Shown: one piece after another, positions 1 through 64,000 of the stretch
How the letters are laid out: each line of letters begins with the position of its first letter
Position numbering within the stretch: position 1 is the first letter of the stretch
NCBI RefSeq assembly: GCF_000337775.1
Contig: NZ_AOLQ01000069.1
Location: 434,001 to 498,000 of the forward strand
Direction: 5' to 3'
DNA from: Haloarcula vallismortis ATCC 29715
GTDB taxonomy: Archaea; Halobacteriota; Halobacteria; Halobacteriales; Haloarculaceae
DNA length: 64,000 bases
The notes under the pieces: model-generated
Seen by the model: the letters and a program-made list of their open reading frames with translations, nothing else
What the model was told of the DNA's origin: nothing
Database searches by the model: none
Program-made: the position numbers and the translations under genes

Positions 1-1
1 T

Positions 2-1600
2 GCGTACGGTATCGAACTCGCTGTGCCGGGGCTGTCTACCATGGAGCGACTGGTTCAGGCGCAGCTGACCCTCTCGGTAATCATCCCCGTCGCGTGGCTC
101 GTGACGGTTATCGAGTACACGGGACACCCACACTGGCTCACACAGCGCCGAACGGCGCTGTTGCTCGTCGAACCGGGGGTGTTTGTCACGCTCGTGTGGT
201 CGAATCGCGCCCACGAACTCATCTGGTCCGGTCGCGGGACGCAGTACGTCTCGGCGTCGTCGGTAGCGCTCGCTCCCGCGTACGAACTCATGTACTGGGG
301 ACACATGTCATATATACTGTTGTTAATCCTCGCTGGCGGTGTCCTCTTGTTGCGGATGCTGTTCCGGTCGAATCAGGTGTTTCAGGGTCAGGGGCTTGCA
401 CTGCTACTCGCCATTGCCGTCCCCACGGTCATCCAGACGCTGTTCGTGCTCGATGTGTTGCCGCTTGTCTTCAACCCGACGAGCCTCGGGTACGTCGCGT
501 CGGGGGCCGTCCTCTCAGTCGCAATCCTCCGTGGGCAACTGCTTGATGTGGCACCGGTGACTCGTGAACTTGGTCGGGAGGCCATTTTCACCGAAATGGA
601 CGATATGGTCATCATCGTCGACGACGAGCGCCGCATCGTCGATATCAACGCGGCCGCCACGGCGCTGTTCGACGGTGACCAGAGTGCAGTTCTCGGTCGC
701 TCGCTGCCGCAGACAGCACCGACACTCGCCGAGACGGTCCCCGGCCCCGGTGAACGCACGCAGACAGAGACGGCCCTCGAACACGGCGGTAGCGTCCGCT
801 ACTACGACGTGCGCGCGATACCGCTGTACCGCGCGTACGGCGTTGTCTCGGGCCATCTCATCAGCCTCCGGGATATCACAGACCGGCGACAGCGCGAACA
901 GCGGCTGGACGTGCTCAATCGCCTGCTCCGCCACGACATCCGAAACGAGATGAACGTCGTCAAGGGGAACGCGGACCTGCTCAGGGATACGGCCGACGCC
1001 GACGAACGCGAGCGACTCGACCGTATTATCAGCACAGTCGACGACATCGTCGACCGCAGCAACAAAATCGGCCGAGTCACCGAGGCGTTAGAGACCGAAC
1101 AGCACAACCCGATAGCGCTCCAGCAACTGGTGGAATCTGTCGTCAGCGATGCCCGGAACCGCCATCCCGAGTTGGCGATTACGCTCTCTTGTGAGGATGG
1201 GCTCTGGATACAGGGCGGTCCGTCGGTCCGCATCGCACTGGCGGAACTGGTCGAGAACGCTGTCGAACATCAGGCGACCGATGAGGGCTCGATTGCGGTC
1301 GAGATTACGGCGACACGGGCCGATGAGACGCCGGGCGTCCGTGTGACTGTTCACGATAACGGTCCCGGCATCACTGACCATGAGCGCGAGGTCATCCGCT
1401 CGGGGACCGAAACGCCGCTCAAGCACGGTTCCGGTGTCGGGCTCTGGCTCGTCAACTGGATTGTCCGGAACCTCGGCGGCCGGATGTCGTTCCCTGCTAC
1501 GGACGAGCCGGGAACGACTGTCGAGCTACAACTGCCGGCGGCTGAGCCCGCCCACGCGACGGACGAGCCACTGGCGGCCCGCAGCGAGAACGCCGACTGA
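2..1600 (+). CDS. Membrane sensor histidine kinase, 5'-partial
   Basis: Sensor kinase expected to phosphorylate itself on histidine and pass the phosphate to a response regulator; the signal is unknown. The frame is open to the left edge and the seven codons before the first possible start (GTG 23) still read as protein, so the gene begins upstream and its first membrane spans are missing. Counting from GTG 23, hydrophobic segments lie near residues 13-30, 43-60, 93-112, 125-148 and 155-172, as in the 7TM histidine-kinase sensor. A PAS domain follows (~185-288), then H-box LLRHDIRNEMNV with acceptor His304, and an ATPase domain with N-box ELVENAVEH, G1 DNGPGI and G2 GSGVGLWL. No response regulator is adjacent; the next gene is convergent. 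Confidence 0.93.
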   Translation, partial: AYGIELAVPGLSTMERLVQAQLTLSVIIPVAWLVTVIEYTGHPHWLTQRRTALLLVEPGVFVTLVWSNRAHELIWSGRGTQYVSASSVALAPAYELMYWGHMSYILLLILAGGVLLLRMLFRSNQVFQGQGLALLLAIAVPTVIQTLFVLDVLPLVFNPTSLGYVASGAVLSVAILRGQLLDVAPVTRELGREAIFTEMDDMVIIVDDERRIVDINAAATALFDGDQSAVLGRSLPQTAPTLAETVPGPGERTQTETALEHGGSVRYYDVRAIPLYRAYGVVSGHLISLRDITDRRQREQRLDVLNRLLRHDIRNEMNVVKGNADLLRDTADADERERLDRIISTVDDIVDRSNKIGRVTEALETEQHNPIALQQLVESVVSDARNRHPELAITLSCEDGLWIQGGPSVRIALAELVENAVEHQATDEGSIAVEITATRADETPGVRVTVHDNGPGITDHEREVIRSGTETPLKHGSGVGLWLVNWIVRNLGGRMSFPATDEPGTTVELQLPAAEPAHATDEPLAARSENAD

Positions 1601-1609
1601 TCGCAACTG

Positions 1610-2308
1610 TTACCACTCGATTTCGGCCCTGTCACGCCAGAATCGCCCGCTCGGCGCGTCGGGCCGGAAACGAGTGAGCCAGACTGGTGTCTCGGCTCCT
1701 TTCTCTGGCGTTCGCGGGGCGCTCCCCTCGGTCATGTCCGTCTGAACGTAGCCCGGACACACCGAGTTGGCGATGAGACCGTCGGTCGCGTACTCGCCGT
1801 CGAGGTACTTCGTCAGCCCGTTTACGCCGGTCTTCGAGATGCGGTAGGCCGGCGTACCGCCTGACTGGCTCTCGGTAATCGCTCCTAGCCCGGAAGACAT
1901 GGTGACGACGCGGCCGCCCTCCTCTGTAAGCAACAGCGGGAGGGCGTACTTGGTCATGAGAACCGCCCCCCGGAGGTTCGTATCGAGGGTGTGGTCGATA
2001 ACATCGGTCGGCATCTCGTCGAGCGACTCCCGAGAGTCCATCACGCCGGCGTTGTTGACCAGCACGTCGAGCCGCCCCTGTTCGCGCTCGATCCTGTCGA
2101 CAGCGGCGACCATCTCCTCGTCGTCTGTTACGTCGAGTTCGACGGCGTGGCGGTCAGTGGTCTCGATGTCGTCGGTATCCCGAGCGCCGGCGTACACCGT
2201 CGCGTCGAGGTCGACCAGCCCGTCGGCGATTGCCTTCCCGATGCCCCGCGTCGCTCCGGTGACGAGGGCGACCTGCCCGTCGAGAGAGTCATAGAGCGGA
2301 ACGTCCAT
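1610..2308 (-). CDS. Short-chain dehydrogenase/reductase (SDR)
   Basis: NAD(P)-dependent oxidoreductase of the classical SDR family, 232 aa; the substrate cannot be read from sequence. The Rossmann motif TGATRGIG is at residues 17-24, the NNAG motif at 85-88, and the catalytic YxxxK at Tyr155/Lys159 (AYRISK). The frame stays open further upstream, but ATG 2308 puts the dinucleotide-binding motif at the usual distance from the N-terminus, so it is preferred. The gene is convergent with the sensor kinase (9-base gap) and lies 67 bases downstream of the IPP isomerase on the same strand. The C-terminus ends in a tryptophan-containing tail typical of small haloarchaeal SDRs. Confidence 0.92.
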   Translation of the reverse strand: MDVPLYDSLDGQVALVTGATRGIGKAIADGLVDLDATVYAGARDTDDIETTDRHAVELDVTDDEEMVAAVDRIEREQGRLDVLVNNAGVMDSRESLDEMPTDVIDHTLDTNLRGAVLMTKYALPLLLTEEGGRVVTMSSGLGAITESQSGGTPAYRISKTGVNGLTKYLDGEYATDGLIANSVCPGYVQTDMTEGSAPRTPEKGAETPVWLTRFRPDAPSGRFWRDRAEIEW

Positions 2309-2375
2309 ACCCGGGGTTGGGCGGCCGGGCCGAAAAGAAGGGCGGTCGTGATGATGCCGCGGCGCCGGGGCCGAC

Positions 2376-2939
2376 CTACCGCTCCTCGTCCCGGCGCATC
2401 GCGATCTCGAACCAGGGACAGAGGCGGAGCTGGCGGTAGTACTCGGGGTGTTCGCGCAGTCGCTCGTATGGGACCCACATGAGGCCGTCGACCTCCTCGG
2501 GGTTGGGGTCAAGCGAGGTGTCGGTCAGCGTCGCCTGCAGGACCGCACACACCTCCCATTCGAGGCCGGCGTTCTCGTAGTAGCGCTTGTACTCGAACCG
2601 GTCAGTCACGCGGAGGTTCTGGTACTGCGAAGGGTTGATGCCCAGTTCCTCTTCGAGCCGCTCCTCGGTGGCTTCGACCTGTGTCTGGCCTTGGACGGGA
2701 TGAGAGGCGACGGTGCCGTCCCAGTGGGTGTCCCAGAGGCGTTTGTTCGCCGCGCGCTGGGCCAGCAGGATTCGGTCGTTCTCATCGAACAACAGGGCGG
2801 TGAACGCGCGGTGGCGGACCCCGTCACCGGTGTGGGCATCGAGCCGGTTGACCAGGCCCTCCTCGTTGTCGTTGGCGTCCACCGCGATGACCTCCTGTCG
2901 GGCGTTTTCGTGCGTCTCGTCGGCCGCGTCGGAACTCAT
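2376..2939 (-). CDS. idi: Type 1 isopentenyl-diphosphate isomerase-like Nudix protein, catalytic Cys replaced by Ala
   Basis: Family role: interconversion of isopentenyl and dimethylallyl diphosphate for archaeal lipid and carotenoid synthesis. The 187-aa protein aligns by motif with E. coli Idi. The metal ligands are all present: His36 and His43 (HTGDGVRHRAF), His80, Glu127 and Glu129 (GLEWEVC). The Nudix helix is around residues 88-101. The catalytic Cys, Cys67 in E. coli (NSVCGHP), is Ala78 here (GTVASHP). The acid/base Glu of the family is retained as Glu129. Either catalysis proceeds without the thiol or the protein has another substrate. Haloarchaea often also have a type 2 isomerase, which would make this copy dispensable. 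It is followed by the SDR gene, with no tight coupling. Confidence 0.85.
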   Translation of the reverse strand: MSSDAADETHENARQEVIAVDANDNEEGLVNRLDAHTGDGVRHRAFTALLFDENDRILLAQRAANKRLWDTHWDGTVASHPVQGQTQVEATEERLEEELGINPSQYQNLRVTDRFEYKRYYENAGLEWEVCAVLQATLTDTSLDPNPEEVDGLMWVPYERLREHPEYYRQLRLCPWFEIAMRRDEER

Positions 2940-2986
2940 ATGTCGTACCTCTCACAGAGGCGCGTATTACGCGCTTCGACTTCCCG

Positions 2987-3622
2987 TCACCGCGCCGGGT
3001 GGTCCGAAACGAACTGCTTGAGGATCTGCTCTTCCGCGCGGTGGAGGGTTTCACTGCAGGTGGATTTCGCGATACCGACCCGGTCCGCCAGTTCCGTCAA
3101 CGAGCACTCCCGCGGTGTGTCGTAGTAACCCGCCTCGATGGCTTCCTCGACCAGTTCAAGCTGGCTCTCGGTGAGTACCTGCTCGCTTTCGAGGTGCTGC
3201 CGGATGCGGTCGACGCTGAAAGAGATGCCGAACTCCTCCAGTTGCTCGCCGAGTTCGGAGAGCCGTTCTTGTGGGGCTGAAATGTCCCAGACGGCCTCGC
3301 CGTTCGAGAGCGTAAACGGCATCTCCAGTGGGACGCCCGAACCCTGAACCGGGAAGAGCAAGAGCGGCATCGACGTCTCGAACTGGACCAGCGCGCTGTC
3401 GTCACGGTGTGAGAGTATCTCCAGCGTGGTGACCGACTCCCGGTTCTCGATGTCGCGGAGCACCGCCGGAAGGTCTGCTGCCGTTATCTCTGCCAGCCCG
3501 ACGCCGGAGTCCTCGCCGGGGAGCGCCGAGAGGATTCGGAACGTCGCGTCGTCGTACGTGCGCGACACGTCGCCGATCCAGATCTCGTCTGGAATCGTGA
3601 GCGTGAGTTCTGCGTGTGGCAT
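2987..3622 (-). CDS. Bacterio-opsin-activator-type HTH_10 transcriptional regulator
   Basis: DNA-binding regulator, 211 aa. The N-terminal part (1-145) is a ligand- or signal-binding region of the Bat/GAF-like type, and the C-terminal ~150-205 is the HTH_10 domain (LTESQLELVEEAIEAGYYD followed by LTELADRVGIAKST). Unlike the regulator at 5783 it has no N-terminal Cys cluster; its only Cys residues, 173 and 189, lie in the HTH. Two CGAA-N4-TTCG palindromes lie 10 and 44 bases upstream of the start, so the gene is probably itself under control of, or autoregulated through, that operator. The target genes and signal are unknown. It faces away from the SRPBCC gene at 3813. Confidence 0.88.
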   Translation of the reverse strand: MPHAELTLTIPDEIWIGDVSRTYDDATFRILSALPGEDSGVGLAEITAADLPAVLRDIENRESVTTLEILSHRDDSALVQFETSMPLLLFPVQGSGVPLEMPFTLSNGEAVWDISAPQERLSELGEQLEEFGISFSVDRIRQHLESEQVLTESQLELVEEAIEAGYYDTPRECSLTELADRVGIAKSTCSETLHRAEEQILKQFVSDHPAR

Positions 3623-3631
3623 GGGTGTATC

Positions 3632-3643
3632 CGAATATATTCG
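3632..3643. promoter_or_regulatory. CGAA-N4-TTCG palindrome (site 1)
   Basis: Perfect 12-base palindrome CGAATATATTCG, ten bases upstream of the HTH_10 regulator start at 3622. It matches the inverted repeat I recall as the recognition site of the haloarchaeal anaerobic regulators NarO and DmsR. The position so close to the start would suit repression or autoregulation better than activation. Confidence 0.6.
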
Positions 3644-3665
3644 CCAGCCCCTGCGGCCCTACTCC

Positions 3666-3677
3666 CGAACATGTTCG
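3666..3677. promoter_or_regulatory. CGAA-N4-TTCG palindrome (site 2)
   Basis: CGAACATGTTCG, a perfect palindrome preceded by CC, 44 bases upstream of the regulator start at 3622. The distance places it just upstream of where the TATA/BRE of a leaderless promoter would be, the usual position for an activator. The divergent gene at 3813 is more than 130 bases away and has its own TATA-like element. Confidence 0.7.
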
Positions 3678-3783
3678 TCCACCGGTGGCTGGGATAAGAA
3701 CTTTGGGGAGACTGCTGTGCGCCATCGGGTCGGCCTCGGTCACGCAAGACCGATTTGCCGAACACCTTCGGCCATGGCGAACG

Positions 3784-3789
3784 CTTATT
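3784..3789 (+). promoter_or_regulatory. TATA-like element of the SRPBCC gene
   Basis: CTTATT lies 24-29 bases before ATG 3813. This fits a leaderless haloarchaeal transcript and decides for ATG 3813 over the in-frame ATG at 3774, which would place the TATA element inside the coding region. Confidence 0.5.
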
Positions 3790-3812
3790 CCGTCGGCCAT
3801 TCGCCGTCCGAT

Positions 3813-4226
3813 ATGGAACGCGTCTCCCTGACCCGGACGGTCCCGGCCGACCCAGAGACAGTCATCGACCTGATAACCGACGTGGTGCCGTTCATGCGCG
3901 CGGCGGGGTTCGACGAAGTCACACTTGATGGGGACGACCTCACCATCAAGAACCGTGTCGGACTGTTCGAAATCCAACTGGACCTCGAAGTCGTCGAGAC
4001 AGACGCCGTATTACGGTACGAACAGCGAGAGGGCATCTTCGAATCGATGATGACGGAGTACACCATTGAGGCCGTCGATGACGGGGCCGACGTAACGGCG
4101 ACGACGGAGTATAGCGCCCTTGACCTCCCGGTGCTCGGCGAGATGCTCGATACAACTGTCATCGCGCGACAGCGGACGAAGGAACTGAACAAGCAGTTCG
4201 ACTGGCTCATCGAACAGGTCTCGTAG
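3813..4226 (+). CDS. SRPBCC (START/polyketide-cyclase-like) family protein
   Basis: Small soluble 137-aa protein with the pattern of the SRPBCC fold. It begins SLTRTVPADPETVIDLITD, the usual first strand and helix that lines a hydrophobic ligand cavity, and ends in a long C-terminal helix (RQRTKELNKQFDWLIEQV). Family members bind lipids, quinones or other hydrophobic ligands or act as cyclases; nothing here identifies the ligand. It lies between the HTH_10 regulator (divergent) and the RiPP precursor (same strand, 111-base gap holding its own operator), so it is probably a separate transcript. An upstream in-frame ATG at 3774 would add 13 residues but is not favoured. Confidence 0.8.
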   Translation: MERVSLTRTVPADPETVIDLITDVVPFMRAAGFDEVTLDGDDLTIKNRVGLFEIQLDLEVVETDAVLRYEQREGIFESMMTEYTIEAVDDGADVTATTEYSALDLPVLGEMLDTTVIARQRTKELNKQFDWLIEQVS

Positions 4227-4287
4227 CGTCGTGTCACAGCGGCCGTTCGAAGGAATCACTCGCTTCCGTTTGTTGAATATAATAACC

Positions 4288-4299
4288 CGAACATATTCG
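4288..4299. promoter_or_regulatory. CGAA-N4-TTCG palindrome (site 3) before the RiPP gene
   Basis: CGAACATATTCG, flanked by CC and GG to make a 16-base inverted repeat (4286-4301). Its inner edge is 39 bases upstream of ATG 4338, exactly the spacing seen at site 4 before the DUF2249 gene. Only a weak TATA-like sequence (GGATACGC, about 4313-4320) follows, as expected for an activator-dependent promoter. Confidence 0.75.
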
Positions 4300-4337
4300 G
4301 GAGAGGACCGAGGGATACGCACCGATAACCGTCATAC

Positions 4338-4643
4338 ATGAGCCATCCCCACGAGGACGTGCCGCCGGTAACGACCGAGGTGCACGACAACTCCTGGTCG
4401 GCGAACCTAGAGACGCCCGCACACGCTGCGGACCCCGATGTGGTCGTCGAACAGGCCATCGACGCCGTCGAGATGACGACGGCTGGGAACCACGTTAATC
4501 TGGTGAGCCACGCAGACCACGGCCACCCCGAGACGTACCTGTTCGACGCGCTCACAGAGGCTTTCGGCGACACGATCACAACTGAGTACGTCCAGCAGTG
4601 TGGCTGTGGCGGCCACGTCACTCGCGTCCACCGGGAGGCATAG
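4338..4643 (+). CDS. CGCGG-family candidate RiPP precursor (radical-SAM-modified)
   Basis: A 101-aa protein with the hallmark Cys88-Gly-Cys90-Gly-Gly near its C-terminus (QQCGCGGHVTRVH). I recognise it as the haloarchaeal CGCGG family of putative radical-SAM-modified peptides. The first ~85 residues are acidic and His-containing (H4, H16, H29, H52, H58, H61, H63) and look like a folded leader or carrier. The two cysteines in the Gly-rich tail are the likely modification site. The stop codon is followed without a gap by the start of the radical SAM gene, so the two are translationally coupled. Expression is probably controlled by the palindrome at 4288. The mature product and function are unknown. 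Confidence 0.82.
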   Translation: MSHPHEDVPPVTTEVHDNSWSANLETPAHAADPDVVVEQAIDAVEMTTAGNHVNLVSHADHGHPETYLFDALTEAFGDTITTEYVQQCGCGGHVTRVHREA

Positions 4644-5717
4644 ATGCGCGGGAAACTCGACCTCGACGAGCAGCCGCTGGTGCTGATCTGGGAGGTGACT
4701 CAGGCCTGCGAACTGGCGTGCAAACACTGCCGAGCTGACGCCCAGCCCCACCGTCATCCCGACGAGCTATCGACGGCGGAGGGGAAGGCGCTGCTAGACC
4801 AGGCCCGCGAGTTCGGCGACGGCCAGCTGGTCGTCCTCTCGGGCGGAGACCCGCTGGCCCGCGAGGACCTCCCGGAGCTCGTCGATTACGGGACCGAGCA
4901 GGGCCTCCGGATGACGCTGACGCCCAGTGGGACGAACTCGCTCACGCGGGACCGACTGGCCGAACTCGACGAGGCCGGACTCCGGCGGCTGGCGCTGTCC
5001 ATCGACGGTGGCGACAGCGAGTCCCACGACAGCTTCCGGGGCGAATCTGGGAGCTTTGCGGCGACAATGGAGGCGGCCGAGGCGGCCCGGAAGCTCGACA
5101 TTCCGCTGCAGATAAACACCACAGTCTGTGCGGAGACGGTCGAGCAACTGCCGGCGATACGGGACCTCGTTGCGGACCTTGATGCGGTGCTGTGGTCGGT
5201 GTTCTTCCTCGTCCCGGTCGGCCGCGGGCGGGTACTGACGCCGATTCCCCCAGAGCGGGCCGAGCGCGTGCTGGAGTGGCTCCACGAGGTCAGCGACGAG
5301 GCGTCGTTCGGTCTCAAAACGACCGAAGCGCCCCACTACCGACGCGTCGCGATACAGCATCAAGACGAGGGTGCCGCCGGACTCAAACGCCGCATGGGTA
5401 TCCGCGCCGGCAAGGGGTTCGCCTTCGTGAGCCACACCGGAGAGGTGTATCCGTCCGGGTTCCTGCCGAAATCGGCCGGCAACGTTCGGGAAGATAGCGT
5501 CGTCGACATCTACCGGGACTCGACGCTGTTCCAGCAGCTCAGGGATGACGACGCGCTGACGGGCAAGTGCGGAGCCTGTCGATACCGAACGGTCTGTGGC
5601 GGCAGTCGGTCGCGGGCGTATGCGACGACGGGAGACCCGCTGGCGGCGGACCCGCTGTGTGACTACCAGCCCGAGGGGTTCGAGGGCCCGGTTCCCGACC
5701 AGCACCCAGCAGATTGA
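4644..5717 (+). CDS. Radical SAM/SPASM-like maturase (TIGR04053-like)
   Basis: Radical S-adenosylmethionine enzyme, 357 aa, probably acting on the CGCGG peptide encoded immediately upstream. The [4Fe-4S] cluster motif is Cys22-x3-Cys26-x2-Cys29 (CELACKHC), followed by the glycine motif LSGGDP. The C-terminal auxiliary region has Cys309, Cys312, Cys318 and Cys339 in the order CGAC-x5-CGGSRSRAY, resembling heme-pathway enzymes NirJ/AhbD, but with Ser where those have a further Cys (CGGCRAR). The residue before VYPSGFLP is also not Cys, so one auxiliary cluster is likely rather than two. It could alternatively modify a tetrapyrrole; the zero-gap coupling to the peptide gene favours a peptide substrate. 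Confidence 0.88.
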   Translation: MRGKLDLDEQPLVLIWEVTQACELACKHCRADAQPHRHPDELSTAEGKALLDQAREFGDGQLVVLSGGDPLAREDLPELVDYGTEQGLRMTLTPSGTNSLTRDRLAELDEAGLRRLALSIDGGDSESHDSFRGESGSFAATMEAAEAARKLDIPLQINTTVCAETVEQLPAIRDLVADLDAVLWSVFFLVPVGRGRVLTPIPPERAERVLEWLHEVSDEASFGLKTTEAPHYRRVAIQHQDEGAAGLKRRMGIRAGKGFAFVSHTGEVYPSGFLPKSAGNVREDSVVDIYRDSTLFQQLRDDDALTGKCGACRYRTVCGGSRSRAYATTGDPLAADPLCDYQPEGFEGPVPDQHPAD

Positions 5718-5752
5718 GGGGATTTTTCACTCCGTGGGAACGCGCCTCGCCC

Positions 5753-5763
5753 GTTTTGTAATG
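5753..5763 (+). promoter_or_regulatory. TATA-like element of the four-Cys regulator gene
   Basis: GTTTTGTAATG lies 20-30 bases before ATG 5783, a leaderless promoter arrangement. No CGAA-N4-TTCG site is present in this 65-base gap, so the regulator appears to be made independently of the operator it may bind. Confidence 0.4.
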
Positions 5764-5782
5764 TGGTGTCACAGTAACTTGT

Positions 5783-6430
5783 ATGAGCGACTCCGGCATC
5801 AGAGTGGAACTATCGGTCGATGCCCCGGGGGCCTGTCCGGTGGCGAGCGTCTCAGACGAGGCGGGCGCGGCCGTGACCGATGTCGCCCGAAGCAGCCCAG
5901 ATGCAGACGGGCAGGTCATCGAAGAGTTCACGGCAACGGGGACCGACGATGCCACAATCGAGGCACGGGGCGATATGGACAAAGTGTTCTCGACGGGCAA
6001 CGGGGCCCGCTACCAGTTCTCACGGTCGCGAACTGAGTGCGTCTGCGAAGCGGTCGAAACGTATGACTGTCCGGTGGCAGATATCCGTGCCGAGGGCGGA
6101 CAGCTCCACCTGACGTTTCACGCTCCCGATGTCGACCGGGTGCGCGCTATCGTGACGCGGCTCAAAGAGCTGTACGATGGCGTCTCGCTCCGCTCGATGC
6201 GCCGAAACGGCGACGTGGACCCGGTGGACTCGATACTGGTCGACCGGAGCAGGCTCACCGACCGGCAGCAAGAAGTGCTCGAAACGGCTGTCGAGATGGG
6301 GTACTTCGAATACCCGAAAGGAGCCAACGCCGGCGACGTGGCGGCGGAACTGGATATCTCCGTCTCGACGTTCGCCGAACACCTCGCCGCCGCCCAGACA
6401 AAGCTGCTTGACAGCATCATCGGGGAGTAG
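5783..6430 (+). CDS. Four-Cys HTH_10 regulator, NarO/DmsR-like
   Basis: Transcription factor of 215 aa. The C-terminal HTH_10 domain (~155-212) reads LTDRQQEVLETAVEMGYFEYP then DVAAELDISVSTFAEHL. The N-terminal half has Cys18 and a Cys86-x-Cys88-x7-Cys96 cluster (ECVCEAVETYDC). Four such cysteines suggest an Fe-S cluster or metal that senses oxygen or redox state, as proposed for haloarchaeal NarO and DmsR, the activators of denitrification and DMSO respiration. The surrounding module carries four CGAA-N4-TTCG palindromes, the operator associated with those regulators, which supports this protein as the local activator. It lies 65 bases after the radical SAM gene and is convergent with the NnrS-like gene. 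Confidence 0.85.
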   Translation: MSDSGIRVELSVDAPGACPVASVSDEAGAAVTDVARSSPDADGQVIEEFTATGTDDATIEARGDMDKVFSTGNGARYQFSRSRTECVCEAVETYDCPVADIRAEGGQLHLTFHAPDVDRVRAIVTRLKELYDGVSLRSMRRNGDVDPVDSILVDRSRLTDRQQEVLETAVEMGYFEYPKGANAGDVAAELDISVSTFAEHLAAAQTKLLDSIIGE

Positions 6431-6441
6431 GTCCCAGAGCG

Positions 6442-7605
6442 TCACGACTGCCACCGGCGAGCGAACGCCGCTATCAGGAGATACGTATAGAGAAGTGCGC
6501 CAAGAACCCCGGCCGCTGTCCCGACCGATTTCATCCAATCGAACCGGCCGACGAGATCAAGTAGCTGTATGCCGAGTCCGCTCCCAAGCAGTGCAATCGA
6601 CAGCAGTGCCGTCCGGTCATCTGCATAGGGCAAGACACCGACCGCCGGCGGGTAGAACTGGAACGCCGCCCCGACCACAGTGAGTCCGAGAAAGCCCGAC
6701 AGCATGGCCCGATAGTGCGCGCTGACCAGCGCAGACTCCCGTCCGGTGACGGCGATAGTCAGTCCGAGTCCGATACCGACGACGCCGGCCGCGGCTGCCA
6801 CGAGAACCGCATAGAACCCCACACGGCGTCGCTCCGACCGCAAAAAGAGGGTCAGATACGACAGCGCAAAGCTCACGACCGCGACAGCTTCGACGACGCC
6901 GCCGACGAGGAGGAGCCGGTGGTCGAACAGTCCGAACCCGAGCAGCGCCGGACCGATGGCACCGGCCGCGACGATGAGGGCGACGACCGGGCGTGGCACC
7001 GCCGCGACCAGAAACCGTGGAAACAGCCGGAAGCCGACACCGAAGACGAACAGCGCGGCTGTCCCCGCAGCGAGCAAGTGCGACAGTTGCTGTGGGAGAA
7101 CTGACTCGAAACCAACAGCCGTGGCGAGCGCGCCGCCCGCAGCGAATACGAGATAGCCGAGCGCTATCGGGACCGCGACGTTAGCGACTCTATCAACCGG
7201 CTCCCGATGGGCGTTCGGACCGCCGGTCCCCGTCGCCGCACCGGTGATGTTGTCACGAATCGTCCACCCGAGCGTGCCGAGAAAGACTGCGACGCCGCCG
7301 ACCCAGAGCGCGGTTCCGACGGGCTGGAGCCACGGCGGCCCGAGCGGTGCGAGCGCCAGCCCTGTTGTGCCGAAGACGGACAGCGGAAACTGGGCAGCAG
7401 GTCCCAGTTCCCACGCGAGGTCCCGGTCGAAGTACGCCGGCACGAGTGCGTAGGCCTTCCCGAACAGGACGTGCAGGACGAATCCGTAGAGGCCCAGCGT
7501 GACAACGACGCGGCGGGGCGCGGCAACCGCCATTGCGACGTGAAAGCCGACGAAAAACAGCGCGCTGACGGTGACGAACCACCGCGAAGCGCGCTCGGCT
7601 CGCAT
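6442..7605 (-). CDS. NnrS-like multi-pass membrane protein
   Basis: Integral membrane protein of 387 aa with about twelve hydrophobic segments and few loops. Histidines sit inside or at the edge of predicted helices: His22 (FFVGFHVAM), His45 (GFVLHVLFGKAY), His176 (QQLSHLLAAG) and His297 (VSAHYRAML). This resembles NnrS and short heme-copper-oxidase-I-like proteins, which bind heme and copper and are linked to nitric oxide stress. Similarity is by pattern only, so the name is tentative. It is the second gene of a two-gene operon after the DUF2249 gene (one base between stop and start) and so shares the palindrome-controlled promoter at 7879. Confidence 0.68.
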   Translation of the reverse strand: MRAERASRWFVTVSALFFVGFHVAMAVAAPRRVVVTLGLYGFVLHVLFGKAYALVPAYFDRDLAWELGPAAQFPLSVFGTTGLALAPLGPPWLQPVGTALWVGGVAVFLGTLGWTIRDNITGAATGTGGPNAHREPVDRVANVAVPIALGYLVFAAGGALATAVGFESVLPQQLSHLLAAGTAALFVFGVGFRLFPRFLVAAVPRPVVALIVAAGAIGPALLGFGLFDHRLLLVGGVVEAVAVVSFALSYLTLFLRSERRRVGFYAVLVAAAAGVVGIGLGLTIAVTGRESALVSAHYRAMLSGFLGLTVVGAAFQFYPPAVGVLPYADDRTALLSIALLGSGLGIQLLDLVGRFDWMKSVGTAAGVLGALLYTYLLIAAFARRWQS

Positions 7606-7606
7606 C

Positions 7607-7840
7607 TCACTCCGGCCGGATTGTGACGTGCCACTCCTCGTCGGCGACCTGTTCCGTATCGTACTGGTACCCCTTCTTCGAGAGTACGTCGTACAGTGGC
7701 ACCGGTTCGAAACTGTTCACCAGCCTGAGCGCCTCGCTTTCGTCGATATCGCCAAGCGCGCTCATGATCTGTTCGAACGGTTCTCCGTCGGCCTCCCGAA
7801 CGTCGAGTTCTTGTACCGACTGTTGGCTGTCTGTGCTCAT
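7607..7840 (-). CDS. DUF2249 domain protein
   Basis: Small 77-aa protein covering a single DUF2249 domain (SirA/TusA-like fold). It starts the LDVREADGEPFEQIMSAL pattern and continues through EALRLVNSFEPVPLYDVL to GYQYDTEQVADEEWHV. It lacks the CPxP motif of true TusA sulfur carriers; the equivalent position is EPVPL. DUF2249 genes commonly sit beside nitrogen-oxide or respiratory genes in haloarchaea, but the biochemical role is not known. It is the first gene of the operon with the NnrS-like protein. The promoter carries a CGAA-N4-TTCG palindrome 39 bases before the start. Confidence 0.85.
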   Translation of the reverse strand: MSTDSQQSVQELDVREADGEPFEQIMSALGDIDESEALRLVNSFEPVPLYDVLSKKGYQYDTEQVADEEWHVTIRPE

Positions 7841-7878
7841 ACATTTGATGATGGTCCCAGTCAGTCAGATATTTCTCC

Positions 7879-7890
7879 CGAACGTGTTCG
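7879..7890. promoter_or_regulatory. CGAA-N4-TTCG palindrome (site 4) before the DUF2249 operon
   Basis: CGAACGTGTTCG preceded by CC, with its inner edge 39 bases upstream of the DUF2249 start at 7840. Sequence and spacing match site 3, so the RiPP operon and the DUF2249/NnrS operon are predicted to be co-regulated. Confidence 0.75.
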
Positions 7891-8099
7891 CCCGTACGGC
7901 GACCGCTACCCCGGTCCAGTTCACAGGAATGGACGACTGTTCGGTCACTACAGGGCGTTGCTCGGAACGTACATCTTGGCTCACCTATCGGCTCGGCTTC
8001 GTGTGTCTACCCGCCTACGGGCGCCACTGCCCGTCACGTCTGCTGCACCAGCTTTCTGTCTCCAAAAACATTTGATGATTGGCTGTCAATAGCTCGATA

Positions 8100-8519
8100 A
8101 TGTATGGACTGAGTCACCGTTACATGCCAGACAGTCCTGATAGTCAAGCCAGCACTGCGATTGTCGCTTCGCTTATCGGTTTCCCATCGATGGTTGTCGG
8201 TATTGTTGGGCTGGATCCCACAAACGGAAGCGTAACTACAGGGTGGGGATTCCTGTTTTCCCTGATCGGCGTTGTGACTCTTGTTATCGCTGGGTATCTA
8301 GCACTGAATGTGGTTCGACAGTCGAATGCGGCGTCCGCGGCTGACCACCGGGACGAAGCGGGACTGGATGAGACGACTGCACCCCCGATTGAAACCCTCC
8401 GACGACGATATGCGGAAGGTGAACTCAACGATAACGAGTTTCAGCGCCGTCTCGACCGACTTCTTGAAACTGCGGAACTGGCGGAGGCACCGACTGACCG
8501 CGAGCGTGTGTTGGAGTAA
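8100..8519 (+). CDS. Two-helix membrane protein with C-terminal SHOCT domain
   Basis: A 139-aa protein with two hydrophobic helices (about residues 20-40 and 48-70) and a C-terminal SHOCT motif, ETLRRRYAEGELNDNEFQRR, residues ~102-121. SHOCT domains are short oligomerisation modules often attached to membrane segments; no specific role is known. Three starts are possible: TTG 8079, ATG 8100 and ATG 8124. ATG 8100 is chosen because the AT-rich stretch near 8062-8075 fits a promoter. Codon use is less GC-biased than in neighbouring genes. The protein at 53313 has the same architecture. Confidence 0.75.
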   Translation: MYGLSHRYMPDSPDSQASTAIVASLIGFPSMVVGIVGLDPTNGSVTTGWGFLFSLIGVVTLVIAGYLALNVVRQSNAASAADHRDEAGLDETTAPPIETLRRRYAEGELNDNEFQRRLDRLLETAELAEAPTDRERVLE

Positions 8520-8616
8520 ATTGCTCGGCTCTCACCGCAGTATGACTTGGACGCAACCGTGCTGTGCGGCTGTTTCCGCTGTACCAGTGAATACCAAAAT
8601 GTGACCAGGCCGACCG

Positions 8617-8913
8617 TTACCGCAGCGTCGTGAAACTCAACCCCGCAATGGCGACGAACTGCAGCGAGCGCAGGACCAGCACGGCCTGCTGGACGTGCGG
8701 GTCGCCAGCGTAGAAGCTCTGCATCGAGAAGAAGAAGTAGACGGCGATGGCGTTTTCGGCGAGCATTGCGACGGCGAAGGCGATAAGGCCGGCGACGAGT
8801 CCCGTCCGGAACGTCGCGTAGTTGCGGACCCAGACGCCCAACAGCGGGAGCAGTAACAGGACGTTGAGCCCGCCAAGGACGGCTGCGGCAGTGATGAGCG
8901 GTCCCATTGCCAT
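8617..8913 (-). CDS. Small three-helix membrane protein (DUF7521-like)
   Basis: A 98-aa protein made almost entirely of hydrophobic segments (about residues 5-25, 35-65 and 75-95). It lies 52 bases after the winged-helix regulator gene on the same strand. In haloarchaea this pairing of a small membrane protein with an ArsR-like regulator is common, and the two are probably one transcript. No catalytic motif is visible. The function is unknown. Confidence 0.72.
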   Translation of the reverse strand: MAMGPLITAAAVLGGLNVLLLLPLLGVWVRNYATFRTGLVAGLIAFAVAMLAENAIAVYFFFSMQSFYAGDPHVQQAVLVLRSLQFVAIAGLSFTTLR

Positions 8914-8965
8914 CAGCGGCGTCCCTCCCGCCGGCTTGTCACAGCCTGATTGCTGATTCCACCCG

Positions 8966-9244
8966 TCATTCGTCCATCTTCTCCACGATCTCTTCGAAGG
9001 TGTCGCGGTACTTGTCGAACCGGTCGGTCAGGAAGTAGAGTTTGGCGTACTCCTCGTCGCCGGATTCGACCACGTCGTGGTCCTCTAGCTGTTCCATGTG
9101 GTGTCTGATGGTCTTGTAGCCCACGTCGAGTTCGTCGGCGAGTTCGTTTGCGTTCATCGGTCGGTCCGAGAGAGCGTCGATGATACGCGCTCGGTTGGCA
9201 CCGCCGCGCGTCGCCGTCAGCAGATACCAGAGCGCTTTCTCCAT
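8966..9244 (-). CDS. ArsR-like winged-helix regulator
   Basis: DNA-binding protein of 92 aa from ATG 9244 (MEKALWYLLTATRGGANRAR). The winged helix spans about residues 15-75, with recognition helix NELADELDVGYKTIRHH followed by the wing. The frame stays open to a GTG at 9334, but that extension is rich in Ser, Arg and Gln and unlike family members, so the ATG is preferred. A TATA-like GGTATATG lies at about 9324-9331, which would give a leader of some 55-60 bases. It probably controls the small membrane protein that follows. Confidence 0.82.
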   Translation of the reverse strand: MEKALWYLLTATRGGANRARIIDALSDRPMNANELADELDVGYKTIRHHMEQLEDHDVVESGDEEYAKLYFLTDRFDKYRDTFEEIVEKMDE

Positions 9245-9446
9245 CCCACTGTCCTCCCGGGACCTGCGTCTGCCGGTCGTATAGTCCTGTCTCTCCCCGT
9301 CGAACAGCGCGCTGGACTCGGATGCATATACCACGATAGGATATCGGAGCCAAGACGGGCGGCGGATAAAGCGTTTCTTCGCACTCTCTACCGAGACTGT
9401 TCCAATTTCGGGGCGACTGTCCGCGTCGCTGCTGACCGCCGGCTAC

Positions 9447-10568
9447 TCAGCGGAGCGCCTCAGTCGCGTCGGCCATGATTCCAATGGCCTCTTTCAGCGT
9501 CTCCATATCCGTCGCGTAGGAGATGCGAGCGTAGCCCGCGCCGTGTTCGCCGAAGGCGTCGCCGGGGACAACCACGACCCCCTGGTCGATGACCTCGTCG
9601 ACCCAGCCGTCAGGGACCTTCGGCATCGCGTAGAATGCCCCCTTGGGCGTCGGGCAGTCCAGTCCCATCTCGTCGAGGCCGTCCAGCAGCACGTCACGGC
9701 GCTCCTGGAAGGCGGCGCGCATCTCCGTCACCTGATCTTGCGGGCCGGTCAGCGCCGCCTCGGCGGCGTACTGTGCCGGCGCGGACGCACAGGCTTGGGC
9801 GTACTGGTGGACCCGTAGCATCCGCTCGATGCGGTCGGTCGCGCCAGTGACCCAGCCGAGTCGCCAGCCCGTCATCGAGTACGCCTTCGAGCAGGCGTTG
9901 ACGATGACGACGTTGCCCGTCTCGCTGAACTCCGCCGGCGAGCGGTGAACGCCTTCGAACACCTGGTGTTCGTACACCTCGTCGGAGATGCACAGCACGT
10001 CGTGCTCGTCAGCGATGCGGGCGAACTCCTGCATGTCTTCTGGGGACTGGACCGCGCCGGTTGGGTTCGCCGGTGAATTGACGACGAACGCCGCCGTGTC
10101 GTCGGTGATGGCCTCCTCAACTGCTTCGGGGGCCATCGTGAGGTCCTCGCGTAGCGGAACCGGTTTCGGCGTTCCGCCGGCCAGATGCGTCAGCGCGTCG
10201 TAGGAGACGAATCCGGGGTCCGGGAAGATGACTTCCTCACCCTCGTCGACGTGGGCCTCCAGCGCGATGTGTAGCGCCTCGCTCCCGCCCGATGTGGCAA
10301 TGATATCTCCAGGGTCGACATCCAAGTCGTTGTCTCGTTCGTGCTTGGCGGCGATGGCTTCCCGGAGTTCTTCGGTCCCCTTGTTCGACGTGTATGCGTC
10401 GACCTCCCCCGCCTGAATTGCCTCGACAGCCGCTTCCCGCGCGTGCTCTGGCGTCGGAAAGTCCGGCTGGCCGAGGCCGAGGTTGATTGCGTCTTCGCCC
10501 GCCGCCTCGAACACTTCACGGATGCCCGAGATCGATACTTGCTCTACGCGTCGGGAGAATTCGGTCAT
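9447..10568 (-). CDS. PLP-dependent class I aminotransferase
   Basis: Cytosolic aminotransferase of 373 aa, fold type I, aspartate/aromatic group. The substrate-side motif NSPANPTG is at 164-171, Asp196 pairs with the pyridine nitrogen (CISDEVYEH), and Lys228 forms the Schiff base (NACSKAYSMTGWRLGW). An Arg near the C-terminus (YARISYA) would bind the substrate carboxylate. The precise amino donor cannot be read. An AT-rich element (GATAATTCTT, about 10592-10601) lies upstream of ATG 10568, as expected for a leaderless promoter. It stands alone between the regulator pair and the repeat-containing gap. Confidence 0.93.
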   Translation of the reverse strand: MTEFSRRVEQVSISGIREVFEAAGEDAINLGLGQPDFPTPEHAREAAVEAIQAGEVDAYTSNKGTEELREAIAAKHERDNDLDVDPGDIIATSGGSEALHIALEAHVDEGEEVIFPDPGFVSYDALTHLAGGTPKPVPLREDLTMAPEAVEEAITDDTAAFVVNSPANPTGAVQSPEDMQEFARIADEHDVLCISDEVYEHQVFEGVHRSPAEFSETGNVVIVNACSKAYSMTGWRLGWVTGATDRIERMLRVHQYAQACASAPAQYAAEAALTGPQDQVTEMRAAFQERRDVLLDGLDEMGLDCPTPKGAFYAMPKVPDGWVDEVIDQGVVVVPGDAFGEHGAGYARISYATDMETLKEAIGIMADATEALR

Positions 10569-11000
10569 ACTCTGTCTGGGGGCGGCCGGCCCGATAATTC
10601 TTCCCGATTTGCACCGTTCTCGGGTAGGTGCTTACGTCATTATGATGTTCCTTGCGTGCCGGCCTCGAAGGCCCCCGCTCGCTGGCTGTAACTCGCTGCA
10701 GTCCCTGTCACTTCCGTCGGTCGTTTCTGCGGCCCTTGCGTCCTCTCGCACAGCAAGCGGGCGTCCGATTTCAGTCCCACCCGACCAGCAACAGCCACGC
10801 CCTCCCCAGCCGACTGCGTTGCTCGGCTCACGCCGTTCGCCTGCGCGACTCGTCCCTCGCACGGTGGTTTCGCTCGACAGAGCGAGCGAGAGCGCGCGCC
10901 ATCCGCGGTCCGTGCTGTCCATCGTCGCGGCCTACCGAACTATCGACATCGCAATCGCGCCGCCACCGCCGACGCTCACTCGCCTCGGCGCTGGCGGGTC
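10569..11000. other. 432-base intergenic region with repeat-like sequence
   Basis: No credible gene is seen. The first ~60 bases hold the aminotransferase promoter. From about 10650 to 10930 the sequence is GC-rich and low in complexity, with alternating purine/pyrimidine runs (GCGAGCGAGAGCGCGCG near 10880-10897) and short ORFs in several frames that do not resemble proteins. The reverse strand contains GTGGGACTGAAA, a string I associate with dispersed intergenic repeats in haloarchaea. The last 70 bases contain a copy of the 3' end of the thiolase gene. Confidence 0.55.
10931..10978. repeat. Direct repeat copy 1 (displaced copy of thiolase 3' end)
   Basis: 48 bases matching 11000-11047 at 47 positions (difference at 10935). 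On the reverse strand it encodes the last 15 thiolase residues and stop (GGGGAIAMSIVR, TAG), but it is outside the gene. The two copies are 21 bases apart. Confidence 0.9.
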
Positions 11001-11047
11001 CTATCGAACTATCGACATCGCAATCGCGCCGCCACCGCCGACGCTCA
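11000..11047. repeat. Direct repeat copy 2 (within thiolase 3' end)
   Basis: The in-gene copy of the 48-base repeat, covering the thiolase C-terminal codons and its stop. See the copy at 10931. Confidence 0.9.
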
Positions 11048-12164
11048 TCCCCACAATCCCGCGGTGATGGTCTTCCCGTTCCATGGCGTACAGCATCGTC
11101 GTTGTGAGGATACCCCCGCTGGCTCCGATTGGATGGCCAAGCGCCACCGCGCCGCCGAGCGGGTTGTGTTTCTCTTCGGGGATGTCGAGTTCGTCGGCGA
11201 CGTACACCATCTGTGCGGCGAAGGCCTCGTTGAGTTCGAAGTGGTCCACGTCGGCGACGGCGAGGTCGTTGCGCGCAAGCAGCTTCGAAACCACGTCGCG
11301 GACGGCGATGGAGAACTCCGACGGATCTCTGTAGGCAACCGCGTAGTCCTCGACATGAGCCATCGGCCCCAGCCCCTCGCGGTCGACCGTCTCGGCGTCG
11401 GCAAGCACCACTGCACCTGCGCCGTCCGAAAGCTTCGACGCGTTGCCGGCGGTGATCGTGCCACCGTCCACGAAGGCCGGCGGGAGCGCGGCAAGGCGGT
11501 CCAGTGTCGCGTCCGGGCGCGGTCCCTCGTCCTCAGTTATGAGGCCGTCCGACGTTTCTACCGGGACGAGTTCTTCGGTGAACTCCCCGGACTGAATGGC
11601 CTCGCCGGCCCGATGGTTGCTCCGGCGGGCGTACTCATCTTGGGCCTCGCGACTGATGTCGTGCTCTGTGGCGAGTTCCTCCGTCAGCGTGCCCATGTGC
11701 GCGTCGTAGTGTTTGTCCCACAGCGAGTCCCAGATCATCGCGTCGACGAGCTCGCTGTTGCCGTGCCGGCGGCCGCCGCGCATGTCCGGCAGAAGATACG
11801 GCGCGTTCGACATCGACTCCATGCCGCCGGCGAAACACACCGACGCCCGACCGGCCTCAATGCGGTCGGCGGCGGTCGTGATCGCCCGCAACCCGGACCC
11901 AGACGCCTCGTTGAGCGTCGTGGCAGCGACATCGTCAGGGAGCGGCGACTCGACAACGACTTGTCTGGCTGGGACCTGGCCGACGCCCGCCTGTACCGCG
12001 TTTCCGAGGCCAACCCAGTCGACACCGTCTTTATCGATGGCGGTTCGGTCAAGCAGTCCCTCGACGGCTGCAGTACCCAGCTCTATCGCGCTTCGTTCTG
12101 AGAGGCCTCCCAGCAGTTCACCGTGTGCGGTGCGTGCGCCATCTACCAGAACCACATCCGTCAT
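11001..12164 (-). CDS. Thiolase family protein with Ser at both catalytic Cys positions
   Basis: Family role: acyl-CoA C-acyltransfer (beta-ketothiolase). 387 aa, normal length. The nucleophile motif, usually N-x-V-C-G-S-G, is N85-E-A-S88-G-S-G. NEAFAAQ (312-318) and catalytic His344 (ALGHPIGASGG) are intact. The C-terminal C-x-GGG motif reads S374-V-GGGG. Both cysteines are therefore serine. I recall haloarchaeal ketothiolases with Ser-His-His triads from Haloferax, so Ser at the nucleophile may be a lineage feature; Ser at the second site also departs from that triad. It is preceded on the same strand by a 51-aa gene and a winged-helix regulator. Its last 15 codons are duplicated downstream. 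Confidence 0.88.
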   Translation of the reverse strand: MTDVVLVDGARTAHGELLGGLSERSAIELGTAAVEGLLDRTAIDKDGVDWVGLGNAVQAGVGQVPARQVVVESPLPDDVAATTLNEASGSGLRAITTAADRIEAGRASVCFAGGMESMSNAPYLLPDMRGGRRHGNSELVDAMIWDSLWDKHYDAHMGTLTEELATEHDISREAQDEYARRSNHRAGEAIQSGEFTEELVPVETSDGLITEDEGPRPDATLDRLAALPPAFVDGGTITAGNASKLSDGAGAVVLADAETVDREGLGPMAHVEDYAVAYRDPSEFSIAVRDVVSKLLARNDLAVADVDHFELNEAFAAQMVYVADELDIPEEKHNPLGGAVALGHPIGASGGILTTTMLYAMEREDHHRGIVGMSVGGGGAIAMSIVR

Positions 12165-12219
12165 ACGAGATACATGACTCTAATCCTACAATACTGTTCG
12201 CCCGACGATGGACGGCATC

Positions 12220-12375
12220 CTACTCTTCAGTTGCAGTCCGGAGCGCTTCAATCGCCGTTTCCAGTCGGCGGAGCGTCGCGTCAGCGTCGGTGTAGCCCTG
12301 TTCGTACTCGCCGTAGGCGTCGTCGGCTTCGCGCAGAAACTCCTCGACAGCGTCGTGAACGTCGTGGTCGCTCAT
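12220..12375 (-). CDS. Small acidic protein, 51 aa
   Basis: Short reading frame with ATG at 12375, reading MSDHDVHDAVEEFLREADD and ending ALRTATEE. It is strongly acidic and predicted all-helical, with two amphipathic helices (3-22 and 29-48), typical of real haloarchaeal proteins. It lies between the winged-helix regulator (46 bases upstream) and the thiolase (55 bases downstream), all on one strand, so the three may be cotranscribed. No family function is known to me. Antisense ORFs here lack haloarchaeal amino-acid bias. Confidence 0.7.
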   Translation of the reverse strand: MSDHDVHDAVEEFLREADDAYGEYEQGYTDADATLRRLETAIEALRTATEE

Positions 12376-12421
12376 GGCTGTTCCGACGGTAGCCGACCGG
12401 AAAAGTCCCGCTACTCGCGAG

Positions 12422-13189
12422 TCACTGCGTCACGTCGTAGTCGACGCTCGCGTCGCGAAGGGCGTCGGTCACGCGCCCGACGGTGTCCTGTGTCGCGACG
12501 ACGACAGCATCGAGGCCCCGCGATGCGGCGGCGGCGGCCACCTCACCAGCCGCAAAATGTGTCGTCGGTTCGATGTCGGCATCACGGAGCGCAACGACGG
12601 ACTCGACGCCCGCTGCGGTGACGATGGGAATATCTGCACAGGCTGTGGCGATCTCGTCGATGTTCTCGACTGGCCCCGACCGGACCGGCGGGACCTGAAT
12701 GACGCTGACGTGGCCGGGGTCGAGGTCGATGACGCCCTCGAAGCCGGTGACGCCGACGACCTCGCCCGCCGCAGCGCTCGTCGTCGTTACGCCCGTCGCG
12801 TCGCCGCCGCCGGGGTGGGCGTGCAGCAGGCCGTCCGACAGCGAGAGTGTCACTGTCTCTCCTTCTTCCAAATCCGCCGTGGCGATGGCGGCGTCCTCTT
12901 GCACGCTCCCGAGCACGTCGTCGGTGACGTGATCGGCGAACCGTCGGACGTCGGTCGCGGACTGGAACACCCAGTCGACGCCCTCTTTCGTGACGCGGTA
13001 GCGCGACCGCCCTTCCTTCTCGACGAGGCCGTCGTCGACGAGTTCGCGGATGTACTCGCTGACGGCCTGGCTCGTCACGCCGACAGCGTCGGCGATTTCG
13101 CCCTGACTCACTGCGGGCTGGCGCTCGGCGATCTCCACGAGGACCCGAAACCGCGTCGCGGCCCGCTTGTTCTCCAGGACGTCGACCAT
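12422..13189 (-). CDS. Winged-helix transcriptional regulator with C-terminal sensor domain
   Basis: A 255-aa regulator from ATG 13189 (MVDVLENKRAATRF). The N-terminal MarR/Crp-like winged helix covers ~1-75: QGEIADAVGVTSQAVSEYIREL is the helix-turn-helix and YRVTKEGVDWVF the wing. Residues ~80-255 form an alpha/beta domain rich in Ala, Val and Asp, with repeated strand-helix units, probably a ligand-sensing domain of unknown specificity. The open frame extends another 231 codons upstream through the divergent phosphoesterase promoter and gene, which is not plausible. It diverges from the phosphoesterase gene at 13325. Confidence 0.85.
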   Translation of the reverse strand: MVDVLENKRAATRFRVLVEIAERQPAVSQGEIADAVGVTSQAVSEYIRELVDDGLVEKEGRSRYRVTKEGVDWVFQSATDVRRFADHVTDDVLGSVQEDAAIATADLEEGETVTLSLSDGLLHAHPGGGDATGVTTTSAAAGEVVGVTGFEGVIDLDPGHVSVIQVPPVRSGPVENIDEIATACADIPIVTAAGVESVVALRDADIEPTTHFAAGEVAAAAASRGLDAVVVATQDTVGRVTDALRDASVDYDVTQ

Positions 13190-13324
13190 ACAGGAGTCAC
13201 GGGAGTCGCAGGTAAAAATACCACCGACACTATCAGGCGAGAAAGCCGGCTGCGGTCCGACCCCCTGCGATGCGAATCGTCTGTGACCGACAGTATAACC
13301 CTCGTCGGGGCTAACTGAACAGCG

Positions 13325-14005
13325 ATGACAGCCAGCTACGACGACCGGGCGCTCCTGCTCGGGGAGACGCTCGTCGTCGCGGACCTTCACGTCGGTCGAG
13401 GTACCGGCGGGAACCTCGAACTCCCGGTCGGCTCTGGGTCGGATATGGTCCAACGGTTCCAGTCGCTCGTCGAGCGCCACGACCCCGAGGAGGTCGTCGT
13501 CGCCGGCGACCTGCTCCACTCGTTCCAGACCGTTCCTCGGTCGGTCGAGAGTACTGTGGCGGGGCTCAAAAGCGCCTGTCAGGGTATCGGCGCGCGCCTG
13601 CTCGTGACGCCGGGCAACCACGACACGATGCTCGACAGCGTATGGGACGGCCCGACCGAGACGGAGTACCGGGTCGGCGACACCGTCGTCTGTCACGGCC
13701 ACGAGGCTCCCGAAGTCGACGCAGACCGTTATGTCGTCGGACACGATCACCCGACAATCAGCATCGAGGGCCAGCGCCAGCCCTGCTATCTCGTCGGGAG
13801 CAGTCAGTACCGCGGCAGCGATGTCGTGATGCTCCCGTCGTTCAACAGGCTGAACGCTGGCGTGGAGGTCAACGAGATGCACGCCGGCGATTTCCAGTCC
13901 CCGCTGGTTACTGACGCCGACCGGCTGGAGCCAGTGGTCTGGGACGAGAGCGGGCGCGAGACGCTGTCGTTCCCGCCGCTTGGGGAGTTCCGTCGCATGC
14001 TATAA
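13325..14005 (+). CDS. Calcineurin-like metallophosphoesterase
   Basis: Binuclear-metal phosphoesterase of 226 aa. All five family motifs are visible in order: DLH (VADLHVG, ~19-24), GD (VVAGDLLHS), GNHD (VTPGNHDTM), GH (CHGHEAP) and GHDH (VVGHDHP). The family includes nucleotidases and nucleic-acid phosphoesterases; archaeal relatives often accompany a DEAD/DEAH helicase, which is not seen here. The start ATG 13325 is supported by the compact N-terminus. A 135-base divergent promoter region separates it from the regulator. The 51-aa membrane protein follows after 37 bases. Confidence 0.9.
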   Translation: MTASYDDRALLLGETLVVADLHVGRGTGGNLELPVGSGSDMVQRFQSLVERHDPEEVVVAGDLLHSFQTVPRSVESTVAGLKSACQGIGARLLVTPGNHDTMLDSVWDGPTETEYRVGDTVVCHGHEAPEVDADRYVVGHDHPTISIEGQRQPCYLVGSSQYRGSDVVMLPSFNRLNAGVEVNEMHAGDFQSPLVTDADRLEPVVWDESGRETLSFPPLGEFRRML

Positions 14006-14042
14006 CGGTAAGTATTTGAGCCACGACGGTGGACGCTGGAAT

Positions 14043-14198
14043 ATGGTTCAGACAGAAATCGCGCTGGGTCTCATCGCGATTACGCTGCTCTCGCTACTGC
14101 TGCTGTACTTCGCGACAATAAAGTACGTCTCTGAGGTCCTCGAAGGGGAGGGGCCCGACCACGAGGGAAACACGAATAGCGGCGGTCCAGCGGCATAG
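14043..14198 (+). CDS. Small single-span membrane protein, 51 aa
   Basis: From ATG 14043 the protein has one strong membrane helix (ALGLIAITLLSLLLLYFATI, 7-26) and an acidic, Gly/Asn-rich tail. It follows the phosphoesterase by 37 bases with a small promoter-like gap (AAGTATTTGAGCC, 14010-14022). No family is recognised. The hydrophobic pattern with a charged tail and the flanking spacing support a real gene. Confidence 0.65.
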   Translation: MVQTEIALGLIAITLLSLLLLYFATIKYVSEVLEGEGPDHEGNTNSGGPAA

Positions 14199-14234
14199 AC
14201 CGCCGTCTCTTCGAGAGTTGTCTCGACAGTTCTC

Positions 14235-15488
14235 CTATCGTAACAGATCAGCGGCGACCTTGCCGCTTTCCAGCGCACCCTGTATCGACGACCAGCGGGT
14301 GTAGTCGCCGGCCAGCACGGCGTTCCCGGTCGGCGCTGTCGGGTCCGGAAGCGAATCCCGATATCCCGGCGGCTGTGCGAACTGCGAGAACGGAACCCGG
14401 TCTGTCCGGAGCAGTTCCAGCGCCTCGAAGCTCGCGCTCGGGTACCACGACTGAAGCGCGTCCTCGACTTCGGCGGCCAGCTCTTCGTCGCTTGCTTCGG
14501 GCGTCCCGAGGAACGTGGCGCTGTATAGCTCCATTCCGGCGGGTGCGTACTCACTGGCGACAGCCGACAGCGGCGCGACGGTGTTGGGGCGGTCGTCCGC
14601 CGCGTTGAGGATGATTCGCTGTCCGGTCGTCGGGGCGCGATTCGTCGGGAGCGCGAAGTACTGAGTTACACAGCCGACGGATTCAGTCGGAATCGCATCG
14701 ATGTCAGTCAGCTCTGCCGCCGTACGGGGGTCCGTTGCAACGACAGCGCTTTCGGCCGTCACCGTCTCCGTGCCGACCTCGGCAGTGACCTCGCTGTCGT
14801 GGATTTCTAAGTCTGTCACGGCGGCGTCGGTTTCGATGGTTGCGCCCGCCGAGTGTGCACGGTCGGCGAGCTGTCGCGGCATCGCCTGCATTCCGTCGGC
14901 GGGGACGAATATCTCGCCCTCGCTCAGCATCTTGTAGGTGTACTCGAAGATGCTGCTATCCGTCCCCAGCGAGCGGTCGAGCGTGATACCGCCATAAAAG
15001 GGCGCGGCGAATCGCTCGACGAGCCGCTTCGAGAACCCGTAGTCGGCGAGGGACTCCCGAATGGTCGTTCCGCCCCGAGAGAGCAGTTCGACGGGGTTGA
15101 CGCCGGCCAACTCGCGCTGGAGCCGGAACAACCTGAGCTTGTCTGCCGTGCGCACGTCGGTGTTGAGCAGCGTCTGTGGCGCGGCCGAGGGGTTCCGGAG
15201 CGGGTCCGACAGCACCGAGCGGTGGTTCGGGCTGGCGATAGTGGCCCCCGGCGTGAACGTCCGTGGAGAGAGCGCCTCAATGTCGAGTTCACGCTTTGCC
15301 GCGGGATAGGCGGTGAACATGACCTGAAACCCGCGGTCGAACGTGTAGCCGTCTTCGTGGGTTGTCCGGACACGGCCACCGACGTCCGAGCGCTGCTCGA
15401 AGACTGTCACGTCTCGGCCCGACTCCGCCAGGTGGCGGGCTGCGACCAACCCGGCGAGTCCCCCACCAGCGACGACGACATCTGTCAT
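14235..15488 (-). CDS. FAD-dependent amine-oxidase/phytoene-desaturase-like oxidoreductase
   Basis: Flavoprotein of 417 aa from ATG 15488. The FAD-binding Rossmann motif is at the very N-terminus (VVVAGGGLAGLVAARHLAESG) with VFEQRSDVGGRVRT, the second FAD motif of the amine oxidase/carotenoid desaturase group. The C-terminal AVLAGDYTRWSSIQGALESG is the usual third FAD contact. Family members oxidise amines or desaturate or isomerise isoprenoids; which applies here is not visible. The next gene is divergent and there is no carotenoid cluster around it. An upstream 18-codon extension is rejected because it moves the Rossmann motif away from the N-terminus. Confidence 0.88.
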   Translation of the reverse strand: MTDVVVAGGGLAGLVAARHLAESGRDVTVFEQRSDVGGRVRTTHEDGYTFDRGFQVMFTAYPAAKRELDIEALSPRTFTPGATIASPNHRSVLSDPLRNPSAAPQTLLNTDVRTADKLRLFRLQRELAGVNPVELLSRGGTTIRESLADYGFSKRLVERFAAPFYGGITLDRSLGTDSSIFEYTYKMLSEGEIFVPADGMQAMPRQLADRAHSAGATIETDAAVTDLEIHDSEVTAEVGTETVTAESAVVATDPRTAAELTDIDAIPTESVGCVTQYFALPTNRAPTTGQRIILNAADDRPNTVAPLSAVASEYAPAGMELYSATFLGTPEASDEELAAEVEDALQSWYPSASFEALELLRTDRVPFSQFAQPPGYRDSLPDPTAPTGNAVLAGDYTRWSSIQGALESGKVAADLLR

Positions 15489-15571
15489 ACCCACCGGTTC
15501 GACCGCCCGGAACAAGAGCGTGCTGAAGCGGGACCGGACCACACTTGGTCGTCCCGTCCCCAGAGGGAGAC

Positions 15572-16744
15572 ATGGAGACGACTGCGGCGTTTCGCGGCCT
15601 CATCTGTACAGTGTGTGGCGCGGAAACCGACAGCACGGCCGACCGCTGTCCCGACTGCGGCGGCGTCCTCGTCGGCGACTACGACGTTCCGGACCTGACG
15701 CCGACGGCCCTATCAGACGCGACCGGACCCGGCCGGTACGAACCGCTCCGGCCTTTCTCACAGGACGTGACGGTGACGCTCGGCGAGGGAGCGACACCGC
15801 TGGTCCCGGTGCCGGACCTGGCCGACGAACTCGGTGTCGACTCGGTGTACGTCAAGGACGAGGGGCGAAACCCGACAGCTTCGCTGAGCGACCGCAAGCT
15901 CTCGCTTTCGGTCACTGCTGCCGCCCAGCGCGGGGCCGAGCGCGTCGTGACGCCTTCGACGGGCAACGGCGCACAGGCCAGCGCCGCCTACGCGGCGCGC
16001 GCCGGAATCGAGTCGAAGGGGTTCGTTCCCTCGCGGTGCCCGTTTCTCAACAAGGCGATGGTGAACGTCCACGGCGGCGACATGCGCGTCGTCGAGGGCC
16101 GGTACGACGACGCCGTCTCGGTCTTCGACGAGGAAGTGGCCGAGGCGTCCGACGGCTGGGTTCCGGTTGCGCCCGGCCACCCATTCCGCATTGAGGGAGC
16201 CAAATCCGTCGCCTTCGAGACGGCCGACGACCTCGACTGGACGACCCCCGACGCAGTGGTCCACCCCACCGGCCACGGGGAGACGGTCGTCGGCCTCGAA
16301 CGCGGCTTTCAGGCAGCAGCCGACAGCGGTCTCACGGACTCCGTACCGCGAATCTATGCCGCACAGCCGGACTCGACGGCTGCCATCGCCGACGCTGCGA
16401 GCGAGGGCGACGACGAACCCGTGACCATCGACCATCCCGACACAATCGTCGGTCCGCTAGAGGTCCCCGACCCTGCCGCCGGCGCTGCGGCGCTGGACTC
16501 GCTTGAGCGCTCGGGCGGGGGCGGCGTCGCCGTCTCGGACAAGGACATTCTGGCCGGTGCCGTCGACGGCTGCGAGATGGGACCGGAAACCGGCGCAACC
16601 GGCGGGACGGCCGTCGCCGGCGCACGGGCGCTGGCCGATGACGATGCCTTCGACAGCGACGATGTGGTCGTCCTCGTGAACCCTGTTGCCGGTAGCAAGG
16701 AGGCGGACCTCCTGCGCAGTCACCTCATGAGCCAGGGCATCTGA
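15572..16744 (+). CDS. Threonine-synthase-like fold-II PLP protein lacking the PLP lysine
   Basis: A 390-aa paralog of threonine synthase. It begins with a zinc-ribbon-like region (CTVCGAETDSTADRCPDCGG, two CxxC) typical of archaeal ThrC. The phosphate-loop STGNGAQASAAYAARAGI and the C-terminal ATGGTAVAGARAL are present. The motif that carries the Schiff-base lysine in ThrC (NPTGSFKDRG) is NPTASLSDRKL here, so Ser replaces the Lys and the only nearby Lys is three residues on. It therefore probably does not do standard ThrC chemistry. It could be a pseudoenzyme, bind PLP non-covalently, or use the shifted Lys. It starts 83 bases from the divergent flavoprotein. Confidence 0.85.
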   Translation: METTAAFRGLICTVCGAETDSTADRCPDCGGVLVGDYDVPDLTPTALSDATGPGRYEPLRPFSQDVTVTLGEGATPLVPVPDLADELGVDSVYVKDEGRNPTASLSDRKLSLSVTAAAQRGAERVVTPSTGNGAQASAAYAARAGIESKGFVPSRCPFLNKAMVNVHGGDMRVVEGRYDDAVSVFDEEVAEASDGWVPVAPGHPFRIEGAKSVAFETADDLDWTTPDAVVHPTGHGETVVGLERGFQAAADSGLTDSVPRIYAAQPDSTAAIADAASEGDDEPVTIDHPDTIVGPLEVPDPAAGAAALDSLERSGGGGVAVSDKDILAGAVDGCEMGPETGATGGTAVAGARALADDDAFDSDDVVVLVNPVAGSKEADLLRSHLMSQGI

Positions 16745-16832
16745 AGGGGCGGTCGTCAGGAACGGGAACTGCCGTGTCACAACACCCCACACTTCGGTGT
16801 CGTTTAGACCGTCGTGGCACAACACTGGTCTC

Positions 16833-17846
16833 ATGCGCGCTGCAGCGTTCAGCGAACTCACTGGCCCGAACGGCGTCTCGATTGTTAACCGACCGACCCC
16901 CGAACCCGGACGCGGCGAGGCGGTGGTTTCCGTCGAAGCGTGTGCGATCAACCGCCACGACCTCTGGGTTCTCGAAGGGGATTCCGCGATGGTCGACACA
17001 GACGATTTACCGTTTGTCAGCGGCCTCGATGTCGCCGGAACTGTCGACGCTGTCGGTGATGGCGTCACGGCTGTTGAGCCCGGGGACCGCGTGGTACTCT
17101 GTCCGAACGAGACCTGCGGGACGTGTCGCTACTGCCGTGAAGGGCCGGAGAATCTCTGTGAGAACTTCTCGCTGTATCACGGCGGCCTCGCCGAAGCGGC
17201 CCGCGTCGAGGCCGACCGTCTCGTTCCGCTCCCCGACGGCGTCGAGACGGTCGACGCGGCTGCGCTCCCGACGGCCTACATGACGGCCTTCCACATGCTC
17301 CGCCGGATCGACGCCGAGACAGGTGATCTGGTGTTCATCCCGGGGGTCACCGGCGGTGTCGGCGTCGCGGGCGTACAACTCACGTCCGCTCTCGGTGCCC
17401 ACAGCGTCGGGACCTCTTCGTCAGCGGCGAAGCTGAACCGCGTCGAATCGCTCGGTCTGGACCACGCCATCGAGAGTACCGACCCGGACGAGATTCGGGC
17501 GGCAGTCAGCGACGCCGGGACGGTCGACGGCGTGCTTAATCACCTTGGTGGGGAGTACACGCAGGTCGGTTTAGATGTTCTCCGACGCGGTGGCCGGATG
17601 GCCGTCTGTGGTCGGACCGCTGGCGGCACATCCGAGATTGATATTCCCGACCTGTTTCTCGGCCACAAACGCGTCATCGGGAGTACGATGGGGACACAGG
17701 GCGGTCTGGAGCGACTTGTCGACCTCGTCGCTGACGGTGAACTGACCCCGGAAATCGAGGAGACGTACTCGCTTGAAGAGACCAGTGCGGCGTTTGCAGC
17801 AATGCAGGACCGCGATAGCGTCGGCAAGCTCGTCGTAACGCCGTAG
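16833..17846 (+). CDS. Zinc-binding alcohol dehydrogenase (MDR family)
   Basis: Medium-chain dehydrogenase/reductase of 337 aa from ATG 16833. The structural zinc lobe has four closely spaced Cys (ETCGTCRYCREGPENLC). The coenzyme-binding domain carries PGVTGGVGVAGVQL. The catalytic-zinc motif is atypical: GLDVAG stands where alcohol dehydrogenases have GHE, and ACAINRHDL where they have CGTD, so it may lack the catalytic zinc and act as a quinone-reductase-like enzyme. The substrate is unknown. CGTTTAGACC (about 16800-16809) is a TATA-like element 24-33 bases upstream of the start. Confidence 0.9.
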   Translation: MRAAAFSELTGPNGVSIVNRPTPEPGRGEAVVSVEACAINRHDLWVLEGDSAMVDTDDLPFVSGLDVAGTVDAVGDGVTAVEPGDRVVLCPNETCGTCRYCREGPENLCENFSLYHGGLAEAARVEADRLVPLPDGVETVDAAALPTAYMTAFHMLRRIDAETGDLVFIPGVTGGVGVAGVQLTSALGAHSVGTSSSAAKLNRVESLGLDHAIESTDPDEIRAAVSDAGTVDGVLNHLGGEYTQVGLDVLRRGGRMAVCGRTAGGTSEIDIPDLFLGHKRVIGSTMGTQGGLERLVDLVADGELTPEIEETYSLEETSAAFAAMQDRDSVGKLVVTP

Positions 17847-17874
17847 TCACTCCTCTGACCCGCAGACGTGCCAC

Positions 17875-18294
17875 CTACCGGGCGATGACGACTGGAACAG
17901 GCGAGTTACGGAACACTTTCTGGGAAACGTTCCCGGCGACCAGCCGATCGGCCAACGAGCCGCCGTGAGTTCCAAGCACGACCGCATCGAAGTCGTCGGC
18001 TCGATTCAGAATCGCTCGGGCCGGATTGCCCAGTTGCACCTCGGTGGTTATTTCAACATCGTACTCGGCGGCGCGCTCACGGGCGTTGTCGAATACTTCC
18101 TCCGCACGCTCCTCGGCGGCCGCTTCGATGTCCTCCGCAAGAGCAAGTGAGGTGGCTGCGCCCCCCAGTGGCGACGGTCCGCCCACGACGTGTAAGACAG
18201 TAATCTCTGCGTCGGGATGGTTCTCGAGGGCGTACACAAGCGCTCGCTGGGCCATCTCCGAGTCGTCCATCGGAACGAGAATCCGTTCAATCAT
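17875..18294 (-). CDS. Universal stress protein (single domain)
   Basis: UspA-family protein of 139 aa, beginning ILVPMDDSEMAQRAL, the usual ATP-site strand with Asp. The phosphate-binding GxxG-x9-G motif is GTHGGSLADRLVAGN, with Asn rather than Ser/Thr after the last Gly, so nucleotide binding may be weakened. It diverges from the tandem USP gene at 18346 across about 50 bases and is convergent with the dehydrogenase. The role is probably stress or energy-status signalling. Confidence 0.92.
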   Translation of the reverse strand: MIERILVPMDDSEMAQRALVYALENHPDAEITVLHVVGGPSPLGGAATSLALAEDIEAAAEERAEEVFDNARERAAEYDVEITTEVQLGNPARAILNRADDFDAVVLGTHGGSLADRLVAGNVSQKVFRNSPVPVVIAR

Positions 18295-18345
18295 ATCATG
18301 ACTACGGAACGTAGCGTTAAATCAGTAGCCTGTCAAACCGTAGCT

Positions 18346-19236
18346 ATGAGCCAACCGATCAACTCGATCCTCCTGCCGACCGACGGCAGTGACGGGGCGC
18401 AGATAGGGGCCCGGCGGGGTATCGATCTCGCGACCACAATCGATGCCGACCTCCACGTACTGTCAGCAGTTGACACCCGTGACACCGAACCGGATCTGCA
18501 GCCTGACGGGCAGACCGAGCGGGAACGTCTCCTCATGGAGGAGGCCGAACGGGCCGTAGACACCACCGCGAGACTCGCCAGAGCGCACCTCTCCGGGCAA
18601 ATCACGACCGCCGTTGAGGCGGGGATCCCGTTTCAGGCGATCAACGACTACGTCGACACTCACGATATCGACCTCATCGTCATGGGGACGCAGGGACGAA
18701 CAGGGTTCGAACGAGTTGTACTCGGAAGTGTTGCAGAAAAGACGCTCCGGACTGCGGCTGTCCCGATCGTCATGGTCCCCCCAGATGCGGATATCGTCGA
18801 AATCGGCGATCAACGGTATGAAGACATTCTCCTCCCGACTGACGGCAGCGAAGGGGCAACACTCGCAATTGAATGGGGAATAACGCTAGCGGAGATGTAT
18901 GACGCAACCATACACACGCTCTATTCTGTCGACACGAGTCGGTTCGGCGGCGTCGATGGAGCAGCCGAAATTCACGATACACTTGAGCAAACCGGTCAGG
19001 AGGCGCTTGAGACGGTGCATAAGCGTTCCAGAGACGCAGGCGTCAGTGTCGCAGGCAACATCGCAAGTGGCCCGGCCGCACGCGCGATTCTCTCCTACAG
19101 TGAGGACCACGATATCGACCTCATTGCAATGGGAACACACGGCCAATCCGGCTTCACGCGGTACCTGACCGGAAGCGTCACCGAGACCGTTGTGCGTAAT
19201 GCGTCTGTCCCGGTCTGCTGTGTCCCGATGCAGTGA
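18346..19236 (+). CDS. Tandem-domain universal stress protein
   Basis: A 296-aa protein with two UspA domains in line: residues 1-148 (SILLPTDGSDGAQ then MGTQGRTGFERVVLGSVAEK) and 155-296 (DILLPTDGSEGAT then MGTHGQSGFTRYLTGSVTET). Both copies keep the complete ATP-binding GxxG-x9-GS signature, unlike the single-domain protein divergent from it. The start ATG 18346 is chosen because the upstream extension overlaps the divergent gene. The C-terminus PVCCVPMQ places two adjacent Cys at the end of the last strand. Confidence 0.93.
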   Translation: MSQPINSILLPTDGSDGAQIGARRGIDLATTIDADLHVLSAVDTRDTEPDLQPDGQTERERLLMEEAERAVDTTARLARAHLSGQITTAVEAGIPFQAINDYVDTHDIDLIVMGTQGRTGFERVVLGSVAEKTLRTAAVPIVMVPPDADIVEIGDQRYEDILLPTDGSEGATLAIEWGITLAEMYDATIHTLYSVDTSRFGGVDGAAEIHDTLEQTGQEALETVHKRSRDAGVSVAGNIASGPAARAILSYSEDHDIDLIAMGTHGQSGFTRYLTGSVTETVVRNASVPVCCVPMQ

Positions 19237-19253
19237 CAGGCTTCCAGTTCCAC

Positions 19254-19877
19254 TTACGACGCTTGCTGTCGTGATGCCCCGGATGCGTGCTGTTTTGCAG
19301 TAGTGTACGCCTCCCGGACACGCTTGAATTCGTCCTCGTTGCCGCCGTGGTCCGGATGGACCTCCTTGACTCGCTCGCGGTAAGCCGATTTCACGTCGTC
19401 CAGCGACGCACTCTGGGTAAGGCCCAGTTCGCTGAACGCCTGGACTGTCGGGTGTGGTTCGTCCTCGGGGTCCGGGCCGAGGTCGACCTCAGGCGTTTCG
19501 AAGGGCAGGCGTGCGCCGAGATAGACGCCCGGCATCTCGTGTTCGACCAGTACAGGGATGGTCGGCGACCGCTCGATGCGGTAGTACGCCCGGGCGTCGA
19601 ACGTGATTGCCACGTCCCGCTTGGGGAGATAGAACGCGACGTGTTGGCCCTCGACGAAGTGGTTCTCGGCGAACTGCTCGTCGATGGCTGTGAGGTACTC
19701 GCGGAGCTCCGCCCGGCGTCGCATCTCGCCGCCGTCGGTCGCCTGTCGGTTGGGTCGTTTGGCGGGAAACACGCGATTGGCGAGGACGAACAGCCCGGCA
19801 ACGACGAGGGTTCCGGCGGCACCGAGGACAAGTCCAAGGAGCAACCACTCCGGTAGGACGCCCGGTTCTGTCTGCAC
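19254..19877 (-). CDS. Membrane-anchored J-domain protein
   Basis: A 207-aa protein with one N-terminal membrane helix (WLLLGLVLGAAGTLVVAGLF, 11-30), a middle domain (~55-140) of unknown fold and a C-terminal J domain (~150-200) with the essential HPD (VKEVHPDHGGNEDEF). J domains stimulate Hsp70 (DnaK) ATPase, so this probably recruits DnaK to the cytoplasmic face of the membrane. It lacks the zinc and client-binding domains of DnaJ, so it is not DnaJ itself. It is convergent with the tandem USP gene. Confidence 0.9.
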   Translation of the reverse strand: MQTEPGVLPEWLLLGLVLGAAGTLVVAGLFVLANRVFPAKRPNRQATDGGEMRRRAELREYLTAIDEQFAENHFVEGQHVAFYLPKRDVAITFDARAYYRIERSPTIPVLVEHEMPGVYLGARLPFETPEVDLGPDPEDEPHPTVQAFSELGLTQSASLDDVKSAYRERVKEVHPDHGGNEDEFKRVREAYTTAKQHASGASRQQAS

Positions 19878-19929
19878 GACCCTCTGTTAGGCTCCAGTGG
19901 TAAAGAAATTCCCGCTCTCCGGCGACAGA

Positions 19930-19988
19930 TGACTGCTTCAGGCGGACTCCTTGCAGTCAGCCCCTGATAGGACCGGCTCCGAAGCCGG
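19930..19988. other. Two small hairpins downstream of the PAC2 gene
   Basis: TGACTGC/GCAGTCA (19930-19959, 16-base loop) and CCGGCT-N4-AGCCGG (19973-19988) lie in the 143-base gap after the PAC2 stop. They could form RNA structure at the end of the rpl44e-PAC2 transcript. There is no T-run, which archaeal terminators usually have, so a terminator role is only a suggestion. Confidence 0.3.
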
Positions 19989-20020
19989 CGAGTGCCGAGA
20001 CACGGGGCCAGGAATCGATC

Positions 20021-20779
20021 TCAACCGATGTATCTGAGATCCTCGTCGGTGGGCGACGGGGAGTTCTGCTGTTCCATCTCCTGAATCTTCCGGACGACCT
20101 CCTCCATCTCGTCGGCGCGGTCTTCCAGCGAACTGTAGTCGACCTCGAACCCGATGACCTCCTGAAGGATTTCGAGGACAGCCTGTGCGCTTTTGGGGTC
20201 GACCAGGTAGCCCGATGTCTCGCCCATGAGGCAACTGGCCGGCACGTCGCGGCGTTTGCTCAGGCCTAGCAGCAGGCCGGAAACCCCGACGATACCGCCG
20301 GCCGGCTCGTCCTCGCGGAAGGCCACGCCGGCCTCTTCCAGCGTCTCCTTGAAATCCTCGGTCGTTGTCGCACCGAGCACGTCGTACTCCTCGATGAGTT
20401 CGCCCGTCGGGACGCCGCCAAGTGCGAACACCCGCGTGACGCCGAAGTCGTCGGCGATGTCGAGGAACGCGTCGGTCAGCCCGTAGTGGCCTTCGTTGTC
20501 CTGGGCCTGATGATCCCCCGAGAGCACGAGCAGGTCCTGGCCCTCGTCGGGGGTGACGGCGTGGAACTCGGCGCAGGCGAGCTGTGCCTGGCCGTCGTCG
20601 ATGCTGACCTGTGGCGGGAAATGCGTCGAGTAAACGCGGCGGACGAGCTCGCTTTCGAGCTCCTCCAGCAGGTGCTCGGCGGCGAGTTTGCCGACGTGAC
20701 CGACGCCGGGCAACCCCTCGACCAGTACCGGCTCGTCGAGGTCGGGGTCCGCTACGCGCTCGATGTCGAATTCGTCCAT
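20021..20779 (-). CDS. Proteasome assembly chaperone PAC2-family protein
   Basis: A 252-aa archaeal member of the PAC2 (proteasome assembly chaperone/PbaB-like) family. It begins with VLVEGLPGVGHVGKLAAEHL, the family's N-terminal glycine-rich loop, and has LLVLSGDHQAQ and LGLSKRRDVPASCLMGETSGY in the middle. The C-terminus is a charged coiled coil (~215-240). It is the last gene of the conserved archaeal cluster rpl44e, rps27e, aif2a, nop10, with five bases between nop10 and its start, and is probably cotranscribed. An archaeal role in proteasome assembly is inferred from the family. Confidence 0.9.
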   Translation of the reverse strand: MDEFDIERVADPDLDEPVLVEGLPGVGHVGKLAAEHLLEELESELVRRVYSTHFPPQVSIDDGQAQLACAEFHAVTPDEGQDLLVLSGDHQAQDNEGHYGLTDAFLDIADDFGVTRVFALGGVPTGELIEEYDVLGATTTEDFKETLEEAGVAFREDEPAGGIVGVSGLLLGLSKRRDVPASCLMGETSGYLVDPKSAQAVLEILQEVIGFEVDYSSLEDRADEMEEVVRKIQEMEQQNSPSPTDEDLRYIG

Positions 20780-20784
20780 ACGGC

Positions 20785-20967
20785 TTATTCGCGGCTGCGG
20801 CGCTTAAGAGAACGTCGATACTCGCCGTAGTTGTCTTCAGGGGAGAACGGCGCGGGTGCGCTGTTGATTGCGTCGGACCCGCACTCCGGACAGGTGTCGC
20901 CCAGTGTGTACTCCGGTCGGTCGTGCTCGGACTCCCAGACGGCACAGACGCGGATATCCGATTTCAT
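20785..20967 (-). CDS. nop10: H/ACA ribonucleoprotein component Nop10
   Basis: A 60-aa protein with the Nop10 pattern: a short N-terminal zinc ribbon (CPECGSDAINSAPAPFSPED) followed by a basic Tyr-containing helix (NYGEYRRSLKRRSRE). It is a core protein of H/ACA guide RNPs that direct pseudouridylation of rRNA, together with Cbf5, L7Ae and Gar1. It lies between aif2a and the PAC2 gene, the standard archaeal order. The first zinc half-site is reduced: only Cys8 precedes CPEC. Confidence 0.95.
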   Translation of the reverse strand: MKSDIRVCAVWESEHDRPEYTLGDTCPECGSDAINSAPAPFSPEDNYGEYRRSLKRRSRE

Positions 20968-20997
20968 CGGTGGTGAATCACTGGCGCAACAACCGAC

Positions 20998-21798
20998 TTA
21001 CTCGTCGTCTTCGCTGCGTTCACGGTGGAACTGCCCCGAGCCACCGTGTTGCTCGACGACTGCCGCGGCGCGGTCCGCACTCTCTTCGAGCGCGTCCTCG
21101 GCGGTCTTGTAGTCGGGCGCTTGCACCTGAATGCGGTACTCCGGCGAGCCGACGTAGGTCACTTCCAGTTCGATCTCTTTGGGGACCTCGCCGTTGCCCT
21201 CGGCGGCCTGCAGCGCCTCCTTGATGATGTCGACGCCGTCGCTTTCGGGACAGGACAGGTCGACGTAGCCGGTGACCTGCACGTACGGCACGGACACGTT
21301 GTTCCGGGCCGTCTGGACGATGGCCTCGATCTCCTCGTCGGAGAGGTCGACATCTTCCAGCGCGTCCATGCCGTGGATCGCTGCCGACTCGAACCCGTCG
21401 TACATCGAGCCGAACTCCGCCAGCAACTCGTTGGCGATGGCGGCGTAGCTCTCGTCGTCCAGGTCCTCGCCGAAGGCCAGTTCCATCCAGTTGTCGGCCT
21501 TCTGCTCGTTTTTCCACTCCTGGATTTTCTCCTTTCGCTGGTGGTCGTTGACGTCCTTGATCGAGAGGTCGATCTGCTGTGCGCTCTCGTCGACGTCGAG
21601 CACCTTGGCAACGACTGTCTGCCCCTCGTTGACGTGGTCGCGGACGTTCTTGATCCATCCGCTGGCGACCTCGGAGATGTGACAGAGGCCGCGCTTGCCC
21701 TCGTACTCGTCGAGGTCGACGAACACGCCGAAGTCCTCGATCTCGTCGATCTTGCCGACGACGAGTTCGCCCGGTTCGGGCCAGCCGCTGTATTTCAT
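20998..21798 (-). CDS. eif2a: Translation initiation factor aIF2 alpha subunit
   Basis: A 266-aa alpha subunit of the aIF2 heterotrimer that delivers initiator Met-tRNA to the small ribosomal subunit. An N-terminal S1 RNA-binding domain covers ~10-85 ([19 protein letters not shown]), followed by a helical domain and a C-terminal alpha/beta domain (~175-260) that contacts the gamma subunit. There is no regulatory Ser51 kinase loop of the eukaryotic type. Operon: one base after the eS27 stop, 30 bases before nop10. The initiator tRNA it serves is encoded about 5 kb away at 26930. Confidence 0.97.
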
Positions 21799-21799
21799 C

Positions 21800-21973
21800 C
21801 TATCGGGCCTCGACGACGGCGGTCACTTCGCCTTCGATGTCGGCCTTGCCGCCCGTCGGGCGGGCGATGGTGTGGCCACAGACGGCACACGAGACCTCGC
21901 TCGCGGCCTTCTCGAAGAGGGTCTGTTCGTTCTCGCAGTCGGGACATTCGACGGTGATGAAGCTTCCTGCCAT
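21800..21973 (-). CDS. rps27e: 30S ribosomal protein eS27
   Basis: A 57-aa zinc-ribbon ribosomal protein from ATG 21973. The four zinc cysteines are CPDC and CAVC ([22 protein letters not shown] region), followed by [10 protein letters not shown]. The start is fixed by the neighbouring eL44 stop two bases upstream. Archaea-specific order eL44-eS27-aIF2alpha is kept. Confidence 0.97.
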
Positions 21974-21975
21974 CG

Positions 21976-22254
21976 TTACTCCTGGAACTCCAGTCGGCCG
22001 GCGCGCCATCCTTCGCGGAGGTGGGCCTTCCCACACTCGCCACAGCGGTACTTGAGGTCCGTCTTCTTGGTGGGCTTATCGCCACCCGGGACCTTCGAGA
22101 ACTTCCCGTCGTTCCCGATACCGGAGTTGCGCTCGCGCTGGCGGTCGATCCACTTCATTCCGGTCTGGCGACCGCTGCGGACTTTCTCGACCTCATGTTC
22201 CTGGTGCTCGTTGCAGTGCGGACAGTACGTATTGAAGCGTCGTGGCATCTCCAT
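21976..22254 (-). CDS. rpl44e: 50S ribosomal protein eL44
   Basis: A 92-aa zinc-binding ribosomal protein of the large-subunit E-site region. Cysteines CPHC near the N-terminus ([15 protein letters not shown]) and CGEC near the C-terminus form the zinc site. The basic middle ([18 protein letters not shown]) is the usual rRNA-binding segment. It is the first gene of the cluster; a TATA-like GTTTTAAGC lies about 40 bases upstream on the reverse strand, giving a short leader. Confidence 0.97.
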
Positions 22255-22390
22255 AGATATCAGCCTTACCGAGCGATTTGACGTGCCCGCTTAAAACCCG
22301 TTTGGTTCGAACCTACCGTGTGCCGCCGAATCACGTGCATATCGAGTGACCGCCCCACCTCTGTTCGTCCCCAACCTGCTGCAAACCCAA

Positions 22391-22657
22391 CTACTGAAAC
22401 CGAGCGGACGGTCCGCTGGACTCGATCCGGACCGCGCCGTACACGTCCGACGTGTCTGCCCCGGCAATCAGTTCGAGATTCACCGCTTCGCCAGCGGAGA
22501 GTGATTCCAGTTTCGCCGCCAGCTTGTCGTCGATGTAGTCCACGACTTCGTAGATTTCGTCGGTTTCAACGTCCCGGAGCTCCATTCGCCCGTCATCGCC
22601 CATTGGGCTGACCACGACCGAAGCCCGCTCGCACGACCGCTGCTGTTGTTTCAACAT
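22391..22657 (-). CDS. Conserved-looking small protein, 88 aa
   Basis: Starts at ATG 22657 (MLKQQQRSCERASVVVSPMG). The C-terminal ~60 residues are acidic and read like a compact alpha/beta domain (VETDEIYEVVDYIDDKL then GEAVNLELIAGAD). No family is recognised. The start is fixed by a strong TATA element 21-31 bases upstream, typical of a leaderless gene. It is divergent from the HAH_0734-type gene. Confidence 0.75.
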   Translation of the reverse strand: MLKQQQRSCERASVVVSPMGDDGRMELRDVETDEIYEVVDYIDDKLAAKLESLSAGEAVNLELIAGADTSDVYGAVRIESSGPSARFQ

Positions 22658-22676
22658 ACAAGACTGTCGCAATTCC

Positions 22677-22690
22677 GGATATATAAATCT
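22677..22690 (-). promoter_or_regulatory. Strong TATA box of the 88-aa gene
   Basis: On the reverse strand the sequence reads AGATTTATATATCC, centred about 27 bases before ATG 22657. It is one of the best TATA matches in the window. Confidence 0.6.
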
Positions 22691-22842
22691 CGGCTATCAG
22701 GCTGTTAAGCATCTAATCACTACCGGTAAGAATATAAGGACATTCTAGCTACACATTCCCGTTTCAGTGTCCCCGTCAGCCGGTGGCCGGCGTCGCAGTC
22801 GCCTTCGAAGTCACTAAGTACGCAGTTGGCAAAGGAACGGGC

Positions 22843-23115
22843 ATGAAGAAGCTCATTATCCACGGCGACCCGGGGCTCCGAAAGGGCGGCCGCATCGAGT
22901 ACGAGGACGAGGAGTACGAGGTGTTCTCGGTCTCGCGGCAGGGCGACTGGCACGGGCCGGACCGGCCACAACTGTGGTGTACCATCGGCTCGGAAGACGA
23001 GGAAGAGACGTTCAAACGGCAGGAGTACATCCCGATGCATCTGGACACGGATGACATCGAGGCCGAGGCCGTCACCGTCCTCCGCGAGCGCGCGCCGCCG
23101 AACGCCGAGTCCTGA
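22843..23115 (+). CDS. HAH_0734-family small protein
   Basis: A 90-aa acidic protein beginning MKKLIIHGDPGLRKGGRIEY, which matches the haloarchaeal family I know as HAH_0734. It has no membrane segment or catalytic motif and looks like a small beta-barrel (YEVFSVSRQGDWHGPDRPQLWC). The ORF can be extended to 22783, but ATG 22843 matches the family start and has CTAAGTACG 20-29 bases upstream. The function is unknown. It is convergent with the DUF2298 gene. Confidence 0.82.
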   Translation: MKKLIIHGDPGLRKGGRIEYEDEEYEVFSVSRQGDWHGPDRPQLWCTIGSEDEEETFKRQEYIPMHLDTDDIEAEAVTVLRERAPPNAES

Positions 23116-23169
23116 TCGGTCTGCACCGCTGTTGAAAGGCCTCGTTCGGACGCACGAATCCGCTTCTTT

Positions 23170-25488
23170 TCAGAACTGCGCTGGCCGCACTCGATAGATG
23201 GTAACGCCGTCGGTCTGCTTTGCCACGGTCACGCCCTGTAGCTGGTCGACAGTCACGTCACCGTAACGGGCCCGCTCGGCGGGACCGACGTAGATGTAGC
23301 GCACGTCGTACGCTTCGAGGAGCTGGCGCTGTTCGGTGGTATCTCCGGTGTAGATCGTCTCCACGTCATCCACGCGGCGGTCGTACACGGTGTCGTTGCG
23401 GTACTGTGCCTCGTGAGTCCACCCTGCAACGGTCGGCAGCCCGGTCAGGCTCGATGGCGCGCTTGCGCCCTTGCCCTCGCTGGCGTCCCACTCGTAGTCC
23501 GCCGGGGCGGCCGTGACGACGGTCGGCCGACCCTCAGTGTTGTCGTTGAGCCACCGGATCGCCTCGGCCTCCTCGGGATGGTTGTCGTCGAGGTACGACA
23601 GCCCATCCAGCGTCGGGTCGCCGGCGTACTCGACGTGGTTCGAGAGTGCGAACACGCCGTACAGCGACGCCGAACAGACCAGCAGAGCGACGAACGCCCG
23701 GACAGCGATGTTGGTCCACGCTCGCGCCCGTTCGTCGGCCGGCCGCCAGCGGGTGAGCAGCCACGCCAGCACGGGGCCGGCAGCGACTCCCCAGAGTACC
23801 CACACCTGCATGTACGTCTTGAAGACCGTGTTCATCCGGCCGATGTTCTCCCTGACGAAGACGAACTCGACTAGCAGGACCAAGCCCGTCCCGGCGAGTA
23901 TCAGCACCGCCTCGAAGCCGACGGGCCGGTCGCCGCCGTCAGCGAGCGCCGGGACCGCGTCGACGGTGCGGTCTATCGTCGGCGAGCGAGCGAACAACCA
24001 CGCGCCGACCAGCAGGGGCCCGAGCAGGCCGACCGCCGCGATATCAACTGTGGCCGCGAGCGCTGCCGTCCCGACGGCAACGAGGCCGACGATGCGGGCC
24101 GTCCGCTGCTCGACGGCACGCCCGGCCTGTGCGTACAGATACAGCCAGAACGGAGCGACGAACAGGCCGTGGACGGCCAGCAACTCCAACAGCGAGGTCC
24201 GGTCGGGTAACATCGCTATCTCCCGTCCGCTCGCCGGGCCGAGCCAGAACGGGAGCGACCAGAGCAATCCAAGCACCAGAACGACAGCAGCAACGACCAA
24301 CCCCATTCCGACCCTGACACCTTCCTGCCCCGGTCCGTTCAGTCGGAGTCGCTGCCCGGCGTTCCTCGGCAGGAGCGTCGTCGGGTCAGCCGGCGCGACA
24401 GTGACCGTCAGCAGGGCCAGCCCGCCCATCGACGGGAACGACCACGTGTTCGTCACGGCCATGATGCCGGCGACGGCTGGTAACGCACCGAACAGCAGCG
24501 CGAGTCGTCGTCGGCGTTCGGCGGCCGGCGTCTGGTAGTAGCTGAAACAGAGCGCGGCGGCCAGCAACAGGAAGCCCGTACTCATCATGTGAGCGTGCAT
24601 ATCCCCGTTGAGCCAGGCGAACAGCGGAAACTCGTCGATGACCAGCGCGGCACCGGGTTCGTATGTGCCGAAATCAGACGCCGTGTCTTCGATGACGCGG
24701 CTCGCGTCCCAGTAGCTGAACGAGTCTGGCCCCGCTGCGAGCCCTTTCAATTCGTAGCCGGCCCGCTCAGCAACTGTCTGGCTCAGCCCGCCGGGCAGGA
24801 GCCAGACGACGAACTTGGCTGGCGTCGATAGGTTACTGGCAAAGCCGATACAGAACGCTGTGAGACCGGCGGCCAGTCGTCGCGGGAGGCCGCGTTCGCT
24901 CGCGACAGCGCCCGCCAGTCCGTATGCTGCCGTGACCAGCGTGGCATAAAAGCCTGCCAGCGCGAGATTGTACGCGAACTGGCCTGCTGTCCCCGTTATT
25001 CTGGTGAGAATTGCCGCAATGAGATGCCCGCCGTAGTAGTACGCGACCGGTTCGCCGGCGAACCACATGTCCTCTAGCGGGAGGCTGTCGGCCCGCACGA
25101 GTGACTGCAACAGCCCGAAATCGAGGAACTTCTCGCCGCCGATGGGAACGATTGCCGGGTCGAGCGCTCGGATGCCGACGACAAACAGAAACGCGACCGT
25201 GAACACGCCGGCTGTTTCGGCATACACTCGCGGGTCGGGTGCGCTGTCGACCCGCCAGACAGCTACTGTACTCGTTGCGAGAACAGCGATGCCAAGCCAG
25301 ATGCCAAGCGTCAGCGAAAGGCGACCGACGAAGTAGGTGACCAACCACAGTACCGAGACGGCCACCGGGACGCCGAAGGCGAGCCCGCGGTCGGCAAAGC
25401 GGGGGAACAGCAGCCCCGCGACGGTCCCACCAGCATATAGCAACAGCAAGTAGAGGGCGAGCCAAGTGGCAAGGAGCCCGTATTCCAT
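23170..25488 (-). CDS. DUF2298 (YYY domain) membrane protein, GT-C-like
   Basis: A 772-aa protein with about sixteen to eighteen membrane segments and a soluble C-terminal domain (~640-772). It carries the family signature MWFAGEPVAYYYGGHL near residues 140-155, for which the YYY family is named. The first extracellular loop (GGEKFLDFGLLQSL) resembles GT-C glycosyltransferases, which use polyprenyl-phosphate sugars. The likely role is in surface glycan synthesis; the substrate is not evident. TATA-like CGTATAGG lies about 27 bases upstream. It is divergent from the GT2 gene, which suggests shared function. Confidence 0.88.
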   Translation of the reverse strand: MEYGLLATWLALYLLLLYAGGTVAGLLFPRFADRGLAFGVPVAVSVLWLVTYFVGRLSLTLGIWLGIAVLATSTVAVWRVDSAPDPRVYAETAGVFTVAFLFVVGIRALDPAIVPIGGEKFLDFGLLQSLVRADSLPLEDMWFAGEPVAYYYGGHLIAAILTRITGTAGQFAYNLALAGFYATLVTAAYGLAGAVASERGLPRRLAAGLTAFCIGFASNLSTPAKFVVWLLPGGLSQTVAERAGYELKGLAAGPDSFSYWDASRVIEDTASDFGTYEPGAALVIDEFPLFAWLNGDMHAHMMSTGFLLLAAALCFSYYQTPAAERRRRLALLFGALPAVAGIMAVTNTWSFPSMGGLALLTVTVAPADPTTLLPRNAGQRLRLNGPGQEGVRVGMGLVVAAVVLVLGLLWSLPFWLGPASGREIAMLPDRTSLLELLAVHGLFVAPFWLYLYAQAGRAVEQRTARIVGLVAVGTAALAATVDIAAVGLLGPLLVGAWLFARSPTIDRTVDAVPALADGGDRPVGFEAVLILAGTGLVLLVEFVFVRENIGRMNTVFKTYMQVWVLWGVAAGPVLAWLLTRWRPADERARAWTNIAVRAFVALLVCSASLYGVFALSNHVEYAGDPTLDGLSYLDDNHPEEAEAIRWLNDNTEGRPTVVTAAPADYEWDASEGKGASAPSSLTGLPTVAGWTHEAQYRNDTVYDRRVDDVETIYTGDTTEQRQLLEAYDVRYIYVGPAERARYGDVTVDQLQGVTVAKQTDGVTIYRVRPAQF

Positions 25489-25605
25489 CAGTAGTGGGAC
25501 CGCTTCGCTGGCCTATACGTTTTTTCGTTGCTCTCGAATTTATCGCCCAACTAGAGACCGGTAGCTTCGAACTGTTTTTAGTTCCGCCTGTCCCACTATT
25601 CGGCA

Positions 25606-26373
25606 ATGTCGCGTTCCGTCGGGGTAGTTCTCCCCGCCTACCGTCCCGACACAGAGCAGCTCGGGACCTATATCGCCGCTATCGACGATACCCTCGAACC
25701 GCAGACGATAGTCGTTGAACTCGATGCACCCCGGGACGGCGTTCCCGCACAGCTCCGCTCGCTCCCAGTCGAAGTCCACACCGTGCCCTATCGCCGCGGT
25801 AAGGGTGCAGCCATCACTTCCGGGTTCGAGCGGATGGAGACCGACGTGCTGGCCTTTGTTGACGCCGATGGATCGACACCGGTCCGCTCGCTCGAACGGA
25901 TACTGGACCCGGTTACCGACAGCCGAACGGACCTCGCTGTGGGCTCCCGCCGCCATCCGGACGCCACGGTCGCCACCCACCAGACGTTCGCCCGGCGGTT
26001 CCTCGGCGACGGCTTTGCGTGGCTCGCCGGCCAGTTGCTCGATACGCGGCTGTATGACTACCAGTGCGGTGCAAAAGCAATCGACGCGGCCGCCTGGGAG
26101 CGCGTCCGCGACCATCTGTACGAACCCGGCTTCGCGTGGGACGTCGAACTGATAGCTATCACCGCGGCACTGGACCTGTGTATCGAGGAGGTCCCCATCG
26201 AGTGGGAAGACAAGCCCGGCTCGACGGTGTCACCGATACGAACGTCGATAGACCTGCTTGAGGCAGTGCTGACGGCTCGCCACCGGTCGAAGCAACTGCG
26301 CGATGATCGCTTCCATACAGCTCTGGCGGAGCATCTCGACGACCCAACTGCACTTATCGAGAAAGAGCGATGA
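25606..26373 (+). CDS. Family 2 glycosyltransferase, dolichyl-phosphate-sugar synthase type
   Basis: A 255-aa GT-A glycosyltransferase. The N-terminus VGVVLPAYRPD begins the nucleotide-sugar fold, RGKGAAITSGF is the acceptor-side loop and the metal-binding DxD is DADGS (VDADGS). YQCGAKAIDAAAW resembles the dolichyl-phosphate mannose/glucose synthase group. It would transfer a sugar from a nucleotide donor to dolichol phosphate on the cytoplasmic face. It overlaps the GtrA gene by four bases (ATGA), as in many bacterial and archaeal GT2-GtrA pairs. TATA-like TTTTTAG lies about 30 bases upstream. Confidence 0.9.
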   Translation: MSRSVGVVLPAYRPDTEQLGTYIAAIDDTLEPQTIVVELDAPRDGVPAQLRSLPVEVHTVPYRRGKGAAITSGFERMETDVLAFVDADGSTPVRSLERILDPVTDSRTDLAVGSRRHPDATVATHQTFARRFLGDGFAWLAGQLLDTRLYDYQCGAKAIDAAAWERVRDHLYEPGFAWDVELIAITAALDLCIEEVPIEWEDKPGSTVSPIRTSIDLLEAVLTARHRSKQLRDDRFHTALAEHLDDPTALIEKER

Positions 26374-26855
26374 TAGATATCGAACAGCAGGTTCGACGCA
26401 TCGTTCCCGACCGGTTCGAGTCGCTCGTGTCGGGCGTCCGGTTCGGTCAGTTCGTCTCCGTCGGCGTCGTCGGCGCGATCAGCGACAATACGGTCCTCGC
26501 CGTGCTTGGCCTGGCCTTCGGTGTCAGCGACATGTGGGCTAAAGCTGTCGGCGTTGAGACGGCGATTCTCGTGATGTTTCTGGTCAACGAACACTGGACG
26601 TTCGCCGGCCAGGGTGACACCGGCCGCCGTTCGTTTGCCATGCGACTCGGAAAATCACATCTGGTCCGGTCCGGCGGCGTCACGGTACAGCTCGCCGTCT
26701 ACTGGCTACTCACGCAGTGGCTGACGGTTGAACTTCTCGTCGCCGGGACGGATCTGTGGTTCATCGCCGCGAGCCCGCTCGCCATTGGAGTCGCGATGCT
26801 GGTCAACTACGTCGCCGAGAGCATCTTCACGTGGCAGGTCCACGCGGACGGGTGA
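26370..26855 (+). CDS. GtrA-family membrane protein
   Basis: A 161-aa protein with four membrane helices (about 22-45, 55-72, 100-125, 133-155). GQFVSVGVVGAISDN opens the GtrA signature and FLVNEHWTF is the conserved loop. GtrA proteins are thought to translocate polyprenyl-phosphate-linked sugars, or help do so. Translationally coupled to the GT2 gene, so the pair probably makes and flips one dolichol-linked sugar. Confidence 0.9.
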   Translation: MIDIEQQVRRIVPDRFESLVSGVRFGQFVSVGVVGAISDNTVLAVLGLAFGVSDMWAKAVGVETAILVMFLVNEHWTFAGQGDTGRRSFAMRLGKSHLVRSGGVTVQLAVYWLLTQWLTVELLVAGTDLWFIAASPLAIGVAMLVNYVAESIFTWQVHADG

Positions 26856-26897
26856 ACGTAGCGCGTTACTAACTCACGGACGGCACTCGAATCACAA

Positions 26898-26907
26898 CCC
26901 TTAATGA
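26898..26907 (+). promoter_or_regulatory. TATA-like element of the initiator tRNA gene
   Basis: CCCTTAATGA lies 23-32 bases before the first base of the tRNA, the position expected for an archaeal tRNA promoter. Confidence 0.5.
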
Positions 26908-26929
26908 GGGGACCGGACTACGAGATAGT

Positions 26930-27004
26930 AGCGGGATGGGATAGCCAGGAGATTCCGGCGGGCTCATAACCCGCAGATCGGTAGTTCAAATCTACCTCCC
27001 GCTA
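26930..27004 (+). tRNA. Initiator tRNA-Met (CAT)
   Basis: A complete cloverleaf of 75 bases without an intron and without an encoded CCA. The acceptor stem AGCGGGA/TCCCGCT begins with the A1-U72 pair, and the anticodon stem GCGGG/CCCGC has three G-C pairs below loop CTCATAA; both mark archaeal initiator tRNA. The T arm is GGTAG-TTCAAAT-CTACC, with TTCA in place of the usual TTCG. The T-arm and 3' acceptor sequence are copied at 27129-27151. Confidence 0.96.
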
Positions 27005-27078
27005 TCATTTTGCTGAACTCACTCCTCCAGTGAGGCGTTTTATCGCCGAGCGATGCTGAGGTCGGCAATCATAGTCCA

Positions 27079-27151
27079 GTAGATTTGAACGAGACAAGTC
27101 GCGCGCAGCGAAGCGAGCACGTCTTGACGTAGTTCAAATCTACCTCTCGCT
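27079..27151. repeat. Copies of the tRNA 3' end: one inverted, one direct
   Basis: 27129-27151 repeats tRNA bases 26981-27003 with one mismatch in 23 (27147). An inverted copy of the 12-base core lies at 27079-27090 (GTAGATTTGAAC), so the two can pair as a hairpin around a 38-base loop. Such a 3'-end duplication is typical of att sites left by elements integrating into tRNA genes. No integrase remains, and the space between the tRNA and the direct copy is only 125 bases. Confidence 0.65.
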
Positions 27152-27191
27152 GTGTTCTCTCGCGCTACAGACTGCTTGAGCCTGTTCACTG

Positions 27192-27656
27192 CTAGTGCTC
27201 ACTATTGTACCCGTCTCTGGCCGCTGTGAGTGTTCGATACAGCGCGGCGACCACCGCCGCGACCAGCAGCACGCCAAGGATCTGTGCCGGCGTGTTCTGT
27301 GTCTCGAATGCCCACGGGAGCGACAGCGCAAGAAACCGGACAGAGACGATAACTCCGGCGAGTGTCGTGACGGTGACCAACAGATACCGGGCAGCACGCT
27401 GAAATGAGCCGCCGCGATCCATCGCTTCGAGCCCGTGTCGCTGTACCATCGCCCCCTCCAGCGCCAGCCAGAGTGCCAGCAGTGCGGCCACGCTGAAGCC
27501 GATGGTTCCAAGTGCGTCCGGAATCGCAATTCCTATTGGATCAGCGACAATTCTGCCTGCGAGGACGAGTAGCCCGAGTGTCAGTGGCCCAAGCAAGACG
27601 AGTGAACTAAACAGTGCGGCGAAATCCTTTGTGAGGGACCGAATAGAGGAGGACAC
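27192..27656 (-). CDS. Four-helix membrane protein, 154 aa
   Basis: Four hydrophobic segments near residues 13-35, 45-68, 88-110 and 122-142, with short loops and a basic segment in the middle (ALEGAMVQRHGLEAMDRGG). No family is recognised. It lies just beyond the duplicated tRNA end and 93 bases from the purine phosphoribosyltransferase gene on the same strand. The codon bias and hydrophobic periodicity support a real gene. Confidence 0.68.
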   Translation of the reverse strand: MSSSIRSLTKDFAALFSSLVLLGPLTLGLLVLAGRIVADPIGIAIPDALGTIGFSVAALLALWLALEGAMVQRHGLEAMDRGGSFQRAARYLLVTVTTLAGVIVSVRFLALSLPWAFETQNTPAQILGVLLVAAVVAALYRTLTAARDGYNSEH

Positions 27657-27749
27657 AACAGTCAGTATCAGCTCAGTTTTTTGTAAGCCTACTGGTGACT
27701 ATTGGCTGCTCGCCTGCGACTCGCTACAGAAACCGTATCAACAGCTGCT

Positions 27750-28319
27750 CTAGTCGTCGCCGTGCTCGTCGACGATAGTGACTTCGCCGTCGATGACCTG
27801 AACGTTGATCAGCGTCTTGGCGTCGTATCCCGCTTCGTCGAGCTTGTTCGTCCCGTCGGCTTTCTTGATGACACAGACGATGTCGCGGATGTCCGCACCG
27901 ATGTCTTCGAGCGCGCCCGTGAGCCCGGCCAGCGTCCCGCCGGTCGAGAGCACGTCGTCGAGGACGAGCACTTGGTCGCCCTCGTACACGTCGTTGACGT
28001 ACATCTCGCTCTCGGAGTAGCCGGTCACCTGAGACAGTGACACCTCCCCGTCAAGCCCGTACTGGCGCTTACGGACGACGACGAGCGGGATATCGGTCAT
28101 CAGCGAGACAGCTGTCGAAATATGGATACCCATCGCCGCTGGTGTGACGATCTTGTCGACGTCGTCGAGTTCTGCCTTCCGGATGATCTTGATGACGATT
28201 TCGCGCAGAAGTTCCGGTCGAAGCATCGGGACCCCGTCGCTGATGGGGTGGACGAAGTAGTGATAGCCTTCCTTCTCGATAATTGGCGCTTCGAGTAGGG
28301 ACTTCTTGAGTCGGTCCAT
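27750..28319 (-). CDS. hpt: Hypoxanthine/guanine phosphoribosyltransferase-like protein
   Basis: Purine salvage enzyme family, 189 aa, transferring phosphoribose from PRPP to a purine base. The PRPP-binding loop is [17 protein letters not shown] (residues ~116-132), and the N-terminal segment [15 protein letters not shown] is typical of the archaeal Hpt/Apt-like group. Haloarchaeal members are annotated as HGPRTase-like; adenine specificity cannot be excluded from sequence. ATG 28319 fits the family N-terminus ([14 protein letters not shown]). It sits 44 bases after the large membrane protein gene. Confidence 0.9.
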
Positions 28320-28363
28320 GCCGTCGGTACTACAAGCCCGTACTAAAATTCTCCGTCACCGAC

Positions 28364-30259
28364 TCAGTAAAGTGTCAGCAACTCACCGAGTGCTCGAACC
28401 ATCGGCAGGAGGTGTGCATCACCCAGTGCGTAGTACTCGACGGTAGTTAGGAGGAGAAACACAGCCGCTACGCCCGTTGTAGCACTGAGAAGTACTGCAC
28501 CGACCTGCCCGAATCGCCCTCTAGAGCGCCCACTCAGCGCCCAGATACCGAGTGGGACAGCGGCTCCAAGCGCGAGCAGCGCGTGCAGTTGGAACGCTTC
28601 GCCGATGCCGTTCACCGTCAGCGCGACAAACACTACGGTCACCTGCCCGCCGATCAACACTGTCCCCGCGACCGTCCAGAGGAACATATGCCAGTGATCC
28701 GCGAGGGTCTGGCGTACCGCTGGAAGCCGTACAAGCAGATACACGCCGAGTGGATAGAGCGGGAACAGATACCGGGCAGTCACCTGTGCGTGCAGTGGCA
28801 AGCGGCTGGCGTACAGCAGGACGACGCCGGCAAACGCCGTTATGGTAAACGCGTCCACGACACGGTCGGCACTGAGTGTCCGGTCAGCCATCGACGATGG
28901 CAAACGCAATCGTCCGACGACTGGGAGTGCGCCGAGCATCGCAACGAGCACTGGGGCGGATTCGAGCAGCGAGAGATTGACGGACTCCTCGCCGCCGATG
29001 TCGAGCGCACCGCTTGCGCTTCCTGACCGCATGAAGGCGTGATACACGTCATCTGGTTGCTGTTGGAGCGCTTTGAATCCTGAAACGAGTTCACTACCCA
29101 GTAACAGCAGTGGACGCATTCCGCTCTCGATGACCCCGAGCAGAGGTGCCAGCGGCGTGCGGAGTCCGCCGGACCCACCGCCACCGCCGTTACTGCCGCC
29201 ACCGCTCGCAGTGTTGCCGCCGAGGGAACCACCTCCAGAGAGCAATCTCGGGGGCTTGACCGGAGACCCTGAAATAGCGATATTTGTGATAATGAACGGC
29301 AGCAGGGAGAGGCCGAAGACGACGCCGATACGAACGAGCGTCCGTGGACTGTTGTCCGGTGCCGTCGGGATATCGACCAGCGCCAGGGAGACACAGAGCA
29401 GGAGCGCTTCTGGAGCGTGTACCCACGCGTACAATCCCACCAGCGCGTATGATAGCGCACGGAAGGTCTGTCGCTGTGCGATAACTGCCCCGTCTGCTGG
29501 CTTGCGGCTCCGATAGAGGCAGTACGCGATGCAGACGACCACAGTCCCGGTGACGGCGTGGCGCTTCGGTACGGCTGCCCAGAAGGCCAGCGGTGTCCCG
29601 GCTGTGAGCACGACGGTACTCAGGATCCCTACCCGACGTGTTTGTATCCGGCTGAGGAGCCGGTAGAGAACCACCGGCGTGAACGCTGCAATGAGGAGAT
29701 GCGTCAACTGCAGCGCGTACAGATGCGTTCGACCGGCGTCGAGTGGCTGTGCCAGCGCGACATTCAGCCCGAACAGTCCAAGAACGGCGACGGTGCCGCT
29801 GTAGAGAATCCAGTCACCATCGGTGTAGTAACTGCACTGGACTACCAGCGCCAATAGCGCGAGCGACCAGAGTGCGACCAGCGCAATGCGGAGCTCGACG
29901 ACGGCACTGAGCAGATCGAGCGCAAACACGAGCGGCAGCGAGAGCACGATGACGCCGTAGTTTCGCGCGTACCACTGGCCGCCATACCTGTTCGCCCCCG
30001 GCGTCTCTAGTCCGGGGCCGTAGGCAGCTTCAGTCATCGCTAGCTGTCCGTTCGAAAGGCTGTACAGCCCATTCGCCAGCGTGTAGGAATCGTTTATCAG
30101 GAACGCTGTCCGCCACACCAGCCCGAACAGTACGACCGTCGCGAGAAACACAGTCAGCCCAAGCCGGTCGCCAAACAGCACAGCGTACGCCGTCTCGCGG
30201 GTGTTTGCGAGTGCGGGCGTCCGTTGTCGGAGACGTCCGACGAACTCCGTCGCCGTCAT
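28364..30259 (-). CDS. Polytopic membrane protein with Gly-rich loop (GT-C-like)
   Basis: A 631-aa protein with about twelve membrane segments. The large first loop (INDSYTLANGLYSLSNGQLAM) resembles the acidic first loop of GT-C glycosyltransferases, but no DxD-type motif is certain. An unusual Gly/Ser-rich, low-complexity stretch interrupts the middle (residues ~345-370, with runs such as GGGSNGGGGGSGG), which is probably an exposed linker. It overlaps the upstream secreted-type protein gene by four bases (ATGA), so the two are coupled. The role is inferred as cell-surface related only. Confidence 0.75.
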   Translation of the reverse strand: MTATEFVGRLRQRTPALANTRETAYAVLFGDRLGLTVFLATVVLFGLVWRTAFLINDSYTLANGLYSLSNGQLAMTEAAYGPGLETPGANRYGGQWYARNYGVIVLSLPLVFALDLLSAVVELRIALVALWSLALLALVVQCSYYTDGDWILYSGTVAVLGLFGLNVALAQPLDAGRTHLYALQLTHLLIAAFTPVVLYRLLSRIQTRRVGILSTVVLTAGTPLAFWAAVPKRHAVTGTVVVCIAYCLYRSRKPADGAVIAQRQTFRALSYALVGLYAWVHAPEALLLCVSLALVDIPTAPDNSPRTLVRIGVVFGLSLLPFIITNIAISGSPVKPPRLLSGGGSLGGNTASGGGSNGGGGGSGGLRTPLAPLLGVIESGMRPLLLLGSELVSGFKALQQQPDDVYHAFMRSGSASGALDIGGEESVNLSLLESAPVLVAMLGALPVVGRLRLPSSMADRTLSADRVVDAFTITAFAGVVLLYASRLPLHAQVTARYLFPLYPLGVYLLVRLPAVRQTLADHWHMFLWTVAGTVLIGGQVTVVFVALTVNGIGEAFQLHALLALGAAVPLGIWALSGRSRGRFGQVGAVLLSATTGVAAVFLLLTTVEYYALGDAHLLPMVRALGELLTLY

Positions 30260-30744
30260 TCGACCACCGATATCGTGACGTTGCGCGTCGCCACCACGCC
30301 GTGGCCTGACCCGTCGCGCTTGCTCACCGTCACCGTGCCGTTGTACTGCTCGCGTTCGATCTCTCCGTCGGTGAACGTGTCCGACGCCAGCGTTAGTTCG
30401 TAGGCGTCACAGGTCGAGTCGTCCAGAAAATGGTTCGTCGTCCGTGAGTAACCGAGTTCGTCGATTGTGAGTTCGTAGACGAGTGTCGGCCGTCCGGTCA
30501 GATTCGAGAAGTGGACGTGGGCCGGCGGCGCGTCGAGATAGTAGCTTGCCGCGCCGTAGGACCCCTTCTCAAGCGTTACCTTCTCGGGCATTTCGACCTC
30601 CGAAACCGTGACGTTGCCCGATTCGAGCGCTACTGGTTCTGGTTCCGTTGCTAGCGTGACCCCGGGGGCGAGCGGGCCGGAAAGGAGTGTGACGCCAACA
30701 ATGAGGGTAGACACAGCGACAACAACACTTCGCGTTCTCTCCAT
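30256..30744 (-). CDS. Signal-anchored extracytoplasmic protein, 162 aa
   Basis: From ATG 30744 the protein has a positively charged start (MERTRSVVV), one hydrophobic segment (~7-30) ending near ALAPG-type residues, and a Thr/Glu-rich, beta-strand-like domain outside (TVSEVEMPEKVTLEKGSY). It would sit on the outer face of the membrane or be secreted. The two Cys-poor repeats NVTVSE and NVTISVVE are possible N-glycosylation sites. It is coupled to the 631-aa membrane protein. The longer frame to 30930 is rejected because it removes the signal from the N-terminus. Confidence 0.72.
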   Translation of the reverse strand: MERTRSVVVAVSTLIVGVTLLSGPLAPGVTLATEPEPVALESGNVTVSEVEMPEKVTLEKGSYGAASYYLDAPPAHVHFSNLTGRPTLVYELTIDELGYSRTTNHFLDDSTCDAYELTLASDTFTDGEIEREQYNGTVTVSKRDGSGHGVVATRNVTISVVE

Positions 30745-30832
30745 CAATACTGGTGTCTGGATACCTAGAAATAAAAACATCATGCTGGACTGCTGTCGCT
30801 CAGGTGCTGAAAAATCGAAAAGTAAGATTTGA

Positions 30833-31294
30833 TTACGCGTCTGGACCGGTGTCTTGTGCGAGCGTTGCAGAGGTATCGCCCTCAATCGGCTCGTAGACGA
30901 CACGGAGATCATACCCTGAACCTGCATCAACAGTAATGGACTGGCCTGCAGAAATCTCGGACGTTGTACCTGGTGATGGTGAGGTTGTATCGACTGAATC
31001 CCAACTACCGGAACTGCTCACAGAGCCACTCCCAAAGTCACCACGTACAAAGAGCTCCTGTGCTTCAATAGGATCCCCGCCGTCATGCGTTATAGTTAAT
31101 TCTCCCGGGGAGCTACTACCATCATAATCCCATGAGAAACTAGCCTGCGGCGTGGCCTGCTGTGCCTGGTCACCGAGACCAAGCACGAAGGAGGCGATTA
31201 CTGCGGCCAGAATGACCGTAATTGCGACCATCAGGATGACCCCGATGACCGGCGACACTGCGTCGTCGTCGTGGATGAGTTGTTTGATATCCAT
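30833..31294 (-). CDS. Type IV pilin-like protein (archaeal, DUF1628-type) A
   Basis: A 153-aa pilin precursor. It begins MDIKQLIHDDDAVSPVIGV, a class III signal peptide with a cleavable polar stretch before the hydrophobic helix (VIGVILMVAITVILAAVIAS), as processed by the prepilin peptidase PibD. The rest is acidic, Ser/Thr-rich beta structure ending in TLAQDTGPDA. Such pilins assemble into adhesive surface fibres. The signal-peptide region is identical at 38 consecutive bases to that of the pilin at 32252. ATG 31294 is preferred over the GTG-type start upstream. Confidence 0.88.
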   Translation of the reverse strand: MDIKQLIHDDDAVSPVIGVILMVAITVILAAVIASFVLGLGDQAQQATPQASFSWDYDGSSSPGELTITHDGGDPIEAQELFVRGDFGSGSVSSSGSWDSVDTTSPSPGTTSEISAGQSITVDAGSGYDLRVVYEPIEGDTSATLAQDTGPDA

Positions 31295-31557
31295 GGTTTG
31301 TTCGGCGCACACCGCGAGCGTGACCCGAGTAGTTTCACCCTATACGCCGAAGGGTATTCTTACCGGCTCGCGGGGTGTGCTGCTTCAACCACATGAGAGG
31401 TACCCACTTATACACACAGCACGTTTTAGTCGTTCAACGTTGTCTTGAAACCCTTCAAGGCTGGCTGTACTGCCGAAATTGACATAGCCCCGTTTCAATA
31501 GTTCAGTAGTAAACGAGACAAACGAAAGCGGACAAGCTGTGAAACAAACTTCGTGAT
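31295..31557. other. 263-base gap upstream of pilin A
   Basis: No gene is seen in either strand. The AT-rich stretches TAAGAATACCC (about 31352-31362) and CACTTATACACACAG (about 31409-31423) could be promoter elements of pilin A. The remainder has no recognisable structure. Confidence 0.4.
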
Positions 31558-32139
31558 TCAGTCCTCGGACTCGGCTTCCTGTGCCACGTACTCGGTCAGT
31601 GTCATCTCACGACCGGCGTAGGTGTGATAGCCCGCGGAGACGCTGAGCACGACCGCGATCAGCGTGGTCCAGACCAGCGGCGGAATCACCGTGAACGGAT
31701 AGACGCCGACCCAGAGAATCGTTACAATGGATAGGCTGACCGCGCCGAGCGAGAGGTAGTACTCGCGCCACGGGAACTCGCTCCCGGGCACGATTTCGAG
31801 ATAGACGGTGAGTTCTTCCGTGTGTGCGGTCTTGGAGATTGTTCCGTTTTTGTCGTCGTAGTCGATAATACCCGTCTCATGCATCCGTGGGAGATGGGAC
31901 TGCTGTAACGTGGTGTAGACGCGCTTTCGCTGCGCGCTCGTGACATCGGTGTTCGGGCAGTCGTACTCCTGTGCCGCGACGTGTGACGCGAGGTCACCGA
32001 GCTGTACCGGTCCGTCGTGTTCCCGTAGATACTGGAGCGTGTACCGACGCCGCTCATTCTGCAGTACGTCGAATATTTCGCCTTTTGAAAGGTCAGCATC
32101 CATCTCTGTGGAGTCCGACCGTTCTACCTGCTTGCTCAT
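31558..32139 (-). CDS. DUF7344-like winged-helix membrane protein
   Basis: A 193-aa protein from ATG 32139. The cytoplasmic N-terminal winged-helix region (~20-110) reads SKGEIFDVLQNERRRYTLQYL, the haloarchaeal DUF7344 start, and continues through YTTLQQSHLPRMHETGIIDYDDKNG. Two C-terminal membrane helices (~128-150 and 155-175) anchor it. It is a candidate membrane-bound regulator lying between two pilin genes. GGAG sits eight bases before ATG 32139, supporting that start over the GTG at 32163. Confidence 0.8.
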   Translation of the reverse strand: MSKQVERSDSTEMDADLSKGEIFDVLQNERRRYTLQYLREHDGPVQLGDLASHVAAQEYDCPNTDVTSAQRKRVYTTLQQSHLPRMHETGIIDYDDKNGTISKTAHTEELTVYLEIVPGSEFPWREYYLSLGAVSLSIVTILWVGVYPFTVIPPLVWTTLIAVVLSVSAGYHTYAGREMTLTEYVAQEAESED

Positions 32140-32251
32140 ATCATGCTCTCCAATTTCCCCCACCCATCACAGGGAATACAGCGAACATCAGGGTGTCCAT
32201 CAGTTATAAACTCACGGGTTTCGATGCTGGAAAAAACGAGATACCGAGAGG

Positions 32252-32722
32252 TTATGCGCTCGGACCAGTCGCAGTGGCGAGCGTCGCGGAGTTATCGCCG
32301 GTAGCTGACTGGTAGACTAGGTTAATTGTGAAGCCATCGGTTCCATCGGTTGACACCGTTACCCTGTCACCCGCAACAACCTTGCTACTGTCTCCGCTTA
32401 CATCCCCTGCCCAGTTCTTATTATTCGATTTCACGTCAGCATCGTCACCGCTGGCAGCGCTGTTATCGATATCTCCTCTGAAATACAGATTGCTCGCTTT
32501 TATCGAGTCACCACCATCGTGGGTAAACTCGACCCAGTCATTTCCACTGTCGTAATCCGTACTAAAGCTAGCCTGCGGAGCCGTGTTGCTGACTTGGTCG
32601 CCCAGTCCGAGGACGAATGTTGCGATAACGGCCGCGAGGATGACCGTGATTGCGACCATCAGGATGACCCCGATGACCGGCGACACAGCATCGTCGTCGT
32701 TGAAGAATCGTTTGAGTTCCAT
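32252..32722 (-). CDS. Type IV pilin-like protein (archaeal, DUF1628-type) B
   Basis: A 156-aa pilin precursor from ATG 32722, beginning MELKRFFNDDDAVSPVIGV and the same hydrophobic segment as pilin A, with a different acidic beta-rich body (ASFSTDYDSGNDWVEFTHDGG). The pattern TATGPSA at the C-terminus parallels TGPDA in pilin A. It is expected to be cut by PibD and assembled into pili. A long AT-rich leader (a TATATAAG element about 70 bases upstream) may serve as its promoter. Confidence 0.88.
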   Translation of the reverse strand: MELKRFFNDDDAVSPVIGVILMVAITVILAAVIATFVLGLGDQVSNTAPQASFSTDYDSGNDWVEFTHDGGDSIKASNLYFRGDIDNSAASGDDADVKSNNKNWAGDVSGDSSKVVAGDRVTVSTDGTDGFTINLVYQSATGDNSATLATATGPSA

Positions 32723-32916
32723 TGTTGTGTCCGCACGCATCAACAGGTTTCCCTGTTATGCCGTGCTTATCGAATCGTGGCTATGGAGATATATAAGTCT
32801 GCACCTGTATTATCAGAACCTGTAATCACCCTGTCTGTTAACAGCTATTCTGAGGTGTCTGAAACCAGATATGGCCAATCTGGGGCGCAATTATCACAGA
32901 ATATGTTTTTCGCGCG

Positions 32917-34698
32917 TCACGAAAGGGCCAGCAGCGCTACTGTAACGAACACTGCAAGAATGAGGATGCTGAGCCCGATGCCGGCCCGCATCGGATGCAC
33001 GAGACTGTCGTCGTTGCGGAGTCGCGCAAGCACGTCATTCGGTGCTGTCACCGTCCGCGTGACGACACTGGTGGCCTGCACCACTGCGCGGTCCACGGCG
33101 GCGTACAGTTCGGTCACGCCGACGACGAGGCTGCGGGAGCCGTAGAAGACAGCCGGGTTGTACAGTCTATCGACATCCGGGACCCGGCCGAGCTTCGAGA
33201 GGGGCTTTTTCGTCACCGCGAAGCCGATCAGTCCAAGGGCAGCCAACACAACCCCTTCGATGAGATGCGGGATGGTGTACGTCTCGTAGACGTGGTCGAC
33301 AACAGCGCCGCTCGTCACGTCGAACGGAAGGATAGTGAACAGCGCCGCGTCGTACACACCGTAGATGACACAGAGCGCGGCGACGGACACCATTGCCACG
33401 CTCTGTAGACGGTTCGCATCCGGGACACTGCTGCCGTATTCGCCATGGAAGAACGCGTAGTAGCCGAACTTGATGAACGACATGAACGTGCCGACGCCGC
33501 CCAGCAACAGCATCCACTCAAGCGTGTAGAACTCACCGAGCGGGAGCGGTCCCTTGCTGAAGGTGTAGTGGCTCCCTGAGATAATAATGCCCTTGCTAAC
33601 GAACCCATTGAACCCGGGGAAGCCGGCGATAGACAGTGCGGCGACCGAGAACGCGCCCGCGGTGATCGGCATTTCTCGCCAGAGACCGCCGAGTTTCTTC
33701 AGGCTCTCTGTGCCGGTCCGGTAGATGACGACACCGGCGGTCATGAACAGCAGGCCCTTGTAGAGGATATGGTTGAACACGTGGGCGAACGCGCCGGCCT
33801 GGGCGAGTGAAGACCCGATACCGACGCCGGCGACCATATATCCGACCTGTGACTGGATGTGATAGGAGAGGAGCCGCCGCATATCGTTCTGGAACAGCGC
33901 GAACAGCGCGCCGAAGATAGCCATTCCGCCGCCCATGTACGCGATAGCCTCGTGGCCATTGGGGAACGCGCGGTACATCCCGTAGACACCGGTCTTTGTC
34001 GTGAACACACAGAGGAAGACGCTGGCGGCGATGTGTGGGCGCGGATAGGTGTCGGGCAGCCACGCGTGCAGGCCGATGAAACCGACGTTGACGCCGATAC
34101 CGATAGCGGCCAGGGCAGCGGCCAGCCCGGACGTGATGCCAGCCGTTTCCGGCCCGCCTGGCACCGACGCGAACAGGAACGTCTCCACCTCGACGTAGTG
34201 CCGGAGGATGGCGGCCATCAACAGTGTCCCACCCAGCCCATGCAGCAGGGCGTACCGGAAGCCAGCCCGGACGGCTTTGCCGCCGTAGTGCCACACCAGT
34301 AGCGTGCTGGTGACGGCCATCAGCTCCCAGAAGAAGATGAGCGTCAGCCAGTCACCGGCGAAGACGGCCCCGAAGCTGGTCGCGACGTACGAGAGGGCAA
34401 AGCCGGTCTGTGTGGTGTCGGCCTCGCTGGCGTAGGAGTAGAGAACGGCCACCGCGGCGATGAGTCCGAAGATGATGCCCATCAGCCGCGAGAACGGGTC
34501 GACGTTCAGTAGCACGGCGTCGAAGCCGAGGAACTGGGTCTGGAGGTGTGCGCCCTCGGGCACCATGACGGCCCACGGCACCGCTAGCGCGGGCACGAGC
34601 GCGCCAACCGCGTGTCCGACACGCCGCGGGAGGCGAGACACAACGATTGCCAGCGCGAGTAGCACGACGACCGGCGGGACCATCGTCAGCGTCGACAT
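32917..34698 (-). CDS. Mrp antiporter membrane subunit, NuoL/MrpA-N-like
   Basis: A 593-aa ion-translocating subunit with about fourteen membrane helices, last gene of the nine-gene Mrp operon. The proton-transporter signature is visible: WELMAVTSTLLVWH with the TM5 Glu, LPDTYPRPHIAASVFLCVF, Lys in VFTTKTGVYG, and NHILYKGLLFM with a second Lys. It starts at ATG 34698, sharing one base with the preceding stop (TGATG). Homology to complex I subunits NuoL/M/N is clear, but the exact Mrp letter is uncertain in archaea; it may replace the N-terminal part of MrpA. Confidence 0.88.
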   Translation of the reverse strand: MSTLTMVPPVVVLLALAIVVSRLPRRVGHAVGALVPALAVPWAVMVPEGAHLQTQFLGFDAVLLNVDPFSRLMGIIFGLIAAVAVLYSYASEADTTQTGFALSYVATSFGAVFAGDWLTLIFFWELMAVTSTLLVWHYGGKAVRAGFRYALLHGLGGTLLMAAILRHYVEVETFLFASVPGGPETAGITSGLAAALAAIGIGVNVGFIGLHAWLPDTYPRPHIAASVFLCVFTTKTGVYGMYRAFPNGHEAIAYMGGGMAIFGALFALFQNDMRRLLSYHIQSQVGYMVAGVGIGSSLAQAGAFAHVFNHILYKGLLFMTAGVVIYRTGTESLKKLGGLWREMPITAGAFSVAALSIAGFPGFNGFVSKGIIISGSHYTFSKGPLPLGEFYTLEWMLLLGGVGTFMSFIKFGYYAFFHGEYGSSVPDANRLQSVAMVSVAALCVIYGVYDAALFTILPFDVTSGAVVDHVYETYTIPHLIEGVVLAALGLIGFAVTKKPLSKLGRVPDVDRLYNPAVFYGSRSLVVGVTELYAAVDRAVVQATSVVTRTVTAPNDVLARLRNDDSLVHPMRAGIGLSILILAVFVTVALLALS

Positions 34699-36380
34699 CA
34701 GGCGACCACCCCCGGCAGGTTCCCGACGATTGTGTCGACAATTCGCAGGAACACGGCCGTGTACGGCACCGTCCCAAGCAGGAGTGATAGCGTAGCCGCA
34801 GTCAGTATCGGCCCGAGCATGAACCACGTACTCTCGCCGCCACGCCAGCCGCGGTCGTCCCAGCCGCCTTCAGGCGGGCCGCCGTGGTGTTCGTGGTCCT
34901 CGTGGTGTTTGCCGAGGTGGTCGACGTGTTCGGGCTTTGGCGTGTCGTCTCCATCGGCGTGGCTGTCAGCATCATGCGTGTCCCCGCCGTCGGCTCGCAG
35001 GTCGCTCCGACCGCCGAACGGGCCTTCGAGCAGGGGTTTCTCGTCGTGGCTCTCCGGCGACTCGAAGTACGCCTGGTAGACGATGGGCCAGAAGTACGCG
35101 ATGTTGAGGACACCGGAGACCAGCAACGCAGCGGCGAAGACGAGGCCCCCGTCGAGACTCAGCGCGCCGATGACGAGATACCACTTGCTGACGAAGCCAG
35201 CGACCAGCGGAATCCCGGCCATCCCGGCCGCGGCGACAGCGAAGGCGGCCATCGTCAGCGGCATCCGTCTCCCGATACCGGCCATGTCGCTGATGTCGTC
35301 AGTATGCGTTTCGACGTGAATCGCGCCGGCACAGAAGAACAGCGTGAGCTTCATGAACGCATGCGCGGGGATGTGGAGCAAGCCCCCGGTCAGCGCCTGC
35401 CCGTGGAGCAGTCCCAGCCCGAGCACGATATACGAGAGCTGGCTGATTGTCGAGTACGCCAGCCGTCGCTTGAGGTTGTCCTGTCTGAGCGCGATGATAC
35501 TCGCTGTCAGGAGCGTGAAGGCCGCAATCGCAGCGAGCGGCAGGCCGACACCGAGCTGTTCCATCGTCCCGGTCCCGTACACGTCTAGCACGACGCGTGC
35601 GATGCCGAAAACGCCGCTCTTGACGACGGCGACGGCGTGGAGCAGGCCCGAGACTGGTGTCGGCGCGACCATCGCGTCCGGCAGCCAGGAGTGCACCGGC
35701 ATCAGCGCCGCCTTGACGCCGAAGCCGGCTGCAAGCAGGGCGAAGGCTGCCCGCGCGAGCGTCGGGTCTGCCGTCGCGAGGCCTTCGAGGCCGCCGGGCG
35801 TGAACGCAGTCGTCCCAGCGAGGACGAACACGAGTACAGTTCCACCTAGCACGGCGACGCCGCCGCCGAAGGTGTACGCAAGGTACTTCCGGCCGGCGGC
35901 GCGGGCCTCGTCGGTCTCGTCGTGGGTGACCAGCGGGTACGTCGAGACGGTCAGCAGTTCGTAGCAGACGAACAGCGTCAGCAGGTTCGACGCGAATGCG
36001 ACGCCGATGGCCGACGCGAGGCTGGCGGCGAAAGAGGCGAAATAGCGCGTCTGTGCGTGCTCGTCCAGTCCGCGCATATAGCCGATGCTGTAGAAGCTCG
36101 TGACGATCCACAGTAGGCTCGCGAGCAAGCCAAACAAGAGCCCGAGCGGGTCGACGTTGAACGCCAGTTCGATACCGGTGGCGAACTGTCCGATGACGAA
36201 CTCGTACTCTGTCCCGTTCAGAACGCCGGGGACCATGCTCGCAATGATCGCGAACTTCGCGAACGCGACGAAGAGGGTCACTCCTTCCCGCACGTTCGGT
36301 CGGCCCTTGAGCGAGAGAATCACGGGGATGGCCACCGCCGAGACAAGGATTGCCAGGATTGGGCGTAGCGACTCAGTCAT
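34698..36380 (-). CDS. Mrp antiporter membrane subunit with His-rich loop, NuoL/M-like
   Basis: A 560-aa proton-transporter subunit with about fourteen helices. Functional residues kept include Glu in YELLTVSTYPLV, VKAALMPVHSWLPDA, Lys in AVVKSGVFGIAR, and HAFMKLTLFF. Near residues ~455-515 a long hydrophilic loop is rich in His and Asp (HADGDD, EHVDHLGKHH, EDHEHHGG), unusual for this family and suited to metal binding. It is coupled to the subunits on both sides by 1-4 base overlaps. Confidence 0.88.
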   Translation of the reverse strand: MTESLRPILAILVSAVAIPVILSLKGRPNVREGVTLFVAFAKFAIIASMVPGVLNGTEYEFVIGQFATGIELAFNVDPLGLLFGLLASLLWIVTSFYSIGYMRGLDEHAQTRYFASFAASLASAIGVAFASNLLTLFVCYELLTVSTYPLVTHDETDEARAAGRKYLAYTFGGGVAVLGGTVLVFVLAGTTAFTPGGLEGLATADPTLARAAFALLAAGFGVKAALMPVHSWLPDAMVAPTPVSGLLHAVAVVKSGVFGIARVVLDVYGTGTMEQLGVGLPLAAIAAFTLLTASIIALRQDNLKRRLAYSTISQLSYIVLGLGLLHGQALTGGLLHIPAHAFMKLTLFFCAGAIHVETHTDDISDMAGIGRRMPLTMAAFAVAAAGMAGIPLVAGFVSKWYLVIGALSLDGGLVFAAALLVSGVLNIAYFWPIVYQAYFESPESHDEKPLLEGPFGGRSDLRADGGDTHDADSHADGDDTPKPEHVDHLGKHHEDHEHHGGPPEGGWDDRGWRGGESTWFMLGPILTAATLSLLLGTVPYTAVFLRIVDTIVGNLPGVVA

Positions 36381-37879
36381 TGGTTTAGAAGGGGTGGAAG
36401 CGTGTCCTCAAGCATTGCTTGTAACTCCGGTACGGCTGCGGTCAGCGCGACCGCGAGAACGGCCGCGAGGACGACGACGGCGATCATCCCGAACGAGACC
36501 GCCTGCCCGCTTCCGTCTGTGACGGGCGCGTCCTCAGGCACGGGCTCCTCTGCGTGGATGGTTGCCTCGGCGAAGTAGAGCCGCTCGACGAGGCGAGCGA
36601 AGTACGCAAGCGTTAGCAGCGTACTCGCAAGCAATACGGCCACGACGGCCCAGTTCTCGGCGTTGACCGCGCCGAGAACGATGTACCACTTGCCGACGAA
36701 GCCGACCGCCGGCGGAACGCCGACCATCGCCAGCGAGAGCACGGCAAAGGAAAACGCCGACAGCGGGACGCGACTTCCCATCCCGGCGTAGCCGTTCACT
36801 GTCGTCGCGCCCGTCTTGCGCTCGATAATTCCTGTCGCGGCGAACAGCCCGCCTTTCATCACTGCGTGGCCGAGCAGGTGGACTGTCGCGCCGACGACGG
36901 CCAGCGGGGTCGCGATGGCAAACCCGGCGACGACGAGGCCGAACTGTGACACCGAGGAGTACGCGAGCATCCGCTGGACACTGTCCTGTGAGACGGCAAG
37001 TGCGCTCCCCGCGATGATACTCACGCAGGCCAGGCCGACCAGCGCCCAGCGAGCAACTGGCACGGCCGACAGGAACTCCACGGTGAACACGGAAAACAGC
37101 AGGCGAGCGAGTGCGTACGCCGAGACTGTCGAGACGAGCGCGGAAATGAACGCACTCACCGTATCTGGGGCGTTCGCGTAGGCGTCGGGCTGCCAGGTGT
37201 GCAGGGGGAACAGGGCGACTTTCACCGTCAGCCCGCCAATCATCAGCCCGAACGCGGTCAGGACAAGCGTCGAGTCGTACGCTGCCATCTCGCCGATTTT
37301 AGTGGCCAGATCGGCCATGTTGAGCGTCCCCGTCGCCGCGAGCAGATAGCCGATGCCGAGCAGGTACAGCGAGGCCCCGACGGTTCCGATGATGAGGTAC
37401 TTCAGCGCCGCGACGGCGGCACTGGCGTCCCGGCCACTCGCCACGAGACCGTACGCCGCAAGCCCCGTAATTTCGAGGAACACGTAGAGATTGAACACAT
37501 CGCCGGTGACCGTCATGCCCGTCAGGCCGGCGACCAGAAGCAGGTACAGACCGTAGAAAGGGCCCGAGTGCGGGCCAGCCTGTCGAGCATACGCGAGCAC
37601 ACCCAGTGACACGACGGCCACAAGCAATGCGACGGCCCCGGAGAGGCCGTCGACGACGAGTTCGATGCCGTACGGGGCGGCGAAACCGCCGACCGCGTAG
37701 GAAACCGTGCCGCTCGTGCTGACGCTCCACGCGAGCAGTCCAGCCAGGCCGACTTGGCCGATGAGCGTCAGCGTCGCGACTGGCCATCCGGCCCGGTCGC
37801 TGACGAGGCTGGCGACCAGCGGCACCGCGCCGCCGACAATCGGCAGGACCACCAGCAACACAGGGATCTGTTCAATCAT
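36377..37879 (-). CDS. mrpD: Mrp antiporter subunit D
   Basis: A 500-aa membrane subunit from ATG 37879. NuoN/MrpD-type motifs: EITGLAAYGLV with TM5 Glu, VKVALFPLHTWQPDAY with Lys, then VSAFISALVSTVSAYALARLL, where MrpD normally has LTKVG. The TM7 lysine is therefore replaced by Thr. HAVMKGGLFAATG keeps the later Lys. It overlaps MrpC by eight bases and the following subunit by four (ATGA). Confidence 0.9.
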   Translation of the reverse strand: MIEQIPVLLVVLPIVGGAVPLVASLVSDRAGWPVATLTLIGQVGLAGLLAWSVSTSGTVSYAVGGFAAPYGIELVVDGLSGAVALLVAVVSLGVLAYARQAGPHSGPFYGLYLLLVAGLTGMTVTGDVFNLYVFLEITGLAAYGLVASGRDASAAVAALKYLIIGTVGASLYLLGIGYLLAATGTLNMADLATKIGEMAAYDSTLVLTAFGLMIGGLTVKVALFPLHTWQPDAYANAPDTVSAFISALVSTVSAYALARLLFSVFTVEFLSAVPVARWALVGLACVSIIAGSALAVSQDSVQRMLAYSSVSQFGLVVAGFAIATPLAVVGATVHLLGHAVMKGGLFAATGIIERKTGATTVNGYAGMGSRVPLSAFSFAVLSLAMVGVPPAVGFVGKWYIVLGAVNAENWAVVAVLLASTLLTLAYFARLVERLYFAEATIHAEEPVPEDAPVTDGSGQAVSFGMIAVVVLAAVLAVALTAAVPELQAMLEDTLPPLLNQ

Positions 37880-38228
37880 AGTAGAGCTGTTTGAGTTTGT
37901 CTTCGTCCAGTGTCCCGTACTCCGTGTAGATGCGGATGATGAGCGCAAGCGCTACGGCGGTCAGGCTCACCCCGACGACGATAGCGGTCAGGATGAGGAC
38001 ATGTGGCAGCGGGCTGACGTAGGGACCACCACCCTCCTTGATTATCGGCGGGTTCCCGCCGGCCCGGAACGCGAGCGTGATGAAAAACAGGAAAATACCA
38101 GTCTGGAAGATGTTCATCCCGATGACTTTCTTCACGAGGTTCCGGGACTCGATGAGCATATAGAGGCCGATACCCAGCAGGACCATTACTGCGAAGTAAT
38201 TGTAATGTGAGTTCAGCAGTTCCAGCAT
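37872..38228 (-). CDS. mrpC: Mrp antiporter subunit C (NuoK-like)
   Basis: A 118-aa protein with three membrane helices (about 12-25, 35-55 and 75-98), homologous to NuoK. The Glu in TM1-2 (LYMLIESRNLVKKVIGMN) and the loop GNPPIIKEGG, typical of MrpC, are present, followed by PLPHVLILTAIVVGVSLTA. The C-terminal tail is acidic and Tyr-rich (YTEYGTLDEDKLKQLYYD). Confidence 0.93.
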   Translation of the reverse strand: MLELLNSHYNYFAVMVLLGIGLYMLIESRNLVKKVIGMNIFQTGIFLFFITLAFRAGGNPPIIKEGGGPYVSPLPHVLILTAIVVGVSLTAVALALIIRIYTEYGTLDEDKLKQLYYD

Positions 38229-38701
38229 TAGCTTTCACCCTCCGGAGAGTCGACGGCGTGGCCGAACCCGGCCGCGAGCAGGAAAAAGAGGCCGATGGCA
38301 ACGCTGGCGACGATACCACCGATGGCCAGTTCGACGAGCTCGATGGCGTAGGCGACCACATGCGAGATGAACTGCTCGTACAGATGATACTCGAGGAAGT
38401 TCCCGCCCAGCACTATCGTTCCGAGCCCGATTGCTGCGAACGTGAGCACGCCGCCGGACGCGAGCGCGGCAACGACACGAACGTCCAGCCACTCTCGGGC
38501 CGCGTCAATACCGTAGGCGAAGGCGAGCATCATCACGACTGACCCGGCGATGACTCCGCCCTGGAATCCGCCGCCGGGGGAGTTCGCCCCGTGGAACATC
38601 ACGAACAGGGCGAAGGTGAGGACGAACGGCGCGACGAGCCGGACCGTCGTCATGATAATCGTGCTCTCGACGTACAGCCCGGTTCGCTCGTCACTGCTCA
38701 T
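38228..38701 (-). CDS. mrpB: Mrp antiporter subunit B
   Basis: A 157-aa MnhB/MrpB-family protein with four membrane helices. The family signature is seen in the loop FHGANSPGGGFQGGVIAGS (residues ~40-58). It shares one base with the MrpC start. In bacteria this domain also forms the C-terminus of MrpA-type fusions; here it is a separate gene. Confidence 0.93.
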   Translation of the reverse strand: MSSDERTGLYVESTIIMTTVRLVAPFVLTFALFVMFHGANSPGGGFQGGVIAGSVVMMLAFAYGIDAAREWLDVRVVAALASGGVLTFAAIGLGTIVLGGNFLEYHLYEQFISHVVAYAIELVELAIGGIVASVAIGLFFLLAAGFGHAVDSPEGES

Positions 38702-39243
38702 GCGAAGACCTCCTGCCTGAGGACGGTCAGCGCCGCGACGCCGGCGGAGAAGACCACAACTGCTTCACCCAGCGTGTCGAAGCCACGGTAGGCCGCGAGC
38801 ACCGCCGTCACACCGTTTTTCACTTCCGTGTCCGCGTAGGCGTTTTCCAGGTAGTACTGCGTTACCTCACCGCTGACGACGGGATTCGCTGCGCCATCTG
38901 CACCGACAGCGGGCAGTGATGGAACGGTCGCAATCATGACGACGACGAACGCGCCGACCAGCACGACGGTCCGGACGCTGATCGACTCGAACAGGCCGTT
39001 CGCCTGTGGCCGAACGGTGTTTGCTAGCGCCAGAATGAACAGGATCGTCATGATGCCGGCCCCGACAGCCGCTTCGGTTAGCCCGACATCGGGCGCTTCG
39101 AGCATCACCCAGATGATCGAGACGCCGAGGCTGTAGGCGGCAAACGCCATCAGCGACGCCAGCACATCACGGAGCACCGCCGCGCCGATAGCACAGCCCA
39201 GCACGAACACCAGCAACACCGCCTCAATGAGCGACAGGCTCAT
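38698..39243 (-). CDS. DUF4040 subunit (split MrpA C-terminal part)
   Basis: A 181-aa membrane protein from ATG 39243, with the DUF4040 domain in the first ~75 residues (EAPDVGLTEAAVGAGIMTILF) and a further helical region with an MrpB-like end. In bacteria these belong to the long MrpA subunit; here they form a separate polypeptide. Both junctions are four-base ATGA overlaps. Confidence 0.88.
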   Translation of the reverse strand: MSLSLIEAVLLVFVLGCAIGAAVLRDVLASLMAFAAYSLGVSIIWVMLEAPDVGLTEAAVGAGIMTILFILALANTVRPQANGLFESISVRTVVLVGAFVVVMIATVPSLPAVGADGAANPVVSGEVTQYYLENAYADTEVKNGVTAVLAAYRGFDTLGEAVVVFSAGVAALTVLRQEVFA

Positions 39244-39560
39244 GACTCGCCCTCCTCGTCGCCGACAGTCCACGGCTCGATACCCTGGTCCTGTGCCGCC
39301 CGGGCGATGGCGTGGGCGGCGGTCGGGTTCGTCAGGAACATAAACACAAGCAGGAAGACGGCCTTGATAGTCGCGAGGTCGGTCTGAATCGCGAACGCGG
39401 CAGCGGCGATACTGAGGACGGCCCCCAGCGTGTCACTTTTCGAGGCCGCGTGAGCGCGCGTGTACACGTCAGGCAGTCGAACGATACCGATTGAGGCGAC
39501 GCCGCCGAAGAACGCCCCGACCAGCGCGAGCGCGACAATCGCCCACTCAGTCGGCGTCAT
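39240..39560 (-). CDS. mrpG: Mrp antiporter subunit G
   Basis: A 106-aa MrpG-family protein with three membrane helices. The family pattern GIVRLPDVYTRAHAASKSDTLG (two halves read as IVRLPDVYTR and SKSDTLGA) lies after TM1, and FLTNPTAAHAIARAA after TM3. It is coupled to MrpF and DUF4040 by ATGA overlaps. Confidence 0.94.
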   Translation of the reverse strand: MTPTEWAIVALALVGAFFGGVASIGIVRLPDVYTRAHAASKSDTLGAVLSIAAAAFAIQTDLATIKAVFLLVFMFLTNPTAAHAIARAAQDQGIEPWTVGDEEGES

Positions 39561-39832
39561 AGCACACCTCCGTGCTCGACGTTGAACTTCGAGAACGCTA
39601 TCGAGAGCAGGAAGTTCAGCAGAGCGTACACGAGCGCGATATCGAGGAACAACGGCTTATCGAGCGCACCAGAGACGAGCGCAATCGCGATGACGGTGTT
39701 CGTCCCCATCACGTTGACCGCGATGACTCTGTCGTGGTCTGTTGGCCCCGCGAATACACGGTACAGCGCTACGATAGCGAACAGGACGAATGCGCCGGCG
39801 ATAGCCAGCAGTGCCGCTTCGAACTCAATCAT
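39557..39832 (-). CDS. mrpF: Mrp antiporter subunit F
   Basis: A 91-aa subunit from ATG 39832 with three membrane helices and the short cytoplasmic loop FAGPTDHDRVIAVNVMGTN between TM1 and TM2, characteristic of MrpF. It overlaps the MrpE C-terminus by eight bases and MrpG by four. The much longer open frame upstream lies inside mrpE. Confidence 0.93.
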   Translation of the reverse strand: MIEFEAALLAIAGAFVLFAIVALYRVFAGPTDHDRVIAVNVMGTNTVIAIALVSGALDKPLFLDIALVYALLNFLLSIAFSKFNVEHGGVL

Positions 39833-40913
39833 CGTCGGCCACCTCCGGGTCGCCGATATCGCTCTCGACCGTGCCGTCGCCCCCCTGTCCTCGTTCTCGT
39901 GGAGAGGGAATCGCTGCTGCCTCCCGGCCGTAGAAAACGAACCGGACGGCTCGTTCGAGGCCCCCGTCGAACAGGTCCTCGCGCGCACTCCCGGTGAGCG
40001 AATGGATATCGAACGCCTGCTCGGAGACGCTGACGGTGAGCGTCCCGGGCGTCAGCGTGATGCTGTTTGCAAGCGTCGTCACCGGTCCGTCACCCCAGAT
40101 GGCGGCTTCCAGCTCAACCATCTCCGGGTCGATAGGCAGTGACGGGTGCAAGACGACGTAGGCTATTTCGAGGTTGGCGATGGCGATCTCTTTGAGCAGG
40201 TACGGGACGTAAATCGCCAGCCGTGCGAGCTGTCTCGGAATCCGGGTCAGCGACGGCTGGCGACTGAACGCGATCGGCGCGAGCAGTGCGGTGACGATAG
40301 TCGCCGTGATCGCGCCCGTGAGGAAATCCAGCGGCTTGTACGAACTCAACAGCATATAAAACAGATACGATGCTCCGAAGATGGTGAGATACTTCGGGAG
40401 CGTCGCGGCGCGGGCCAGCGCGGTCGACCGCGCTGGTCGCTCGACGGGCGCGGTCTCGACCTCGATGTCGCCCCGAACGAGTTCGACTTCGAGCGGCCGG
40501 AGCATCGGCGTCGTCCCGCCGGGGTTGAACTCCGGATCGAGGACGACCCGTTCGATGCTGTGCTCGTCGGCGTAGGCCAGAATTGCGTCGGCGTAATCAC
40601 CGGGGCTGAACAGGTAGCGATCAGAACCGATGACGCCCAGCTTAACGTCGAGATTCGACGGCGGGGCAGTCCCCAGATCTTCGTCGAGCCAGACCTCGAT
40701 TCGGTCGAGCAGGTCCTTGGCCTGGCCGAGTTCTGTCTGCGCGTCGGGGTCGACGGCGCGCGTACTTGCGACGGCGACGAGATGCAGCGACACCGGCTGC
40801 TGTCCTTCTCTGGCCGCCGATTCGGCCTGTTCAACGGCGTAGGCAACGGTGTTACGGACCGTCACCGAATCGGCTACTGGCACGAGCAGGCGACGGGGTG
40901 GTGGTACAGTCAC
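39825..40913 (-). CDS. mrpE: MrpE with fused N-terminal universal-stress-like domain
   Basis: A 362-aa first gene of the Mrp operon. Residues ~1-155 form a UspA-like alpha/beta domain (LLVPVADSVTVRNTVAYAVEQ, then YADEHSIERVVLDPEF), without a clear ATP glycine motif. Residues ~170-345 are MrpE proper: two to three helices (YLFYMLLSSYKPL, GAITATIVTALLAP) followed by the conserved LARLAIYVPYLLKEIAIANLEIAY-type stretch and SITLTPGTLTVSV. The start is GTG 40913; a TATA-like TTTCTAAAC lies 16-24 bases upstream. The fusion suggests that a signal regulates the antiporter. Confidence 0.9.
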   Translation of the reverse strand: MTVPPPRRLLVPVADSVTVRNTVAYAVEQAESAAREGQQPVSLHLVAVASTRAVDPDAQTELGQAKDLLDRIEVWLDEDLGTAPPSNLDVKLGVIGSDRYLFSPGDYADAILAYADEHSIERVVLDPEFNPGGTTPMLRPLEVELVRGDIEVETAPVERPARSTALARAATLPKYLTIFGASYLFYMLLSSYKPLDFLTGAITATIVTALLAPIAFSRQPSLTRIPRQLARLAIYVPYLLKEIAIANLEIAYVVLHPSLPIDPEMVELEAAIWGDGPVTTLANSITLTPGTLTVSVSEQAFDIHSLTGSAREDLFDGGLERAVRFVFYGREAAAIPSPRERGQGGDGTVESDIGDPEVADDD

Positions 40914-41017
40914 AGTCTCTGTTTAGAAACTCCGAATAGGCGGTTCGTCGGGCAGTACTGTCGTTATCGGACCGGAGCAACGGAACACGCAAAACTATTT
41001 CGTAATCGGTTACGCGC

Positions 41018-42184
41018 TCAGTCACGACTGGACAGATGGGCACCGAGTTCGTCGGCAACCCGGGCACCAAGTCCCTGCTTCTCTCCGACGTACTCGGTGG
41101 CCGAGTCTCCGTCGACGAGCAAGGCGCGCGTCTCGTCGTCGCCCATCACGCTCGCGTCGTTAGCGACCACGAAAGTCAGCCCGGCCCGTTCGCGTATCTC
41201 GCGGGCGCGTTCGATTAGCGTCTCGTCGTCGCCCTCTGTTTCGACTTTGAACCCGATGATGGGGAGATCTGGCTGGTCTGCCCGAACAGTGTCGATAAGC
41301 TTTGGCGTCGGCTGCAACGTCAGCGTCAGTTCCGCCTGTCCGCTCTTGATTTTCTCAGGAGCCTGCTCGACGGTGTAATCGGAGATGGCGGCCGCAGAGA
41401 CCAGTGCGTCGGCCGAGTCGGCGACCCGACGGACGGCTTCGGTCATCTCCGCGGCAGACTCGACCTGCTCGACGGTCGCGTAGGGAACGTCCGGCCCGTC
41501 GTGAACGAGCGTCACGTCGGCCCCGTGGGCGTAACAGGCCTGTGCGACTGCCCGGCCGGTCCGTCCCGAGGAGCGATTCGAGAGCGTCCGAACCGGATCG
41601 ACCGATTCCGTGGTCGCGCCGGCGGTCACGACGATGTGCTTGCCCGAAAGCGGCCGGTCGCCCGCGGCCCGGGCGGCCGCCGTGACGATGGCTTCCTCGG
41701 TCGCGATCTTGGCCTTCCCCTCCTCGATTCGCGGGTCGACGAACTCGACGCCCCAGGACTCGACGCGGTCGATTGCCTCCAGCACACCGGGGTGGTCGTA
41801 CATCGGCTCGTGCATCGCCGGTGCAACGACGACCGGCACGTCAGCACCGAGGGCGGTCGTCACACACGTCGTCACGGGCGTGTCGTCGATTGCCGCTGCG
41901 ACCTTGCCGACAGTGTTTGCCGTCGCGGGCGCGAGTAGGAGTACATCGCCCCAGCCCGAGCGCCCGCAGAGGTCGACGTGTTCGACATCGCCCGTGATTT
42001 CCGTCACCACCTCGTTGTCCGTCGCGAACGACAGCGCCCACGGATGGATGATGCCCGTCGCGCTGTCGGTCATCACCGCTCGGACGGATGCGCCCTGTCG
42101 TCGGAGCTCGTGTGCGAGCTCCACCGTCTTGACGGCCGCGATAGACCCTGACACCCCCAGAACGACGTTGACTCCGGTTAGCAT
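41018..42184 (-). CDS. coaBC: Bifunctional phosphopantothenoylcysteine decarboxylase/synthetase
   Basis: Two CoA-pathway enzymes in one 388-aa protein from ATG 42184. The N-terminal CoaC flavoprotein half (1-~180) has LGVSGSIAAVKTVEL, the catalytic His-type segment (SATGIIHPWALSF), and LLAPATANTVGKVA. The C-terminal CoaB half has VVTAGATTESVDPVRTLSN and the RSSGRTGRAVAQA loop, then VSAAAISDYTVEQ and IGFKVETE. The two halves are in the usual order. It is followed upstream by the DUF58 operon, transcribed in the same direction. Confidence 0.95.
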   Translation of the reverse strand: MLTGVNVVLGVSGSIAAVKTVELAHELRRQGASVRAVMTDSATGIIHPWALSFATDNEVVTEITGDVEHVDLCGRSGWGDVLLLAPATANTVGKVAAAIDDTPVTTCVTTALGADVPVVVAPAMHEPMYDHPGVLEAIDRVESWGVEFVDPRIEEGKAKIATEEAIVTAAARAAGDRPLSGKHIVVTAGATTESVDPVRTLSNRSSGRTGRAVAQACYAHGADVTLVHDGPDVPYATVEQVESAAEMTEAVRRVADSADALVSAAAISDYTVEQAPEKIKSGQAELTLTLQPTPKLIDTVRADQPDLPIIGFKVETEGDDETLIERAREIRERAGLTFVVANDASVMGDDETRALLVDGDSATEYVGEKQGLGARVADELGAHLSSRD

Positions 42185-42234
42185 ACCTGCCGGTTGGCGG
42201 TGCGTGGGTAAAAGCCCCTGTCTCTCCGGCCTCA

Positions 42235-43800
42235 CTAGTCACTGTTGTCGGCAGTCTGCTCGCCTCGCTCGTCGCTTCTGTCTCTGCTGGTACGTGGTCC
42301 TCCGTCGTGTGCGTTCAGTGCGAGGGTGAACGCGACTATCGCCAGCAGGACCAGTCCGAGCGCGACCACTGAACTGAGAGAGAGTCCGGTCGACGTAGTC
42401 GGAACCGCGACCGGGATGAGTACGTATCGAACGAGTAGCACAAGGAGAATAGCCCCGGCGAGGATAGCCGCAGTTCCGGTGACGTGGACGAACTCGCTGT
42501 CGGTCGTGTCGGCGTCCCGGCCCAGTTGCTGCCCGATGCTGCTTGCGTGCACGCCGGCGTCCCAGACCAGTAGCGCCGCCGCGCTCCCGACGAGGACGAG
42601 TATCGGTGCGAGTCCGTGTTCAGCCCCGAGCAACGTCATGATGAACAGGAGCCCGCTTCCAGCCGCGAACCCTGCCACCTGTCGAGATAGCAATTCCGAA
42701 GCGACTAGCTCAGCCAGTAACGTGACGAGTCCGCGGAGGACGACGACCGAAATTAAGACGACGAGGAGCAACACGGTAGCCGAGCCATAGTGGCCGCCCC
42801 CGGCATACGTGGGCGCTACTCGCCGGGTCACGCCAGCGGCCGTAAGCACCAGCGCGCCCAGCAGCAGTCCCACAGTGAGAACGGTACTGCCGGTCTGCCG
42901 CGCCAGCGACCGTCCGGGGTCGTCCCCCAGCCACTGCAACAGCCACTGCCGGAGCTGTTCGAGGATGAGAATACTCAGTACCGCCAGAAGCCCGACCGCG
43001 AGGGGGAGATGGAGTGGGCCACCGAAGGCGTTCCGCAGCGCCGGTCCGAGCACAGGGAGGCTGTCGAGGAAGCGGTCGAACAGTCCCTGTGTTGTCGGCA
43101 CAAACGCCACGAGCAACTGCAGAGCCACGGCGGCTTTGAGGTAGGGGCCGATGTCCAACCAGTCTGTCCCCAACAGGTGTAGCCGCCCGAGCGCCCGGTC
43201 AGTCGTCGCCGTGGCTGTCGGAATCCACGATTCTAGCGTCTCTGTGGCCCGGTCCAGTAACAACAGAGCGAGGAGGACGCCGACCTGTAGCGTCACGAAG
43301 CCCACCAGTGGGTGGACCGAGAACCCAGTGACGACACGGACGAGCACCCAGGGCAGCCTGACAGCAGCGGCAACGGCACAGACGATTGTGACGCAGATGC
43401 CGACTACCAGTACCACGAAACTCTCGTCGAGCATCGCCGTGAGTTCGTCCGTCTCATCGGTCGGCGGCACCAATCCACTACTCGCGTCGATGACGACGAG
43501 TGTGGCGGCCAGCGGGAACCCGAGCGCCGCAACGAGCGACCAGTAATCAGTCGTCAGCAGCGCGGTCCCACAGAACACGCCCGCACCGATGACGATTGCG
43601 ACGCTGCCGCAGGCGATTCGCTCGTGGGCATCGCTGCGGAGCGCCCAGACCCCGGCCGCGATACAGAGCCCGCCGACGAAGCCCGCCAGCACTGCTATCG
43701 GGTCCACGACAGCAAGGGCGAGGACGAGCGACACCAGCACCGCGACCGTTCCGGCCAGCGCCGCACTCGATGCCGCCGGTCGACTGTCGAGTTCCGTCAT
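42235..43800 (-). CDS. Polytopic membrane protein, last gene of the DUF58 operon
   Basis: A 521-aa protein from ATG 43800 with about fifteen membrane helices and few soluble loops, the C-terminus being charged (RDRSDERGEQTADNSD). No transport signature is recognised; the type corresponds to the DUF7519-like proteins that accompany DUF58 in haloarchaea. It overlaps the DUF58 gene by four bases (ATGA). The role is probably linked to surface or membrane assembly. Confidence 0.78.
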   Translation of the reverse strand: MTELDSRPAASSAALAGTVAVLVSLVLALAVVDPIAVLAGFVGGLCIAAGVWALRSDAHERIACGSVAIVIGAGVFCGTALLTTDYWSLVAALGFPLAATLVVIDASSGLVPPTDETDELTAMLDESFVVLVVGICVTIVCAVAAAVRLPWVLVRVVTGFSVHPLVGFVTLQVGVLLALLLLDRATETLESWIPTATATTDRALGRLHLLGTDWLDIGPYLKAAVALQLLVAFVPTTQGLFDRFLDSLPVLGPALRNAFGGPLHLPLAVGLLAVLSILILEQLRQWLLQWLGDDPGRSLARQTGSTVLTVGLLLGALVLTAAGVTRRVAPTYAGGGHYGSATVLLLVVLISVVVLRGLVTLLAELVASELLSRQVAGFAAGSGLLFIMTLLGAEHGLAPILVLVGSAAALLVWDAGVHASSIGQQLGRDADTTDSEFVHVTGTAAILAGAILLVLLVRYVLIPVAVPTTSTGLSLSSVVALGLVLLAIVAFTLALNAHDGGPRTSRDRSDERGEQTADNSD

Positions 43801-45122
43801 GCCCACCGCTCCATCGCGCGAGTGAGGGCTTTCGCGAGCGGTTCCGCGGGCGTCCAGTCGACGACTCGAACTGTCCCTCGAAGGGTGTCGAGGCGGGCCG
43901 TTCGGTCGATACGCTCGACGGTACTGCCCGGACTGTCTCCGGTCGTCATGTCCGGGCTGACGACTGTGACCGCGTGGCCGTGCGCGGCGAATCGCTTTGC
44001 CGCATCGGCCGCCCGGTCGTCGAGCAGGGGCGTACAGAACACGACCTGTGACTCGCTCGGTATCGAGCGGTCGAGCGTCGCCACCGCGTCCCCGCCGTCG
44101 GTGATACCGTACCGGTCTGCCGTCTCGGTCGGCGACTGCATTCGCCGGGTTCGGGTGTCGGTATCGAGCAGCCACGAACTGCGGCTTCCCGATGACGTGG
44201 CGACCGACCCGCTCACGACATCTTCCAGAAACGCCTCCAAGCGCTGCTCTTGTGCCCGGTTTGCCGACGGCTGCAGCGTCTCACAACTGTCGTAGACGGC
44301 GGCACCGACGCGGTTGTCCATCTCCAGAAGCGCCGAGCCGACCTGCTGGGCCGCGTAGGCACAGAACTGGACAGCTGTGGGCGCGCCTGCTCTCCCCGCA
44401 ACGGGCTGTCTCGAATCCACCAGCGTGGTGACAGTAGCCGCTCGCGTCTCCCTGAACTCGACCGTCGCTAGCTCGTTCGTCTTTGCGAGGCGGTTCCAGT
44501 CGACGCGGCTCATCGGGTCAGAGGACTGGTGCTCGCGGATGGCGTAGAAGGCGAGCCCGTTTCCGCCAGCGTCCGTCGGCACGCGCCCGGACTGGGAGAG
44601 GGTCTGGCCCGACAGCGGAACGGCGTCGACACTGGCACTGCACGAGAGCGTCGTCTCGACGGTGATCTGCTCGGCGAACTCGACGGTCCCGGTCAGGTTC
44701 CGGCAGGCGATTGCCACGTCGGTGAACGCGTGGTCGCCGCGGCGGGCTTTGACGGTGTAGGTGACTGAATCCGATGCCCCGGCTTCGAGATGGGTCCCGA
44801 ATCGCGGGGAGCCGTCGATGACTGCTAGCCGCTCTGGGACGCCGTCGAGGACGCGAACGTCTGGCAGGGTCGCGTCCCCGTCGTTCGTGAGCGTCAGCGT
44901 CACTGTCACCTCTGTGCCGGGGAGCGGGTCGGTCGGGTCGACGTCCCGCTCGACCGTGAGCGTCGGTTCCGGGTCACCGATAGCCGCCTGATAGGCCGCA
45001 TACACCAGCGCCACCGCCGCCACCATGAAAATCGTCGGGTTTCCGGTGACGATGCCGGCCCCACCGGCGACCAGCGCGGCCGAGACGCCGACGTTGCGCT
45101 GTGTAATCTCGCGCGTGCTCAC
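43797..45122 (-). CDS. DUF58 domain protein
   Basis: A 441-aa membrane-associated protein. Two N-terminal helices (~12-45), a beta-rich region with LTNDGDATLPDVRV (conserved CARDB/BatD-like), and the DUF58 signature DPMSRVDWNRLAKTNELATVEFRET, followed by a von Willebrand A-like alpha/beta C-terminus (STLVDSRQP, VVFCTPLLDD). DUF58 proteins usually work with a MoxR ATPase, which is not encoded here. It overlaps both neighbours by four bases. Confidence 0.9.
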   Translation of the reverse strand: MSTREITQRNVGVSAALVAGGAGIVTGNPTIFMVAAVALVYAAYQAAIGDPEPTLTVERDVDPTDPLPGTEVTVTLTLTNDGDATLPDVRVLDGVPERLAVIDGSPRFGTHLEAGASDSVTYTVKARRGDHAFTDVAIACRNLTGTVEFAEQITVETTLSCSASVDAVPLSGQTLSQSGRVPTDAGGNGLAFYAIREHQSSDPMSRVDWNRLAKTNELATVEFRETRAATVTTLVDSRQPVAGRAGAPTAVQFCAYAAQQVGSALLEMDNRVGAAVYDSCETLQPSANRAQEQRLEAFLEDVVSGSVATSSGSRSSWLLDTDTRTRRMQSPTETADRYGITDGGDAVATLDRSIPSESQVVFCTPLLDDRAADAAKRFAAHGHAVTVVSPDMTTGDSPGSTVERIDRTARLDTLRGTVRVVDWTPAEPLAKALTRAMERWA

Positions 45123-45865
45123 GGCCGCTCACCCCGCTGGAGCCGTCGTATCTCGGCCGCTGCTGCCTCGACTTTCCGGTCAAACCCCTCGCCGCTGGCC
45201 CAGTCCCGTAGCTGCATCTCGATGGGCGGGTCGGGTGCGTCCGGGCCCCCGAGGAAGGCCATCGCCCGGCGGTCGTCCGTCCACGAGCCAGTGCGGACCT
45301 CCCGGGCTGCTGCCTCTGTCGACATCTCCGCTGTTTCGATCAGCACCTGCCGCGCGGCCTCGCGGAGCCGGTCCCTGATTTCCGAGGCATAGCTTGCTTC
45401 GAGGCCGTTGTAGGGGTCGACGCGCCCGTCGATTTTCGCGAGCAACTCGTCAACGTCGTCGCCGACCAGTTCCCCGGCCGCCGACTCTGTTCCCTCTGGC
45501 TCCAATAGCTCATCGAGCAGTTCCGTCGGCTTACTGTCTGCGTCGTCGTGATACGGCTCAGGCGGCTGTCTCCCTCTTACCGGCGGCAGCGCAGAGTCCT
45601 GCGTCCGGACGACGGTGTACAGGCCGAAAAGGCCGACGGCGGCGGCGCTGACGCTTGCACCGAGTTGGAGTCGCCCAGCAGTTCCGCTTCCAACGTCCGG
45701 CAGAACCGACGGGAAGGTGACGACAAACACTGCGCCGGCAAGTGCAGCGAGTCCCAGCAGGGTATATCGGACGAACCTGCGCCCTGGTGCCGGGCGGTCG
45801 ACGCTGACATCGATGGTCGCCCGAGCGTGTCCTTCTTGCCCGTTCTGTGATTCAGCGTCACTCAT
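45119..45865 (-). CDS. DUF7269-like two-helix membrane protein
   Basis: A 248-aa protein with two membrane helices (~33-52 and 68-88), an acidic linker and a helical C-terminal domain (YASEIRDRLREAARQVLIETAEM). It is a linking component in the DUF58 operon, coupled by ATGA overlaps. No catalytic residue is recognised. Confidence 0.75.
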   Translation of the reverse strand: MSDAESQNGQEGHARATIDVSVDRPAPGRRFVRYTLLGLAALAGAVFVVTFPSVLPDVGSGTAGRLQLGASVSAAAVGLFGLYTVVRTQDSALPPVRGRQPPEPYHDDADSKPTELLDELLEPEGTESAAGELVGDDVDELLAKIDGRVDPYNGLEASYASEIRDRLREAARQVLIETAEMSTEAAAREVRTGSWTDDRRAMAFLGGPDAPDPPIEMQLRDWASGEGFDRKVEAAAAEIRRLQRGERP

Positions 45866-46977
45866 CAGTCATCACCCCCGTCGAGGAGGTGTCTGAGGGC
45901 CGCTTGAGCCGATTCTGTTCGCTCCCCAGTCGCCGACCGTCCGCCGTATTCCACTTCTCGAAAGAGAGTCGTTAGCTGGCGTACGGGCTCTGCCGGAAGC
46001 CCACTGTCGATAGCTTGCCGGGCGTATTCGCCGGGCGTCGCTGTCTCGGGGTCTGACACCGACACACGGTCAGCCAGCAGTCCCCAGGCCTCCTGAATCG
46101 ACAGACTATCGATGTCCGGTCCGTCGTCCGCCGCTGCCGTCGATTCGGTGGCGGCTGACCGCCCGGACGCTGCATCTGACGACCCAAACAGCGACGGGCT
46201 GTCGACGCCACTCCGAACTGAGGCAAGGAAGCCGCCGGACCCGCCGAAGCCGCTCAGGGCTCTAAACGGCGCGACTGAGAGCGACCCGAGCGCACTCGGC
46301 AGACCCGCGACTCCCCGCAGCGACATCGCGCCGACCGACCCGATTCCCGTCGTCAATCCGGTGAGAATACCGCCGGAAACGGCGCTGATGCCGGCTCCGA
46401 CTCGTGCGAGCGCCGACGACCCCGAGAGCAGCGCGGCGGTCGTCGCCTTCGGAATCCGGCTGATAGTCCGCCCGACCACGCCGTTCGAAACCGCTGAGAC
46501 CACTGTCCCGAACAGCGTATCCAGAAGCGGATGCAGGCGGAGCCCAGCCACTGTCGACCTATCGCCCTCTGCGTTCGATGCAGCCCGAATGACACTGACT
46601 GCGACGATGCCGAACCCGCCGATCAGCGCCAGCCCGACCAGTTTCACCAGCACGGAGGATTCGCTGTTTTCTCCCCCACCGGCTGCTGGCGTTTCTGTCG
46701 TCGTCTCCGTCGGTGTTGGCGTCGCTGTCGCCGCTGGAGTATCGCTCGTCGCTCGTGGCGTCGTTTCTACCGCATCACTTGTCGCTACTGTCGTCGGCCC
46801 GCTGTCGGCTTCGCCGGACGCTGTTCCGTCGGGCGTGACCGGCTCGCTTGCTTGGCTGTCGAGTGGACCGCTCGACTCGAACTCGACACCGAGCGCGCCG
46901 GGAAACAGCGCTGTGCCGAACAGCACAGCGACTGCACAGAGGAGGGCGAGGGCGGCACGAACCAGCTTCGTTGACAC
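45865..46977 (-). CDS. DUF4129 domain protein, first gene of the DUF58 operon
   Basis: A 370-aa membrane protein from GTG 46977. N-terminal hydrophobic segment (8-30), a long Thr/Pro/Ala-rich stretch (ATPTPTETTTETPA) that is probably outside and possibly O-glycosylated, a second helix (~113-130), then a DUF4129-like cytoplasmic C-terminus (SIQEAWGLLADRV ... TPGEYARQAIDSGLP). The start is set by TATA-like AGTATTTACT (47001-47010) 24-33 bases upstream; an earlier GTG at 47019 would place the TATA inside the gene. No transglutaminase domain follows. Confidence 0.8.
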   Translation of the reverse strand: MSTKLVRAALALLCAVAVLFGTALFPGALGVEFESSGPLDSQASEPVTPDGTASGEADSGPTTVATSDAVETTPRATSDTPAATATPTPTETTTETPAAGGGENSESSVLVKLVGLALIGGFGIVAVSVIRAASNAEGDRSTVAGLRLHPLLDTLFGTVVSAVSNGVVGRTISRIPKATTAALLSGSSALARVGAGISAVSGGILTGLTTGIGSVGAMSLRGVAGLPSALGSLSVAPFRALSGFGGSGGFLASVRSGVDSPSLFGSSDAASGRSAATESTAAADDGPDIDSLSIQEAWGLLADRVSVSDPETATPGEYARQAIDSGLPAEPVRQLTTLFREVEYGGRSATGERTESAQAALRHLLDGGDD

Positions 46978-47000
46978 TACGGCACTGTTTCCGGCGGCAG

Positions 47001-47010
47001 AGTAAATACT
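47001..47010 (-). promoter_or_regulatory. TATA element of the DUF58 operon
   Basis: Reverse-strand AGTATTTACT, 24-33 bases before GTG 46977, supports a leaderless GTG start for the DUF4129 gene. Confidence 0.5.
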
Positions 47011-47078
47011 TTCTCTCACTCTGGAACTGTCTGAGCAGAAAACCTTTGCTTGGCTGTTGATATAGTGGAACTAACCCT

Positions 47079-48146
47079 ATGCGGACACTGACCCGCCGGA
47101 TGCTGTGGACCCTCTTGCTCCTCCTCGCCGTCGACATCGCTGTGGTCGCTACTGCGGCGGTGCTCCTGACCCCCTGGCTTGCGCCGGTGCGGGATGCCGC
47201 TGCCGCCGCCCTCCCGTTCGGTGGGGCATCGGCACGCATCGCCTGGTGGGTGGCCGTTCTCGTCCCCGCTCTCGTGGCGTTTGTCTGGGCACAGCTCCGA
47301 TACACCAGCGCTCAGACGATGGCCGAGGTCGACGCTCGCATTGTCGGCCCCGACGAGTACCCCGCCCTCCACGAGCGAGTACAGCGGCTCGCACAGCTGG
47401 CCGACCTCACGCCGCCACGGATTGCCGTCGCAGACGCCGACGTACCGAACAGTTTCGCTATCGGGACGCTCGGTGGTGCAACAGTCGTCGTGAGCGAGGG
47501 ACTTCTCTCGACGCTTGCGGGCGACGAACTCGACGCGGTGCTGGCCCACGAGCTCATGCACGTCGCCAACCGCGACGCGACCGTGATGACGCTTGCCAGC
47601 TTTCTCCCGTCGCTGACAGATGGCGAGTACGACCCGGTTGCGGACCTGCTCCCGGGCGGGAGCCGTTACGCGCTCGGACTGGTCGCGCTCGGTCTCGCAT
47701 ACGTGTTCAGTACCCGGGTGCTCGACGCCCCCTTTGGAAGCCTCTCGTTTACGCTTGGATTCCTGTTCCTGTTCGCGGTGACCGTCCTGTTCGGCGGCGT
47801 CGCATTGGGCGTGTTCACCGCGCCCGTCGTCGTCCTTGGGCGGTCGCTCTCGCGCGCTCGGGAGTTCGCCGCCGACCGGAGCGCGGCACAGTTGACCGGT
47901 GACCCTGCCGCGCTTGTCGAAGCATTGGAGACACTCGACGGTGGGGGAGACGACCGTCCGGCGGCAGACAAACGCTCCGCGTACGCGGGCGTCCGCGGCC
48001 TGTGTTTCCTCCCGTATGGGTTCGATTCCGACGGGCCGACGGACTCGTCGGTCATCGAAACACGGTCCCACCCACCGACAGCCGAGCGGATCGAACGGCT
48101 GCAGTCAGTCGCACGCTCGCTCGAACAGGGTCAGTCCGAATCCTGA
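47079..48146 (+). CDS. htpX: HtpX-like M48 membrane metalloprotease
   Basis: A 355-aa zinc protease of membrane protein quality control. Two N-terminal helices (~8-32, 54-72), the zinc-binding HELMH at His157-Glu158-His161 (AVLAHELMHVANRD), two further helices (~190-212, 220-250), and the third ligand Glu in SRAREFAADRSAA. The C-terminus SHPPTAERIERL is the conserved HPP motif of the family. Its last 16 bases overlap the end of the convergent flavoprotein gene. Confidence 0.93.
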   Translation: MRTLTRRMLWTLLLLLAVDIAVVATAAVLLTPWLAPVRDAAAAALPFGGASARIAWWVAVLVPALVAFVWAQLRYTSAQTMAEVDARIVGPDEYPALHERVQRLAQLADLTPPRIAVADADVPNSFAIGTLGGATVVVSEGLLSTLAGDELDAVLAHELMHVANRDATVMTLASFLPSLTDGEYDPVADLLPGGSRYALGLVALGLAYVFSTRVLDAPFGSLSFTLGFLFLFAVTVLFGGVALGVFTAPVVVLGRSLSRAREFAADRSAAQLTGDPAALVEALETLDGGGDDRPAADKRSAYAGVRGLCFLPYGFDSDGPTDSSVIETRSHPPTAERIERLQSVARSLEQGQSES

Positions 48147-48871
48147 TCGACGCTCGGGTGCATCGTCGGTTCACCGGGCATCGGCTCCTCGAAGTACCGC
48201 CGCATGACCTCCAGTGACTCCTGTTCGCGTTGCTTGCGTTCTGCCTCGTCGATTTCCTCACAGCCCGGCGGAACCGGTCGGTCGCGGCCGGTGAAATACC
48301 CCTCCGGGGCGGTCCAGTCGTGATAAAAGTCGATGTCAGCGTCCGCTATCAGCGTGAGCCCGACCTGTGCGCCGTGGCCCGCGGCGACGATTGTCTGGTG
48401 GTGTTGCTCGGCCAGCCGGCCGGCCGCGTACAGTCCCTCGACATCGGTCCGCCCCTGCTCGTCGGTCGAGATGAACTGCTTCGACCCGCGGTCGATGAGC
48501 GAGAGATCCAGCCCGTCCAGATACGACGGGTCCGACCAGGACGCGGCGATGAGATACGTCGCGTCGTAGGACTCGCCATCAGCACAGGTCACCTCGAAGC
48601 CTCCTGCGGTTTCCGCCACCTGCTCGGCTTCGCCGTCGATGAACCACGCCCCGGCCCGCCGGGCCTGTGCCCGCATCAGTTCGAGCAGGAGCCGTGGGTT
48701 GATTCCTGCCGGGAATCCGGGGTAGTTCTCCAGGTGTGCGTTGCGGTTCAGTATCGACTCGCCGGTCGAGATAATCCGGGTAGACAGGTCGGCGCGAGCG
48801 GTGTAGATCGCCGCCGACAGTCCGGCGACGCCCCCGCCCACGATGATGACTTCTTCGCGGTCGGTTGGCAT
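48131..48871 (-). CDS. Truncated thioredoxin-reductase-like flavoprotein
   Basis: A 246-aa FAD protein with the N-terminal motif IIVGGGVAGLSAAIYTARADLSTRI and the C-terminal FAD contact TDVEGLYAAGRLA. Thioredoxin reductases are about 310-330 aa; here the NADPH domain with its own GxGxxA and the redox CxxC are both absent, since DATYLIAASWSDPSY passes directly to the second FAD half (DRGSKQFISTDEQGRTD). It probably takes electrons from another partner. The acidic C-terminal tail (~215-246) is extra. Both ends are clear: ATG 48871 and the overlap with htpX. Confidence 0.82.
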   Translation of the reverse strand: MPTDREEVIIVGGGVAGLSAAIYTARADLSTRIISTGESILNRNAHLENYPGFPAGINPRLLLELMRAQARRAGAWFIDGEAEQVAETAGGFEVTCADGESYDATYLIAASWSDPSYLDGLDLSLIDRGSKQFISTDEQGRTDVEGLYAAGRLAEQHHQTIVAAGHGAQVGLTLIADADIDFYHDWTAPEGYFTGRDRPVPPGCEEIDEAERKQREQESLEVMRRYFEEPMPGEPTMHPSVDQDSD

Positions 48872-49026
48872 GGGCAGGTGTTTCCAGCGGGGGCAAAGAA
48901 ACGTGCCGGTTTATGACCTACAGACGGAAAGCGGCCAGTAGCGGCCCCCTCAGGGCATACGCCGGGCGATACAGTTTCTGAGCCTACCCGAAGCCTCATA
49001 ACGATACACCTACTAAAGGCGTCGTA

Positions 49027-50241
49027 ATGACCGACACCGTCGATGAGGTCGATATGCCGTACGACGATGACGCGTCTCAGCAACAGAAGATCGAGGCGCT
49101 GCAGGAGCGGCTTGAGGTGCTCGAATCCCAGAACGAGGAGATGCGCGACAAGCTGCTGGACGCGAATGCAGAGAACAACAAGTACCAGCAGAAGCTCGAA
49201 CGGCTCACACACGAGAACAAGAAGCTCAAGCAGTCACCGCTGTTCGTCGCGACCGTTCAGGAACTGTCCAGCGACGGCGTAATCATCAAACAGCACGGCA
49301 ACAATCAGGAGGCCCTGACCGAGGTCACCGACGAGATGCGCGAGGAGCTCGAACCCGACGACCGCGTCGCCGTCAACAACTCCCTGTCTATCGTCAAACA
49401 GCTCGACGACGAGACTGACGTCCGCGCTCGCGTCATGCAGGTCGACCAGTCGCCGGACGTCACCTTCGCCGACATCGGGGGCATCGAAGAACAGATGGAG
49501 GAGGTTCGCGAGACCGTCGAGATGCCGCTGAAGAGCCCCGAGATGTTCGAAGACGTCGGCATCGACCCGCCGAGTGGCGTCCTGCTGCACGGCCCGCCCG
49601 GCACCGGGAAGACGATGCTCGCCAAGGCCGTCGCCAACGAGACCGACGCCACCTTCATCAAGATGGCCGGCTCCGAGCTGGTCCACAAGTTCATCGGCGA
49701 GGGCGCAAAGCTCGTCCGTGACCTGTTCGAACTGGCCCGTCAGGAAGAGCCTGCCGTCGTCTTCATCGACGAGATCGACGCTATCGCAGCCAAGCGGACG
49801 GAGTCAAAGACCTCCGGCGACGCCGAGGTCCAGCGGACGATGATGCAGCTGCTCTCGGAGATGGACGGGTTCGACGACCGCGGCGACATCCGTATCATCG
49901 CGGCGACGAACCGCTTTGACATGCTCGACCGTGCTATCCTCCGGCCCGGCCGTTTCGACCGCCTCATCGAGGTCCCGAACCCCGATGTCGAGGGTCGCAA
50001 GCAGATCTTCCAGATCCACACCCGCAGCATGAACGTCGCCGACGACGTGGACTTCGAGGTGCTGGCCGAGGACATTCAGGACGCTTCCGGTGCTGACGTG
50101 AAGGCTATCTGTACCGAGGCCGGGATGTTCGCCATCCGCGACGACCGCACCGAGGTCACGATGGCGGACTTCCACGACGCCTGGGAGAAGATCCAGCAGG
50201 AGGAAACCGACGACGAGGACGTCTCCCGGACCTTCGCCTGA
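49027..50241 (+). CDS. pan: Proteasome-activating nucleotidase PAN
   Basis: A 404-aa AAA ATPase that unfolds substrates for the 20S proteasome. N-terminal coiled coil (~18-70), OB domain (~75-130), and AAA module with Walker A GPPGTGKT, Walker B VVFIDEID and the arginine region [16 protein letters not shown]. The C-terminus ends SRTFA: the HbYX gate-opening motif (hydrophobic-Tyr-any) is replaced by Thr-Phe-Ala. Haloarchaea usually have two PANs; this is one of them. The start ATG 49027 lies 155 bases from the divergent flavoprotein. Confidence 0.95.
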
Positions 50242-50365
50242 GTTCGCTGACGGCTCTGACTCTTCTCTGTTCTCTACGTCGTGAGTCACCGCTTCGGCTC
50301 GCAGTTGTGCTGTCGTACTCGCCCGTTTCAGAACACAATTACCACTCCGGCCCCGAACTGCTGGT

Positions 50366-50947
50366 ATGGCCGTTGCAGATACACTCCAGTCGCGTGCCCG
50401 CGCTCGTCCGCGGCTCGTCACCGCCGTCGTCTCGGTCGTCGGTTACGCGCTCGTGTTCGGCGCGTTCGGCGGTGTGTTGCCGCTCCCTGAATTCTCGCGG
50501 GACATCGTCATCCTGCTGGGTGACGCAATCGCTGTCGTCAACAGCATCGCCCTGCTTGCTATCATCGCCGGCGTATATTTCATCAAGCGCAATCAGGTAC
50601 AGAAACACCGCGCGGCGATGCTGACCGCGTTTACGCTCATCATGGTGTTTCTGGCCCTGTACATCCTCAAGGTCGGTGGCGGCTTCGAGAAGGAGATCGT
50701 CGCCGAAGGGTTCGTCTGGACGGCGTACATCGTGATGCTCGCTATCCACATCCTGCTGTCGGCGGTGTCTGTCCCCGTCGTCGTTCACGCCGTCGTTCTC
50801 GGGCTGACCCACTCCCCGGCCGAACTCAGGGAGACGATTCACGCTCGTGTGGGCCGTATCGCCGTCTCCGCGTGGGGTCTGAGCCTGTTCCTTGGGCTCG
50901 TGACCTACGTGATGCTGAACCACATCTACGGCTGGGTACCCCGGTAG
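50366..50947 (+). CDS. DUF420 membrane protein
   Basis: A 193-aa protein with five membrane helices (about 18-38, 48-70, 82-100, 117-140 and 163-183). The DUF420 pattern KRNQVQKHRAAMLTAF is at residues ~74-89, with His84; other histidines in helices (IHILLSAVS, VVVHAVVLGLTHSP, NHIYGW) could bind heme or metal. DUF420 proteins are often linked to cytochrome oxidase assembly, but no oxidase gene is in the window. It follows PAN by 124 bases. Confidence 0.88.
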   Translation: MAVADTLQSRARARPRLVTAVVSVVGYALVFGAFGGVLPLPEFSRDIVILLGDAIAVVNSIALLAIIAGVYFIKRNQVQKHRAAMLTAFTLIMVFLALYILKVGGGFEKEIVAEGFVWTAYIVMLAIHILLSAVSVPVVVHAVVLGLTHSPAELRETIHARVGRIAVSAWGLSLFLGLVTYVMLNHIYGWVPR

Positions 50948-51008
50948 CTCTACCTCCGACGCGTGCGGTGGCGAATGATTTTGCCGGCCGCCGTCGTAGG
51001 TCCGGGCA

Positions 51009-52232
51009 ATGACCACAATCAAGGACAGCGTCCACGACCACATCGAGGTTCAGGGCGTTGCGGCGGCGTTGCTCGACACGCCACCGGTCCAGCGGCTCAG
51101 ACAGATTTCACAGCTCGGCACGGTGACGCTCGTCTACCCCTCGGCGAACCACACCAGATTCGAGCACTCGCTTGGGGTCTATCATCTCGCTGACCGGGCG
51201 CTGTCCCACCTCGGCATCGAGGGCCAGCAGGCCGAACGGGTCCGCGCCGCGGCGCTGCTCCACGATGTGGGGCACTCGCCGTACAGCCACAACGTCGAAG
51301 CGCTCATTCACCGCCGGACGGGCAAGTACCACGACGACGTGGACGAACTGCTCGGTGACGGCCCGGTCGCGCGGGTCCTCTCGGAACACGGCCTCAATCC
51401 TGACCGCGTGGCCGGCCTTGTCGCCGGCGAGGGCGAGCTGGGCCAGCTCGTCTCCGGCGAACTGGACGTCGACCGGATGGACTATCTGGTCCGTGACGCC
51501 CACCACACGGGCGTTCCCTACGGGACTATCGACCACGAGCGGCTGGTCCGCGAGCTGTGTTTCGTCGACGGTGAACTCGTTCTCGACGAGGGGAACGTCC
51601 AGACGGCCGAGTCGCTCCTGCTGGCGCGGGCGCTGATGAACCCGACTGTCTACCAGCACCACGTCGCTCGCATCGCCAAGTCGATGCTCAGACGCGGGAC
51701 GGAGGAACTACTGGCCGCGACCGACACGACGGCCGAGACGCTGCGCCGGTGGGACGACAGCAACCTGCTCGTGGCACTCAGGCAGTGCGAGGCGACCACG
51801 GCGTACGCACGGCGGCTGAGTCAGCGGGACCTGTACAAGCGCGCCGTCTGGGCGGAGTGGGGGGCCGTGCCAGAGGCGGTTCTGTCGGCCGACCACGAGG
51901 CTGTCGGGGCGATGGAGCGGGCTATCGCTGACGAAGCGAACGTCGACAGTGACGCCGTTATCCTCGATATCCCGCCGGAGCCGTCGATGACCGAATCGAG
52001 TAGCCGCGTCCTCGTTAACGGTGACGTCCGTCGACTCGGCGAGCAGTCGACGCTGGTCAACGCCATCCGTGCCGCTCAGCGCGACCAGTGGCGGCTTGGT
52101 GTCTATGCGCCAGCGGACGAAAGCGAGCGGGTCGGTGCCGCAGCAATCCGTGAACTGGGACTCGACCTCGACGGGGCTAGAGTTCGAGACGTGCGGACGG
52201 GTATTCATGCGACCCTCGATGAGTTTAACTGA
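51009..52232 (+). CDS. HD-domain phosphohydrolase
   Basis: A 407-aa dNTPase-like HD protein. The N-terminal half carries the metal-binding motif: His in TRFEHSLGVYHLA, the HD pair in ALLHDVGHSPYSHNVE, and a later Asp in SGELDVDRMDYLVRDAHHTG, the pattern of SAMHD1/dGTPase relatives. The substrate may be a nucleotide, but this is inferred. It starts 61 bases after the DUF420 gene and is followed by the amidohydrolase after 21 bases, so the latter two may be cotranscribed. Confidence 0.9.
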   Translation: MTTIKDSVHDHIEVQGVAAALLDTPPVQRLRQISQLGTVTLVYPSANHTRFEHSLGVYHLADRALSHLGIEGQQAERVRAAALLHDVGHSPYSHNVEALIHRRTGKYHDDVDELLGDGPVARVLSEHGLNPDRVAGLVAGEGELGQLVSGELDVDRMDYLVRDAHHTGVPYGTIDHERLVRELCFVDGELVLDEGNVQTAESLLLARALMNPTVYQHHVARIAKSMLRRGTEELLAATDTTAETLRRWDDSNLLVALRQCEATTAYARRLSQRDLYKRAVWAEWGAVPEAVLSADHEAVGAMERAIADEANVDSDAVILDIPPEPSMTESSSRVLVNGDVRRLGEQSTLVNAIRAAQRDQWRLGVYAPADESERVGAAAIRELGLDLDGARVRDVRTGIHATLDEFN

Positions 52233-52253
52233 GCGAACGGGCGAACAGGGAAC

Positions 52254-53279
52254 ATGATTGTTGAAGGGACGATTCTGACGGGACGGTCGTTCGAGGCCAT
52301 CGAAGGCCGTGTTGTCGTCGAAAACGGGGAGATAACCGCCATCGAAGAGGTGACTGTCGACAGCGACGACATCGTGGTTCCGTCGTTCGTCAACGCCCAC
52401 ACCCACATCGGTGACTCAATCGCCAAAGAGGCCGGCGAGGGGCTCTCGCTGGAAGAACTGGTTGCGCCGCCAGACGGCCTGAAACACCGCCTGCTCCGTG
52501 AGGCGAGCCGAGACGAACTGGTAGCTGCGATGGAGCGGTCACTGTCGTTCATGGCGCAGGCAGGGACCGGTGCGTTCATCGAGTTCCGAGAGGGCGGCGT
52601 GGAGGGCGTCCGTGCGATACAGGAGGCACTGTCAGACTCGTCGCCCGAAAGCGTCATTCTGGGGCGCGAGACGACGGACGCGATGGAGCTGGCCGACGGG
52701 TTCGGCGCGAGCGGTGCCAACGACAGCGAGTTCGGGGCGGAGCGCCGCGCCACCCGACAGGCCGGGAAGCTGTTTGGCATCCACGCTGGGGAAGTCGACA
52801 GCTCTGACATCAACTCCGCGCTCGACCTCGACCCGGATTTCCTCGTTCACATGGTCCACGCCGAGTCGCTGCATCTCGAACGGGTCGCCGACAGCGAAAT
52901 TCCTGTCGTCGTCTGTCCCCGGTCGAACATCGCCACCGACGTTGGCCGTCCGCCGGTCGAGGAACTGACAGAGCGAACGACAGTTGCGCTCGGGACGGAC
53001 AACGTCATGCTCAACAGCCCATCGATGTTTCGCGAGATGGAGTTCACCGCGAAGCTGTATGACCTCTCGGCCCGCGAGGTGTTACGGATGGCCACAGTCA
53101 ACGGGGCCGAGGTCGCGGGACTTGGCGGCGGTCTCATCAAGACCGGACAGCCAGCACGCCTGCTGGTGCTCGACGGGGATTCGGATAACCTCTCTGGGGC
53201 GCGAAACCCCGTCCGCGCTGTCGTTCGCCGGGCGGAGACGGCCGACGTTCGGCGGGTCGTCCACTCGGGGGCGGAATAA
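52254..53279 (+). CDS. Amidohydrolase-family metalloenzyme
   Basis: A 341-aa TIM-barrel amidohydrolase of the cytosine-deaminase/chlorohydrolase group. Metal ligands: HTH in VNAHTHIGDS, His in GIHAGEVDS, His in VHAESLHLERV, and Asp in GTDNVMLNSP. The family deaminates or hydrolyses purine- and pyrimidine-like rings or related amides; the substrate is unknown. It is shorter than the usual ~420-450 aa, with a reduced N-terminal beta sandwich (VEGTILTGRSFEAIEGRVVVENG). Probably in one transcript with the HD gene. Confidence 0.88.
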   Translation: MIVEGTILTGRSFEAIEGRVVVENGEITAIEEVTVDSDDIVVPSFVNAHTHIGDSIAKEAGEGLSLEELVAPPDGLKHRLLREASRDELVAAMERSLSFMAQAGTGAFIEFREGGVEGVRAIQEALSDSSPESVILGRETTDAMELADGFGASGANDSEFGAERRATRQAGKLFGIHAGEVDSSDINSALDLDPDFLVHMVHAESLHLERVADSEIPVVVCPRSNIATDVGRPPVEELTERTTVALGTDNVMLNSPSMFREMEFTAKLYDLSAREVLRMATVNGAEVAGLGGGLIKTGQPARLLVLDGDSDNLSGARNPVRAVVRRAETADVRRVVHSGAE

Positions 53280-53312
53280 TTCTTATCACCGTGGGAATAG
53301 TATTTTTCGGCG

Positions 53313-53771
53313 ATGCCCTCCGCCACTGACCGCGCCCTGAGCACGCCGCTGAAGATTCTTCTGTACGGTCTGTTGGGAGTCGTCTCGCTAATCGTCGTCC
53401 TTGCCGCTGTACGGCTCGCCTTTGGGCTGTTGTTTGGGCTTATCGGTCTGCTGTTCGGTATCATCTCGTTGGCCGCTGCCATCGGGTTTCTGGCGGCTAT
53501 CGGCTATGGGGTGTACTGGCTCGTGTCGAAAGCTGTCGGGCAGGACGAGACTGGGGCATCGACCACTGAGGTGTCACAGACGCGGCCCACCGACACGGCA
53601 GCTGTGACCAGCGCCGACGAGACCGACCCCGTTGAACGACTCTCCGAGCGCTACGCTAACGGGGAGCTAACTGAGGCTGAACTGGAGCGACGGCTCGAAC
53701 AGGCCCTCGACGAGCCGTCTCTGGATGGCTTCGAGGCAGCAGAGCGCGAACGGGACCGAGAGCTGAACTGA
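53313..53771 (+). CDS. Two-helix membrane protein with C-terminal SHOCT domain
   Basis: A 152-aa protein with two strong membrane helices (~16-38 and 40-70) and a C-terminal SHOCT motif VERLSERYANGELTEAELER (~108-127). Same layout as the protein at 8100. The function of this architecture is unknown. It lies between the amidohydrolase and the stress protein, and TTCTTATCACC near 53280 could be its promoter. Confidence 0.85.
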   Translation: MPSATDRALSTPLKILLYGLLGVVSLIVVLAAVRLAFGLLFGLIGLLFGIISLAAAIGFLAAIGYGVYWLVSKAVGQDETGASTTEVSQTRPTDTAAVTSADETDPVERLSERYANGELTEAELERRLEQALDEPSLDGFEAAERERDRELN

Positions 53772-53808
53772 GCCGTATCTGACCCCACCGATGCATGTTA
53801 TCTCTTAC

Positions 53809-53820
53809 CAAACTATATCC
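53809..53820 (+). promoter_or_regulatory. TATA element of the USP gene
   Basis: ACTATATCCCTT-type sequence, about 24-35 bases before ATG 53844, fits a leaderless promoter. Confidence 0.5.
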
Positions 53821-53843
53821 CTTCAGGCAGCCAATAGTACAGT

Positions 53844-54323
53844 ATGTACGACAGAATACTTGTACCGACGGACGGATCGCCGGGGTCACGAGACGTAATC
53901 ACACACGCCAAAGAACTGGCAGTGGCCCACGAAAGCGAGATTCACGCGCTGTACGTCGTTGATACCGGTCGGTTCTCGACGCTCCCGCACGAACCAACGT
54001 GGGAGAGCGTCACCGATTCGCTCCACCGCGAGGGCGAGATGGCGCTGGACACGGTGGAGCGCCTCATCGGCGATGATATGACTGTCACGCGAGCCACGGC
54101 TGAGGGAAGCCCAAGCCGGAAGATCGTCGACTACGCGAGTCAGCACGGCTGTGACCTCATCGTGATGGGGACCCACGGCCGCGGCGGCATCGACCGCCTG
54201 CTACTGGGGAGCGTCGCTGAACGGGTCGTCCGGTCGGCTCACATCCCGGTCGTCACCGTCCCGGTGGAGACGACGCTGCAAGATGTCTCGGAGGACGAAC
54301 AGCCCGCCGGCGTCCCCCAGTGA
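53844..54323 (+). CDS. Universal stress protein
   Basis: A 159-aa UspA protein with the ATP-site start RILVPTDGSPGSRDV and the full phosphate-binding motif MGTHGRGGIDRLLLGSVAERV. The Lys/His-poor middle and the acidic tail (DVSEDEQPAGVPQ) are typical of haloarchaeal USPs. It stands alone with its own promoter, and is convergent with birA. Confidence 0.94.
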   Translation: MYDRILVPTDGSPGSRDVITHAKELAVAHESEIHALYVVDTGRFSTLPHEPTWESVTDSLHREGEMALDTVERLIGDDMTVTRATAEGSPSRKIVDYASQHGCDLIVMGTHGRGGIDRLLLGSVAERVVRSAHIPVVTVPVETTLQDVSEDEQPAGVPQ

Positions 54324-54340
54324 CGTGTCTCCTGCCGTGC

Positions 54341-55288
54341 TCACTCTGTAACCGGACGGAGGTGCTCACAGTCCCCCGCGGAAACGACTTCAGTCCCTGA
54401 TTCTGTCTCGACGACGAGCGCGCCCGGGAACTGGATGTCCACAGCCTCGCCCTCTACGGGGCCTTCCGGCGTCTCGACCCGGACCTGTTTGCCCAGCGTC
54501 GTCGCGTACTCCCGCCACGCCTCGACGACCTGCCCTGTGTCCTGTCGCAATGCATCGAACTCTTCCAGCAGTCGTTGCGTGAACAGCCGTCGGTCGACCG
54601 GTTCGCCCCGCTCGGTCGAGAGGCTCGTCGGGGTCGCTTCGTCAGGCAAGTCCGCGGGGTCGACGTTTGCGTTGACGCCGATGCCCACGACAACCCACGA
54701 GACGCGGTCGGCTTCGCCTTCCATCTCGGTGAGGATGCCGACCAGCTTGCGCTCTGCGTCGCCGTGGCGGACGAGCACGTCGTTGGGCCACTTGATACCG
54801 GCGTCGACGCCGGCCTCCCGGGCCGCCCGTGTCACCGCGACGGCCGCCGCAAGCGTGAACACCGGCGCGTGAGCCATCGGCACGTCGGGCCGGAACAGCA
54901 CCGAGAGCCAGACCCCGCCGCTGGGTGAGTGCCACTCGCGGTCGAGTCGGCCCCGCCCACCGGTCTGTTCGTCGGCCAGTACCACGGTCTCTGACGCGCC
55001 CTCCGCCGCAAGGTCCCGGGCTCGTGCGTTCGTACTCGGGATGCTGTCGTGATACTCGACGGCGAAGGGTGCATCGAGGCCATATTCGACCGCGCTTGCC
55101 CCGAACTCCGGCACCGAACTGAGGACGTAGCCCGCATCGTCGCTTTGGATTTCGAACCCTTCCTCACGCAGGGCTTCGACGTGCTTCCAGACCGCGGAGC
55201 GGGAGATATCCAGTTCGGCAGCGATGGTTGGCCCCGAGACGGGGCCGTCCGCCAGTGCGTCGAGCACCTGATGGCGCGTCTCGTTCAT
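54341..55288 (-). CDS. birA: Biotin-[acyl-CoA carboxylase] ligase with N-terminal HTH
   Basis: A 315-aa BirA from ATG 55288. The N-terminal winged helix (1-60; GPTIAAELDISRSAVWKHV) would bind DNA, so it can act as biotin-responsive repressor as well as ligase. The catalytic centre GGRGRLDREWHSPSGG and IKWPNDVLV are complete, and a C-terminal beta domain (GEAVDIQFPGALVVETESG) follows. It modifies the BCCP domain of the carboxylase encoded 81 bases upstream on the same strand, so enzyme and substrate are adjacent. Confidence 0.95.
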   Translation of the reverse strand: MNETRHQVLDALADGPVSGPTIAAELDISRSAVWKHVEALREEGFEIQSDDAGYVLSSVPEFGASAVEYGLDAPFAVEYHDSIPSTNARARDLAAEGASETVVLADEQTGGRGRLDREWHSPSGGVWLSVLFRPDVPMAHAPVFTLAAAVAVTRAAREAGVDAGIKWPNDVLVRHGDAERKLVGILTEMEGEADRVSWVVVGIGVNANVDPADLPDEATPTSLSTERGEPVDRRLFTQRLLEEFDALRQDTGQVVEAWREYATTLGKQVRVETPEGPVEGEAVDIQFPGALVVETESGTEVVSAGDCEHLRPVTE

Positions 55289-55369
55289 ATACGGGGCTTC
55301 GGCGGGCCGGAATAAAAGGCGTCTGTAGAAGCAGTGCAAAACGAGGCGACGCGGGGGCCGCTCCAGCGA

Positions 55370-57214
55370 TCACCCAATCACGAACAGCAAGTCGCCCATG
55401 TCGACGGATTCGCCCTCGCTGACGGCCACGTCGTTGACAGTGCCGCCGCGTTCGGCGACGATGTCGTTTTCCATCTTCATCGCTTCGAGGACACACAGCA
55501 CGTCGCCAGCCTCGACCTCGTCGCCTTCCTCGACGTTGACCTCCAGAATCGTCCCCTGCATCTCCGCGGCGACTTCCTGCCCCTCGGCGGTGGAGGCACT
55601 GCCGCCGTCGCTGTCGGAACTACTGCCGCCCCGTGGCCGCTGTGGCTGGTTCCCGCCGTCGGCATCCACGTCGCCGACGTTGATGGGCGGTGCGCCACGC
55701 TCTTCGAGGTCGACCTGAAAGCGCTTGCCGTTGACCTCCACGGTGAACTCCCGCTCGACGACTTCCTCGTCATCGTCGCCGTCGGACTCGGAGACGGTCC
55801 CCCACTTCTCCTGGGCCTCCTCGATGCGGGTGCGGTCGAGTTGCTCGTCGAGGTACTTCGTGGTGTGTGTGCCGCCGACGAACTTCTCGTCGGTGAGCAT
55901 CAGGCGGTGGAACGGGACGACTGTCGGAATCCCCTCGATGTCGAAGTCCTTGAGCGCTCGTTTCCCGCGCTCGATACACTCCGCGCGGTCCTCACCGTAG
56001 GTGATGAGCTTCGCGATCATCGAGTCGTAGTCGGTGACGAGGTCATCGCCCTGCCGGAGCGCATCGTCGAGGCGGACGCCGATGCCGCCCGGTGGGTCGT
56101 AGGTATCGAGGCTGCCGCCAGTCGCGGGCGCGAAGTCGTCGGCGGCGTTCTCGGCGTTGATTCGGAACTCCATCGCGTGGCCCTCAATCTCCACGTCGTC
56201 CTGCTCGAAGGTTATCTCCTCGTCCATCGCCACCCGAAGTTGCGACTTGACGATGTCGATGCCGGTGATTTCCTCGGTGACGCAGTGCTCGACCTGAATG
56301 CGGGTGTTCACTTCGAGGAAGTAGAAGTTCGCGTCCTCACCGAGCAGTTCGCCCTGCTCGCGGTCAGTGTCCTCTTCGACAAGGAACTCGACGGTCCCGG
56401 CGTTGTAGTAGTCCGATTCGCGGACGCCCCGGCGAGCGGCGTTGCCGATTTTCTCGCGGAGGGCGTCGTTTAGAGCCGGCGAGGGGCCTTCCTCGATGAC
56501 CTTCTGGTGGCGTCGCTGCAGCGAACAGTCACGCTCACCCAGATGCCGGACGTTGCCGTGGTGGTCGGCGATGATCTGGACCTCGATGTGGCGGGGGTTC
56601 TCCAGATAGCGCTCGAGATACACCGAATCGTTCGAGAAGTACGCTTCCCCCTCTCGCTTTGCGCTTTCGAGTTGCTCCTCGGCTTCCTCGGGGTCGTGGA
56701 CGATTTTCATCCCGCGACCGCCGCCGCCGCCCTCGGCCTTGATAGCCACAGGGAAGCCGTTCTCCTCCCCAAACTCGACGACCTCCTCGGGGTCCTCGAC
56801 CGGGTCGGTCGTCCCCGGAACGATGGGCACGTCGGCCGACTGCATGATCTTGCGGGCCTTCGTCTTCTCTCCCAGTGCCTCCATCGACTCGCTTTCGGGC
56901 CCGACCCAGGTAATTCCATCCGCTTCTTGCACGCGCTCGGCGAAGTCGGCGTTCTCCGCGAGGAAGCCGTACCCCGGGTGGATGGCGTCGGCGTCGGCTC
57001 GCTTGGCCGCGTCGATAATCGCTTCTTGATCGAGATAGGAGTCTGCGGCACGGGCCGGGCCGACGTTGTACGCCTCGTCCGCGTACCGGACGTGGCCGGC
57101 GTGCTTGTCGGCGTCAGAGTAGACGGCCACTGTGCCGATGCCCAACTCCTCGCATGCGCGCATCACGCGCACCGCTATCTCCCCGCGATTAGCGACGAGC
57201 ACCTTATCGAACAT
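55370..57214 (-). CDS. pccA: Acyl-CoA carboxylase biotin carboxylase/BCCP subunit
   Basis: A 614-aa fusion. Residues 1-~450 are biotin carboxylase: [22 protein letters not shown]-grasp glycine loop [14 protein letters not shown], and the [15 protein letters not shown] and [10 protein letters not shown] motifs. A Ser/Gly-rich linker (~495-540) leads to a biotin carrier domain with [11 protein letters not shown]; the biotinylated lysine is Lys580. Together with pccB and pccX it forms an acetyl-/propionyl-CoA carboxylase. GTTTTATGG (about 57239-57247 region, reverse strand) lies 25-33 bases before ATG 57214, suggesting its own leaderless promoter. Confidence 0.94.
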
Positions 57215-57355
57215 ACGCCCTCATACTGAGAGTCGGCCCATAAAACTATGCGCAGATAGCGGCCAATCTTACATATATAATCATGTTAGTGTGGGACATG
57301 CCCGCAAATCCAGTCAGGGCATCGCCGTTCAACTGACAGAAGAACCTGTTGGCGG
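57215..57355. other. Gap between pccX and pccA
   Basis: 141 bases without a supportable gene. An AT-rich stretch TTACATATATAATCATG (57268-57284) stands out. On the forward strand a GTG-started 22-codon frame (ending TTEEPVGG-type residues) follows it, but nothing supports translation. Near pccA the reverse strand has the TATA-like GTTTTATGG. Confidence 0.4.
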
Positions 57356-57661
57356 TTAGAACCGTTCGGCGCGGCCGGCGGCGCTCCAGGGGTCCGTCGG
57401 CGCGTCCGAGCGGACCCGGACGGACCGTCGCTGCGTGGCCTCCACGCGCCCGGAGAAGGACCACTGCTTGCCGTCCCAGGAGTCACCGTCGTCCGCCGCT
57501 GCCGCCGCCGCGGCCGCTGCCGCCGCTCGCTGGCGGTCGGTGAGATGGGCCCCGACGGCGACGGCGATGGCGGCCGCTTCGTCTGCCGAAGCGTCGTCGA
57601 GCTGTGCGGCGATCTCCGCAATCAGTTCGGCGTCGACCGCCGAGTCAGTGTCAGCAGCCAT
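57356..57661 (-). CDS. pccX: Small carboxylase subunit, PccX-like
   Basis: A 101-aa protein encoded between the pccB and pccA genes, starting two bases after the pccB stop. It has a helical acidic N-terminus ([22 protein letters not shown]), an Ala-rich stretch (~46-56) and a C-terminal basic part with [18 protein letters not shown] recall a third small subunit (PccX) of the Haloferax propionyl-CoA carboxylase encoded at this position; the match here is by context and general pattern. It would stabilise or activate the enzyme. Confidence 0.78.
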
Positions 57662-57663
57662 CG

Positions 57664-59214
57664 TTACAGTGGGATGTTGCCGTGCTTGCGGTCGGGCTGG
57701 TCTTTGCGTTTCCCCCGGAGGAGGTCCAGGTCGTCGATGAGCCGCGGCCGGGTCTCCTGTGGTTCGATGACGTCGTCGACGAAACCGCGCTCGGCCGCCG
57801 TGTAGGGGTTGGCAAAGGCGTCGCGGTATTCGTCGATGAGCTGCTGCCGTCGGGCCTCCACGTCGTCGGCGTCTTCCAGTTCGTCGTCGTAGAGGACGTT
57901 CACCGCGCCCTGTGGCCCCATCACGGCGATTTCGGCGGTTGGCCAGGCGTAGTTCATGTCCGCGCCGATGTGTTTCGACGCCATCACGTCGTAGGCTCCG
58001 CCGTACGCCTTTCGTGTGATGACGGTCACCAGTGGAACGGTGGCCTCGGAGTAGGCGTACAGGAGCTTCGCGCCGTGGTTGATAATGGCATTTGTCTCCT
58101 GATCCTTGCCGGGCATGAACCCCGGCACATCGACGAAGGTGAGAATCGGGATGTTGAACGCGTCACAGAAGCGGACGAACCGCGCACCCTTCCGCGAGGC
58201 GTTGATGTCAAGCGTCCCGGCGTTGACCCGCGGCTGGTTGCCGACGACGCCGACGCTGTGGCCGTCCATGCGGGCGAACCCGATGACGATGTTGCGCGCG
58301 AAGTCCTCGGCGACCTCGAAGAAGGAGTCCTCGTCGACGATGCGCCCCACGACATCCGTCATGTCATAGGGTTTCTGCGGGGCATCGGGGACAGCCGTCT
58401 TCAACTCTTCATCACGGCGCTCAGGGTCGTCCCAGGGCTCGACCCGCGGCGGGTCCTCCACATTGTTCTGGGGGAGATACGACAGCAGGTAGCGGATGTC
58501 GTCCATCGCCTCCTTCTCGTCGGCGGCCGTGAAGTGGGCCACGCCGGACTCGGAGGCGTGGGTCTTTGCCCCGCCGAGTTCGTCGAAGCCGACCTCCTCG
58601 CCGGTCACCGTCTCGATGACGTCGGGGCCGGTGATGAACATGTGGCTGGTCTCCTCGACCATGTAGATGAAGTCCGTGATCGAGGGGGAGTACACCGCGC
58701 CGCCGGCACACGGCCCCATGATCGCTGAGATCTGCGGGACGACGCCGCTAGCCTGTTGATTGCGGTGGAAGATGTCGGCATAGCCCGCCAGCGAGTCGAT
58801 CCCCTCCTGGATTCGCGCGCCGGCGGAGTCATTCAGGCCGATGATGGGTGCGCCCGTCTCGATGGCCTTGTCCATCACCTTACAGACCTTCTGTGCGAAC
58901 GCCTCGCCCAGCGACCCGCCAAAGACGGTGAAATCGTGGGCGAAGACGTACACCTGACGGCCGTCGACTTTCCCATAGCCGACGACGACGCCGTCGCCGG
59001 GTACCTTCTTCTCGGCCATGTCGAAGTTCGTCGAGCGGTGTTCCCGAAGCGAGTCGATCTCGACGAAGGTGCCGTCGTCGAGGAAGTAATCGATGCGCTC
59101 ACGAGCGGTGAGCTTCCCGCGGTCGTGCTGGGCCTCGATTCGTTCCTCGCCACCGCCCCGCTCGGCTTCGGCTTTTCGTTCTCGAAGGTCCTCGACACGG
59201 TCATCGTGACTCAC
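57664..59214 (-). CDS. pccB: Acyl-CoA carboxylase carboxyltransferase subunit
   Basis: A 516-aa carboxyltransferase with two crotonase-like halves. Landmarks are [19 protein letters not shown] at the start, [22 protein letters not shown] (oxyanion hole I), [17 protein letters not shown], then in the second half [16 protein letters not shown] and [15 protein letters not shown] (oxyanion hole II). It transfers CO2 from biotin to acetyl-CoA or propionyl-CoA; the specificity residue was not assigned. It is the first gene of the pccB-pccX-pccA order. Confidence 0.95.
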
Positions 59215-59355
59215 GCGATATCACTTCTCCCGGACCGGAGCATATCCGACTCCTTGCGGGCATCCGAGAAAAGCGTTATCAAACTTAACCATTATTTTCC
59301 GTATTCGGTGGCCGAAACCGGCGGAGTTTTGAGCGATGGCCTGTTGAGTCCGCGC

Positions 59356-59979
59356 GTGAAGAACGTCACGGCCCGCCAGCACAACCCCTTCGGCTTTGAC
59401 GCCCCGTGTGAGCCGTTCGTACCGGGGTACGGCGACGCCAACGCCCACTTCCACGTCATCGGTGACCACCCGGGCGTCCACGGTGGGGAAACGTCTGGCA
59501 TCCCATTTACCGACAATCCCGCGGGCGAACGTCTCCAGCGGGCCCTCGTCGAGGCCGGACTGCTCATCGAAGCCGGCACGCCGCCGACCGTCGAAAAGAC
59601 GTACCTGTCGTATCTGTACATGTGCGGCGGTGACCCGCCGACAGACGCGGACTACGACGAGCTTGAACCGCTGTTCGACACAGAACTCCGGGCCATCACC
59701 GCCCACGTACTCCTACCCGTCGGCGAGCGCGCCACGCGACACGTGTTCGCGAACACGACATCGGAGCCGACCGAGTCGATAGACATGGCCGCGCGCCACG
59801 CCACGGAAGTCGTCGGCAGCGGCTGGCTCGTCTACCCCATCAAAGAGCCCGCAGAATGGACTGACGACGATGCAGACGCTCTCGTCGACGCGCTGACGGC
59901 GCTGTTGGAAACGGACTATCGCCGCGAAGCGGACCTCGGGCGGTTCCTGCCGAACGACGACCCGTATCTGGTCCGGTAG
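59356..59979 (+). CDS. Uracil-DNA-glycosylase-superfamily protein
   Basis: A 207-aa protein from GTG 59356 (reading MKNVTARQHNPFGF when initiated). The motif HVIGDHPGVHGG is in the position of UDG motif 1, and YLSYLYMCGGDPP follows. There is no clear HP(S)P-type motif 3, so DNA-glycosylase activity is uncertain. The frame is open far upstream through the divergent pccB promoter, where GTG 59308 and TTG 59329 are also possible; 59356 matches what I know of the family's start. The start is therefore less certain than the gene. Confidence 0.75.
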   Translation: MKNVTARQHNPFGFDAPCEPFVPGYGDANAHFHVIGDHPGVHGGETSGIPFTDNPAGERLQRALVEAGLLIEAGTPPTVEKTYLSYLYMCGGDPPTDADYDELEPLFDTELRAITAHVLLPVGERATRHVFANTTSEPTESIDMAARHATEVVGSGWLVYPIKEPAEWTDDDADALVDALTALLETDYRREADLGRFLPNDDPYLVR

Positions 59980-60024
59980 CGGCTCGAATGACTCGTACAC
60001 GGCTCCGACAATCAAAAACAGTAG

Positions 60025-60816
60025 TTACAGCGACCACCCATCCGAGAGCGGCTCTGCGGACGCCCAGTAGTTGTCGAACGTCTCGATAGCCCACTCACGG
60101 ACGGCTGGGGCAGTGGATTCGAGCGACGCCTGTAGCACCCCGTTGTCGTCCCGCAACAGCAGATGTACCACGTCGTCGGCAATCATCACGGCCAACGGTA
60201 CGCCGTCGCTCCAGACCCGGACCGACGCGTCTGGTTCGGCACGCAGCGAATCGAGCCGGTCCCGGAGCCGGTCGTCTGCTGCCAGTGCGTCTATTGCGCT
60301 CGGCGAGAACACGCCCGAGAACCGCTGTTCGCCGGCGCCGACCCGCTCCTGCACGACCCGGATGGCCTGGTCATTAAACGCGTGGGAGAACGTCCTGACC
60401 TCACCGGCGTCTCGGAGGAGGTCAAGCAGCCGCTGGACCGGCGCGTTCGGGCGCGTCTGGCTCGGGACAGTTATCGTCGCGTCGGCCAGGTGTTGCAGGT
60501 CGAAATCCATCGCATCGGTCGGGAGATACTGGACGATGTCGCGCAGTCGCTGCTCGGTTTCGAGGCTGTCGACTAGGTCGGTGAACCCGTCAGCGACGAT
60601 GCGGCCCGTCGCCGTCGCGACGTACCCGCCGCCCGTTCGGCGGATCCACGACCGCTCTTCGAAGTCGGCGATAATACGCCCGAGCGTCGCCTGTGACGCA
60701 CCAGTTTCGGCCGCGAGGTCCCCGCGCGAGTGGGGCCCTGCCGCCAGAAGACGTAACACCTCGACCCGGTTCGACGAGAGCGCGAGGAACTCGATCTCTT
60801 CGAGCGCCGATTCCAT
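60025..60816 (-). CDS. HTH transcriptional regulator with C-terminal sensor domain
   Basis: A 263-aa regulator. The N-terminal winged helix (1-85; SRGDLAAETGASQATLGRIIADF) is of the haloarchaeal MarR/GbsR-like type, and the C-terminal part (~95-263) is an alpha/beta domain of the DUF1724 type (TFSHAFNDQAIRVVQERV) that probably senses a ligand. It diverges from the EamA transporter gene, and a paired repeat TACCGTGAA-N9-TACCGTGAA lies between them, suitable as an operator. It may control the transporter and itself. Confidence 0.85.
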   Translation of the reverse strand: MESALEEIEFLALSSNRVEVLRLLAAGPHSRGDLAAETGASQATLGRIIADFEERSWIRRTGGGYVATATGRIVADGFTDLVDSLETEQRLRDIVQYLPTDAMDFDLQHLADATITVPSQTRPNAPVQRLLDLLRDAGEVRTFSHAFNDQAIRVVQERVGAGEQRFSGVFSPSAIDALAADDRLRDRLDSLRAEPDASVRVWSDGVPLAVMIADDVVHLLLRDDNGVLQASLESTAPAVREWAIETFDNYWASAEPLSDGWSL

Positions 60817-60853
60817 ACCGCTGCATTGTGGGTTCCGTGCTAAAGCACTTTCG

Positions 60854-60882
60854 TACCGTGAAATAATTTCATACCGTGAATA
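60854..60882. promoter_or_regulatory. Paired TACCGTGAA repeat, candidate operator
   Basis: TACCGTGAA occurs at 60854-60862 and 60872-60880, 18 bases apart, so both face the same side of the helix less than two turns apart. AATTATTT (reverse strand) between them could be the regulator's TATA box. A third copy, TACCGTGAAAT, lies at 62534-62544. Confidence 0.5.
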
Positions 60883-61040
60883 TCCCCCACGGGTATTCAG
60901 TCGTTTCGCGTTATGTAAGATTTTCTAAACGGGCCTATAAACCCCGATACCCTACGATAGAGTACGATGACTCAGGTTTTTCCACGTGCTCTCTCTGTCG
61001 GTTGTGGCGCTATTTCAGAAAATCTATACGAGGTGGTGGC

Positions 61041-62021
61041 ATGATTTCGCGCCGAACGTTCGCCCTCGCTGCCGTTGCCAGTGTCCTGCTCGGCGGGACC
61101 TTCGTCGGCGCGAAGGCCGGGCTGTCGTACCTCCCGCCGCTTCTGTTCGTCGCTCTGCGGTTCGATATCGCCGCCGTCGTGCTCCTCGGCTATGTCGCCG
61201 TGACGCGGTCCCGGGACGAACTGCTCCCGCGAACCCGTGGCGACGTGCTGGCGATCCTCTCGACGGGCCTGTTCGCGCTCGGCCTCGCAAACGCGCTGAT
61301 ATTCGTGGGCCAGCAGTCCGCTACCAGTGCGGTCGCCGCTATCATCTTCAGTCTCAATCCGATACTAACGCCGGTGTTCGCCGCTCTCCTGCTCTCCGAT
61401 GAGCAGCTTTCGGCCCGCGGCGGTCTCGGCATGGTTATCGGCCTGCTCGGCGTCGGCCTCGTCGTCAGCCCCGACCCGGCGATGCTCCTGAGCGGGGGCA
61501 TCGGCAAGCTCATCCTGTTCGCTGGCGCGACCAGCGCGGCGCTGGGCAGTGTCCTCATCCGCTGGTCCGGCGGCGGTCTGTCGAGCACGGTCCGGACCGC
61601 GTGGGCGCTGCCCGTCGCCGCCGCGCTCTCGCACGCACTGAGCATCGGCATGGGCGAGTCGGCCGCCACGGCAGTCTGGTCTCCGACCGCGATAGCGGCT
61701 CTGCTGTACGTCGGAATCTTCGCTGGCGCAATCGCATACATCGCCTACTTCGGCCTGCTCGATGCTACCGGAGCAATTCAGGCCAACCTCATCTTCTACG
61801 TGGTCCCCGTCGTGTCGACGCTCGGTGGGTGGGCTGTACTCGGCGAGGCGATTACCCCGACCGCAGTGGCGGGCTTCCTGACTATCTTCACGGGGTTCGT
61901 GGTACTCGGCAGCGAATCTGTCGACATCCGCGAAGTACTTGCGGGTACCACCGACGAGACTGACACTGTGTCCGAGAGCCTCGGCATTGCGGACGAACCG
62001 CGCGGGTTCGAGTCCGACTGA
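61041..62021 (+). CDS. EamA-family (DMT) transporter
   Basis: A 326-aa ten-helix drug/metabolite transporter with the two EamA halves (~5-140 and ~155-290). Start ATG 61041 is preceded by GAGGTGG, a good ribosome binding site, seven bases away; the in-frame upstream ATG 60876 would add a Cys- and Arg-rich extension unlike the family. A TATA-like CCTATAAACC (about 60932-60941) gives a leader of roughly 75 bases, longer than usual here. The substrate is unknown. It is divergent from the HTH regulator. Confidence 0.9.
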   Translation: MISRRTFALAAVASVLLGGTFVGAKAGLSYLPPLLFVALRFDIAAVVLLGYVAVTRSRDELLPRTRGDVLAILSTGLFALGLANALIFVGQQSATSAVAAIIFSLNPILTPVFAALLLSDEQLSARGGLGMVIGLLGVGLVVSPDPAMLLSGGIGKLILFAGATSAALGSVLIRWSGGGLSSTVRTAWALPVAAALSHALSIGMGESAATAVWSPTAIAALLYVGIFAGAIAYIAYFGLLDATGAIQANLIFYVVPVVSTLGGWAVLGEAITPTAVAGFLTIFTGFVVLGSESVDIREVLAGTTDETDTVSESLGIADEPRGFESD

Positions 62022-62113
62022 GACGGTCTACTATGGTGTCATAGCCCGTTACCGCTGACACCTACGACAGTCAGTATGCACAGCTGTCTGAAACGCACGG
62101 CGAATCGGAAATT

Positions 62114-62126
62114 AACACATATATCT
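62114..62126 (+). promoter_or_regulatory. TATA element of the TFS-like gene
   Basis: AACACATATATCT lies 25-37 bases before ATG 62151; a strong match for a leaderless haloarchaeal promoter. Confidence 0.55.
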
Positions 62127-62150
62127 GACAACCGTGTACCCACAGTTTAT

Positions 62151-62468
62151 ATGCAATTCTGTGACGAGTGTGGTTCGATGATGCACACGGAGGGCGACAC
62201 GTGGCTGTGTCGCTCCTGTGAAAACGAGGAGTCGCGAGACTCGCAAGCGGAAGCGGCGATGGCGATTCAGGATGGACAGCGCGATGACGGGGCACCCGCC
62301 GTGGCCGACGCGACCCAGGATTCGACCGAAACGACACAGGAGCCCTGCCCAGCGGCCGACTGCGATAGCGACCGGGCCTACTACGAGATGCTGCCGAAAC
62401 CGGGCGGCTCCTACGAGGTACGGCTGTTCACCTGTACCGAGTGTGGCCACAAGTGGCGCGAGACCTGA
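62151..62468 (+). CDS. TFS/RPA12-like two-zinc-ribbon protein without acidic loop
   Basis: A 105-aa protein with an N-terminal ribbon Cys4-x2-Cys7 ... Cys20-x2-Cys23 and a C-terminal ribbon Cys66-x4-Cys71 ... Cys95-x2-Cys98 (FTCTECGHKW), joined by an acidic linker. This is the layout of archaeal transcript-cleavage factor TFS and RNA polymerase subunit RPA12. The functional acidic dipeptide of TFS (in RSADEPxT) is not present: EMLPKPGGSYEVRLF occupies that loop. It may bind RNA polymerase but not stimulate cleavage. The leaderless promoter fixes the start. Confidence 0.85.
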   Translation: MQFCDECGSMMHTEGDTWLCRSCENEESRDSQAEAAMAIQDGQRDDGAPAVADATQDSTETTQEPCPAADCDSDRAYYEMLPKPGGSYEVRLFTCTECGHKWRET

Positions 62469-62663
62469 CTCCCGTAACCCGAACCACGTAGTGTCCTGCT
62501 AGACAGTGTGTTTCGACTGTCAGCTCTGAAAGGTACCGTGAAATGCTGTCTGAGTACTTATCAGACTATGTAACTACTTCTCGCGACGGCTGTCTACACC
62601 GGTCGGTCAGCAAAGCTGCGGCAAAGGCGGTCCGAATCCGCGAGAAACCGATGGCCGCGTCGC

Positions 62664-64000
62664 TTATATCGGCGGGATAATCGCGGGGTCTTCGGCGAGG
62701 AACAGCGTCTGCAGCCCGAGAGCCAGCGTCAGGATGACGCCGAGGATGACCACCGTTCGGACCATCCAGAGCCAGGCCGGGCCGAACGCTCGAAGCCCAC
62801 CCGTCCCCTGTCGGAGCTCGGCAACCGCGTTGGAGGAGAGAACCCAGCCGACGAACACTAGGATGAGCAGCACCGACAGCGGGAGGAACAGCTTGTACGC
62901 GAGCGTGTCGAACCAGCCGAACCACGCCAGGTCCCAGGCCGACGGAAATCCGAGAACGAACAGCACAGCCCCGAGCATCGCCGACAGTGACACGCGCGAG
63001 TATGACGTGTTGTCGACACCGTAGGAGACTGCAACTTCGAGCAGGCTGATGGCGGATGAAATTGCGGCGATGAGGACAACGCCGAAGAACACGACACCGA
63101 GGAGTCGCCCGCCGGGGAGCTGCGGGAACGCCGACGCCATCGCGACGAAGATGGCGGACGGGCCGCTGGTGTCGGGGCTGATGTTGATGGCGAAGAGAAT
63201 CGGGAACACGACGAGCCCGGCCAGCACACCGACGAGTGTGTTCGTCACGACGATGATGCCGCCATCGACCGGGAGGCTCTCGTCGTCACCGATGTACGAG
63301 GAGTAGGTGATCATGGCTGCCATCCCCAGCGAGAGGGTGAAAAACGCCTGTCCAACTGCGAACGGAATCAGGTCGCCAGCGTTCGCCGCCAGCGTGGAGA
63401 AGTCCGGTGAGAGGAAGTAGCTGTAGCCAGCTCCCGCTCCCTCAAGCGTGGTAACCCAGGCCGCCATCCCGACCATGATGATGACGATGCTGGGGACCAT
63501 CACTTTCGTTGCTTTCTCGATACCGTCTTCGACACCCACCGCGACGATACCGACACAGATCAGCAGGAACAGTGCCTGTCCGACGACAGCTTCCGGTCCG
63601 CTGGAGATGGCACCGAAGTATTCCGCGGAGTTTCCGAAGTATGCGCCCGTCGCGCTACCGAGGATATACCGCATGACCCACCCTCCGACGACGTTGTAGT
63701 ACGAGAGAATCCAGAACCCGGTAAAGACGCCCAGGCCACCGACGACCCGCCACTGCTTGAATCCGAGTTCTGCGAACGCGTCGACGGCATTACGGTTCGT
63801 TCGCCGTCCGATGATGAACTCTGCCAGCATTGCCGGGAAGCCGATGAGCAACACGGCGATGAGATAGAAGACGAGGAACACTGCGCCGCCGTTTGTCGCG
63901 GTCTTGAACGGGAACTGCCAGATGTTTCCCAGGCCGACTGCGCTACCGATTGCTGCGAGAATGAACCCGAGCCGTGAGGCCCACGTTTCTCTGTCACTCA
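62664..64000 (-). CDS. Sodium-dependent (NSS/SNF) transporter, start at the window edge
   Basis: A 444-residue visible part of a neurotransmitter:sodium symporter. The frame runs to the right edge where the last bases read ?TG AGT GAC, so the missing base at 64001 probably completes ATG; the full protein is about 445 aa. TM1 has the sodium/substrate loop GSAVGLGNIWQFPF, TM2 follows, and about eleven helices can be counted. The bacterial/archaeal family takes up amino acids with Na+. The stop is at 62664; the 195-base gap beyond it contains a third TACCGTGAA copy. Confidence 0.93.
   Translation of the reverse strand, partial: SDRETWASRLGFILAAIGSAVGLGNIWQFPFKTATNGGAVFLVFYLIAVLLIGFPAMLAEFIIGRRTNRNAVDAFAELGFKQWRVVGGLGVFTGFWILSYYNVVGGWVMRYILGSATGAYFGNSAEYFGAISSGPEAVVGQALFLLICVGIVAVGVEDGIEKATKVMVPSIVIIMVGMAAWVTTLEGAGAGYSYFLSPDFSTLAANAGDLIPFAVGQAFFTLSLGMAAMITYSSYIGDDESLPVDGGIIVVTNTLVGVLAGLVVFPILFAINISPDTSGPSAIFVAMASAFPQLPGGRLLGVVFFGVVLIAAISSAISLLEVAVSYGVDNTSYSRVSLSAMLGAVLFVLGFPSAWDLAWFGWFDTLAYKLFLPLSVLLILVFVGWVLSSNAVAELRQGTGGLRAFGPAWLWMVRTVVILGVILTLALGLQTLFLAEDPAIIPPI

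Follow-up and report, generated by a model that had tools for sequence, protein, structure and literature searches.

QhpD, a radical SAM enzyme, crosslinks a small folded protein, a subunit of the quinohemoprotein amine dehydrogenase, which then works whole. The locus described here resembles the QhpD/QhpC system in that a SPASM enzyme stands beside a protein of about 100 residues with conserved cysteines, and differs from it in that no quinohemoprotein subunits are recognised near the pair and the small protein persists in genomes without the enzyme. On the enzyme side the closest described system is AhbD (model TIGR04545), represented by HVO_2144 of Haloferax volcanii and Mbar_A1458 of Methanosarcina barkeri; the enzyme of this locus has the radical SAM and C-terminal cysteine motif of AhbD and lacks further cysteines specific to the methanogen enzyme. 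HVO_2144 shares 42% identity with Mbar_A1458, an enzyme of proven function, and ahbD is present in two thirds of haloarchaea (PMC8305020). Deletion of ahbD (HVO_2144) in H. volcanii strongly reduces denitrifying and DMSO-respiring growth and leaves aerobic growth unaffected, and protoheme rescues the mutant fully on DMSO and partially on nitrate (PMC5746218). A CGAA-N4-TTCG palindrome has been described for the denitrification genes and ahbD of H. volcanii (PMC5746218), and the form given for H. mediterranei is CGAAYATDKTYG (PMC11218638); action of a regulator at this box upon a drop in oxygen has been published for nirK-type promoters. NCBI curates the families to which our pair belongs as a putative modified peptide and its maturase, and we found no published study on either CGCGG proteins or TIGR04053 in the literature.

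The window, by which we mean the whole stretch of 64,000 nucleotides that was analysed, is haloarchaeal DNA, with species of Haloarcula as its relatives at 87-94% identity, and it carries the pair as follows:

4338-4643, + strand: gene of the CGCGG protein (101 aa, TIGR03995)
4599-4613, + strand: codons of Cys88-Gly-Cys90-Gly-Gly, in the predicted loop joining the last two beta strands
4634-4638, + strand: GGAGG, a ribosome-binding-like sequence read directly, within the 3' end of the CGCGG gene and 5 nt ahead of the radical SAM start
4644-5717, + strand: gene of the radical SAM/SPASM enzyme (357 aa, TIGR04053), most likely the S-adenosylmethionine-dependent heme synthase of the anaerobic route, AhbD
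4707-4730, + strand: radical SAM cluster motif C22-x3-C26-x2-C29
5568-5660, + strand: single auxiliary-cluster motif C309-x2-C312-x5-C318-x20-C339

Both reading frames pass their curated family cut-offs, the small protein with 137 bits against TIGR03995 (cut-off 70), of which it is a clear member by sequence, and the enzyme with 511 bits against TIGR04053 (cut-off 395), so that a chance pair of open reading frames is ruled out and the family assignment made by the first-pass annotation stands. The absence of any base between the two genes, which it had also reported, is exact: the stop codon TAG (4641-4643) abuts the ATG at 4644. The same zero-gap pair occurs in the named Haloarcula loci (L032-L037), and the operon-like coupling that had been proposed is supported. 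The GGAGG lying inside the upstream gene suggests that the radical SAM gene is translationally coupled to it. Among the 104 genomes for which both genes are listed, the spacing is at most 1.6 kb in 39 and at most 15 kb in 85.

The small protein had been read as a RiPP precursor with a leader-like part containing seven His and a CGCGG tail. The motif was identified correctly and does lie near the C-terminus, but it is not the extreme end, being followed by nine residues (HVTRVHREA), and eight histidines rather than seven precede Cys88 (positions 3, 5, 16, 29, 52, 58, 61 and 63), with His93 and His98 following Cys90. In an alignment of 101 distinct sequences, conservation extends over the whole length of the protein and shows no split into leader and core: 10 of the 17 invariant columns lie outside residues 88-101, the HVTRV after the motif is among the most conserved stretches, and three blocks stand out, namely H16-D-N-S-W-S-A-N-L-E25, T47..G50-N-H52-V-N-L-V-T-H58..G62-H63-P64 and Y84-V-E-Q-C88-G-C90-G-G-H93-V-T-R96-V, with H16, H52, H58, H63, C88, C90 and H93 invariant or nearly so. 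The AlphaFold2 model run on this family alignment (mean pLDDT 92.2, pTM 0.84, with uncertainty confined to roughly the first ten residues) predicts strands at 20-24, 52-57, 80-87 and 93-99 and helices at 27-31, 33-45 and 69-79, in the domain order b-a-b-a-b-b. CGCGG (88-92) is the turn between strands 80-87 and 93-99, and the chain stops right after the final strand, so that no free core peptide is left. The family profile matched no sequence of a solved structure, and Foldseek of the model against the PDB returned weak half-Rossmann/IF3-like matches, none with E < 0.001. A divergent subfamily in one genus (g18; loci L159, L160 and L161 of genomes G108, G015 and G009, which have no TIGR04053) ends in QCGCGGYVYRVE, with a shortened loop and Y in place of H93.

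The NirJ/AhbD-like auxiliary region noticed in the enzyme by the first-pass annotation is borne out by scores of 343 bits to TIGR04545 and 232 bits to TIGR04055, though both fall below their cut-offs (500 bits in the case of TIGR04545). No listed haloarchaeal gene reaches the TIGR04545 cut-off, although ahbD of H. volcanii has genetic support. Compared over its full length, the enzyme shares 38-45% identity with methanogen AhbD, and in a tree set against the haloarchaeal AhbC-type (TIGR04347) group its clade is sister to methanogen AhbD (100/100), a placement on long branches that counts as support rather than proof. This genome has no second AhbD-like gene, the other strong match belonging to TIGR04347, and it also encodes a ChdC-type domain, which belongs to the aerobic route. 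What sets it apart from the AhbD of methanogens, besides the missed cut-off and its filing by NCBI as TIGR04053, is the lack of several cysteines invariant there (columns 228, 253, 260, 271 and 321) and of a histidine at 185; the missing residues together with the missed cut-off mean that its substrate could differ. In two genomes without CGCGG (G001 and G007), TIGR04053 is accompanied by another AhbD-like radical SAM gene, which scores about 306 bits against TIGR04545.

Gene order ties the TIGR04053 family to the published genetics. Three loci (L183, L185 and L186) have the order nirK-rSAM-halocyanin-x-qNor-CGCGG-x-halocyanin, comprising nirK, TIGR04053, halocyanin, qNor, CGCGG, a second cupredoxin and BAT with one or two small genes interspersed, and this order equals that of HVO_2141/2144/2145/2147/2150 (PMC5746218). 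HVO_2144 shares both gene order and the box with the TIGR04053 gene. Matching locus-number spacing would put a CGCGG gene beside norB in H. volcanii, probably on the side towards HVO_2150; we found no discussion of HVO_2148/2149 in the literature. Across our sample of 294 Halobacteria genomes, TIGR04053 is over its cut-off in 207 (209 by the E-value threshold used for the tables), which agrees with the published two-thirds share of ahbD (PMC8305020). From gene order and gene count we infer that the window enzyme is orthologous to HVO_2144, and gene order combined with the published genetics makes it most likely AhbD; judging from the phenotype of the H. volcanii deletion mutant (PMC5746218), it would convert iron-coproporphyrin III to heme b.

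The surroundings of the pair contain the following genes and boxes:

2987-3622, - strand: BAT/HTH_10 regulator (Pfam)
3632-3643 and 3666-3677: boxes just upstream of the BAT/HTH_10 regulator gene
3759-3770: box upstream of the SRPBCC gene
3813-4226, + strand: SRPBCC-type (Polyketide_cyc2) protein, by domain match
4288-4299, + strand: CGAACATATTCG palindrome, 38 bp ahead of the start codon of CGCGG, fitting the haloarchaeal denitrification box (CGAA-X4-TTCG / CGAAYATDKTYG)
5783-6430, + strand: DmsR-like/HTH_10 regulator adjoining the pair (Pfam DmsR_N, 154 bits, and HTH_10)
6442-7605, - strand: hydrophobic 387-aa protein with no Pfam or NCBIfam match, of a family recurrent in CGCGG neighbourhoods
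7607-7840, - strand: DUF2249 protein, with the same modelled b-a-b-a-b-b element order as the CGCGG protein
7879-7890, + strand: CGAACGTGTTCG box upstream of the DUF2249 gene

Five CGAA-N4-TTCG boxes thus fall within 3632-7890, and the whole window has 8 against 1.8 expected, a number reached in 0 of 100 shuffles, which upholds the earlier suggestion of an anaerobic-type regulon. The association recurs across the family: a box lies within about 220 bp upstream of CGCGG in 62 of the 101 distinct loci, against about 5% expected from the box density in the same loci, and in most of these 62 a distance of 30-100 bp separates it from the estimated start. The conserved upstream palindrome would place the CGCGG locus in the haloarchaeal denitrification (NarO/DmsR-box) regulon, induction itself being predicted; we found no published expression value for a CGCGG gene in the literature. 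Near nirK in this genome there are two CGAA-N4-TTCG sites, one of them inside the gene, and no obvious promoter box, and near qNor no such site was found; common box control of CGCGG with nirK and qNor in this strain is therefore not claimed. About ten Halorubrum loci (among L083-L099) have no denitrification box, and there a TbsP-like regulator and a probable aldehyde dehydrogenase follow CGCGG (0.7-0.8 kb downstream), which suggests other control in that lineage.

DUF2249 (PF10006) is a regular neighbour of CGCGG, with a denitrification box upstream of both genes in the window, and it shares with TusA/SirA-like b-a-b-a-b-b proteins the element order modelled for the CGCGG protein; it differs in lacking the CGCGG hairpin and the histidine pattern, and the fold matches are weak. 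The model of the DUF2249 protein itself weakly matches TusA/SirA-like structures (3lvj, 3hz7 and 8k1r) and the IF3 C-terminal domain, none below E 0.001. Homology between the two families is not claimed: the element order is alike, but the hhalign score is 15.2 (E 0.069) and unrelated controls reach 19.4.

An above-cut-off copy of CGCGG is found in 199 of the 294 genomes. Sub-cut-off matches in six others (G061, G121, G124, G193, G233 and G251) proved to be fragments or false matches and do not enter the co-occurrence counts, three of them (L162 in G193, L164 in G233 and L165 in G061) being short remnants that look like decayed genes. With these removed, 179 genomes have both CGCGG and TIGR04053, 20 have CGCGG only, 30 have TIGR04053 only and 65 have neither, so that CGCGG is found in 179/209 genomes with the enzyme (86%) and in 20/85 without it (24%). 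The conservation of the pair, which had been put forward as a check on the earlier reading, therefore holds as strong co-occurrence but not as adjacency, the two genes often not standing side by side. CGCGG tracks nitrite or NO reductase as closely as it does the enzyme: it occurs in 179/200 genomes with either nirK or qNor (90%) against 20/94 with neither (21%), or, taken separately, in 151 of the 161 with nirK (TIGR02376) and 148 of the 163 with the quinol-type NO reductase (PF22085). The association with nirK/qNor is present within genera (Cochran-Mantel-Haenszel z 8.2), and in a joint logistic fit for CGCGG the enzyme, nirK and qNor each add. Among enzyme-bearing genomes, CGCGG is present in 168/176 with nirK or qNor and in 11/33 with neither.

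The 20 genomes that have CGCGG and no enzyme hold 23 intact copies, all of which keep both cysteines (22 as CGCGG and one as CNCGG), and most of which keep the remaining invariant residues too. Residues that serve for modification by this enzyme would be expected to relax once the enzyme is lost. The neighbours of the enzyme-less copies often still include qNor, halocyanin-type cupredoxins, DUF2249, BAT/HTH_10 regulators and a COX1-like membrane protein. One such genome (G239, loci L172-L174) has six CGCGG genes on two contigs, one copy being the CNCGG variant, with DUF2249, BAT, COX1-like, cupin and succinate-dehydrogenase-like Fe-S genes as neighbours.

These observations can be read in several ways. 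That the protein is a true RiPP, in which a leader precedes a C-terminal CGCGG core and the core, once modified, is cleaved off and released to act as a small metallophore or redox peptide, has in its favour the curated name TIGR03995 (CGCGG putative rSAM-modified RiPP) and the adjoining radical SAM/SPASM enzyme; we nevertheless consider it very improbable and the curated label, which itself says 'putative', probably wrong, because the tested features do not fit a RiPP precursor. The compact predicted fold holds the motif inside the sheet, the supposed leader is conserved as much as the supposed core, the protein with both cysteines persists without the enzyme, no protease or exporter was recognised among the annotated recurrent neighbours in CGCGG neighbourhoods, and the partner is most likely AhbD. 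The folded protein could instead be altered and work whole, as with QhpD, TIGR04053 crosslinking or otherwise changing the CGCGG loop, for example by a thioether at Cys88 or Cys90. The strong co-occurrence and clustering of the two genes (within 15 kb in 85/104 genomes, and as a zero-gap operon in Haloarcula) are what a substrate and its enzyme would be expected to show, the CxC in the hairpin is invariant and the enzyme is of SPASM type; set against this are the 20 genomes that keep CGCGG and its cysteines without the enzyme, the 30 with the enzyme and no CGCGG, and the fact that the closest characterised relatives of the enzyme act on porphyrins and that heme rescues the H. volcanii mutant, so that we regard such a modification as unlikely.

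Somewhat less likely still is a dedicated partner of AhbD that would bind coproheme or heme through His/Cys ligands and carry the product to NO reductase and cytochromes, or feed electrons to AhbD, with no covalent change. The operon with an AhbD-like gene in Haloarcula, the co-occurrence with that gene and with the heme enzyme qNor, and the many invariant histidines speak for it; but CGCGG is missing in 22/33 enzyme genomes with neither nirK nor qNor and present in the 20 without the enzyme, and it is therefore not an obligate partner of AhbD. We favour, with a probability of about 0.62, the reading that the pair is an anaerobic/denitrification module coupling AhbD to a small folded His/Cys accessory protein and is not a RiPP cassette. 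Against this preferred reading stand the missed AhbD cut-off and missing residues of the enzyme, the only partial restoration of denitrifying growth of H. volcanii by heme (PMC5746218), the co-occurrence and clustering of the pair in the manner of a substrate and an enzyme, as which NCBI curates them, and the nirK and qNor loci of this genome without an obvious promoter box.

Under the denitrification-module reading, a drop in oxygen would cause a BAT/NarO/DmsR-type regulator to act at CGAA-N4-TTCG and switch on the coupled transcript, from which the CGCGG and enzyme genes would be expressed together. AhbD would then use radical SAM chemistry to decarboxylate iron-coproporphyrin III, yielding heme b, under conditions in which the O2/peroxide-dependent ChdC (PitA) cannot act, providing O2-independent heme b for qNor and cytochromes. 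The CGCGG protein would be a small cytoplasmic folded protein acting uncut, with no release of a peptide, in which the invariant histidines and the cysteines at the CGCGG-H hairpin probably form a metal or NO-reactive site, and it would serve nitrite/NO respiration as a metal- or heme-handling or NO-responsive accessory factor. Both the site and the accessory role are probable on the strength of conservation and genome context, and the redox or metal role, rather than that of an antibiotic, proposed in the first pass is to this extent supported. A further-reaching proposal, which we offer tentatively and think doubtful, is that this small folded His/Cys protein is a new kind of denitrification factor of most denitrifying haloarchaea, through which the anaerobic heme synthesis that AhbD carries out would be linked to assembling or protecting the nitrite/NO reductases, possibly with a metal, a heme or a radical-SAM crosslink in the loop.

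The sequence family was already catalogued; what is new is the probable error in its functional label and the probable place of the protein in haloarchaeal denitrification. For the haloarchaeal part of TIGR04053, we suggest renaming as AhbD. The CGCGG gene is present in about two thirds of the sampled haloarchaeal genomes, and few accessory factors of the haloarchaeal nitrite/NO step are known; if the CGCGG protein is a member of the denitrification regulon, an orphan peptide becomes a specific, testable gene of that step.
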